A program made the translations under genes and the position numbers. From Alphaproteobacteria bacterium (GTDB lineage: Bacteria > Pseudomonadota > Alphaproteobacteria > JAAEOK01), in assembly GCA_024244705.1 (NCBI GenBank), contig JAAEOK010000003.1, positions 1 to 40,520 on the forward strand: a stretch of 40,520 nucleotides of DNA, in the 5' to 3' direction. Shown here in pieces: positions 1-40,520 of this stretch. Every line of letters begins with the position of its first letter. Position 1 is the stretch's first letter. A model generated the notes under the pieces. It did no database searches, was not told where the DNA came from, and was given only the letters and a program-made list of their open reading frames with translations.

Positions 1-33
1 AAGTCCGGCCGCACCAAAATCGTCTCGAAGTGA
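1..33 (+). CDS. C-terminal tail of an unidentified gene (cut by window edge)
   Basis: The first eleven codons read in frame 1 as KSGRTKIVSK followed by TGA. A Shine-Dalgarno-like GGAG at 38-41 and an ATG at 47 follow directly, so this looks like the end of an upstream gene in a plus-strand operon. Ten residues are too few to name a family. Confidence 0.3.
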   Translation, partial: KSGRTKIVSK

Positions 34-46
34 AACCGGAGAACCC

Positions 47-166
47 ATGGCAAACCTCCATCCGTTTGCCATCTTGAATCAGAAAAACACCGTTCCGGAA
101 AGCCCCTATATGAGTCCCACTCACAGAGACTTGGTATTAGTTGGAATTCCAAGCCGCAAACATTGA
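47..166 (+). pseudogene. possible 5' remnant of a plus-strand gene, 39 codons
   Basis: An ATG at 47, preceded by GGAG at a fair distance and only 13 bases after the previous stop, opens a 39-codon frame starting MANLHPFAILNQ and ending at a TGA at 164-166. Spacing and ribosome site suggest a genuine start of a second operon gene. The frame runs into the 3' end of the minus-strand gene at 121-642, so the two overlap tail to tail. My reading is that a rearrangement near base 110-120 cut both genes. I recognise no family. It could equally be a chance frame. Confidence 0.25.
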
Positions 167-642
167 TCGATAGTAAAATCGATGAGAAAGGATTTAATAA
201 AGCTGCAACTAATGTCGCTAATTCGATCCTTAGAGACGCCATTGACGTAGAATTGGATTTCTTCGAAGTGTCGAAATCCTCTATTCGTGTAATGTGGAAT
301 GTTCTTGAACAGCGAAAGAATTTCCACCGCCTTCTCTCGCCCTAAGCGCTTTCCCCGACGATTGGCGGACGAGCCTAGCCCTACTTCGTCGCACTCAGAT
401 GCGGCGATCAAGATGGCAATCGCTTTTTCCTCTTCACCCTGCCTTTGCAAGTAGCCGAGGTGGTTGAATGCATTAATTAGCGCGGTATGCAACGCCTGAT
501 CCTGTTGGGAAGGTGACCGCCACAGCATGAACGGATCAAGATAGAGTGGAATATCCTCGTCCAAAAACGGGATAGGGAAATCCAGCTCCGACTGTGAGAG
601 AAGAATTCCGTAGTAATCGGTAAGCCGCGGTCGGATAAGCAA
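121..642 (-). pseudogene. truncated unknown protein, TTG start
   Basis: The frame encodes 173 residues beginning (TTG) LIRPRLTDYYGILLS, with a DEDIPLYLDPFMLW block near residues 28-41 and KDRISDISCSFIKSFL near 137-152. From memory this matches a widespread bacterial family of unknown function whose members continue well past this point, so the protein appears to lose its C-terminal part: it ends in TNTKSL close to the presumed junction near base 120. Codon use is visibly more AT-rich than in genes after 2397, which fits a transferred segment. No catalytic motif is evident. It may be intact but short; aligning it with full-length relatives would decide. Confidence 0.5.
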
Positions 643-934
643 ATTCGAACACCTAATGACGTCCCGATACGTTGACCAAACCTAGGGACATTGCGGATCG
701 ATGCAATCGAAAACCCGCCACGAACTCTGCAAAGTTGTGAAAATCAAAAAATACTGGCGGCGCAACTCGAATGACACAGGCAAGAGAAAATTCTGTCGCA
801 GAATGAGCGTGATTTCGTAAGTCATGCTCCGCGTCGCGATTAATTCTAAGCGTTAGAGCACGCTAGGATTAGGGTCTCATTTGGGTTGAATGCGAGATCT
901 GGAATCGCCCATCCCCCGGCGACCGCAACCGTCA
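643..934. other. intergenic, AT-richer, no gene seen
   Basis: I find no coding frame with family resemblance here. The segment is less GC-rich than the rest of the window. It holds one copy (852-868) of a 17-base imperfect repeat whose partner is at 1125-1141. The right edge passes into the duplicated upstream region of the C1-peptidase gene at about 935. Confidence 0.5.
852..868 (+). repeat. 17-base imperfect direct repeat, copy 1
   Basis: GTTAGAGCACGCTAGGA here matches GTTAAAGCACGCTAGAA at 1125-1141 at 15 of 17 positions. The pair brackets the truncated peptidase-gene copy. It could be a recombination footprint, or part of the dispersed intergenic repeats that often begin with AGAGCA in alphaproteobacteria. 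Confidence 0.4.
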
Positions 935-1100
935 ACCGTGGTATAGCCGCTTCCGCTGGTGGTGAGCGTGACGGGGTCGTGAGCAGAGCGGCGTGCAACT
1001 ATGAGCGACGACAATCAAGAACATGTCTGCGAGGGCGTCACCAGGGACCGCCTCGACCTGCGCGACCTGATGCACGGGGGCAGCCTTCGCGAGTTGCCGA
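935..1100 (+). repeat. degenerate duplicate of the upstream region and 5' end of the C1-peptidase gene
   Basis: This block aligns without gaps to about 2331-2496. Both copies share an ACCGTG-TATAG stretch (936-947 here, 2330-2341 there), a similar 50-base leader, an ATG, and the first 33 codons. Over the 99 coding bases I count about 15 differences, so roughly 85 percent identity. The ribosome site is degraded here: GGAGGGG in the intact copy reads AGAGCGG. Similarity stops abruptly after the codons for ELP. Confidence 0.85.
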
Positions 1101-1129
1101 CGCATTCTTCGAGATTGGGTCGTTGTTAA
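1001..1129 (+). pseudogene. truncated C1-peptidase gene copy (first 33 codons, then unrelated tail)
   Basis: The frame opens MSDDNQEHVCEGVT and follows the N-terminus of the protein encoded at 2397-4289 (MSDDNQERVYEGVT) through the residues ELP. It then diverges into nine unrelated residues and stops at TAA 1127-1129. The catalytic Cys, His and Asn regions are absent, so it cannot be a peptidase. The stop lies inside the second 17-base direct repeat. It is best read as the stump left by a duplication or by an insertion and deletion event. Confidence 0.8.
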
Positions 1130-1141
1130 AGCACGCTAGAA
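1125..1141 (+). repeat. 17-base imperfect direct repeat, copy 2
   Basis: GTTAAAGCACGCTAGAA is the partner of the element at 852-868, in the same orientation, 273 bases apart start to start. It overlaps the stop codon of the truncated peptidase copy. Confidence 0.4.
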
Positions 1142-1180
1142 GAGCCAATCATCACCGAATAACACCTAACACAAATGGGC

Positions 1181-2191
1181 CTAAGTTGTCCTTCTTACCT
1201 CCCCGGTGATCAAATCTAACTGCTCGTTCAGCCAAGATTGGCGCTCACGCTCATGTCCGTGCCACCACGTCCCGATTTCTTCCATATTGACGGCAGGAAT
1301 GACCGGCTTTTCTAAGTTTTCGAATTGGTTGAATTGTGGTGTCGGAACCACTCCGCCAAGTGCACAATCATAGAGAATGCTGGACCCGATAGCGGTCGCA
1401 ATCCTGATAACAACACGTTGCGCATCCGCAATTTCGTCGAGTGACAAGCCAAGCCGGTCCAGAGGTTCAATATCGCGTGAAATCGCGTCAGCAGCATGGC
1501 CAATATATTTGTTTCGATAAGTGCGCAACTTGCGCAATATCGGCAAGTCGAACCACGCATCGACGTTCACGAACACTTCTTCGTGGATGAGATCTGTTCG
1601 TGTTCTATTCTCGGCTACAATGCCTGAAAGCTTGTCGAAGGCATTGTGCACTCTCTCCGACATGCCCCAGGCGTCTGGCCCTCTAGTAGCGACCCATCTC
1701 GCCTTGCCGCGCTCTTTGGGAGCCAGACTTTCAAAATACGCTTGTCCAGCCGCAGCATAATCATATGGTAGACCATCGTATGCCACGAAATTTTCGCGCG
1801 TTAGTAGGCGGCGATGTTCTCTGATATCGTCGAGCAAACGCCGCAGTGAAATAACGCCTTTCTTAGGATCATTGTTTGATCTATCGGTGATTTTGCAGAG
1901 GTCGAGAACCTGGGTTGATACATACCCACGATCCACAAGCTCGCCGAACATGCCGTTGACTGCAGCAGTGGGTTCATTTGCGGACGCAAAGCGGCGTGCT
2001 TCATTAAGTGAGCGGTACGCCGCATCATTCCACATTATCGCGTGAATTTGGCCCCAGATATTGTGGTGGACATCGCGTTCGAGCCAGCTTTTCCATTCTG
2101 AACGTTTTGCTCGAAACTCAGTGAGCAACGCTTTATCGCTGACGCTGCACTGATCAACTTCATACTGATACTCTTTATTCGCTGGTCGCAT
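1181..2191 (-). CDS. HEPN/AbiU2-like protein, possible RNase or abortive-infection factor
   Basis: The gene encodes 336 residues, with ATG at 2191 and a clear GGAGG six bases upstream. Near the C-terminal third is LRTYRNKYIGHA, containing R226-x5-H232, which fits the R-x4-6-H signature of HEPN ribonuclease domains. The helical text around it (a CKITDR block near 100-104 and LRRLLDDI near 117-124) resembles the AbiU2 branch as I remember it. HEPN proteins are commonly toxins or phage-defence RNases. No antitoxin or nucleotidyltransferase partner is adjacent. The gene is noticeably less GC-rich than its neighbours and sits between the two copies of the peptidase leader, which suggests transfer. 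Family placement is inference; cellular role unknown. Confidence 0.55.
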   Translation of the reverse strand: MRPANKEYQYEVDQCSVSDKALLTEFRAKRSEWKSWLERDVHHNIWGQIHAIMWNDAAYRSLNEARRFASANEPTAAVNGMFGELVDRGYVSTQVLDLCKITDRSNNDPKKGVISLRRLLDDIREHRRLLTRENFVAYDGLPYDYAAAGQAYFESLAPKERGKARWVATRGPDAWGMSERVHNAFDKLSGIVAENRTRTDLIHEEVFVNVDAWFDLPILRKLRTYRNKYIGHAADAISRDIEPLDRLGLSLDEIADAQRVVIRIATAIGSSILYDCALGGVVPTPQFNQFENLEKPVIPAVNMEEIGTWWHGHERERQSWLNEQLDLITGEVRRTT

Positions 2192-2329
2192 TCTTGCCTC
2201 CGCGGCCCCTCGCCGAATTCTTGCTTCCCGCTATGGTTAAACCATCCGCCAATAAGGCGCGCAATGATTAGGGGCCGAGGATTGAAGGTAGACATGGATC
2301 AAGCAAGATGGCCAGTGGGCGCGGCCGCC

Positions 2330-2496
2330 TACCGTGCTATAGTCGCTTTTGCCGGTGGTGGGCGCGACGGGGTCGTAAGCGGAGGGGCAGACGACCATGA
2401 GCGACGACAACCAAGAACGGGTCTATGAGGGCGTCACCAAGGACCCTCTCGACCTCCGCGACCTGATGTACGAAGGCAGCCTGAGCGAGCTGCCGT
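2330..2496 (+). repeat. intact copy of the duplicated leader and 5' end of the C1-peptidase gene
   Basis: This is the counterpart of the degenerate copy at about 935-1100. It contains the leader, GGAGGGG at 2381-2387 and the first 33 codons of the peptidase-hydrolase gene. Because the leader is duplicated along with the coding start, the promoter is probably inside it, although I cannot point to a convincing -35/-10 pair. Confidence 0.8.
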
Positions 2497-4289
2497 TCGA
2501 GATCGACAACCGCAGCCGGGTACCCATCGTGCTCGACCAGGGCAAGGAGGGAGCCTGCACCGGCTTCGGCCTCGCCGCCGTGGTCAACTTCCTGTTCTAC
2601 AACCGGTCCGATATCGACGACACGCGGCGCCAGGAGCTGCGCAAGAAGAACAACGGCGTCAGCGCGCGCATGCTCTACGAGATGGCCAAGCGCTACGACG
2701 AATGGGAGGGCGAGAACTACAGCGGCTCGAGCATCCGCGGCGCGATGAAGGGCTGGCTGCGGCACGGCGTCTGCTCGTGGGGCGGGTGGCCCTACGACGA
2801 GCGCGATCCCGGGCGGCTGACCCCCGAGCGCCAGTTCGCGGCGTTGCGCCGACCGCTCGGCGCCTATCTGCGGGTCCGCCACCTCCACCTCAACCAGATG
2901 CACAGCGCGCTCAACGAGGCCGGCATCCTCTATGCCAGCGCGTCGGTCCACGAGGGCTGGCGCCAGGTCGACCCCGAGAGCGGGCGGATTCCCTATCGCA
3001 AGCGCCTGATCGGCGGCCATGCCTTCGCCATCGTCGGCTACGACGAGACCGGGTTCTGGGTGCAGAATTCGTGGGGCCCGAAATGGGGACTGAAGGGGTT
3101 CTGCCATATTGACTACGACGACTGGCTGGAGAACGGTTACGATTGCTGGGTCGCCCGGCTCGGCGTGCCGACCGCGAGCCTGGCCATGGAAGCCGGCGCG
3201 GTCGACAGCCGGATCGCCGAGTTCGATTATATCCCCCACGAATCGGTGGTGCTCAGCACGATCCGGCCGCACTTCGTCAATCTCGGCAATGACGGCGCGT
3301 TTTCGGCGACCGGGATTTACGCCACCGAGGCGGCGGACGTCGACAACGTCGTGCTCGCCGGTTTCAAGACGGCGGCGGAGGGCTGGGGCCGGCGGGCGCG
3401 GCTGCTGCTCTATGCCCATGGCGGGTTGAACGACGAAAAGGCGTCGGCGTCGCGCATCGCCAGCCTGCTGCCCTATTTCCTCGCCAACAAGATCTATCCG
3501 ATCCATTTCATGTGGGAATCGGGGCTCGTCGATTCGATCCGCGGCATCGTCCAGGACGCCTTCCGCCGCGGCCGCTTCGAAGGCTGGCGCGACGACTTCA
3601 AGGACCGCTTTCAGGATTTGGTCGACGAAGCGGTGGAACTGGGCGCGCGCGGCCTGGGCCGCCCGGTGTGGAGCCAGATGAAGCAGAACGCGGCCGCCGC
3701 CGCGGCCCCCGATGGCGGAGCTCGAGTCACCGCCGAGCGCCTCAAGGCCTGCCTCGACGGCCTCGACCCGGCGCCCGAGCTCCACCTCGTCGGCCACAGC
3801 GCGGGCAGCATCTTCCATGGCCATCTGGTGCCCGCGCTGGCGGCGCTCGGCATCCCGATCAAGAGCCTCACCTTCTATGCCCCGGCCTGCACCACCCAAC
3901 TGTTCAGGGACAAGGTCCTGCCGCATCGCGGGTCGATCGAGCGGCTGACCCTGTTCAACCTGACCGACAAATCGGAACGGGGCGACAGCGTCGGACCGGT
4001 CTACAACAAGAGCCTGCTCTATCTGGTCTCGGAAGCCTTCGAAACCGAGCGCAAGACGCCGCTGCTCGGCATGGAGGCGTTCCTGACCAAGGACCGGGCG
4101 ATCAAGCGCGTGCTCGGCGGGCGCGTGTTCGAGAACGAGAAGGCGGTTGCCTATTCCGTGGGCGACGCCGACACGATCGCCGTGGCCGCGCAGAGCACCA
4201 CCCACGGCGGCTTCGACAACGACGAGGATACCTTGAACGCGACCCTGCGCATCGTCAGCGGCAAGAGCCGCCTCGACCGCAAGTTTTAG
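2397..4289 (+). CDS. C1-family (papain-like) peptidase fused to an alpha/beta hydrolase
   Basis: The protein is 630 residues long with no signal peptide, so it is probably cytoplasmic. The N-terminal half has the papain layout: Q48 and C54 in LDQGKEGACTGF, H208 in GGHAFAIVGY, and N224 in VQNSWGPKWG. After residue about 330 a second domain begins with RLLLYAHGGLN and carries GHSAG at 466-470 (nucleophile S468). H603 in THGGFDND is a plausible catalytic His. Neither half is truncated. ATG 2397 has GGAGGGG upstream, and the duplicated 5' end of the gene begins at the same ATG. It ends 14 bases from a convergent gene. The peptidase call is secure. The hydrolase call rests on fold motifs, and substrates are unknown. 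The two-enzyme architecture could suit a toxic effector or a processing enzyme. Confidence 0.88.
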   Translation: MSDDNQERVYEGVTKDPLDLRDLMYEGSLSELPFEIDNRSRVPIVLDQGKEGACTGFGLAAVVNFLFYNRSDIDDTRRQELRKKNNGVSARMLYEMAKRYDEWEGENYSGSSIRGAMKGWLRHGVCSWGGWPYDERDPGRLTPERQFAALRRPLGAYLRVRHLHLNQMHSALNEAGILYASASVHEGWRQVDPESGRIPYRKRLIGGHAFAIVGYDETGFWVQNSWGPKWGLKGFCHIDYDDWLENGYDCWVARLGVPTASLAMEAGAVDSRIAEFDYIPHESVVLSTIRPHFVNLGNDGAFSATGIYATEAADVDNVVLAGFKTAAEGWGRRARLLLYAHGGLNDEKASASRIASLLPYFLANKIYPIHFMWESGLVDSIRGIVQDAFRRGRFEGWRDDFKDRFQDLVDEAVELGARGLGRPVWSQMKQNAAAAAAPDGGARVTAERLKACLDGLDPAPELHLVGHSAGSIFHGHLVPALAALGIPIKSLTFYAPACTTQLFRDKVLPHRGSIERLTLFNLTDKSERGDSVGPVYNKSLLYLVSEAFETERKTPLLGMEAFLTKDRAIKRVLGGRVFENEKAVAYSVGDADTIAVAAQSTTHGGFDNDEDTLNATLRIVSGKSRLDRKF

Positions 4290-4303
4290 GCGCCGTCCCG
4301 GTT

Positions 4304-6385
4304 TCAGTCCTCGGCGCGGGTGCACCAGGCGCGCCAGGCCGTACGCACGGCGCCCTCGAAACGGCGCGCGAAGCCGGGCCCGGCGGTCAACGGAGAGCGG
4401 TCGAGCCGTTCGCGCATGGTACGGCGCAGCTCGGCGAGCCTTTCCGGCGCGGCGGCCAACTCCGCCGCCCGGCGGGCCAGATCGGGGCCGTCCCGGCACA
4501 CCAGCTCCGGCAAACCGGCGGCGGTGAGGATCGAGGCGCCGACCCGCGACACATGCGCCGCGCCGGCAACGGTCAGCACCGGCACCCCCATCCACAACGC
4601 TTCGCAGGTCGTCGTGGTGCCGTTGTAGGGCGTCGGGTCGAGGGCGATATCGATGTCGCCGTAGGCGGCCAGATGGGTCCGCGGCTCGTCGCCGCCGGCA
4701 CGCAGGTCGAGCCGCTCCGCGTCGATCCCATGATCGGCGAAACGCGCGATCAAAGACCGGCGCACCTCGGGCGCCTTGAGGAAGCCGAATTTCACCACCA
4801 GGCGCGCCGCGGGCACCGCGCCCAGCACCGCCGACCACAGCGCGATGGTGGTCTCGCTCAGCTTCATCGTGTTGTTGAACGAGCCGAAGGTGGGAGAACC
4901 GGCGGCGGCCATCGCCGGCGGCGCGATCGGCGGCGCGTCGGCGCGCGGGCGGTAGCAGAGGAAACAGGGCTCGAGCCGCAGCAGGGTCTCGCTATGCCAC
5001 GCCTCTGTGGCACCGGGCGGGTCGGCGACGGCGTCGGTCAGCCGGTAGTCCATCGTCGTCAGCCCGGTGGTCGCCGGATAGCCGAGATAGGCGATCTGTA
5101 CCGGCGCCGCGCGCGCGGCGAAGACCAGGGCGCGGTTGCCCACGGTCCGCCCCGACAGATCGACCAGCACGTCGATGCCGAGGCCGCGGATCAGTTCGAC
5201 GATTTCGGCATCGGCGGCCCCGGCGATGTTGTGCCAACCATCGGCCAACGCCTGGAGGCGGCGCGTGGTCTCGTCGCCACCGGTGCCGGAATCGAAGCAG
5301 GTGATCTCGATTGCCGCGCCATCATGGGCCTCGAGCAACGGCTCGAGGAAGTAGGTCACCGAGTGGGTGCGCAGATCGGCGGAGACCAGGCCGACCTTGA
5401 GCCGGCGGTCCGGGTCGGGCGGGTTGGCGAATGGCGGCGCCGCGGCGGCGTATCGGTCGGCATGACGCCGGGCCCAGGCCCGGTGAGCGTCGGCGACGTC
5501 CCGCGGCGTCGCCCGGTCGTCATAGAGCAGCGCCATGTTGGCGTTGGATTCGGCGACCGAATCCCGCGGTTGCAACGTTGCCGCGCGGCCGAAGGCGTCG
5601 ATCGCCAGGGCGATGTTGCCGCGGTTCAGCTCCACCATGCCGAGACCGCGATAGGCGGCGGCGTCGCGGGGATCGATCGCGACCAGCTTGCGCAGCGTCC
5701 GCTCGGCCTCGTCGAGGCGCTGAAGTTGCCGCAGGGTCTTGGCATGTATGTGGAGCAGGTCGCGGTCGTCCGGCGCCGCCGCGCGCGCGCGATCGAGTAC
5801 TCGCTCGGCATCGTCGAACCGCCCGGAGACGATCAGGGCGCGGGCGTAATCGGCCTGCACGTCGGGCGCGGCGGGAGCCCGGGCGGCGGCCTTCTCGGCG
5901 CGAGCCAGGCCGTCCGCGACGGCGCCGGTCTCGGCCAACAGGCGGCCGGTCCGCGCTTCCAGGAACGGCGCGTCCGGTTCGCCATCGAGGGCGCCCTGGT
6001 AACAGCGAAGGGCAGCGGTCTTGGCACTATTCTGCAAAAAAATATCGGCGGCCTGACGGCATACGCCCGCGTCCTCGGGATCGACGCCGACCGCCGCTTC
6101 GCACGCCGCGACGGCTTGCTCCGATCGGCCGGCCGCGCTCAGGCATCCGGCGTACATCAGCCAGGCGTTCGTGTTCCTGGGCTCGATCGCCAGCGCCCGC
6201 TCCAGGGGATGCAACGCCTCCTCGGGACGATTCTCGGCGCGGGCCACGACACCGAGCAGATAGAGCACCGTCACATTGTTGGGATGGTCGCGAAACAGAT
6301 CGCGCAGGAGTTCCTCGGCCTCGCCCCAGGCGGCTCGGCGCAGGCGCTCATGGACGCCGCCCAGGCGTTGCTGCAAATCGTTCAC
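4304..6385 (-). CDS. TPR-repeat O-GlcNAc transferase-like glycosyltransferase (GT41, SPINDLY type), copy 2
   Basis: Residues about 10-290 are a run of TPR helices. The rest is a GT41 catalytic region: THSVTYFLEP (His 341), PVQIAYLGYP, FGSFNN, and GTTTTCEALWMG at about 589-600. The family transfers a sugar from a nucleotide sugar to Ser/Thr or other protein targets. I chose GTG 6385 because it overlaps the upstream stop as GTGA and aligns residue for residue with the start of the paralogue; an in-frame GTG at 6424 would add 13 residues. Where the paralogue has VDLAGHT, this copy has VDLSGRT, so a usually conserved His is Arg (residue about 413). It may be active with altered specificity, or impaired. 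Confidence 0.88.
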   Translation of the reverse strand: MNDLQQRLGGVHERLRRAAWGEAEELLRDLFRDHPNNVTVLYLLGVVARAENRPEEALHPLERALAIEPRNTNAWLMYAGCLSAAGRSEQAVAACEAAVGVDPEDAGVCRQAADIFLQNSAKTAALRCYQGALDGEPDAPFLEARTGRLLAETGAVADGLARAEKAAARAPAAPDVQADYARALIVSGRFDDAERVLDRARAAAPDDRDLLHIHAKTLRQLQRLDEAERTLRKLVAIDPRDAAAYRGLGMVELNRGNIALAIDAFGRAATLQPRDSVAESNANMALLYDDRATPRDVADAHRAWARRHADRYAAAAPPFANPPDPDRRLKVGLVSADLRTHSVTYFLEPLLEAHDGAAIEITCFDSGTGGDETTRRLQALADGWHNIAGAADAEIVELIRGLGIDVLVDLSGRTVGNRALVFAARAAPVQIAYLGYPATTGLTTMDYRLTDAVADPPGATEAWHSETLLRLEPCFLCYRPRADAPPIAPPAMAAAGSPTFGSFNNTMKLSETTIALWSAVLGAVPAARLVVKFGFLKAPEVRRSLIARFADHGIDAERLDLRAGGDEPRTHLAAYGDIDIALDPTPYNGTTTTCEALWMGVPVLTVAGAAHVSRVGASILTAAGLPELVCRDGPDLARRAAELAAAPERLAELRRTMRERLDRSPLTAGPGFARRFEGAVRTAWRAWCTRAED

Positions 6386-8466
6386 CGCCCCGGGTCCGGC
6401 GTTGCCGCGCAATTGGCGTGCCACATGCCGCGATAGGCCGCCTCCAGCCGGCGGGTGAACCCGGCGCCGTCGAGCAACGGCGAAGCCTGCAGGTCCGGGC
6501 GCAGTCCGCGGCGCAACTCATGGCGACGGCGGCGGTCATCGGCGAGCGCGACCGCGGTCTCGACATAGGAGTCCGTCGAAGCGGCGGCCAGGTCGGCGAG
6601 CCCGGCGGCCGCGAGCAACGACGCGCCGACCCGAGCGACGTGCGAATCGCCGACCCTGCTGACGACCGGAACCCCCATCCACAGCGCCTCGCAGGTCGTC
6701 GTCGTGCCGCAATAGGGAAACGTGTCGAGGGCGATATCGACCTCGGCGTAGGTCTCTAGATGGGCGCCGAACCCGGCGACCGGGGGGCGAATGATGAGCC
6801 TGTCCGGCGGCACGCCGGCGGCGGCGAGGCGGTCGACCAGGCGGGCCCGGACGGCATCGTCGGCGAGGCCGAGCGTCTTCAACAACAAGCGGCTGTCGCC
6901 GGACTCGCCCAGAATCCGGGCCCAGGCGGCAAGCGCCGCGTCGCTCAACTTGGCGATGTTGTTGAACGAACCGAAGGTGACATAACCGTTCGCCGCGTCG
7001 GGTGCGGCGGCGACCGCGGGGCTGTCGGCGTCCGGCCCATAGCACAGGAAGCAATGGGGGAGCCGCACCAGGCGCTCGCTATAGAGGCCGTCGGCGCCGG
7101 GCGGGTCGGCCACGGCATCGGTCACGCGGTAATCGACGGTCGTCAGGCCGGTTGTGTCGGGATAGCCGAGATAGGTGACCTGGACCGGCGCCGGCCGGCG
7201 CGCCAGAACATCGAGGCGTCCACCGCCGGTGTGGCCGGCGAGATCGACCAGCACATCGATCCGTAGATCCCGAACCAGCGCCGCGCAATCGTCATCGGTC
7301 ATCCCGGCCACCGAGTGCCACGACGCGCAATACCCACGCAGGCGTTCGGAAACTTTGTCAGGCCGCAGGACCATCGACAACACCACCGGTTCGATCGCGT
7401 CGCGGTCGTGATGGCGCAGGATCGGCTCGATGAAATAGCCGACCGAGTGGCGCCGTAGATCGGCCGACAGGTAGCCGATGCGGAGGCGGCGGTCGGGGTC
7501 GCGGCCCGCCCCCCCGCGCGCGGGCAGGGTGGCGACCGATGCCTCCACCCGTCGCCCCCAATCGAGATGGGCCGCGGCAATCGTGGCCGGCGTGAGATCG
7601 GGAGCATAGTGCAGCGCAAGCAGGCGGTTGCGTGCCGCCGAACCGACCGGATCGATCTTGCGCCCGGCGTCGAATTCGCGCAGCGCGTCGCCGACGCGCC
7701 CCTGACCGAGCAAGGCGAGTCCGAGGCGGCCGCGGATCTCGGCATCGTCCGGTCGCAGGTCCGCCGCATAGGAGAGATTATCCACGGCCTCGGTGAACCG
7801 GTTCTGGGCGCGCAGGATCTTGGCCGCATTCATCCGCACGCCGATCCTATCGGGGAACAGCGCAACCGCCCGGCGGGCTAACGCCAGGGCGGCTTCGGTG
7901 TCGGACAAGATCGATCGGGCCTCGGCCAGGGCCAGAATGGTGTTGGCATTGTCGGGGGCCTTCGCCGCCGCGTCTTCGAGCACCGGGATCGCTGCCTCGG
8001 CGTTGCCCGTTTGCACCAATGCAACGCCGTAGCGCGTCGCGATGGGCGGCGACGCCTCCCCGGCGGCGATGGCGCGGCGATAGAGTATTGCCGCGCCGGC
8101 CATGTCCTGTCCGTCAAAGCAGATGTCGCCACGTCTCGACAACGCCTCGCCGTTGTCGGGATCGATGTCGAGGACGGCGGCATAGAGCGCGTTCGCCGCC
8201 GAGCCGTCGCCCGCGCGCTGGCGGCTGCCGGCGAGGAGATTGAGAATGTGAACATCGCCCGGGCTGAGGGCACGGGCCGCTTCGAGATGGTCGATCGCTT
8301 CGTCGAGCCGACCCGCGGCGCGGGCGGCGACGCCGAGCAGGTAGGGAAAGGTGGCGTCGCCCGGGTGCTCCGAGGCCAACGCACGGAAACGTGCCGCCGC
8401 CTCGTCGAGGCGACCCGCCTGCAACAAACGCTGCGCCTCTTTCAGCCGCTCGGCCGTCTCCGCCAT
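6382..8466 (-). CDS. TPR-repeat O-GlcNAc transferase-like glycosyltransferase (GT41, SPINDLY type), copy 1
   Basis: This 694-residue protein opens with TPR units up to about residue 290. The GT41 region follows: RRHSVGYFIEP (His 340), VDLAGHT (411-413 is GHT), PVQVTYLGYPDTTG, FGSFNN and GTTTTCEALWMG. All motifs expected of the family are present. It is the upstream partner of a tandem pair with the gene ending at 4304, the two linked by a GTGA start-stop overlap, so they are surely cotranscribed. The proteins are similar throughout, which indicates a local gene duplication. No flagellin or other obvious acceptor lies nearby, so the substrate is unknown. The ATG at 8466 lacks a strong ribosome site. 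Confidence 0.9.
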   Translation of the reverse strand: MAETAERLKEAQRLLQAGRLDEAAARFRALASEHPGDATFPYLLGVAARAAGRLDEAIDHLEAARALSPGDVHILNLLAGSRQRAGDGSAANALYAAVLDIDPDNGEALSRRGDICFDGQDMAGAAILYRRAIAAGEASPPIATRYGVALVQTGNAEAAIPVLEDAAAKAPDNANTILALAEARSILSDTEAALALARRAVALFPDRIGVRMNAAKILRAQNRFTEAVDNLSYAADLRPDDAEIRGRLGLALLGQGRVGDALREFDAGRKIDPVGSAARNRLLALHYAPDLTPATIAAAHLDWGRRVEASVATLPARGGAGRDPDRRLRIGYLSADLRRHSVGYFIEPILRHHDRDAIEPVVLSMVLRPDKVSERLRGYCASWHSVAGMTDDDCAALVRDLRIDVLVDLAGHTGGGRLDVLARRPAPVQVTYLGYPDTTGLTTVDYRVTDAVADPPGADGLYSERLVRLPHCFLCYGPDADSPAVAAAPDAANGYVTFGSFNNIAKLSDAALAAWARILGESGDSRLLLKTLGLADDAVRARLVDRLAAAGVPPDRLIIRPPVAGFGAHLETYAEVDIALDTFPYCGTTTTCEALWMGVPVVSRVGDSHVARVGASLLAAAGLADLAAASTDSYVETAVALADDRRRRHELRRGLRPDLQASPLLDGAGFTRRLEAAYRGMWHANCAATPDPGR

Positions 8467-8545
8467 GGGTGCTGTTGTAAGGGAAAAACCGCGACTGCCG
8501 CAATATGGCGGGCGGCGCGCAACCTCGACGGATCCGCCGATGACA

Positions 8546-8575
8546 TTGGGTTCAAATCGCCGGACTTTGTATTAT
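8546..8575 (+). promoter_or_regulatory. candidate sigma-70-type promoter for the aldo/keto reductase
   Basis: TTGGGT at 8546-8551 and TATTAT at 8570-8575 are separated by 18 bases, 50 bases before the reductase ATG. This lies in an AT-richer spot of the 159-base gap between two divergent genes. It is a visual match only. Confidence 0.35.
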
Positions 8576-8625
8576 ATGGTGCGAGGACTCGCCCGGCGCC
8601 TGCCTCTCCCGGATATAGGATTCGC

Positions 8626-9666
8626 ATGGAATACCGACCGCTTGGACGTTCCGATATCGTGGTCAGCGCGATCTGTCTGGGGACGATGACCTGGGGCGAG
8701 CAGAACGACCAGGCGGCGGCCCATCGTCAGTTGGACCTTGCCCTCGACTGCGGCGTCAATTTCATCGATACGGCGGAGATGTATCCGTTTCCGGCCCGCG
8801 CCGAAACCCAGGGCCGCACCGAGGCCTACCTGGGGTCATGGTTGAAATCGAGCGGCAAACGCGACCAGGTCATCGTGGCAACCAAGGTCACCGGGCGCGC
8901 GACGCACCTTCCCTGGCTCGGCAGAGGCGAGACGCGTCTCGACCGCCGCCAGATCGAGGCCGCCATCGACGCCAGCCTGCGCCGTCTCGGCATCGATCAT
9001 ATCGACCTCTATCAGCTCCACTGGCCCGACAGGTCGACCAATTTCTTCGGCCGACTGTCCTACGATTCCTATGACGAGGACGACTCGATCCCGGTTCACG
9101 AGACCCTATCCGCGCTCGCCGATCTGGCTCAGGCCGGGAAGATACGCGCCATCGGACTGTCCAACGAAACGCCGTGGGGGGCGATGCATTTTCTGCATCT
9201 CGCCGAAACCCGGGGCCTGCCGCGTCCGGTCACGATCCAAAATCCCTATAGCCTGCTCAACCGCACCTTCGAGATCGGACTGGCCGAGGTGGCGTGGCGC
9301 GGATCCTGCGGCCTGATGGCCTATTCGGCCCTCGGCATGGGCGTGCTGTCGGGCAAACACATCGACGGCAACGCGCCGCCGGGCGCGCGGCTGACCCTGT
9401 TTCCCCAGTTCAAGCGCTACGTCACGCCGAAGGGTCGGACGGCGACCGCGGCCTATGCCGCGCTCGCCCGGGCCCAGGGTCTCGATCCGGCGCAGATGGC
9501 GTTGGCGTTCGTTCATTCGCGGCCGTTCGTGACCAGCACCATCATCGGCGCCACCACCGAGGCGCAACTTGCGGCGAACATCGACAGCATCGGGATCAAG
9601 CTATCCGACGAAACGCTGGCGGCGATCGAGGAGATTCACGCCGACGATCCGTCGCCCTGTCCGTGA
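8626..9666 (+). CDS. aldo/keto reductase (Tas-like)
   Basis: The protein has 346 residues and the standard aldo/keto reductase tetrad: D48, Y53, K87 and H132 (in LYQLHWP). The start LGRSDIVVSAICLGTMTWG and the length fit the Tas branch of NADPH-dependent reductases acting on carbonyl compounds. The physiological substrate cannot be read from sequence. ATG 8626 is preceded by AGGA at a suitable distance and by a candidate promoter. The next gene (cyclic phosphodiesterase) starts 19 bases after the stop, so the two are likely cotranscribed. The gene is divergent from the GT41 pair. Confidence 0.93.
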   Translation: MEYRPLGRSDIVVSAICLGTMTWGEQNDQAAAHRQLDLALDCGVNFIDTAEMYPFPARAETQGRTEAYLGSWLKSSGKRDQVIVATKVTGRATHLPWLGRGETRLDRRQIEAAIDASLRRLGIDHIDLYQLHWPDRSTNFFGRLSYDSYDEDDSIPVHETLSALADLAQAGKIRAIGLSNETPWGAMHFLHLAETRGLPRPVTIQNPYSLLNRTFEIGLAEVAWRGSCGLMAYSALGMGVLSGKHIDGNAPPGARLTLFPQFKRYVTPKGRTATAAYAALARAQGLDPAQMALAFVHSRPFVTSTIIGATTEAQLAANIDSIGIKLSDETLAAIEEIHADDPSPCP

Positions 9667-9685
9667 CCACACAGGGGAAGCTGAA

Positions 9686-10228
9686 ATGATACGGCTTTTC
9701 GTCGGCCTCGATCTTCCCGCCGACGTCCGCCAGCGCCTGACCGCGTTGAACGGCGGGATTCCCGGCGCGCGCTGGATCACGCCCGTCAACTACCACCTCA
9801 CCATCCGCTTCATCGGCGAGGTCGACGAAGCCCGCGCCGAGGAGATCGACGACGCGCTCGCCACCGTGCGGGCGTCCGAATTCGACCTCCGCCTCGACGG
9901 CGTCGGCGTGTTCGGCCACGGACGCAAGATCCACACCTTGTGGGCCGGGACCGAGAGTGAGGCACCGCTGTCGACGCTGCACGACAAGGTTGATCGGGCG
10001 CTGATCCGCATCGGCGTGGCGCCCGACCGGCGCAAATTCATGCCCCATATAACGCTGGCCCGCCTCAAATCGGCCCACACGTCCCGGGTCGAGGAGTACC
10101 GGGCGGCCCATGCGCTGTTCGCGACCGAGCCCTTCGCCGTCGATCATTTCGTGCTGTTCTCCAGCCTGCTGTCGAAGAGCGGAGCGATCTATCGCGGCGA
10201 AGCGACCTATCCGCTCGACGCGGATTAA
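9686..10228 (+). CDS. thpR: RNA 2',3'-cyclic phosphodiesterase (2H family)
   Basis: This 180-residue protein shows the two HxTx motifs that define the 2H phosphoesterases: HLTI with H37/T39 and HITL with H121/T123. Spacing and length are those of ThpR/LigT, a soluble enzyme that opens 2',3'-cyclic phosphates on RNA ends. A strong AGGGGAAG at 9673-9680 precedes ATG 9686. It follows the aldo/keto reductase at 19 bases. That partnership carries no obvious functional logic and may be positional only. Confidence 0.93.
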   Translation: MIRLFVGLDLPADVRQRLTALNGGIPGARWITPVNYHLTIRFIGEVDEARAEEIDDALATVRASEFDLRLDGVGVFGHGRKIHTLWAGTESEAPLSTLHDKVDRALIRIGVAPDRRKFMPHITLARLKSAHTSRVEEYRAAHALFATEPFAVDHFVLFSSLLSKSGAIYRGEATYPLDAD

Positions 10229-10307
10229 TCCGGCGTCGCATCGGAGTTTCAGATTCGAAAATCCGAATTAAGTTGATTCGGTAGCCGGCGTGAATTCGGC
10301 GTCGGTT

Positions 10308-10553
10308 CTAGTGCGGGCGAGCCTGGACGATATAGCCGACAATGGTCTTTTCGCCCAATGCCTTACTTGCCTCGAGGCGATGAAACCCCTCGATAAGCAC
10401 ATACCTCTCGCGGTCCCGACGAACCATGATCGGGGTCAATTGACCGTTTTCCAACATGCTTTCGGCGATCTCGTCTACAACCTTCATGTCGAGCGTCTTC
10501 CGCCGTTTGACCGGGACATAGATCTCGTCGATCTTGAAGGTCTCATTCTTCAT
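10308..10553 (-). CDS. stand-alone ParB N-terminal-domain protein
   Basis: The 81-residue protein begins MKNETFKIDEIYVPVKRRKT and contains the ParB/sulfiredoxin-like core: ESMLENGQLTPIMVRR followed by EGFHRLEASKALGE at about 55-68, the equivalent of ParB box II. There is no DNA-binding HTH or dimer domain, and no ParA beside it, so it is not a partition protein. Short ParB-N proteins of this kind occur widely in rhizobia and relatives with unknown roles. I use ATG 10553 because the longer frame to 10601 adds unrelated text. No clear ribosome site is visible. It converges on thpR. Confidence 0.75.
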   Translation of the reverse strand: MKNETFKIDEIYVPVKRRKTLDMKVVDEIAESMLENGQLTPIMVRRDRERYVLIEGFHRLEASKALGEKTIVGYIVQARPH

Positions 10554-11064
10554 GGCCGGTCTGTCCAAGCACCTTTGCCGTTCCGGGGTACGCCCATACA
10601 ATCGAACGCCAGTTATACGATACCTAGTCCAGCGGAGGGTAGCCGGTATCTAACCCAGGAAACTAGCCAGGATGCGTTCGACCGCGGCGCCCAATGGCGT
10701 GATAGTTGGGTCATGCGCCTTTCGGTGATTTCCCACCTTACGACAATAGAGGATGGAGACATCGCCATTGATGCGACTCTGAAGACCTGAAAACGTATCG
10801 GTAGACAGGACTTCAAGAAGTGAGCAATGGCGCCAGACGGTGATGTGAGACTGTCTGAGTTTGTCTTCAGGTCCTATGTTTTGATGGTCAGGATCGCCGA
10901 TCTCGTGGAGGCCATAGGCGCTGGTACGCGTATCCGCGAGCCTTTGAAACTGATACGCTCGCCGGGCCACTATCAGGCCGCTATGAGCTTCAATGATCGC
11001 ATGCGGCCCGGCGTCCAAAGAGGCAATTGACCGACCACACTCAAGCCAACGAAAGGAACGTCCA
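10554..11064. other. unassigned stretch of about 510 bases, AT-richer
   Basis: Several open frames cross this segment (minus 10650-11078; plus 10827-11030), but none resembles a family I know, and none has a convincing ribosome site. Base composition is lower in GC than in the flanking genes. It may hold the ParB-like gene's promoter, eroded coding sequence, or nothing. Confidence 0.4.
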
Positions 11065-11964
11065 ATATTCATTCGCATTGGCTTCGAATTCGCCGTCGAC
11101 TGTCCGAAACCGACACCTATGCTCCTGGCGTTGTACCCCCACCCTTCGAACGATCGTCGGATGATCGGATTGGATCATATTCGGACGGAGCCCGAGACCA
11201 CCATCGAGGAATATACGGACATGTTCGGAAACCGATGCGCTCGTCTCCAGGCGCCGCCCGGGGCAACGACGCTTTGGTCCGACTGCATCGTGGAGGATAC
11301 CGGCGAGCCGGATGAATTCAATTGGAACGCGCGTCAGCACGAGATCGTGGATCTTCCGGTCGAGACGCTGGCGTATCTGACGGCCAGCCGGTATTGCGAA
11401 AGCGATGAGTTCATCGCGAAAGCCTGGGAAATGTTCGGCACCACGCCACCCGGATGGGCCCGGGCTCAGGCAATATCTAACTGGGTGCACAATCACGTCA
11501 TCTTCGGGTATCGGTTCGGCCGGCCAACGAAGACCGCGGTTGACGTGTTTCGGGAGGGTACGGGCGTATGTCGCGATTTCGCTCATTTGTTCATCGCCTT
11601 ATGCCGCGCGATGAACATTCCGGCGCGGTACGCGAGCGGCTATCTCAGCGATATCGGCGCGAAAGCGGAAGGCGCCGGCGATTTCTGCGCGTGGAGCGAG
11701 GTCTACCTGGAAGGGCGATGGTACGCCTTCGATCCCCGACACAATACGCCGCGTATCGGACGCATCCTCATGGTGCGCGGACGCGATGCCGCCAACGTGG
11801 CGATGATAACGGCTTTCGGCGATTACCTGTTGACGCAATTAAAGGTCTGGACCGAGAAGGTCGGTGAATCCGTATCGGAGAGCGAGCTCATCGAAGCCCT
11901 GCAAACTCGTCCGGCCACCGAGGCATTGGTCCTCGACCAGTCTTCCGGCCGGTTGCACATGTGA
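11065..11964 (+). CDS. transglutaminase-like protein with catalytic His replaced by Cys; start codon unclear
   Basis: The protein resembles the bacterial transglutaminase-like (COG1305-type) cysteine hydrolases: a beta-rich N-domain (FIRIGFEF, PKPTPMLLALYPHPS), then GTGVCRDFAHLFIALCR with the nucleophile Cys (codon 11569-11571) and FDPRHNTPRIGR with the expected Asp (about residue 223). The third residue of the triad should be His in DFHAW. Here it is DFCAW, with a TGC codon at 11686-11688. Family starts align with MxIRIG; at that point this gene reads ATA (11065), seven bases after AAAGGA. Alternatives are ATG 10993 (24 extra residues) or ATG 11119. It could be a degenerating or repurposed paralogue. 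Confidence 0.75.
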   Translation: MFIRIGFEFAVDCPKPTPMLLALYPHPSNDRRMIGLDHIRTEPETTIEEYTDMFGNRCARLQAPPGATTLWSDCIVEDTGEPDEFNWNARQHEIVDLPVETLAYLTASRYCESDEFIAKAWEMFGTTPPGWARAQAISNWVHNHVIFGYRFGRPTKTAVDVFREGTGVCRDFAHLFIALCRAMNIPARYASGYLSDIGAKAEGAGDFCAWSEVYLEGRWYAFDPRHNTPRIGRILMVRGRDAANVAMITAFGDYLLTQLKVWTEKVGESVSESELIEALQTRPATEALVLDQSSGRLHM

Positions 11965-12367
11965 CCTTTTCGGAGGCGCCGCGGTGATTTTCGCCGCCAA
12001 TGGCTGCCCGTCGTCCCGTGCGCGCCGCGTCTCGTCGAGCGGGATCGGCCGAGCGATGCTCCATTCTCTTTCAGTGATGGCCTATTGCATGTTGGGGACT
12101 CGTTATCGGAACCTGGGTCGCACGGCCATCGAAGAGATCGCGCGCGATCGACGAATGTCGAGACGGCAAGTGTAGGCGAACGACTGGGTTCAGGTTGAAG
12201 ACAATTCCCGTGACCCGGATGTATTTTGAAGCCAAGCGATTTTGTAGTATTGCGGTTTTGATCCTCAGGGAGAGAGGATGCGGCGCGCGAACGCCGCCCG
12301 ACTCCGACGCTACCGGGACACCCGTGCGGCGACCTCTCCTTTGGGCAATCTCTTTTGCGAGGTCGCC
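11965..12367. other. about 400-base gap, no gene supported
   Basis: Short plus-strand frames here lack family resemblance and ribosome sites. The segment probably includes the promoter of the downstream GT2 gene. An in-frame extension of that gene (from 12278) reads as low-complexity Arg/Ala-rich text and I do not accept it. Confidence 0.4.
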
Positions 12368-13141
12368 ATGAAACCGTCGCTGCCGGTTCGTATCTCGACG
12401 ATTATTCCATGCTTCAACGGTGCTGCCGATTTGCCCGGCGCCGTTCGATCGATCATCGATCAAGATGTCGCCGAGATGGAAATCATCGTCGTCGATGACG
12501 GCTCCACCGATGATAGCGAAGAAATCGCGCGCGGCCTGCAGGCGATCCATAGCCAGGTTGTATTCCTGCGCCAGGACAATTGTGGCCCGGCGAGTGCGCG
12601 CAATACAGGGTTACGCGCGGCGCGCGGTGAGTATGTGTGCTTTCTCGATTGCGACGACGAATACGCCCCCGAGTTCTTTGGCCCGGCGATCGATGCGCTG
12701 GACAAGGAGCCACATATCGGGGCGCTGACTTGCGGTATCGAATTCGTCGGCCTGTCGAGACCATGTGAACCCGAGCAGTACGAAGTCATTGTCAATAGTC
12801 TGCCGAGCAACTTCATCGCCCGGCGCGCGGTCGTGGAGGTGATTGGCGGTTTCCCCGAACACGACGCATTCCGCCACAGCGTGGCCGGCGAAGATGCCAT
12901 ATTTCGGCTTGCCCTGCGGAAATGGTTCGTTCTGGCCGGTACCGACGGAAAGTTCCTGCGACACACGGTGCGGCCGACCGGACATATCCATCTGTTCCTC
13001 GACCGGTCGATTGTCAGCGATGATGGGCTTTCCTTTCGCGCCTACACCGAAGAGGAATCGACGGGCGCGATCGCGCGCGCGAAGCGGGCCTATTTCCAAG
13101 ATATCGAAGAGCGGCTCCGCGCCGGCGCCATCGCCCGTTAG
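12368..13141 (+). CDS. family 2 glycosyltransferase (GT-A)
   Basis: The 257-residue protein starts MKPSLPVRISTIIPCFNGA, the usual GT2 opening. It continues with IIVVDDGSTDDS, CGPASARNTGLRAARGEY and FLDCDDEY, a variant of the metal-binding DxD. It should use a nucleotide-sugar donor on the cytoplasmic face, perhaps for surface polysaccharide; acceptor and sugar cannot be inferred. No transmembrane segment is obvious. I prefer ATG 12368 (GAGG upstream at 12359-12362) over the frame-opening ATG at 12278. It appears monocistronic and converges on the fructosamine-kinase gene. Confidence 0.87.
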   Translation: MKPSLPVRISTIIPCFNGAADLPGAVRSIIDQDVAEMEIIVVDDGSTDDSEEIARGLQAIHSQVVFLRQDNCGPASARNTGLRAARGEYVCFLDCDDEYAPEFFGPAIDALDKEPHIGALTCGIEFVGLSRPCEPEQYEVIVNSLPSNFIARRAVVEVIGGFPEHDAFRHSVAGEDAIFRLALRKWFVLAGTDGKFLRHTVRPTGHIHLFLDRSIVSDDGLSFRAYTEEESTGAIARAKRAYFQDIEERLRAGAIAR

Positions 13142-13187
13142 ATCGGCGCCAACGGACCCACGGCACGGACATGATTGGGGTCGCGGC

Positions 13188-14036
13188 CTAGCCGACGAAC
13201 CGCGCCAGAATGCGCTCGACGGCAGCCGCGTAACCGCCGCCGAACAGGCGGGTGTGAACCAGCAACGGATAGAGGTTGTAGATATCGCGGCGCTCCTCGA
13301 AGAAGCCGGGGGCGAGCGGCCGGTGCTCGCCGTAGCGGTCGAAGAAGGCGCGCCCGAAGGTCGAGAACAGGGTCGAGAAGGCGAGCTCGATCTCGGGATC
13401 GGCGTGGTAGATCGCCGGGTCGACGAAAGTGGCGATGCGGCCGTCGCGAACCAACACGTTGCCGCCCCACATGTCGCCATGGATCAGGCTCGCCGCCCCC
13501 GGCTGCGGAATCCACTCGCCGAGGCGGGCGCACAATCGTTCGAGACGGGCAAACGCCGCCGGCGACAGCCGGCCGCTGTCGAGCGCGAGCCGACCCATGG
13601 AGAGCAGGCGGTGGTCGCGGAAGAAGTCGACCCAGTTCCGGGTCCAAGGATTGGGCTGGGCCAGGGAACCGATCAGCGTATCGCGCTCGTGCCCGAAGCG
13701 GTCGCCGGTGATGTCGTGGAGGGCGGCCAGCAGGTCTGCGGCGTGGGCCTCGGCGGCGGCGTCGAGCGGTCCGTTGGTGGCGACGTATTCGAGGATCAGA
13801 AAATCGGCCTCGGCGTAAAGGATCTCCGGCACCGGCAGCGCGCTATGCGCGGCCAAGTAGCGCAGCATATAGGCCTCGGTTTCGAGGTCGCCTCCCATCT
13901 TGGCGACCACCGGGTCGCCGGTGGCGAAGTCCAGACGGCGGATGTCGGCGATGCAACCGCCGGACAGAGCGTGGGCCGAAACCGGCCGCCGGCCGAGCGC
14001 CGCCTCGACCCGGTCGGCCTTGGTATCATCGATCAT
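13188..14036 (-). CDS. fructosamine-3-kinase family protein (ketosamine kinase)
   Basis: The 282-residue protein has the aminoglycoside-phosphotransferase-like fold of this family: K46 in DPVVAKM, the catalytic loop HGDMWGGNVL (186-195, D188), and metal-binding DPAIYHADPEIELAF beginning at 206. Family members phosphorylate sugar residues attached to protein amines (ribulosamines and erythrulosamines in bacterial examples), which lets the adduct fall off. Its ATG overlaps the stop of the upstream phosphatase gene as ATGA, so translation is coupled. Pairing with a low-molecular-weight phosphatase recurs in bacteria and supports a deglycation role. Kinase family secure; substrate inferred. Confidence 0.92.
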   Translation of the reverse strand: MIDDTKADRVEAALGRRPVSAHALSGGCIADIRRLDFATGDPVVAKMGGDLETEAYMLRYLAAHSALPVPEILYAEADFLILEYVATNGPLDAAAEAHAADLLAALHDITGDRFGHERDTLIGSLAQPNPWTRNWVDFFRDHRLLSMGRLALDSGRLSPAAFARLERLCARLGEWIPQPGAASLIHGDMWGGNVLVRDGRIATFVDPAIYHADPEIELAFSTLFSTFGRAFFDRYGEHRPLAPGFFEERRDIYNLYPLLVHTRLFGGGYAAAVERILARFVG

Positions 14037-14500
14037 AGCCGGCGGCGGATCGCCGCCAACAATCCGTCGACGCCCTGTTCGATCATGTCGAGCGCGCGGT
14101 GAAAGTCCGCGTCGGACCCGTAATAGGGATCGGGAACATCGAAGCCTTTTGCCCCTTCGGTAAAATCCATCAACAGGTGAATCCGGTCCTCGCGCCCCGG
14201 CGGGCAGATCGCGGCGAGCTGTTCATGGTGGCCGCGATCGAGGGCAACGACGAAGTCGAACTCTTCGAAGTCCCGCGGCGTTACCCGCCGCGCCCGCTGC
14301 GCCGACAAATCGTGCCCGCGTTGACGGGCCACGGCCTGAGCCCGCCGGTCGGGGGGATCGCCGACATGGTAGCCATGGGTTCCCGCCGAATCGGCATCCA
14401 CCGGGCGGTCGAGACCGGCCTCCGCGACGGCACTGCGGAGCGCGCCCTCGGCCATTGGCGAACGGCAGATATTCCCGGTGCAGACGAACAGGACTCGCAT
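14033..14500 (-). CDS. low-molecular-weight protein-tyrosine-phosphatase family protein
   Basis: The protein has 155 residues from ATG 14500 and carries the P-loop FVCTGNICRSP (C7-x5-R13) and the general-acid motif DPYYG (124-128). This is a complete LMW-PTP. The start at 14500 is preferred over 14515 because a perfect GGAGG sits eight bases before it, inside the longer frame. The gene is cotranscribed with the fructosamine-3-kinase homologue (ATGA overlap). In other organisms members of this family dephosphorylate ribulosamine 5-phosphate on proteins as well as phosphotyrosine, so the pair may act on glycation products. It is divergent from the sirtuin gene with 42 bases between starts. Confidence 0.93.
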   Translation of the reverse strand: MRVLFVCTGNICRSPMAEGALRSAVAEAGLDRPVDADSAGTHGYHVGDPPDRRAQAVARQRGHDLSAQRARRVTPRDFEEFDFVVALDRGHHEQLAAICPPGREDRIHLLMDFTEGAKGFDVPDPYYGSDADFHRALDMIEQGVDGLLAAIRRRL

Positions 14501-14542
14501 CGCATTGGCCTCCATGCTGGTGCGGTGGCTATATTAAGACCG

Positions 14543-15286
14543 ATGAACGAGGACCCATTCAACCGTGGTGGCGGTTCGAGCGCCATCGTCATTCTTACCG
14601 GGGCCGGTGTATCGAAGGAATCCGGCCTCGATACCTTTCGCGATGCCGACGGAATCTGGTCGAAGGTGCGGATCGAGGATGTCGCCACGCCCGAAGCCTT
14701 CGTCCGCGATCCGGACCGGGTCCAGGCGTTTTACAACGAACGGCGGCGCGGCCTGTTCGCGGACAATGTGCGGCCCAACGCCGCCCATCAGGCGCTCGCT
14801 CGGCTCGAGCAGTCCTGGCCCGGCGACGTTCTCGTGGTGACCCAGAATATCGACCACCTGCACGAACTGGCCGGCACCCGCAACCTCATCCACATGCACG
14901 GCGAACTCGGCAAGGCACGTTGCCTGAGTTGCGGCAACGTCGCCGATTGGCAGGAGGACCTCGACACCACGACGTCGTGTTCGACCTGCGGCGAATTGGG
15001 CAATCTGCGCCCCCATGTGGTGTGGTTCGGCGAGATGCCGTTCGACATGGACCGCATCTATGAGGCGCTGTCGGGCTGCGGCCTGTTCATGTCGATCGGC
15101 ACCTCGGGCAACGTTTATCCGGCCGCGGGCTTCGTCGAGGAAGCCCGGCGTGGCGGTCGCGCCCATACCGTCGAACTCAATCTGGAACCGTCGGAAGGCC
15201 ACTCATTGTTCGCCGAGCGACGCTACGGCGCGGCGACCGACATCGTCCCCGCCTACGTCGACGAAGTGCTGGCAAAAGGATGGTAA
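14543..15286 (+). CDS. cobB: NAD-dependent protein deacylase, sirtuin (CobB-like)
   Basis: The 247-residue protein has the sirtuin signatures in order: GAGVSKESG (20-28), TQNIDHLH (100-107), the catalytic H119 in HMHGEL, a zinc site C127/C130 and C146/C149, and a GTSGNVYPAAG block. The segment VQAFYNERRR places Tyr64 and Arg67 as YxxR, the marker of sirtuins that prefer succinyl or malonyl lysine and also seen in Escherichia coli CobB. It removes acyl groups from lysine using NAD. The stop overlaps the next gene by seven bases. It is divergent from the phosphatase/ketosamine-kinase operon. Confidence 0.93.
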   Translation: MNEDPFNRGGGSSAIVILTGAGVSKESGLDTFRDADGIWSKVRIEDVATPEAFVRDPDRVQAFYNERRRGLFADNVRPNAAHQALARLEQSWPGDVLVVTQNIDHLHELAGTRNLIHMHGELGKARCLSCGNVADWQEDLDTTTSCSTCGELGNLRPHVVWFGEMPFDMDRIYEALSGCGLFMSIGTSGNVYPAAGFVEEARRGGRAHTVELNLEPSEGHSLFAERRYGAATDIVPAYVDEVLAKGW

Positions 15287-15867
15287 CGCCACGCCTCGAC
15301 GCCCTGCTGGCGGAGGTGCGGGCGTGCCGCATCTGCGCCGCTCACCTGCCGCTCGGTCCACGCCCGGTCCTGCGTATGACCGCGAAGGCGCGGATTCTGA
15401 TCGTCGGCCAGGCGCCCGGCACCCGGGTCCATGAATCGGGCATCCCGTGGAACGACAAGAGCGGCGACCGGCTGCGCGAGTGGATGGCGGTCGACGGCGA
15501 GACCTTCTACGACGAAGCGCGGGTCGCCATCATGCCGATGGGCTTCTGCTATCCTGGCGTGTTGCCGAAAGGCGGCGACAAGCCGCCGCGCCCCGAGTGC
15601 GCGCCGACCTGGCACCAGGCCCTGCTCGGACATCTGCCGAATCTGTCGCTGACCATTCTCGCCGGGCAATACGCGCAGGGTTACCACCTTGGCGCAACGC
15701 GCAAGAAGACGCTGACCGAGACCGTCCGCGCCTGGCGCGACTACGGCCCCGACGTCATTCCCGTGCCCCATCCGAGCTGGCGCACCGGCGGCTGGCAGAA
15801 ACGGAACCCGTGGTTCGACGACGAGGTCCTGCCCGAACTGCGAAGGCGTATCCGGCAGCTGGTCTAG
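15280..15867 (+). CDS. uracil-DNA glycosylase superfamily protein with Fe-S-like cysteine pattern
   Basis: The 195-residue protein contains motif A as VGQAPGTRVHESG (42-54) and motif B as PHPSWR (163-168), the two active-site loops of the uracil-DNA glycosylase fold. Cysteines at 16, 19, 90 and 107 follow the C-x2-C...C-x(14-17)-C arrangement of family 4 enzymes that bind a 4Fe-4S cluster. Motif A has GQAPG where typical family 4 enzymes have GEAPG. The ATG lies within the end of the sirtuin gene (overlap 15280-15286), so the two are coupled. Base-excision repair is the likely process; the damaged base recognised is uncertain. Confidence 0.83.
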   Translation: MVTPRLDALLAEVRACRICAAHLPLGPRPVLRMTAKARILIVGQAPGTRVHESGIPWNDKSGDRLREWMAVDGETFYDEARVAIMPMGFCYPGVLPKGGDKPPRPECAPTWHQALLGHLPNLSLTILAGQYAQGYHLGATRKKTLTETVRAWRDYGPDVIPVPHPSWRTGGWQKRNPWFDDEVLPELRRRIRQLV

Positions 15868-15994
15868 GCGCCGGGCTCGGCTCCCCGTTTCAGCAGCCTG
15901 GGCGCCGCGCTAACAGCGGCCGATCAACGACGCCGCCCGGCCTCGCACAGCCGCGCCGTCGCCCGGATCGGGTGAATCGAGGCCAACCCCCTCA

Positions 15995-16390
15995 TTAAAC
16001 ACAGTTTTCAAGCTCGGCACTGCGATCCAACGCGTCGCGTTCACCCTTGAGGTGGGCGATCTCGGGTTCGACATCGTGTCCGTTCATCGACCCGAGAGGA
16101 AGCGCCAAGAAAATGACCCCCGCGATGTCGTCTGATCTGGCCTTTTCCTGCTTTTCCGTGGCGCTCACCAAGGCCGCGTCGACGCGCGCGCGCTCGGCCG
16201 AAATCTGCTCGCATGTCAGGTCCTGATATTGCGCCTCGCTGACGAACTCGGGCGCAATATCCTCCGGGCTCGCCGCGCACCCCGCGATCAGCGCGACGCC
16301 AAGAAGCAACGCCGCCGCCCGCCATGGCGCCCGAGCCCGATCCAACAAGTCCGTCCGCGTGTTGTCGTCGAGATAAAGATGCCGGTTCAC
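15995..16390 (-). CDS. small lipoprotein of unknown function
   Basis: The 131-residue protein starts with GTG at 16390 behind a strong GGGGAGGAAACA ribosome site. A charged N-region is followed by a hydrophobic stretch ending in the lipobox LIAGC (Cys38). The mature part has an YQDLTCEQISAERARVDAAL segment and a hydrophobic FLALPLG block, an arrangement seen in a common alphaproteobacterial lipoprotein family. It should be anchored in the inner or outer membrane facing the periplasm. No function is known to me. It converges on the UDG-like gene. Confidence 0.8.
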   Translation of the reverse strand: MNRHLYLDDNTRTDLLDRARAPWRAAALLLGVALIAGCAASPEDIAPEFVSEAQYQDLTCEQISAERARVDAALVSATEKQEKARSDDIAGVIFLALPLGSMNGHDVEPEIAHLKGERDALDRSAELENCV

Positions 16391-16598
16391 TGTTTCCTCC
16401 CCAAATGCCAGTCACGATGAATTTCAAGGTCGATCGTCGGCAAGAAATTAGTCTCATCGAACGGAAAGACAAAAGTTGTTCAACGATGGCGGGTAATGCG
16501 ATGCGCCGGTGCACCGGCGGCCGGTCGCGGCTCGATGGTGGTCGAACCAATCCATGGTCCGGCCCGCCGCAGCGCCCGATGAGCCGGCTATCGCGGCC

Positions 16599-17012
16599 TC
16601 AGGCCTCGTCCTCGATGGCTTCCATATCGGCGTCGGAAAAGCCGAAATGATGGCCGAGCTCGTGGACCAGGACGTGGCGGATGATATCCTCCAGCGCGTC
16701 GCCGCATTCGGCCCAATAGTCGAGGATCGGCCGCCGATAGAGAAAAATTTGATCGACGTCTTGGGGTGTCGAGAGCGTGCTTTTCTGGTCGATCGATACG
16801 CCGCGGTAGAGGCCGAGCAGCTCGAACGGCGACTCGAGATTCATCTCGCGCTCGGTTTCTTCGTCGGGAAAGTCGGCGACGCGGATGGCGACGCCCTCGA
16901 CCTCGCGGCGAAACGTTTCCGGGATCGAGGCGAACGCGGTTTCGGCGATCGCCGCGAGTTCGTCGAGGCTGGGCGCGTTCGACCAGGCATTGGCGGGGCG
17001 GCGTTTCTTCAT
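16599..17012 (-). CDS. minimal zincin metallopeptidase family protein
   Basis: This 137-residue protein ends with HVLVHELGHHFGFSD, which contains the zinc-binding HExxHH signature at about 117-122. The text before it (IFLYRRPILDYW) fits the small zincin family annotated in many proteobacteria as metallopeptidase family protein (Pfam Zincin_1 from memory). It has no signal peptide, so it is probably cytoplasmic. Substrate unknown. ATG 17012 is the natural start. The methyltransferase gene upstream on the same strand ends 65 bases before it; an operon is possible. Confidence 0.87.
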   Translation of the reverse strand: MKKRRPANAWSNAPSLDELAAIAETAFASIPETFRREVEGVAIRVADFPDEETEREMNLESPFELLGLYRGVSIDQKSTLSTPQDVDQIFLYRRPILDYWAECGDALEDIIRHVLVHELGHHFGFSDADMEAIEDEA

Positions 17013-17077
17013 GGCGGAAATCTAAACCACCCGGCGCCCGGCGGCGAGAAATTGCCATCCTGGCGCCGCGGCGGCGC

Positions 17078-17839
17078 TCATTGCTTGACGGCGGTGGCCA
17101 GCGTCAATGTCATCGGGATGGCCACCCCGTCGCCGTCGCCGTCGGCGAAGGCCTCGAAACCGCTGACCGCGGCCGCCCGAATGGCGGCGCCGGCGGGCGC
17201 CGGCTGGGCCCGCAAGGCGGTGCCGACGATGATCCCCTGGACCAGGTATTCGAAAACTTCGGCCGCCGACGGCGCACGCCAGACCCGATCGACGTCCCGT
17301 ATCGACGGTTCCGAGAAGCCCGCCTCGGCAAGCACCCGCCGGCATTCGTCGTGGTCGCCGAAGCGAAAATACCGGCGCCGCGGCGACGGCGCCGAATCGG
17401 CGATACCGTGGCGCTCGAGCGCCTCAATCGGTACGCCGTAGCCGAGCGCGCGTTCGGGCGCCGCCCAGACCGTGAAACCGATTCTGCCGCCGCTTGCGAG
17501 GACGCGGTGGGCTTCGCCGAGCGCCGCTTCCGGCGAGGCGAAATGGAGCACGCCCAAATTGATGATCACCGCGTCGAAGCTGTTGTCGCCGAAGGGTAAG
17601 GATTCGGCGCTGCCGACTTCGAACCGGATATCGGGGCAGGCGCGCCGGGCCGCGGCGATACTGGACGGCGACAGATCAATACCGGCGACCGTCGCTCCGC
17701 GGCTGACGGCGGCGTCGGCGGCGGGTGCCGCTGCGCCGCAGGCGACATCGAGGACGCGGATACCAGGGGCCGCGCCGGTCTCGTCGAGCATGGGCTCGAT
17801 GGCGGCGCGCATAACGGCGGTGAATCCAATATCGGCCAT
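17078..17839 (-). CDS. class I SAM-dependent methyltransferase
   Basis: The 253-residue protein has motif I as VLDVACGAAAP (29-39), an acidic residue ending strand 2 in VAGIDLSPSS, an ESLPFGDNSFDAVIINLGVLHF block and EAHRVLASGGRIGFTVWA. This is the layout of UbiE-like methyltransferases. I start it at ATG 17839 (MADIGFTAVM); the longer frame to 17950 adds unrelated residues that would run into the divergent pterin dehydratase promoter. The substrate cannot be inferred. Pterin dehydratase starts on the other strand 113 bases away. Confidence 0.88.
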   Translation of the reverse strand: MADIGFTAVMRAAIEPMLDETGAAPGIRVLDVACGAAAPAADAAVSRGATVAGIDLSPSSIAAARRACPDIRFEVGSAESLPFGDNSFDAVIINLGVLHFASPEAALGEAHRVLASGGRIGFTVWAAPERALGYGVPIEALERHGIADSAPSPRRRYFRFGDHDECRRVLAEAGFSEPSIRDVDRVWRAPSAAEVFEYLVQGIIVGTALRAQPAPAGAAIRAAAVSGFEAFADGDGDGVAIPMTLTLATAVKQ

Positions 17840-17952
17840 GCGGCAGGCTAGGACAATAGGCGCGGCGGGGCGGCAGTCTTTACCCGAGCCGCCTTGATCT
17901 CGCCGGTGCGGCTTGTCACTGTGGCGGCGCGACAACCGCATGAGGCACACCC

Positions 17953-18243
17953 ATGGTCGATAAACTGCAGGGCACGGCCCGGACGACGGCCCTCGCCGAA
18001 CTCGACGGTTGGACCGAGGCCGAGGGACGGGACGCGATCGCCAAATCCTCTACCTTCAAGAACTTCAACGCTGCCTTCGGGTTCATGACCCGGGTCGCGT
18101 TGTTCGCGGAAAAACAGGACCACCACCCGGAATGGTTCAACGTCTACAACCGGGTCGACATCACCCTCAGCACCCACGACGCCGGCGGGCTGAGCGAACG
18201 CGATATCAAGCTCGCCAAGGCGATCGACCGCGTCGCCGGATGA
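17953..18243 (+). CDS. phhB: pterin-4a-carbinolamine dehydratase
   Basis: The 96-residue protein carries the diagnostic EKQDHHPEW (H57, H58, P59) followed by [14 protein letters not shown] (H75), the active-site histidines of this family. It dehydrates 4a-hydroxytetrahydrobiopterin and regenerates the cofactor of aromatic amino acid hydroxylases. No phenylalanine hydroxylase gene is in the window, so in this host it may serve another pterin. It is followed after ten bases by a membrane-protein gene, probably cotranscribed. Confidence 0.95.
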
Positions 18244-18253
18244 CGGCCGGCCG

Positions 18254-19303
18254 ATGAAAATCACCCGCGCCGATCTCGACCAAGCGGCCCGGGACGGCAT
18301 CATCGCCACCGAACAAGTGACGCCGTTGTGGGAGGCATTGAGCCGCCACCGCGCCGCCGATGCGGCCGAGTCGCGGTTCGACGTCCCCAACGTCGCCTAC
18401 TATCTCGGCGCGGTGCTGGTCATCGTCGCCATGTTCCTGTTCATGACGCTGGCCTGGCGCGAATATGGCGGCGGCTCGCTGCTGGTATTGGCGCTCGTCT
18501 ATGGGGTCTGTTTCACCGCCGCCGGCGGGCGTTTCTGGCGCCGCGACGACACCCGCGTGGCCGGCGGGCTGCTGCTGACGCTCGCCGTATTCATGGTGCC
18601 GCTGGCGATCCTCGGCGTCCAATTCATGGCCGGGTTGTGGCCCGAGGGCCTGCGCCAGAGCGCGCCGGGCCCGACGTTGAACCGGCTGGTCATCGAAGCG
18701 GCGACCCTGGCCAGCGGGCTGGCGATGGCCCGCTTCGTCCGCTTCTCCTTCCTCGCCGTGCCGATCGTCGCGGCGGCGTGGCTGATCTCGGTCGACTTGG
18801 TAGGGTATATCCTCGGCCCCGACGGCGACACCGGCACCATCCAGCAGAGCGTCGCGGTCGTCTTCGGGCTGGCGACGCTCGCGGTGTCATGGATTCTCGA
18901 CCACCGCACTCGCGAGGACTTCTCGTTCTGGGGCTATCTCGGCGGGCTGCTCAGTTTCTGGGTCGGCTTCGCCGGGCTGACCCTGTTCAACGGCGATGCC
19001 GGCGATGTGGTGCAGTTCCTGTTCGCCCTCGTCGGGGTGGCGTCGATCGGGCTGTCGGTCCTATTCGCGCGGCCGATCTTCGTCATCTTCGGCTCGCTGG
19101 CGGTCCTCGCCTGGCTGTTCCACGTCGCCTACGGGCTGTTCGAGGATTCGCTGATGTTCCCGGTCGTGCTCAGCCTGATCGGTATCGCCGTGCTGTGGCT
19201 CGGCGTCCGCTACCACCGCAGCCGGGCGCGCATCGAGGCCTGGCTCACGGCCCGCATCCCCGATTCCTGGCGCCGCCTGATCCCGCCGGCGCGGGAAGGC
19301 TAA
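18254..19303 (+). CDS. multi-pass membrane protein, DUF2157-like
   Basis: The protein is 349 residues long. About 50 soluble N-terminal residues (ITRADLDQAARDGIIATEQ) are followed by eight to ten hydrophobic segments, for example YYLGAVLVIVAMFLFMTLA and FPVVLSLIGIAVLWLGV. It then has a basic C-terminal tail. The helical N-terminal region before paired membrane helices recalls DUF2157 proteins, but I cannot confirm this. It lies ten bases after the pterin dehydratase gene. No transporter or enzyme motif is visible. Function unknown; inner-membrane location is secure. Confidence 0.8.
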   Translation: MKITRADLDQAARDGIIATEQVTPLWEALSRHRAADAAESRFDVPNVAYYLGAVLVIVAMFLFMTLAWREYGGGSLLVLALVYGVCFTAAGGRFWRRDDTRVAGGLLLTLAVFMVPLAILGVQFMAGLWPEGLRQSAPGPTLNRLVIEAATLASGLAMARFVRFSFLAVPIVAAAWLISVDLVGYILGPDGDTGTIQQSVAVVFGLATLAVSWILDHRTREDFSFWGYLGGLLSFWVGFAGLTLFNGDAGDVVQFLFALVGVASIGLSVLFARPIFVIFGSLAVLAWLFHVAYGLFEDSLMFPVVLSLIGIAVLWLGVRYHRSRARIEAWLTARIPDSWRRLIPPAREG

Positions 19304-19328
19304 GCGATCGGAGCCGGCCTAACCGAGC

Positions 19329-20090
19329 CTAACTCGGTTGCATGCGGATGGCACCGTCGAGGCGGATGACCTCGCCGTTGAGCATGACGTTCTCGACGAT
19401 GTGCATGACCAGACGGGCATATTCCGACGGCGCGCCGAAGCGGCTCGGGAACGGCACCGTGGCGGCCAGGCTGTCGCGGATATTGTCGGGCAGGCCCATC
19501 AGCATCGGCGTGCCGATCAGGCCCGGCGCGATGGCCATGACGCGGATACCGTAGCGGGCGAGCTCGCGCGCCACCGGTAGCGTCAGGCTGACCACGCCGC
19601 CCTTGGACGAGGCGTAGGCGGCCTGGCCGACCTGGCCTTCATAGGCGGCGACCGACGCCGTCGAGACGATGACCCCGCGTTCGCCGTCGGCCAGCGGGTC
19701 GAGGGTCTGCATGCCGGCGGCCGCCAGCCGCATCATGTTGAAGGTGCCGATCAGGTTGACATTGATGACCCGGGCGTAATCGTCGAGCGGCATCGGGCCG
19801 TCGCGGCCGACGACCCGGGCCGCCGGGGCAATGCCGGCACAGTTGACCAGGATGCGGGCGCCGCCGTGGGCCTCCCGCGCCGCTGCGATTGCGGCCTCGG
19901 CGCTGGCCGCATCGGCGACGTCGCAGGCGACCGCGATGCCGCCGATTTCCTCGGCCACCGCAGCGGCGCCGTCGGTGTTGACGTCGAGCAGGGCGACCTT
20001 GGCTCCCGCCGCGGCGAGATGGCGCGCGGTCTCCGCCCCCATGCCGGAGCCGCCCCCGGTGACCAATGCCGCGTGTCCTTTCACATCCAT
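19329..20090 (-). CDS. short-chain dehydrogenase, HSD10-like (3-hydroxyacyl-CoA dehydrogenase type)
   Basis: The 253-residue enzyme has the NAD-binding TGGGSGMG (11-18), NCAG at 83-86 and the catalytic S146, Y159 and K163. The regions [14 protein letters not shown] and [15 protein letters not shown] are strikingly like human HSD17B10, a short-chain 3-hydroxyacyl-CoA dehydrogenase. A role in fatty acid or branched-chain acyl-CoA oxidation is likely. I use ATG 20090, with GGGAGG eight bases upstream, rather than the frame start at 20159. It is divergent from the DUF1232 gene. Confidence 0.92.
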
Positions 20091-20246
20091 AAGCCGTTCC
20101 TCCCGGTTCGAATTCCGCCCGGCATGGCCAAGCCGCATCGGGGGCGCGATCGTTCCCATCGGTTCGCCCCGGCGCCGAGCGGGCTAACCTCTAGCAAAAG
20201 CGCTTGCGTATTGCGACCGCCGCGTCGCGATCCCATATTTCAATTC

Positions 20247-20606
20247 ATGCAGGTTCATCGACTGCCCATGGTTGTCCCTTCGGGACCACAGGCGGAAGAG
20301 CGCGTCCGCCGCGATTTCTGGCGGAAATTGCGCCGTGTTGCCGGCCGCATCCCGTTCGCCGAAGAGGCCGTGTCGGCCTATTTCTGCGCCGCCGATCCGC
20401 GAACGCCGCACCGCGTCCGGGTCGTTCTGATCGGCGCCCTGGCCTATTTCGTCGTGCCCGCCGACATGATCCCCGATTTCATCGCCGGTCTCGGCTTCAC
20501 CGATGACGCGACCGTGATGATGGCCGCGGTGACCGCCATGGCACCCCATATCGCCGACCGCCACCGGCAACGCGCGCGCCGCTTCCTCGACCGCGCCTCG
20601 ACTTAG
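20247..20606 (+). CDS. DUF1232 (YkvA-like) small membrane protein
   Basis: The 119-residue protein has the DUF1232 core: RVVLIGALAYFVVPADMIPD followed by GFTDDATVMMAAV. The family is a short hydrophobic hairpin with conserved Pro-Asp residues; its function is not established. ATG 20247 is used; ATG 20268 is also in frame and would give 112 residues. The stop overlaps the ribosome site of the cupin gene that begins 12 bases later, so these two genes are an operon. Confidence 0.88.
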   Translation: MQVHRLPMVVPSGPQAEERVRRDFWRKLRRVAGRIPFAEEAVSAYFCAADPRTPHRVRVVLIGALAYFVVPADMIPDFIAGLGFTDDATVMMAAVTAMAPHIADRHRQRARRFLDRAST

Positions 20607-20617
20607 GAGCCGCGCAA

Positions 20618-21289
20618 ATGCCCACAGGCGTGAATGCCGATTTCAGCCGCCTCGCAATCGTCCACACCGCGCGCGCCGAATGGCAGCCGAGCCCGAGCCC
20701 GAGCGTTTGGCGCAAACGACTGGACCTGACCGGACCGTCGGAATCGAGCCGGGTGACGTCGGTCGTCCGCTACGACCGCGACAGCGCCTTCCCGTCCCAC
20801 CCCCATCCCGACGGCGAGGAGATCCTGGTCCTCGACGGCGTGTTCTCGGACGAGCACGGCGACTATCCGGCCGGGACCTATCTGCTCAATCCCGAAGGCT
20901 TCGCCCACGCGCCGTTCTCGACGAAAGGCTGCGTGCTGTTCGTCAAGCTACAGCAATATCCGGGCACGGCGCGGCGCCAGATCAACATCGACACCACCAC
21001 CGCCGAGTGGCGGCCCGCCGAGGGGCCGGGCGCCTATCGCCTGCCGCTCTACGGCGAGGACGGCTACCCCGAGACGATGCGCCTGTTCCGCCTCGACCCC
21101 GGCGCCGAGAGCCCACTCCACGACCACCCGGGCGGCGAGGAGATCTTCGTCGTCTCCGGCGACCTGCATGATGAACACGGGTCCTATGAAGCCGGCAGCT
21201 GGATCCGCTATCCCGCCGGCAGCAGCCATGCCGCGCGTTCGACCGGCGGCTGCACGCTCTACGTCAAGTCGGGACATCTGGGCGGCTGA
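20618..21289 (+). CDS. bicupin, ChrR-like cupin domain repeated
   Basis: The 223-residue protein is two tandem cupin domains of about 100 residues. Motif 1 of the first reads HPHPDGEEILVLDG (61-74), and that of the second reads HDHPGGEEIFVVSG (168-181). Each is followed by an EHG-Y-AG-W/Y block and a late His (FAHAPF, SSHAARS). Metal ligands are present in both halves. The pattern resembles the cupin part of ChrR anti-sigma factors, but the zinc-binding anti-sigma domain is absent and no sigma factor is adjacent. AGGAG overlapping the previous stop serves ATG 20618. Likely a soluble metal-binding enzyme or sensor; substrate unknown. Confidence 0.85.
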   Translation: MPTGVNADFSRLAIVHTARAEWQPSPSPSVWRKRLDLTGPSESSRVTSVVRYDRDSAFPSHPHPDGEEILVLDGVFSDEHGDYPAGTYLLNPEGFAHAPFSTKGCVLFVKLQQYPGTARRQINIDTTTAEWRPAEGPGAYRLPLYGEDGYPETMRLFRLDPGAESPLHDHPGGEEIFVVSGDLHDEHGSYEAGSWIRYPAGSSHAARSTGGCTLYVKSGHLGG

Positions 21290-21445
21290 AGCAAGCAGCT
21301 CGGGCGAGTCCTAACTTAGATAGATTTCCAGTATTATTGGATATTGCGCAACCAAGGGCTGAATGTTATTCAGCGCTCGCTCGCTGGATTTCAAAATTTA
21401 TGTCGCTGCGTGAATTTCGCGGACATGATCATAGGGGTGGCCACA

Positions 21446-22129
21446 ATGCACAAATTCCTTCTTGTCCTGGCTTTGCCACTTCTGCTGCTTACCGGAGGAT
21501 GCGCGTCAATCGCCTCGGGTACGTCGCAGACGCTGTCCTTCGATTCAAACCCGCAAGGGGCCGATTGCACGCTGAAACGCGAGGAATTGGTTATTGGCCG
21601 GGTAAAGACGCCGTCGACCGTCGAGGTCAAGAAGACGAAGCACGATATTCAAGTCACCTGCTCGAAAGATGGTTACCATGACACATCTAACGTCATCGAT
21701 TCCGAGATCGAGGGCGCAACATTCGGAAATCTCATTCTAGGCGGGGTCGTTGGCTGGGTGATCGATTCGTCGACCGGGGCGGACAACCATTACGATGAGC
21801 ACCTAACGGTTACGTTGTTCCCGGTCGGAGACGTCAAAGAGGACGAACCAACCGATGGCGGCGAGTCACCTCCAATGGCCCAGAATGAGAAATTCGGCGT
21901 CGCCCTGGCCAGTTATCATGATGCAGAAGTCGCCTTGAAGTCTTGGGATTCGTATGTCGTGACATATCCCAAGCTCGCGATGGGGAGAGCGCAGGTTACA
22001 CCCGTCGAAGGTGCGGGAGGCAGTTCCCTGTACCATCTCTACGGCGTTGGTCTCACGGAATCCGAATCGGATGCGATTTGCGCCGAGATGGAGGCAAGGG
22101 GAGATTATTGTCAGGCCGTACAGCTCTAG
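21446..22129 (+). CDS. lipoprotein with PEGA-like and SPOR-like domains
   Basis: Starting at ATG 21446 (AGGGG eight bases upstream), the 227-residue protein has a lipoprotein signal ending in LLTGGC (Cys19). A segment with SFDSNPQGADCTL and IQVTCSKDGYHD resembles PEGA-type beta domains. A glycine-rich hydrophobic stretch follows (GNLILGGVVGWVI, 94-106). The C-terminal 80 residues (FGVALASYHDAEVALKSW to CAEMEARGDYCQAV) look like a SPOR domain, which binds denuded peptidoglycan at division sites. It should be a periplasm-facing envelope protein. Codons are somewhat more AT-rich than in its neighbours. The PEGA and SPOR calls are by eye. Confidence 0.8.
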   Translation: MHKFLLVLALPLLLLTGGCASIASGTSQTLSFDSNPQGADCTLKREELVIGRVKTPSTVEVKKTKHDIQVTCSKDGYHDTSNVIDSEIEGATFGNLILGGVVGWVIDSSTGADNHYDEHLTVTLFPVGDVKEDEPTDGGESPPMAQNEKFGVALASYHDAEVALKSWDSYVVTYPKLAMGRAQVTPVEGAGGSSLYHLYGVGLTESESDAICAEMEARGDYCQAVQL

Positions 22130-22148
22130 AAGAAATTGCGCCGATGCG

Positions 22149-22160
22149 CGCTAATTAGCG
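22149..22160. terminator. 12-base palindrome between convergent genes
   Basis: CGCTAATTAGCG is a perfect palindrome midway between the stops of the convergent SPOR lipoprotein and DMT transporter genes. It might form a weak two-way terminator stem. There is no T-run and the stem has almost no loop, so the call is tentative. Confidence 0.25.
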
Positions 22161-22171
22161 GCTGATTCCGC

Positions 22172-23152
22172 CTATTTCCAATAGCCGAAGCGTTTCAGGG
22201 TGCCGCGAAAGACGCCGCTGGCGGCGCGGTCGCCGACGGTGAGCGGGGCCGTCGGGTCGCGGCCGAGCACGATCTCGCGATGGGCGATGTACAAGCCCGC
22301 GGCGGCGATGATGCCGCCGCCGACCCAGGTCCAGACGTCGACGCTCTGGTCGAAGGCGACGTAGCCGATGGCGGCGACGAACGGCAACCGGGCATAGTCG
22401 AACGGCATGATCGCCGAAGCGTCGGCGGCGCGGAAGGATCGGGTCAGGCATTGGTGGGCCAAAGTCGCCAGGCCGCCGATCGCGGCGAGCCACAACAGCG
22501 TGGTCCACGACGGCATGGTCCAGACGAACAGCGCCGGCACCAGCGACATCGGGGTCAGGAACAGCACCACATAGGTGACCATGGCGCCGTCGCCTTCGGT
22601 GCGCGACAGCGTCTTGATCAGGATACCGGCGCCAGCCATGAATACCGATGCCATGAGCACGACAATGGCGGGCTCGCTGATCGCCGCCATGCCGGGACGA
22701 AGGATGACGAGGACCCCTAGAAAGCCGACGATGGTCGCCGTCCAGCGGCGCAAGTGGACGACCTCGCCGAGCAGCGGAATGGCCAGCACAGTGGTGAACA
22801 GTGGAGCCGTGAAATTGAGCGCCACCGCCTCCGCCATCGGCATGTTGGAAAGCGCCCAGAACCAGCACAGCATGCCGCCGAGCCCCATGACCGCGCGCAG
22901 CAGGTGCAGTCTGAGACGCCCGGTTCTCAACCCGGAAAGACCGCTGCGCAGCAACCACGGCATCATGAACATGAGCCCGAACAGGTTGCGGAAGAAGACG
23001 ATGACGAAGGGATCCAGTTGCGCCGAAACGTGACGGATGATACCGGACATCAGCGCAAAGCCGAGGGCGGCCAGCAACATCCACAACGCACCGGCGATGA
23101 AGGACTCGGTCGACGACCGGGGTCCCGCGCCATCTTCCATTGTTCGCGGCAT
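22172..23152 (-). CDS. EamA/DMT-superfamily transporter
   Basis: From ATG 23152 the protein has 326 residues with about ten membrane helices arranged as two EamA halves: ALWMLLAALGFALMSGIIR opens the first and GAGILIKTLSRTEG marks the start of the second. The family exports small metabolites such as amino acids. The frame extends to 23266, but the extra 38 residues ([19 protein letters not shown]) look unlike the family start. No strong ribosome site decides the question. It is divergent from acetoacetyl-CoA synthetase. Confidence 0.88.
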   Translation of the reverse strand: MPRTMEDGAGPRSSTESFIAGALWMLLAALGFALMSGIIRHVSAQLDPFVIVFFRNLFGLMFMMPWLLRSGLSGLRTGRLRLHLLRAVMGLGGMLCWFWALSNMPMAEAVALNFTAPLFTTVLAIPLLGEVVHLRRWTATIVGFLGVLVILRPGMAAISEPAIVVLMASVFMAGAGILIKTLSRTEGDGAMVTYVVLFLTPMSLVPALFVWTMPSWTTLLWLAAIGGLATLAHQCLTRSFRAADASAIMPFDYARLPFVAAIGYVAFDQSVDVWTWVGGGIIAAAGLYIAHREIVLGRDPTAPLTVGDRAASGVFRGTLKRFGYWK

Positions 23153-23295
23153 CCCGTTGTTGTAGACGACCACCGTAGCGGCGACCAGGATGGCATACGC
23201 ATCGCTGCCACGCGCCGCACGCAGGCCCTTTCGCCGGCCGATGGGGTCGGCGTATAGATAGGACATTGCCGCCAGCGAGCGAGAGGAGAAGAACC

Positions 23296-25248
<1,953 letters not shown>

Positions 25249-25272
25249 CGGCTACCGCCCGAGTAGACGGTT

Positions 25273-26457
25273 ATGGCCGAGCTCGCCCTCAGCGCGTCCG
25301 AGAAGCGGCGCAGCCTGACCGCCGTCATAACCTGCATGACGCTGGTCGGGGTCACCATCGGCCTCACCTATCCGCTGCTGTCGCTGCTGCTCGAAGAGCG
25401 CGGCTATTCGGGCACCGTGATCGGCCTCAACGCGGCGATGCCGGCGCTCGCCATGATTATCCTGTCGCCGTTCCTGCCGCGCGCCATCCGCGCCATCGGG
25501 CTGAAACCGTTCCTGATCGGTAGCATTCTCCTCGAGGCCGCGCTGATCCTCGGGCTCAAGGCGTTCGACGGGATCTATTACTGGTTCGTCTTGCGTTTCT
25601 TCATGGGCGTGACCGCAGCCGGCCTGTTCGTCGCCGGCGAGACGTGGATCAATCAGATCGCCGATGATCACAGCCGCGGCCGGCTGATGGCGATCTACAG
25701 CATCGCGCTCAGCGGCGGACTCGCGTTGGGCCCGATCATCATAACGATAACCGGGATCGACGGCTGGGCGCCGTTTGTCGCCGGCGCGCTGTGCAACCTG
25801 GTCGGTATCATCCCGTTCATCGTCATCGGCAGCGTGGCGCCGCGGCTCGAGGGCCATGCGTCGTTCTCGATCTGGACCTTCGTCCGCATCGCGCCGAGCC
25901 TGACGATGGCGGTTTTCGCCTTCGCCGTGATCGAGAGCGCGGGTAGCGCCCTGCTGCCGGTCTATGGCGTGCGCGCGGGCTACTCCGACAACGCGGCGGC
26001 ACTGATGCTGACCGTTGTGCTGGCCGGTGCGATGGCCATGCAATGGCCGATCGGATGGCTGGCCGACCGCATGGACCGCTACCGCCTGATCGGCGGCCTC
26101 GGCGTGCTGAGCGCGCTCGGCGTGTCCCTGCTGCCGCTGGTGGTGATGTGGCCGTGGCTGCTCTATGGGGCGCTGTTTCTGTGGGGCGGCGTCGCGTCGG
26201 GCATCTACACGGTCGCCTTGGTGCTGCAGGGCCAGCGCTTCAAGGGACCCGATCTCGTCACCGCCAATGCCGCCTTCGGCGCCATCTGGGGCATCGCCAG
26301 CATGGGCGGTCCGGCGGCGGCGGGGGTCGCCATGGATCTGTGGGACCCGCACGGACTGCCCGCCTTCCTGACCGTGGTCTGTGCGTCCTTCGTCGTCACC
26401 GTCGCCATCCGGCACCATAGCCGCCGCGGGCGGCAGCCGGCATCACCGCCGGCGTGA
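25273..26457 (+). CDS. MFS transporter (YcaD-like)
   Basis: The 394-residue protein has about twelve membrane helices, the first being LTAVITCMTLVGVTIGLTYP. The conserved signature between helices reads GETWINQIADDHSRGRLMAIY, typical of the YcaD/TsgA-like branch. A second intracellular loop, GWLADRMDRYRLIGG, is the usual MFS DRxxRR-type motif. It follows acetoacetyl-CoA synthetase by 24 bases and is likely cotranscribed, so transport of a short-chain acid is conceivable but not shown. It converges on the LysR-type regulator. Confidence 0.92.
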   Translation: MAELALSASEKRRSLTAVITCMTLVGVTIGLTYPLLSLLLEERGYSGTVIGLNAAMPALAMIILSPFLPRAIRAIGLKPFLIGSILLEAALILGLKAFDGIYYWFVLRFFMGVTAAGLFVAGETWINQIADDHSRGRLMAIYSIALSGGLALGPIIITITGIDGWAPFVAGALCNLVGIIPFIVIGSVAPRLEGHASFSIWTFVRIAPSLTMAVFAFAVIESAGSALLPVYGVRAGYSDNAAALMLTVVLAGAMAMQWPIGWLADRMDRYRLIGGLGVLSALGVSLLPLVVMWPWLLYGALFLWGGVASGIYTVALVLQGQRFKGPDLVTANAAFGAIWGIASMGGPAAAGVAMDLWDPHGLPAFLTVVCASFVVTVAIRHHSRRGRQPASPPA

Positions 26458-26491
26458 ATGCGCGCCAAGCTCGATCCGGATGGGCGGCCGC

Positions 26492-27436
26492 TCAGGTCGT
26501 CTTGATCGGACCGCTCAGGCGGTCCGGCGTCGCCGCCGGACCGGGCAGCGGCGCGCCGGCGGCTTCGGCCTTGAGCCAATCACGGAACGCTTTGACCTTG
26601 GGCCGCTCCCAACTGCCGGGTTCGGCCACGATGTAATAGGCGTAGCCTGCCGGGAGCCCGTCGTCGAACGGACGCACGAGGCGGCCGGCGACGATATCGT
26701 CGGCGACCAGATGGCTGCGCGCCAGGGCGACGCCGTGGCCGGCGATCGCCGCCTGCACGACCAGCCGCGAATCGGTGAAACCCGGGCCGGTCGTCGCGTC
26801 GACATCGCCGGCGCCGGTGGCGCGCAACCAGACCCCCCAATTCACCCGCATGTCGTCGTGCAGAAGCGTGTGACGGTTGAGGTCGGCGGGGACCCGCATC
26901 GGCGCCGCACCCTCGAGCAGGCTGGGGCTGCACACCGGAAAGATTTCTTCGGTCATCCACAGCTCGGCGCGGACCCCGGGCCAGTCGCCCTGGCCATAGC
27001 GGATGGCGACGTCGACACCGGCGTGGGCGAGATCGACGAGCTTGTCCTCGGCGTCGAGTAGCACGTCGATATCGGGGTGGAGGGCGCGGAATCGCGGCAG
27101 CCGGGGCAGCAGCCAGGCGGCGGCAAAGGAATGCAGCGTGCTCACCGTCAGCCGGCCGGCGGAATCGTCGGCATAGAGGCGGTCGGTGGCGGCGGCGATC
27201 GCGTCGAAGGCGTCGCGCACCGTCGGCAGATAGGCCTGGCCCGCGTCGGTGAGCCTCAGCGCCCGGTTGAGGCGCCGGAACAGGACGACCCCGAGGCGCT
27301 CCTCGAGCGTCTTGACCTGATGGCTGATCGCCGCCTGGGTCACGTTCAGCTCGGCCGCCGCGCGGGTAAAGCTGAGGTGGCGCGCCGCCGCTTCGAAGGC
27401 GCGCAAAGCATTCAAGGGCGGCAGGCGTCTGGCCAT
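26492..27436 (-). CDS. LysR-type transcriptional regulator, GcvA-like
   Basis: The 314-residue protein begins LPPLNALRAFEAAARHLSFT and has a winged HTH (AAELNVTQAAISHQVKTLEE, about 27-46). A periplasmic-binding-like effector domain starts near residue 93 (GRLTVSTLHSFAAAWLLPRL). The LPPLNALRAFEAAAR start and VTQAAISHQ recognition helix are the mark of the GcvA subgroup. Such regulators usually bind the intergenic region with a divergent target. Here the divergent gene is a DUF1127 protein, 119 bases away, and a palindrome lies between them at 27488-27505. Effector unknown. Confidence 0.94.
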   Translation of the reverse strand: MARRLPPLNALRAFEAAARHLSFTRAAAELNVTQAAISHQVKTLEERLGVVLFRRLNRALRLTDAGQAYLPTVRDAFDAIAAATDRLYADDSAGRLTVSTLHSFAAAWLLPRLPRFRALHPDIDVLLDAEDKLVDLAHAGVDVAIRYGQGDWPGVRAELWMTEEIFPVCSPSLLEGAAPMRVPADLNRHTLLHDDMRVNWGVWLRATGAGDVDATTGPGFTDSRLVVQAAIAGHGVALARSHLVADDIVAGRLVRPFDDGLPAGYAYYIVAEPGSWERPKVKAFRDWLKAEAAGAPLPGPAATPDRLSGPIKTT

Positions 27437-27487
27437 GGCAACGGATAAGTTTTTCTAATCCGATATATAAGAAATCGTCGTTTGTCC

Positions 27488-27505
27488 AGGTCTAAATTCG
27501 GACCT
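27488..27505. promoter_or_regulatory. inverted repeat, candidate LysR-type regulator site
   Basis: AGGTC-TAAATTCG-GACCT has perfect 5-base arms around an AT-rich centre and lies between the divergent GcvA-like regulator and the DUF1127 gene, about 50 bases from each start. LysR proteins bind dyads of this type. Assignment to this regulator is inference. Confidence 0.4.
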
Positions 27506-27555
27506 ATATCCCTCTTCAAGCTAATGAGATCAGCGCTTTGACGAGGAGACCACCA

Positions 27556-27858
27556 ATGCGCAAACACATCAATATTTCTCATAATTTCTCTGATTTTTGG
27601 GTGGCGGCCGAGACGGCCGGCAACGGTATCGGCCGGTTCCCGGCACCGCGCACAGCGGCGGTGACCTTCGATCTATCGCGGGCCAAGCAGACCGTTGCCG
27701 CCAGAATCGAGACGGCGGTGGCGACGGTCTTCCTGTGGATGGAGCGGGCGCGCGAACGGCGGGCCTTGGCCCAGCTCGATGGACGGCTGCTGAGCGACAT
27801 CGGGGTCGGTCACGCGGAGGCGGCCCACGAAGCCGCCAAGCCGTTCTGGAGAGCTTGA
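27556..27858 (+). CDS. DUF1127 protein (YjiS-like)
   Basis: The 100-residue protein has an unremarkable N-terminal half and a C-terminal DUF1127 motif: RARERRALAQLDGRLLSDIGV followed by HEAAKPFWR. DUF1127 proteins are small Arg-rich proteins of alphaproteobacteria, some linked to RNA metabolism and phosphate or carbon status, but this copy's role is unknown. GAGGAGA at 27543-27549 precedes ATG 27556. The position opposite a GcvA-like regulator suggests control by it. A strong hairpin follows the gene. Confidence 0.88.
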   Translation: MRKHINISHNFSDFWVAAETAGNGIGRFPAPRTAAVTFDLSRAKQTVAARIETAVATVFLWMERARERRALAQLDGRLLSDIGVGHAEAAHEAAKPFWRA

Positions 27859-27880
27859 TTGATGATTTGGTCAGTTCGGT

Positions 27881-27917
27881 TCACCCCAACGGTCGTCAAC
27901 CTTGACCGTTGGGGTGA
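27881..27917. terminator. strong hairpin between convergent genes, likely two-way terminator
   Basis: TCACCCCAACGGTC at 27881-27894 and its exact reverse complement at 27904-27917 make a 14-base-pair perfect stem with a nine-base loop. It sits between the ends of the DUF1127 gene and the convergent lipoprotein gene. There is no clear T-run on either side, so it may also act as an mRNA-protecting stem. Confidence 0.65.
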
Positions 27918-27929
27918 CCGGAGACGCGG

Positions 27930-28427
27930 TCAGGCCGGGTTGTGAACCCGCCACGAGCCGTCGGCTGTCTTGCAGGCCGTGCCGGTGGCCTTTTCGGTCT
28001 TGCCGTCGATGGTCACCGTCTGCTCGTAATCGCGGCAGGTGAGACCATCCTTCGTGGTGTAGGTGTTGTGCGGCGTGTAGGTGCCGGTGTCGCCGTCCTT
28101 CGGATCGTTCCAGGTCGTCGTCTGGCCCGCTTTGTTCTTTTCCAACGACTGTTGCTGGGCCTTGAGCGCCTCATCCTTGTCGTTGTCGTCGAGCAAACTA
28201 CCGATCGCACCGCCGCCGAGACCGCCGAGGATGACGCCGGCGGCGAGGCCCAAGGGACTGGCACCGACTGCCGCCGCCAGCAAACCGCCGGCCGCGGCAC
28301 CGCCGGCGGCACCGATCTGGGTCTTCTGGCCGAGGCCGGTCTGTTCCTCGACCCAGGTGCAACTGGCGACGGAGGCGCCGGTCAGACCCACGATTGCAAT
28401 CACACAACAGGTCTTTCTAAATATCAT
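27930..28427 (-). CDS. glycine-zipper lipoprotein, surface-antigen-like
   Basis: The 165-residue protein starts at ATG 28427 behind GGAGG (five bases). A signal sequence ends in SVASC (Cys23), a lipobox variant. Residues about 38-80 are a Gly/Ala-rich glycine-zipper stretch (IGAAGGAAAGGLLAAAVG, LGGLGGGAIGSLLDDND). The C-terminal part (LTCRDYEQTVTIDGKTEKATG, then CKTADGSWRV) is the pattern of the RT0821/Lpp0805-type surface antigen family. An outer-membrane or envelope location is expected. It may be stress-induced; no promoter is recognised. Confidence 0.85.
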   Translation of the reverse strand: MIFRKTCCVIAIVGLTGASVASCTWVEEQTGLGQKTQIGAAGGAAAGGLLAAAVGASPLGLAAGVILGGLGGGAIGSLLDDNDKDEALKAQQQSLEKNKAGQTTTWNDPKDGDTGTYTPHNTYTTKDGLTCRDYEQTVTIDGKTEKATGTACKTADGSWRVHNPA

Positions 28428-28688
28428 CGAAGCCTCCTCGACTATGGGTTTGTGAATGATGGCGCGGCATGGCAGCCAGGGTACGCCGCGCCGCAATGGT
28501 AACGCCGTTGGCGCAAAAGCCGAACCGAATTCTTCGTCACGGAAAACGATAGTTTCCGACCGGCCCGGATGATGAAATTGCACTTTCCGTGCCCCGCAAC
28601 ACCGTTGAAAGCGGAAGTCGTCGGCCGCGTCAGTCGCAAACATGCAACGCAAATCTAATCGACGGCCGCTTGCGACCATCAAGCGATT

Positions 28689-29513
28689 CTATTCCTCCAG
28701 CATCCAGGCATAGGGCGTTCCGCCCAAATGCGCCGCGATCGCCTCGAAGTTCGTGAGCAAGCGGCTCAAGGGGTATGGATTGACCGGCCGGTACCGGGGA
28801 GCAAGATCGGCGGCGGCGACTCCCAAGAATGCGCAGATTCGCTGATATCCAACCACCGGATCGCGGGCGACATCATCCTCGTAGGTGAGCGAAAGGTGAG
28901 GCCGATTTTCGAGCGCATGCGCGAGGCCAGTCATTTGTGCGCTGACCTTGGCCAGGGCCGGCAGCAGCGCGTTTTGTCCCTCGGCGGTCCATACGCGCTC
29001 GGGGTCGAGGTGGATCGGTTGAAAGATCGGGGCCGCCCGAGCACGCAGCTTGGATCGACCGCCGGTATGCGCGATCGTATTCGAGACGATACCGCGCAGA
29101 ATATTGCGTCTCTCGAGCCGTACCAAGCGACTGATGCCGAGATCGCCCAATTTATCGAGCACGCGTGGCCAATCCGCGCCGAAATTGGGTGCCTCGGCGG
29201 TCGAACACTCGAATCCGTAAGAGCGAAACAGCGCGCGCCCCAAGCGTCGGCGCAGGAACTGCTCGGGCGTCGTTTGGTGGCGCCAATAGCCGTACTCCGG
29301 ACCAAAGACTTCGTGATCCCAGAAGATCCCGGGCGTCGCCGCCAGCATGTACCCCAATACCGTACTGCCGGCCCGTCTGGGATGGATCATTACGACGTTG
29401 CCCGGCCGGGTTTTCGGGACAGGCAATGCCGGGCATCGCGAATCGAGGAAGACATATGACCGGTAGATCCGACCGGTAATTGCCTTTCGCATTTTCCATA
29501 GGCTCTGATTCAT
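28689..29513 (-). CDS. sulfotransferase family protein
   Basis: The 274-residue protein has MIHPRRAGSTVLGYML (about 42-54), which matches the 5'-phosphosulfate loop of PAPS-dependent sulfotransferases. SRLVRLERRNILRGIVSN fits the 3'-phosphate-binding region, and YQRICAFLGV fits the usual C-terminal text. It would move sulfate from PAPS to a glycan or lipid. ATG 29513 is preceded by GGGAGG at seven bases. The divergent neighbour is a GT4 glycosyltransferase, which suggests a role in decorating a surface glycan. The LPS-sulfotransferase (Stf0/NodH-like) branch is a guess. Confidence 0.8.
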   Translation of the reverse strand: MNQSLWKMRKAITGRIYRSYVFLDSRCPALPVPKTRPGNVVMIHPRRAGSTVLGYMLAATPGIFWDHEVFGPEYGYWRHQTTPEQFLRRRLGRALFRSYGFECSTAEAPNFGADWPRVLDKLGDLGISRLVRLERRNILRGIVSNTIAHTGGRSKLRARAAPIFQPIHLDPERVWTAEGQNALLPALAKVSAQMTGLAHALENRPHLSLTYEDDVARDPVVGYQRICAFLGVAAADLAPRYRPVNPYPLSRLLTNFEAIAAHLGGTPYAWMLEE

Positions 29514-29731
29514 GGGATGACCTCCCGATACCCTGGGACGATGCCCGCCGCGATAATAACAGCACGACGCGCGGAAGACTCGCGTCGCTTGTTCGTCGAT
29601 CCCGGCAGACGGCCCGACCCTCGCTCGTGACGGACCGGTCGCCGTCCATCATTTGGACTTGCTTCGCGAGGCGCCGGCGTGTGTACAGTCCCCGGACACG
29701 GTCACAGCCATAAAATCGACGGCGGCCAGGC

Positions 29732-31021
29732 ATGAAGATCGCGTTTCTCGGCCAACCGACATCGCCACCGCCGCTACCCTATGACGGCGAGGATTCGGTC
29801 GGCATCGTGACCTATCATCTGGCACGATCCCTGGCCCCGCTCGCCGAGGTTACGGTCTACGCGCGGCGGCGCCCGGGCGAACCGGACCGGGAGTGGGCGG
29901 GCGAGGGTTTTGTCGTCAAGCGCTTGCCCTTCAATCACCGCGCCTGGGGCCTCGCCGATGCGGCCATCGCCGCGGCCGGTCTTCCAACTCATGCGGCCGC
30001 GTCGACGCTCTATGGCCGCCAATTCGCCACGGCAGCCGCCCGCGATGCGGCGCGCGAGGGGATCGACATCATCCATATCATGAGCCTTGCCCACTTCGCG
30101 CCGATCGTTCGGCGTGCGCATCCGCGGGCGAAGATTATCCTCCACTTTCATGACGACAAGGCGCATCGACTATCCGATCCGCGTTTCGCCGCCAGTCTTC
30201 GCGCTGCCGACCATGTCGTTGGGTGCAGCAAATTCGTCGCCGGGCGACTGCGCGACCACTGGGCCGGTTCCGCGCCAACATTTGGCGTCGTCTACGACGG
30301 CGTCGATTCGAAGCAATTCTCGCCCCGTCCGGCCGATGAAACCAAGTCTGGCCCAACCGAATCTCTCTATCTCGGCCGCCTGTCGCCGGAAAAAGGCGTT
30401 CATGTTCTGGTCGATGCATGGCCCCGAATCCATGCCCGCTGTCCCAGTACAATATTGCGCATTTCCGGCACCGGCGCGGTCGTGCCTCACGCCGCGCGGG
30501 CGCCACTCAGTCCGCCGGCCAGCGAGGCCGACGTGGCCGCATTCTACGGCCAGACCCTAGGCGCCCGTTTCTACCGGCGAACCGTAGGGCGGCGGGATCG
30601 CTATTACCAGGATCGCTTACTCGACCTCGACGCGGCGGCGCGTAGTGCCATCGTTCATTCACCTCCGCTGCCCCTCGCCGAATTGCCCGACCGCTACCGG
30701 TCCGCCTCGGTCTTTGTATTTCCCTCGTTGTGGGAGGAAGCCTTCGGCATGCCAATCATCGAGGCCATGGCCTGTGGCGTGCCCGTTGTTGCCACGCACG
30801 GCGGCGGTGTTTCCGAAATCGTCGACGAGGGCCGAACGGGCCTGCTTGTTCCGCGTGGCGATCCCGATGCCCTTGCCGAGGCGGTTTGCCGGTTACTGCA
30901 CGACCATGGATTTGCCGCCCGCCTCGCCAGGACGGCTTATGACGACATCGTGCCCAAATTTTCCTGGCAACGAATCGCGGTCGGGTTGCTACAGCAGTAC
31001 ACTGCGCTGGCAACAGCTTGA
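29732..31021 (+). CDS. family 4 glycosyltransferase (GT-B)
   Basis: The 429-residue protein has the GT4 layout. The N-domain begins MKIAFLGQPTSPPPLPYDG. The donor-binding C-domain has YLGRLSPEKGVHVLVDAW and the E-x7-E motif E336 to E344 (EAFGMPIIE), followed by AMACGVPVVATHGGGVSEIV. It should use a nucleotide-sugar donor. An insert at about 250-310, with many Arg and Tyr residues, separates the two parts of the C-domain and is longer than usual. It is likely part of surface glycan synthesis together with the divergent sulfotransferase. A hairpin follows the stop. Confidence 0.92.
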   Translation: MKIAFLGQPTSPPPLPYDGEDSVGIVTYHLARSLAPLAEVTVYARRRPGEPDREWAGEGFVVKRLPFNHRAWGLADAAIAAAGLPTHAAASTLYGRQFATAAARDAAREGIDIIHIMSLAHFAPIVRRAHPRAKIILHFHDDKAHRLSDPRFAASLRAADHVVGCSKFVAGRLRDHWAGSAPTFGVVYDGVDSKQFSPRPADETKSGPTESLYLGRLSPEKGVHVLVDAWPRIHARCPSTILRISGTGAVVPHAARAPLSPPASEADVAAFYGQTLGARFYRRTVGRRDRYYQDRLLDLDAAARSAIVHSPPLPLAELPDRYRSASVFVFPSLWEEAFGMPIIEAMACGVPVVATHGGGVSEIVDEGRTGLLVPRGDPDALAEAVCRLLHDHGFAARLARTAYDDIVPKFSWQRIAVGLLQQYTALATA

Positions 31022-31050
31022 TTGACCGATGGGTCTCCATCGACCGTCAA
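31022..31050. terminator. hairpin between convergent genes
   Basis: CGATGG at 31027-31032 pairs with CCATCG at 31037-31042 over a four-base loop. The stem is extended by TTGAC at 31022-31026 and GTCAA at 31046-31050 around a three-base bulge, and AAAAC follows. It begins directly after the GT4 stop and lies before the convergent oxidoreductase gene. Confidence 0.5.
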
Positions 31051-31070
31051 AACAGCGAGGAACCTAAAGC

Positions 31071-32045
31071 CTAGATCGTGATCACGACTTTGCCGCTGGA
31101 CTTGCGCGCCAATACGGTTTTCAGCGCATTGGTGGTCCGTTCGAGCGGAAAGCGGTGGGAGATATGGGGATGCAGCCGGCCCGCCCCAAACCAGCCGAGG
31201 AGCTCGGCAAAGGAATCGCGCACGATCTCCGGCGCGTGGATACGGTAGGCGCCCCAATAGAACCCGAATACGGCGATTTCCTTGACCAGCAGAATGTTGG
31301 CGGGAATCTTCGGCACCTTGCCGCTGGCGAAGCCGATGATCAGGATCTTGCCGCCCCAGGCGACGCAACGCATCGACGCCGAAAAGGCATCGCCGCCGAC
31401 CGGATCGAAATGGATTTCGGCACCGCGCCCGCCGGTGATCGCCTTGACCCGCTCGACCACGTCGTCGCGGCTGTAATCGATCAGATGGTCGGCGCCGGCC
31501 GATTTCGCAATCTCCAGTTTTTCGGGACTGCTCGCGGTGGCGATGACGGTGGCGCCGAGAATCTTGCCGATCTCGACCGCGGTCAGACCGACACCCCCAC
31601 TGGCACCGTGAACGAGCAGGGTTTCGCCGGCCCGGATCGGCACCCGTACGGTGAGCGCGACATGGGAGGTGCCATAGGCGACCGGAAACGCGGCGGCGGT
31701 ATCGAAATCCATCGCGTCGGGAATGCGAAAGACATTCTCCTCCGGCGCCATGACCTGCTCGGCGAAGGCGCCATAGGGAACCACCGCCATGACCCGGTCG
31801 CCGGGCGCGACCGCCGCGACGCCGGCGCCGATTTCGGCCACCGTCCCGGCCAATTCGAGACCGGGGCTGAACGGCCGGTCGGGACGCTCCTGGTAGGTGC
31901 CGGCGATGAGCAGGGTATCGGCGAAGTTTACCGCCGACGCCTCGACCGCGATGCGGACATGGCCGGGCATTAGCGCCGGCGGCTCGACATCGGCGAGCTT
32001 CAGGTCGTCGGGCGTACCCCAGTCGGTGCACAAAATGGCCCGCAT
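31071..32045 (-). CDS. NADPH:quinone oxidoreductase-like zinc-independent MDR protein
   Basis: The 324-residue protein begins MRAILCTDWGTPDDLKLADV and has the MDR Rossmann motif LLVHGASGGVGLTAVEIGK, then SAGADHLIDYSRDD. It lacks the zinc-ligand pattern of alcohol dehydrogenases, which places it in the quinone oxidoreductase group. It reduces enones or quinones with NADPH. A perfect GGAGG precedes ATG 32045. It begins ten bases after the asparaginase gene on the same strand, so the two share a transcript, although no biochemical link is obvious. Confidence 0.93.
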   Translation of the reverse strand: MRAILCTDWGTPDDLKLADVEPPALMPGHVRIAVEASAVNFADTLLIAGTYQERPDRPFSPGLELAGTVAEIGAGVAAVAPGDRVMAVVPYGAFAEQVMAPEENVFRIPDAMDFDTAAAFPVAYGTSHVALTVRVPIRAGETLLVHGASGGVGLTAVEIGKILGATVIATASSPEKLEIAKSAGADHLIDYSRDDVVERVKAITGGRGAEIHFDPVGGDAFSASMRCVAWGGKILIIGFASGKVPKIPANILLVKEIAVFGFYWGAYRIHAPEIVRDSFAELLGWFGAGRLHPHISHRFPLERTTNALKTVLARKSSGKVVITI

Positions 32046-32055
32046 GCAAGTCCTC

Positions 32056-33081
32056 CTAAGAACCGTCGATCCACGCGACGGACGGCTTGATGTCGCCGAC
32101 ATGGATCCCGCGACGGTTGTACAGCGGAACCTCGGCGAGGCCCCCGATCGCCGCCAGCCCGTCGTCGTCGAAATCGCCGAAGCGCGCCAGCAGCGCCGCC
32201 ACCGCGACCTCGGCGGCACGGGTGGCGCCGTCGTCGATCTTGACCGCGATGCCGAGGCCGGCCTTGGGCAGGGCACCGAAATAGACACCCTCGGCGCCGA
32301 CCTTGACCAGCGCCGCGCCGGCCGTAGCCTCCATGACCCGGGTGCAAAACCGGCCGCTGCCGCCGACCATGAACGGCGCCGCCGCCATTGCCCGGCGGAT
32401 CGTGGCACAGGCATCGCCAAAGGGTGAGTCGCCGGGCCCCGACGACGCGAATCTGGCGGCGGCGCGGGCGAGGCCGGTGAGGGGCAGCGCGATGGTCGGG
32501 ATCGAACAGCCGTCGATCGCGGCCGGGGCGGCGGCGAGGTCGACATTGCTCATCTCCTCGAGCACCTGCCGCCAGGCCCGCTGTACCGGGTGGTCGAGGT
32601 CGATATAGCCCGTGGTCGCGGCCTTGGCGTGCCGGGCCAGGGTCAGCATGCCGCTGTGCTTGCCGGAGCAATTGTTGTGCAAGGCGGTCGGCGGCCGGCC
32701 GGCGCGGACCAGGGCCGCATTGGCCTCGGCGTTGTAGGGCGCGTGAACCCCGCATTCGAGATCGCCCGCCGACAGGTCGAGCCGGGCGAGCCACCGGGCG
32801 ACGGCGTCGACATGCGCCGGCTCGCCGTCGTGGGACGCGCAAGCGAGCGCGATTTCGGTTTCGTCGAGGCCGTAGGTCGCGGCCGCGCCGCTGTCGACGA
32901 CGGAGATCGCCTGCAGCGGCTTGATCGCCGAGCGGGGAAAGACCGGCCGTTCGATATCGCCCCAAGCGCCGACGATTCGGCCGCCGCCGTCGGCGACCAC
33001 GGCGGCGCCCTGATGGCGGCTCTCGATCGCCGCGCCGCGCCATACTTCGACCACGACCGGCGCGGAGGATATCTCGTTCAT
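32056..33081 (-). CDS. L-asparaginase II family protein (Rhizobium type)
   Basis: The 341-residue protein matches the asparaginase II family first described in Rhizobium etli, unrelated to the classic AnsA/AnsB fold: VEVWRGAAIESRHQGAAVV, FPRSAIKPLQ (the Ser-Lys active-site region), LACASHDGEPAH, HNNCSGKHSGML and GCSIPTIALPL. It hydrolyses asparagine to aspartate and ammonia in the cytoplasm. It is the first gene of an operon with the quinone oxidoreductase and is divergent from a SpoU methyltransferase. Confidence 0.93.
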   Translation of the reverse strand: MNEISSAPVVVEVWRGAAIESRHQGAAVVADGGGRIVGAWGDIERPVFPRSAIKPLQAISVVDSGAAATYGLDETEIALACASHDGEPAHVDAVARWLARLDLSAGDLECGVHAPYNAEANAALVRAGRPPTALHNNCSGKHSGMLTLARHAKAATTGYIDLDHPVQRAWRQVLEEMSNVDLAAAPAAIDGCSIPTIALPLTGLARAAARFASSGPGDSPFGDACATIRRAMAAAPFMVGGSGRFCTRVMEATAGAALVKVGAEGVYFGALPKAGLGIAVKIDDGATRAAEVAVAALLARFGDFDDDGLAAIGGLAEVPLYNRRGIHVGDIKPSVAWIDGS

Positions 33082-33153
33082 CGGGTTTCCGGTGAGCAGA
33101 AAGGGGCAAACACCTTGCCTTCACGGCCCGCCTTATGCAAGGTTCCGCCGGAC

Positions 33154-33702
33154 ATGCGCGGCTATTTCGGAATCGGCGTCGAACACATCAGCAAGCAGAT
33201 GAATGCGGGCAGTCTGATGCGTTCCGCCCATGCCTTCGAGGCCGCCTTTTTCTTTACCGTCGGGGCGGTCTATTCGACCCGGGAAGGGGGCCGGTCCGAC
33301 ACCTCCGACGCCCCTGCCGAGCTGCCGGTCTACGCGTTCGACGACCCCGCGGCCCTGCGTTTGCCGAAAGCGTGCAACTTGGTCGGGGTCGAGCTCCAGG
33401 ACGATGCCGTCGATCTTCCGGAGTTCCGCCATCCGCGACAGGCCGCCTATATCTTCGGTCCGGAACGCGGTAGTTTGTCGCCGGAAATGACGGCGCGGTG
33501 CGATTTTGTGGTCAAGATTCCGACAAAATTCTGTATCAATGTCGGCGTCGCCGGGGCGATCGTGATGTACGACCGGATGATCACACTGGGCCGCTTCGCG
33601 AACCGGCCGTTCATTCCAGGTGGCGCCCGGGAAGCGCTGCCGCCCCATGTTTTTGGACAACCCGTCCTGCGCCGCGCGCGGGAACGGGCCGATGCGGATT
33701 AA
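33154..33702 (+). CDS. TrmH/SpoU-family RNA methyltransferase
   Basis: The 182-residue protein contains the three SPOUT motifs: motif 1 NAGSLMRSAHAFEA (N17, R23), motif 2 YIFGPERGSLSPEM, and motif 3 INVGVAGAIVMYDRM. It methylates a ribose 2'-OH on tRNA or rRNA using SAM; the exact position cannot be deduced. There is no N-terminal substrate-binding extension, so it is a minimal SPOUT domain that should dimerise. In motif 3 the usual SLNVSVA is varied to CINVGVA. It is divergent from asparaginase II. Confidence 0.92.
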   Translation: MRGYFGIGVEHISKQMNAGSLMRSAHAFEAAFFFTVGAVYSTREGGRSDTSDAPAELPVYAFDDPAALRLPKACNLVGVELQDDAVDLPEFRHPRQAAYIFGPERGSLSPEMTARCDFVVKIPTKFCINVGVAGAIVMYDRMITLGRFANRPFIPGGAREALPPHVFGQPVLRRARERADAD

Positions 33703-33735
33703 TAGGGATCAACAACCGGAATGTATGACCGCGCC

Positions 33736-34260
33736 ATGAAAACTTTGCGTCTCGTCTTCGCTCATCTTCTCGTGTCTTTGATAGCCTTGCCGGCGCTGGC
33801 CCAGGACCCCGCGTTCCTGTCGCGGCACGACGCATGGACCGCCCACGTCAAGGCCGACAGCGGCAACAAGACCTGCTTCGCCTGGACCAAGCCGACCAGG
33901 TCGAAGGGCAACTACACCAAACGTGGCGATATCCTCGCCTTCGTCACCTTGTTCAAGCCGGTGCCGCAAGGCGACGACTATTACGACGGCGGCCAGATCA
34001 GCATCGTCACCGGCTACTCCTACAAGGAGACCAGCCCGATCGAGGCGGCGATCGCCGGCGAGCGCTTCGAGATGTTCAGCCAGGACGATACCGCCTGGGC
34101 GGCGAGCGCCGACAGCGACGAGAAACTGATCGGCGCCATGAAGGCGGGCTCGACCATGGTCGTGACCGGCTTTTCGAAACGCGGGACGAAGACGACGGAT
34201 ACATATTCGCTCAAGGGATTCACCGCCGCCTACAACGCGGTCCGCGCCGCCTGCAAGTAA
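33736..34260 (+). CDS. invasion-associated locus B (IalB) family protein, periplasmic
   Basis: From ATG 33736 the 174-residue protein has a Sec signal peptide ending ALPALAQ. The mature part follows IalB proteins: GNKTCFAWTKP, an ISIVTGYSYKETSPIEAAI block, DDTAWAASADSDEKLIGAM, and TDTYSLKGFTAAYNAV ending with a Cys near the C-terminus. The family is common in free-living alphaproteobacteria and does not by itself mean pathogenicity. An in-frame ATG at 33721 would add five residues; neither start has a strong ribosome site. rlmN follows 45 bases later. Confidence 0.9.
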   Translation: MKTLRLVFAHLLVSLIALPALAQDPAFLSRHDAWTAHVKADSGNKTCFAWTKPTRSKGNYTKRGDILAFVTLFKPVPQGDDYYDGGQISIVTGYSYKETSPIEAAIAGERFEMFSQDDTAWAASADSDEKLIGAMKAGSTMVVTGFSKRGTKTTDTYSLKGFTAAYNAVRAACK

Positions 34261-34274
34261 CGCCGGCGACGCTC

Positions 34275-34305
34275 GAGGAGGCCGGGCCGCCCGGCCCGGA
34301 ACACT
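34275..34305 (+). promoter_or_regulatory. ribosome site separated from rlmN start by a GC hairpin
   Basis: GAGGAGG at 34275-34281 is 24 bases from the rlmN ATG, too far for normal initiation. The bases between include CCGGGCCG (34282-34289) and CGGCCCGG (34292-34299), a stem with almost no loop (seven pairs if the loop is four bases). Folding it would leave six bases between the ribosome site and ATG. It could also end transcription after ialB. Confidence 0.5.
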
Positions 34306-35424
34306 ATGGGTTCATGTGGAAACGACCCAACCGGGCGCCCCAATCTCATCGGCCTGTCCCGTGACGAGTTGAGCGCCGAAATGGCGACGCTCGACGCGCC
34401 GCCGTTGCGCGCCCGTCAGCTGTGGCACTGGATTTACTATCGCGGCGAGAGCGACTTCGCCGCCATGACCACCCTGGCCAAGTCGTTTCGCGCCGCGCTG
34501 GCCGACCGCTACGCCGTCCGCCGGCCGGAGATCGTGCGCGACCTGGCCTCGGCCGACGGGACGCGCAAATGGTTGGTCCGCACGGCCGACGGGCAGGAGG
34601 TGGAGACCGTCCATATCCCGGAACGGGACCGCGGCGCGCTGTGCGTCTCGTCGCAGGTCGGCTGCACCCTCAATTGCACCTTCTGCCACACCGGCACCCA
34701 GCGTCTGGTGCGCAACCTCGACGCCGCCGAGATCGTCGGCCAGGTGATGGTCGCCCGCGACGGCCTCGGCGAATGGCCGACCCCGGTCCATGGCCGCATG
34801 CTGTCGAACATCGTCATGATGGGCATGGGCGAACCGCTCTACAACTACGACAACGTGGCCAAGGCCCTACGCATCGTGATGGACGGCGAGGGTTTGGCGA
34901 TCTCGCGCCGCCGCATCACGCTGTCGACGTCTGGCGTGGTCCCGCTGATCGAGCGTGTCGGGCGCGAGCTCGGCGTCAATCTGGCGGTCTCGCTGCACGC
35001 CGTGACCGACGCGCTGCGCGACCAGATCGTGCCACTCAACCGCAAATATCCGATCGCCGAATTGCTGCAGGCGTGCCGCGACTATCCGACCAGCAAGGCG
35101 ACGCGGCGCATCACCTTCGAGTACGTCATGCTGAAGGGGGTCAACGATTCGACCGCCGACGCCCGCGCCCTGGTCCGCCTGATCCGCGGCATCCCGGCCA
35201 AGGTCAATTTGATCCCCTTCAACCCATGGCCGGGGGGGCCGCACGAGTGCGCGACGCCGGCCGCCATCGAGGCCTTCGCCGCGATCGTGCGCGACGCCGG
35301 TTACGCCTCGCCGGTGCGCGCGCCGCGCGGCCGCGACATCATGGCCGCCTGCGGCCAGCTCAAGTCGGACAGCGTTAAGGAGCGCGCCAGTAGGCGCCGG
35401 ATGGCGGCGGAGTTGGCGGGCTGA
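34306..35424 (+). CDS. rlmN: 23S rRNA (adenine2503-C2)/tRNA adenine-37 methyltransferase RlmN
   Basis: The 372-residue radical-SAM enzyme has C120, C124 and C127 in [11 protein letters not shown] for the 4Fe-4S cluster, [14 protein letters not shown] for SAM binding, [13 protein letters not shown], and C349 in AACGQLKS, the methyl-carrying Cys of RlmN. It methylates A2503 of 23S rRNA and A37 of some tRNAs. ATG 34306 is the only good start before LIGLSRDEL, and its ribosome site is split from it by a hairpin. The gene stands alone after ialB. Confidence 0.97.
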
Positions 35425-35476
35425 TCGCCGACGATGGAGTAGGCGTCGCGTCAGTCGCTCGATTGGCTCAGCGGCT

Positions 35477-35833
35477 TCAGTCCGCGTCCGTCACGTCGAT
35501 GGCGATGCCGGCGACGGCGCCCGGATGGTCCGCGACCGAGACCGGAAACTTATGATCGAGCAGGACGCGCCGTCCGGTGGGCAGGTTGACGGCGTCCTTG
35601 AAGTTGGTCGGCGTTCCGCTTTCCGCGACGCGCCGGTCGATCTGGGTAACGCGGTCGGCTTGGTCCCTGGGAATGAGGTCATAGGCGGTCTGGCCGACAC
35701 AATCCGCCGCGCTCATATCGAGCATCTCCGCCCCCTTCCGGTTGACGAAGAGAAAGCGGCCCTCGGCGTCCTTGATGTAGATCACGGTATCGGCGCTATC
35801 GAAGAATGCCTGCATCAGACTGGTGTCGATCAT
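35477..35833 (-). CDS. single PAS-domain protein
   Basis: The 118-residue protein from ATG 35833 (AGGAAGAG upstream) is one PAS fold: FFDSADTVIYIKDAEGRFLF, VNRKGAEMLDMSAADCVGQT, DLIPRDQADRV and GRRVLLDHKFPV. There is no kinase, GGDEF or HTH output, so it would act as a free sensor or adaptor, or be a fragment of a longer ancestor. The ligand is not apparent. It is divergent from the Mug-like gene, 67 bases apart. Confidence 0.85.
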   Translation of the reverse strand: MIDTSLMQAFFDSADTVIYIKDAEGRFLFVNRKGAEMLDMSAADCVGQTAYDLIPRDQADRVTQIDRRVAESGTPTNFKDAVNLPTGRRVLLDHKFPVSVADHPGAVAGIAIDVTDAD

Positions 35834-35900
35834 TCGTCTCTTCCTGTTCCTGGTTCCGTGGGGCCAATTCGCATAGCATACCGGTTTACAGGATGCTTTC

Positions 35901-36416
35901 GTGAATTCACCGCCGTCACCGGTCCTGCCCGACGTTCTCGCGCCCGGCCTCGACCTTATTATCGTCGGCATGGCGGCGAGCGCCGAATCGGCACGCCGCG
36001 GCGCCTATTATGCCCATCCTGGAAATCGTTTCTGGCCCACTCTCGCGGCGGTTGGGCTGACGCCGCGGCGGTTGGCGCCCGAAGAGTTCGACCTGTTGCC
36101 CGGCTTCGGAATCGGCTTGACCGACGTCTGCAAAGCGCAGTCGGGCGCCGACCACGAGCTCGACCGCGCCAACCACGATGCGGCCGCGGTGCTCGGCAAA
36201 ATCCGCCGCTGGCGGCCGCGGGCGGTCGCCTTCAACAGCAAGAACGCGGCCCAATTGACGCTCGGCCGCAAGGTCGCCTACGGGCGCCAGGCGGATGCCA
36301 TCGGTGGCTCTTCGGTGTTCGTCCTGCCGTCGACCTCGGGCCGTGCTGTGGCCTATTGGGATCTCGGCCCGTGGCGGGAGGTGGCCCAATTCATTGGACG
36401 CGATCTAACCGGCTAA
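35901..36416 (+). CDS. mug: Mug/TDG-family mismatch-specific DNA glycosylase
   Basis: The 171-residue protein (GTG start at 35901) has YYAHPGNRFWPTL (36-48), GIGLTDVCKAQSGAD, and PSTSGRAVAYW near the C-terminus, matching the Mug family of G:U/G:T glycosylases. The first active-site loop reads VGMAASAES (22-30) where Escherichia coli Mug has GINPG, so the usual catalytic Asn is missing. A similar GTAAG-type loop occurs in related alphaproteobacterial proteins as I remember them. It probably still excises a deaminated base, perhaps hypoxanthine or uracil. Specificity uncertain. Confidence 0.85.
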   Translation: MNSPPSPVLPDVLAPGLDLIIVGMAASAESARRGAYYAHPGNRFWPTLAAVGLTPRRLAPEEFDLLPGFGIGLTDVCKAQSGADHELDRANHDAAAVLGKIRRWRPRAVAFNSKNAAQLTLGRKVAYGRQADAIGGSSVFVLPSTSGRAVAYWDLGPWREVAQFIGRDLTG

Positions 36417-36459
36417 ATTCAATTGACAGGTTTAGCCGCCGCGTGACAGATAGCCGGCG

Positions 36460-37488
36460 ATGCGCATCGTCCGCCCGCTGCTCGCCGTGCTTCCCGTCGT
36501 CCTCACCGGCGTCCTGTTGCCCACGTCTGCCGCGGTCGCCGCCGCCGACGGGTGGGGAAAAAGTGGACTCTATGTCCTGCAACAATGCCTGAACGCGGTT
36601 CAAGTCGGCGCCTTCTACGGCCTGCTGGCGGCCGCCTATGTCCTAATTTACGGCATATGCAACCGCATCAACCTGGCCTTCGGCGCGCTCGCGATGTGGG
36701 CCGGCTACATGACCGTCGCCGGGGTCACGATCCTGGCAGCCCTGTCGCCGCTTGGGCTGGCAGCGACTATCGTCTTCGCCGCGCTCTATGCAATTGCCGG
36801 CACCGCGGTGCTGGGCTACGGCGTTCAACATAGTGTCGTTCTGCCGCTGATTCGGGCGTCGTCGCTGGCCATGCTGATCGCCACCGTGGGCCTCGCGATC
36901 ACCCTCGAGGAAGTGGTCCGCCTGGCGAGGGACAGCCGCGAGCGCTGGCTACAGCCGCTGCTCGGCGACCCGATCCGGCTCTTGGAGGCGGATGGTTTTT
37001 CGATCACCATTACGCCGATGCGGGCTGTGATTTTGGTCGCCTCGCTGGTCCTGTCGGCGGCGTTGATCGGCTTGGTGTCGCGTCACCGGTTCGGCCGGAT
37101 ATGGCGCGCCTGCTCGCAGGATCTCGGCATGGCCGAGCTTTGCGGCATCAATATCAACGTCGTGCTGGCGGTGGTCTTTTTGCTCTCGGCCTCCTATGCC
37201 GGTGCCGCTGGGGCCATTATCGCGCTCTACTACGGCAATGTCAGTTTCTACATGGGCACGGTGCTCGGCCTGAAGACGCTTCTGGCCGCCGTCGTCGGCG
37301 GGCTCGGGTCGGTTACCGGCGCGGTCGCCGGCGGCTTCCTCCTCGGGGCCCTTGAATCCTTCTGGTCGGCCTATTTCAGTGGCGACTATCGCGACGTTGC
37401 GGTGTTCGGCGTCCTGATGGGGTTGATGATATGGCGTCCCAACGGTCTGCTGACACCGACTACCCGGCCGGACCATGACCGTGGCTGA
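36460..37488 (+). CDS. livH: branched-chain amino acid ABC transporter permease (LivH family)
   Basis: The 342-residue membrane protein has about eight helices and the LivH signatures: GLLAAAYVLIYGICNRINLAFG, the coupling loop GRIWRACSQDLGMAELCGIN, and VVGGLGSVTGAVAGGFLLG. It normally forms a heterodimer with LivM and works with LivG/LivF ATPases and a periplasmic binding protein. None of those genes is in the window, and the following gene is convergent and unrelated, so it is an orphan here. A signal-like hydrophobic start precedes the first permease helix and is longer than in typical LivH. Confidence 0.9.
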   Translation: MRIVRPLLAVLPVVLTGVLLPTSAAVAAADGWGKSGLYVLQQCLNAVQVGAFYGLLAAAYVLIYGICNRINLAFGALAMWAGYMTVAGVTILAALSPLGLAATIVFAALYAIAGTAVLGYGVQHSVVLPLIRASSLAMLIATVGLAITLEEVVRLARDSRERWLQPLLGDPIRLLEADGFSITITPMRAVILVASLVLSAALIGLVSRHRFGRIWRACSQDLGMAELCGININVVLAVVFLLSASYAGAAGAIIALYYGNVSFYMGTVLGLKTLLAAVVGGLGSVTGAVAGGFLLGALESFWSAYFSGDYRDVAVFGVLMGLMIWRPNGLLTPTTRPDHDRG

Positions 37489-37495
37489 GCCGGCC

Positions 37496-37975
37496 TCATT
37501 TCGCCGGCAGCGGCAACCCGGAGTCCGGGTTCGGGTGGTAGCCGGGCCCGATCGTCAACGGGCGGTCGGGCAGACTGTCCTGGCCGATGTCGGATCGGAA
37601 GGTCTTGGTGTAACTGGCAAGCAACGCGCCGTCCGGCGTCCGCAAATCCAATTCGACGGTGTAGTCGCGGCCGGCCTCGACGCCACTGACCGCCGGTGTG
37701 CGGAACGAATATTGTACCATTCCGTCGCGTGCCGTCTGGGTAACCACATAGGGCTCGTCCCCGGCCGGGTCCTCGAAGCGGGCCTCCAGGATCGTGCCCG
37801 GCGGAATCGCCCGATCGGGGACGGCGACAAAGCCGTAAAACGCTTCGGCGATGTTGTAGTTGAAGACGAAGCCGCCGCCGGCGAACGTAAGATAGGGCCG
37901 GTCGCCGCTATCGTCGTCGCAACCGGTCAATGCGATGGCCGCCAATGCCGCGATGACGATCGTAATCCGTCCCAT
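37496..37975 (-). CDS. lipoprotein of unknown function
   Basis: From ATG 37975 the 159-residue protein has a signal sequence with lipobox ALTGC (Cys18), then an acidic DDDSGDRP stretch. A beta-rich domain follows (FNYNIAEAFYGFVAVPDRAI, DYTVELDLRTPDGALLASY). The NYNIAEAFYGFV block may be a structural repeat of an immunoglobulin-like fold, but I recognise no named family. ATG 37993 is an alternative start. It converges with the LivH-like gene with seven bases between stops. Confidence 0.78.
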   Translation of the reverse strand: MGRITIVIAALAAIALTGCDDDSGDRPYLTFAGGGFVFNYNIAEAFYGFVAVPDRAIPPGTILEARFEDPAGDEPYVVTQTARDGMVQYSFRTPAVSGVEAGRDYTVELDLRTPDGALLASYTKTFRSDIGQDSLPDRPLTIGPGYHPNPDSGLPLPAK

Positions 37976-38052
37976 GACCCGCGTTCTAAACAATGCTATG
38001 GGGGTAAACTACACCAGGTTCAAAACCGGTAAAACATAAATAGACAGTTAGA

Positions 38053-38676
38053 ATGATCACGCCGCCTCCGACCCATGAAATACCGTCGCGGATCGCCCGC
38101 CTGGGACTGATCGCGGGCCATTCGGGCCTCGATTTCGCCAACACCGCGAGCGGCCGCGGCGGCGCTCAACATCTTGACCATCTGCGCACTGTCGCCGACC
38201 TGGTTTTGTGGTCGCGTCACGCCGGCCTTCTTACCCCCGCGCAGGCGGCGGTTATCGACATCGATCGAAGGGCAGAGGCGCAGGTCGTTGCCCGCGCGGT
38301 CAAGCTGCGCGAGGCGATCCATGCCATCGCCGCAGCATTCGCCGCCGACGCGGCGCCGCCGCAGCCGGCGATAGCGACCCTTGGCCGGACCTATCGCCGT
38401 GCCTTGGCGGAAGCTGATCTCGTGCCCGGCGGCGACGGCCTTGTCTGGCGCTGGGCGAAGGCCGAGGCGTGGCAGGTCTTGGGGCCGATCGCCGAGTCCG
38501 CGATCGCGCTCTTCGGCGCGGCGGAGCGCGATCGGATCAAACAATGTCCGGGACGCGATTGCGGCTGGGTGTTCCTCGACCGGACGAAGAACGGCAGCCG
38601 GCGCTGGTGCGACATGAAGGTCTGCGGCAACCGCGCCAAGTTGCGCCGCTACCACCAACGCCACCGTGGGAAATGA
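38053..38676 (+). CDS. CGNR zinc-finger protein (ABATE domain)
   Basis: The 207-residue protein has an N-terminal ABATE-type region (HSGLDFANTASGRGG, DLVLWSRHAGLLTPAQA) and a C-terminal CGNR zinc finger: CPGRDCGWVFLDRTKNGSRR, then WCDMKVCGNRAKLRRYHQRH. The four Cys and the CGNR tetrapeptide define the family, which is thought to be transcriptional regulators of stress or antibiotic response. ATG 38053. It precedes argG by 72 bases on the same strand; argG has its own promoter candidate, so they need not be cotranscribed. Confidence 0.93.
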   Translation: MITPPPTHEIPSRIARLGLIAGHSGLDFANTASGRGGAQHLDHLRTVADLVLWSRHAGLLTPAQAAVIDIDRRAEAQVVARAVKLREAIHAIAAAFAADAAPPQPAIATLGRTYRRALAEADLVPGGDGLVWRWAKAEAWQVLGPIAESAIALFGAAERDRIKQCPGRDCGWVFLDRTKNGSRRWCDMKVCGNRAKLRRYHQRHRGK

Positions 38677-38684
38677 CGCTACGC

Positions 38685-38712
38685 TTGCTCCGCCGGGTGC
38701 GATCCATATACT
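38685..38712 (+). promoter_or_regulatory. candidate promoter for argG
   Basis: TTGCTC at 38685-38690 and TATACT at 38707-38712 are 16 bases apart, and the second lies 36 bases before the argG ATG. The -10 matches the consensus at five of six bases. Confidence 0.4.
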
Positions 38713-38748
38713 GCGCGCCGTTTCGACCCCGGCTTCGGGATAGCTATC

Positions 38749-39953
<1,205 letters not shown>

Positions 39954-39957
<4 letters not shown>

Positions 39958-40367
39958 TCGACGCCTTCGATCCGCCGGATCTGTGGGCGCCCTTCGGCGC
40001 CTTCTCGATGGGCGTCGTCCAGGGCGACGGGCAGGTCGTCTATTTGAAGGGACAGGTGGCGCTCGACCGCGACGGCGCCGTCGTCGGCCGGGGCGACATG
40101 GCGGCCCAGGTCCGCCAGGTACTGGAGAACATTCAATCCGCGCTGGCTATTGTCGGCGGCGCGATGGCCGACATCGTTTCGCTGACCCACTACGTCACCG
40201 ACATCGGCGCTTTCATGAAACCGGGCGCGGTGCGGCGGGAGTTCTTTTCTGCGCCCTATCCGGTGACCACGACGGTCCAGGTGGCGGCGCTCTACGATCC
40301 CGAGTTGATGGTCGAGATCACCGCCATCGCCGAAATCCCGCGCGACCGGTTTCGCCGGCCCGGCTAG
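39954..40367 (+). CDS. Rid-family (RidA/YjgF/UK114) protein lacking the catalytic Arg
   Basis: The 137-residue protein has the Rid fold text: [50 protein letters not shown] and [10 protein letters not shown]. RidA enzymes hydrolyse reactive enamine/imine intermediates and need an Arg in the PARSCVEV segment. Here the same segment reads PVTTTVQV, with Thr105 in place of that Arg, which is the mark of Rid subfamilies not expected to have imine deaminase activity. It begins with GTG overlapping the argG stop (GTGA), so it is made together with ArgG. Confidence 0.9.
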
Positions 40368-40520
40368 ATCGGACTCACCGGCTTTGGTGCGCCCGCCTTG
40401 GCGCCGGCCGACAGCATCAGGGTGACCGCCGGCACCGCGGCCGACGACAGCGCGGCCTTCTTGAGGAAGGCGCGGCGCGCTTCTGTCCGTTCGGGATCGG
40501 TTTCGGTTTCCACGTTTGAA
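40364..40520 (-). CDS. C-terminal end of a small Tat-signal protein, cut by window edge
   Basis: On the minus strand the last bases encode a frame ending at TAG (40366-40364), which overlaps the end of the Rid gene by three bases. It reads TETDPERTEARRAFLKKAAL, then SSAAVPAVTLMLSAGAKAG, and finishes [15 protein letters not shown] followed by a hydrophobic stretch is a twin-arginine export signal, with AGAKAG as a possible cleavage region, leaving almost no mature protein. A GTG at 40514-40512 could be the start, or the gene may begin beyond the edge. Tiny Tat-signal proteins of this kind occur beside dehydrogenase genes in proteobacteria; that link is conjecture here. Confidence 0.6.
   Translation of the reverse strand, partial: SNVETETDPERTEARRAFLKKAALSSAAVPAVTLMLSAGAKAGAPKPVSPI

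Follow-up and report, generated by a model that had tools for sequence, protein, structure and literature searches.

The window, which is the whole stretch of 40,520 nucleotides analysed here (contig JAAEOK010000003.1 of an alphaproteobacterial assembly), bears on its forward strand a gene for a transglutaminase-fold protein where Cys occupies the position of the catalytic His and the proposed initiation codon is ATA. The sequence reads as an open frame from an ATG at 10993 via 11065 to the TGA at 11962-11964, and the intact frame of about 300 codons described in an earlier sequence-only reading was confirmed. The features are as follows:

10993..10995, + strand: alternative in-frame ATG, not conserved, judged not to be the start
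11052..11057, + strand: SD-like AAAGGA; best anti-SD duplex at the ATA −5.6 kcal/mol (AAAGGAA, spacer 6 in that calculation)
11064..11076, + strand: start region AATAYTCATTCGC, common to ten ATA genes with small changes; its sole exact match in the window
11065..11067, + strand: ATA, proposed initiation codon (read as fMet), aligned with the ATG/GTG/TTG starts of relatives
11065..11964, + strand: His-less transglutaminase-fold gene, 299 codons plus stop, AUA start proposed
11509..11511, + strand: Tyr149, which marks the His-less family (Y in 100 of 101 family rows; His-type rows S 6, P 4, Y 1)
11569..11571, + strand: nucleophile Cys169 (GVCRDFAH), C in 101/101 family rows, aligned to the Cys of PDB 3isr
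11686..11688, + strand: Cys208 at the catalytic-His position (codon TGC; DFCAW at 11680-11694, within GDFCAWSE), aligned to DFHAC of 3isr
11731..11733, + strand: Asp223 of FDPR, D in 100 of 101 rows, one row being cut off
11731..11763, + strand: motif D223-x-R225-x-N227-x-x-R230-x-G-R233; the Asp also occurs in His-type relatives, the Arg and Asn residues being characteristic of the His-less family

The window protein matched the Pfam profile PF01841 (Transglut_core) with E 2.6e-23 and 82.8 bits against a cut-off of 23. The nearest solved structure, 3isr, a putative cysteine protease/transglutaminase-like protein of Cytophaga hutchinsonii (E 4.5e-48; Z 19.1, rmsd 4.0, 246 aligned), has the same fold over most of its length and the same Cys and Asp, but it bears His where the family has Cys, Ser, Ala or Asn. 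An AlphaFold model built from 16 sequences (mean pLDDT 72.4) was used as a basis for the fold and strand order only. NCBIfam held no family for the window protein and gave one weak match for one of 16 members. A motif scan of the window found no second gene of this kind; the same genome encodes two distant paralogues at 28% and 25% identity, of which the one in L002 has the sequence of a His-type THAW protein. As to a viral origin, no relative was found among the viral contigs searched, and four phage records matched the protein in part, the best with E 6e-22.

To describe the active site we searched the fetched loci with a profile, which at a score above 120 gave 101 family rows with proteins of roughly 265-300 residues. 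In an even draw of Alphaproteobacteria, at least 51 of 385 genomes, the window's own included, contained a match with E no higher than 1e-50. The position of the catalytic His is taken by C in 36 rows, S in 29, A in 29 and N in 5, with H in a single row (L113) and one row cut off; thus one of these four residues replaces the His in 99 of the 100 readable rows. The added residues are nearly constant (Arg233 in 99 rows, Arg225 and Arg230 in 98 each, Asn227 in 92), whereas in a comparison of 71 His-less with 11 His-type rows (L018, L019 and the second paralogue of L021 being left out) the latter bore S or T at 225, mostly T or M at 227, mostly P (one R) at 230 and mostly F or M at 233. The His is replaced family-wide and the Tyr and Arg-rich motif stand where His-type rows have other residues, thus indicating that the loss of the His is accompanied by the gain of a motif. 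As judged from the alignment, the loss belongs to the whole alphaproteobacterial family and not to the window gene alone. His174 was considered as a substitute base and rejected: it is also found in the 11 His-type rows and is replaced by Gln in 8 of the 101 family rows (His in 93).

These data bear out the earlier claims that the nucleophile Cys and the Asp are present and that DFHAW has become DFCAW. The further claim of a change needing two base substitutions holds for the codons, since CAY to TGY does need two; a direct step from His to Cys in this gene need not have occurred, because the family has Cys, Ser, Ala and Asn at this site. The window gene belongs to a clade of 17 rows, and DFCAW, whose conservation had been proposed as a check, was found in 16 of them, while the 17th (L018) ends at the contig end before the motif. 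Orthologues combining DFHAW with ATG, which might have pointed to decay in one strain, are absent from the clade, and its five ATG members carry DFCAW.

The Cys in place of the His could also mean that the enzyme is active and that its Cys208 and Cys169 make up a redox-switchable pair which only the Cys-bearing members possess. Both residues do lie at aligned active-site positions and more than a third of the rows have Cys at 208; however, the other members have Ser, Ala or Asn there within the same surrounding motif, and we regard such a pair as rather unlikely. The protein appears likelier to be a remodelled enzyme, or a partner of another protein, than a dead enzyme. We infer that, instead of acting as an ordinary transglutaminase or protease, it either is an enzyme of a non-canonical kind or partners a His-bearing paralogue. 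Among the 20 plasmid records listed, members of the family mostly bear the annotation 'transglutaminase family protein' or none; with the catalytic His missing from nearly every readable row and a residue signature of the family's own in nearly all of them, the transfer of an enzyme function by annotation is unsafe.

We then turn to the start. The scan of genome contigs gave 35 loci encoding relatives, and the codon aligned with the ATA of the window is ATA in nine others (L004-L008, L010, L011, L016, L018), which come from nine other species and are all titled as metagenome assemblies (MAG), and ATG (L012, L013, L015, L017) or TTG (L009, L014) in other near relatives. The sequence-only reading had placed the ATA at the position where relatives start, with AAAGGA seven bases before it, and both observations proved correct. 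Searches of several orders for orthologues at E 1e-120 gave matches in 1/15, 7/61, at least 12/397, 1/17 and 4/24 genomes and no ATA carriers beyond the ten; at the level of the window genome's own family and order, the search covered that genome alone. In a tree of 37 proteins calculated with codon 1 omitted, ten ATA, five ATG and two TTG genes make up one 17-row clade with a support of 100/100, so that seven of its 17 members use ATG or TTG and AUA is not needed everywhere. The ATA label needs two changes on this tree (range 1-3 in the bootstrap), and none of 500 shuffles was as low. One origin of the ATA is possible, a single change being obtained in 22% of 200 bootstrap trees. The long branches of L113 and L021b meet on the tree and their placement is unsure.

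Elsewhere in the ten genes, ATA accounts for 15 of their 159 remaining Ile codons. Codon 1 is constant in 9/9 comparisons among the ATA genes and none of the seven other Ile-invariant codons is, codon 3 (always ATT) aside, although the ten-gene group was defined by its ATA and this constancy is therefore partly circular. The case for AUA rests instead on its position matching the canonical starts, on closed upstream frames in relatives and on how seldom the label changes along the tree. Initiation at AUA in the window gene is suggested by this pattern.

The gene for initiation factor IF3 in the same lineage offers a comparison. In the window's own genome the start of infC reads AAGGAGG-AACTAC-ATA-GCA-CGA-CCA-CCC-ATT-AAC, where four codons separate the preceding stop from the ATA. 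There were 25 infC matches, from this genome and 24 of 28 genomes searched (four had no match); L127 and L135 were left unread, and in the remaining 23 the start, taken by position before the conserved N-terminus, is ATA in 14, ATC in 8 and ATT in 1. In ten of the 23 (L093, L128, L129, L136, L138, L139, L141, L143, L144, L148) at most five codons, none of them canonical, separate the stop from this start. Some of the other genes have a canonical codon upstream or an in-frame ATG a few codons inside, and there the reading by position is less sure, least of all in L142, the one with ATT. For nine of the ten carriers of the ATA in the transglutaminase-fold gene the infC start could be read: it is ATA in the window genome, L005, L006 and L010 and ATC in L004, L008, L011, L016 and L018. 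The infC codon thus differs among the carriers, and the transglutaminase-fold gene keeps ATA whichever of the two infC uses.

A different account accepts the AUA as the start but supposes that it was fixed by drift in one or a few ancestors and is merely tolerated, with no regulatory meaning. The small number of ATA origins on the tree fits this account, as does the fact that 34 of the 172 amino-acid-invariant codons keep one spelling within the ATA group anyway; moreover, the SD of the ATA genes is not clearly stronger than that of the canonical relatives, and no leader structure is evident. Against it, ATA becomes ATG by one transition, yet the label changed only twice among carriers whose pairwise differences amount to 8-27% in protein and 0.22-0.62 at fourfold sites. 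In addition, infC of these genomes keeps ATA, ATC or ATT, which indicates that such starts are maintained in this lineage. Drift is a serious possibility, which we hold to be the less probable one.

Translation might, in another account, begin at the upstream ATG 10993, so that the ATA would be an ordinary Ile codon. The frame is indeed open from this ATG in the window, and in-frame canonical codons also lie upstream in L005, L011, L016 and L018, whose upstream frames, like that of the window, are not closed in the manner of the other carriers. In L004, L006, L007, L008 and L010, however, a stop occurs 4-11 codons upstream of the ATA with no ATG, GTG, TTG or CTG in between, which led us to reject this start; besides, the extension is not conserved, an SD-like element directly precedes the ATA, and relatives begin with ATG or TTG at the very codon of the ATA. 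We consider initiation at 10993 highly improbable. The next in-frame ATG downstream is codon 19, where seven of the ten ATA genes show no SD duplex; a start there would delete the first predicted strand (residues 2-13 of the AlphaFold model).

The AGG of the SD is invariant across the ten aligned leaders. The best duplexes at the ATA range from −4.4 to −8.3 kcal/mol (mean −6.65) in the ten genes versus a mean of −2.8 at 1500 random positions of the window; the −5.6 kcal/mol of the window gene is middling, as 13% of the random positions reach −5.5. The seven canonical-start relatives are similar (mean −5.8), so there is little sign that the ATA genes have compensated with a stronger SD. Nine single-sequence folds gave no evident leader structure (z from −1.17 to +0.62), and no Rfam family was found in the window. 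In one locus, L007 (about 803-860), a 26-base tandem duplication contains the SD, the ATA and codons 2-4, and a frame of 13 codons, opened by the ATA of the first copy, would end just past the second copy.

The same duplexes raise the question of codon 3, an ATT that is also non-canonical: if initiation took place there, the ATA would belong to the leader. All ten ATA genes have this ATT, and the SD energy fits it as well as codon 1 or slightly better, but the spacer would be 9-11 bases as opposed to 5-6 at codon 1, and the canonical starts of relatives fall on codon 1, their codon 3 being the same conserved Ile within the coding part. A start at codon 3 seems very improbable to us.

Compared with eight ATA relatives, the window gene showed dN/dS of 0.10-0.17, and by this measure it is intact and under purifying selection. 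A pseudogene or an assembly error in this strain was rejected and is nearly negligible as an explanation: the non-canonical start and the absent His do resemble damage, but both oddities reappear in separate assemblies of other species under the same constraint on orthologues. The sequence-only reading had left the choice between decay and repurposing with a rare start. Decay is contradicted by the conservation and the dN/dS, the rare start gains from the ATA in nine orthologues, and repurposing is suggested by the co-gained residues. Low, controlled production appears likelier than a decaying gene.

Taken together, the data are best explained by a selected family gene with a remodelled Cys/Asp site and a Tyr/Arg motif, which would start at an SD-preceded AUA and give a low, IF3-responsive yield. 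We put the probability of this reading at roughly 0.64; our confidence in the AUA start and in the remodelling is tempered because the SD also fits codon 3 and because the ATA group is circularly defined. As a mechanism, IF3-limited translation of the kind described for infC, sigR and ccpN seems most suitable. The SD would recruit the 30S subunit to the AUA, with which the initiator tRNA would pair imperfectly; IF3 would then reject most AUA complexes, so that little protein is made, and more would be made when IF3 discrimination is relaxed. In the product, the canonical Cys-His-Asp site would have been remodelled by keeping Cys and Asp, exchanging His for a small residue (Cys in this gene) and adding the Tyr and the Arg-rich motif. 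Both IF3 dependence and low dosage are what such a start would predict. More tentatively, and with doubt prevailing, the clade may keep the AUA as an IF3-gated dosage control that holds the Cys/Asp/Arg-site protein scarce relative to a His-bearing paralogue which it regulates or works with. If this were true, a gene other than infC would be tied to initiation fidelity in Alphaproteobacteria.

Only a few bacterial genes other than infC are known in which a non-canonical start is purposely retained; sigR, ccpN and pcnB are named in the papers cited here. According to the excerpt of PMC13009471, infC and ccpN of S. aureus have AUA starts, and AUA reporters of ccpN and citZ give about 10% of the AUG level in poor medium, ccpN reaching up to 30% in rich medium. 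In the excerpt of PMC5472188, the GTC start of sigR is repressed by IF3 and is present in 32 of 34 Streptomyces; it also states that start prediction restricted to ATG, GTG and TTG cannot find non-canonical starts. The window gene resembles infC, sigR and ccpN in having a codon other than AUG, GUG or UUG at a conserved start with an SD just upstream, and infC of its own genome reads AUA. It differs in that it encodes a transglutaminase-fold protein and no translation or transcription factor, that its start is proposed from the sequence, and that seven of the 17 clade members have ATG or TTG. For IF3-dependent control, a gene other than infC with a conserved AUA would provide a natural test case.

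As to the active site, the His-type THAW paralogues annotated as 'transglutaminase family protein' belong to the same superfamily, but they keep the His and have no Arg-rich motif. EPB42 (protein 4.2) has lost its nucleophile, whereas the window family keeps Cys and Asp and loses the His. EPB42 likewise combines a transglutaminase fold with an incomplete triad and is inactive, as given in the excerpt of PMC10318531; the same excerpt describes papain-fold proteins where the His is moved or replaced, some of these enzymes working with altered triads and others being inactive. Among the matches listed, with subscription papers mostly outside the scope, nothing was found in the literature on this family or on AUA starts in Alphaproteobacteria.

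The idea of a partner protein comes from the neighbourhood. Of the 64 loci read, mostly with flanks of 1.5 kb and with no correction for kinship, 13 have a His-bearing paralogue close to the His-less gene; five of the 69 loci (L018, L048, L056, L061 and L068) were unread, and the count includes neither the window nor the short stretches L094-L124. Examples are a divergent pair on a plasmid of Roseibium and a tandem pair on one of Methylocapsa. In the window no His-type paralogue adjoins the gene. Around the window gene and L004-L021, in flanks of up to 3 kb and sometimes shorter, no neighbour besides the gene and its shadow frames is common to three or more loci.

Start codons elsewhere in the family require some caution. 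CTG stands at the aligned first codon of L048 and L061, both of them distant members of the His-less family; ATG, GTG and TTG are absent among the upstream codons inspected in L048, and the nearest ATG in L061 lies at least 16 codons upstream. L060 counts as ATA in the family alignments, yet it has an ATG one codon earlier, and in L045, L057, L062, L121 and L150 the aligned codon is non-canonical and preceded, at a distance of a few codons, by an in-frame ATG, in L152 by a TTG. On two Roseibium plasmids (L153:6001-6096, L158:3001-3096) the annotated start lies 32 codons inside the gene, with an ATG present at the conserved start.

PADLOC gave no defence match for four window proteins, among them a HEPN_AbiU2 domain protein encoded at 1181-2191 on the minus strand. 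Two adjoining TPR proteins with glycosyltransferase family 41 domains are encoded on the same strand at 4304-6424 and 6382-8466. In the flanks of L046, L053, L055 and L059, four His-less genes have a common neighbour ORF, which we take to resemble N-formylglutamate amidohydrolase from its LLVCDHGGN stretch. The His-less gene lies near DUF1488, Crp/Fnr and HflK/HflC genes on plasmid L153 and near catalase, cold-shock protein, DUF1488 and HtpG genes on plasmid L155, surroundings that resemble a stress-tolerance region.
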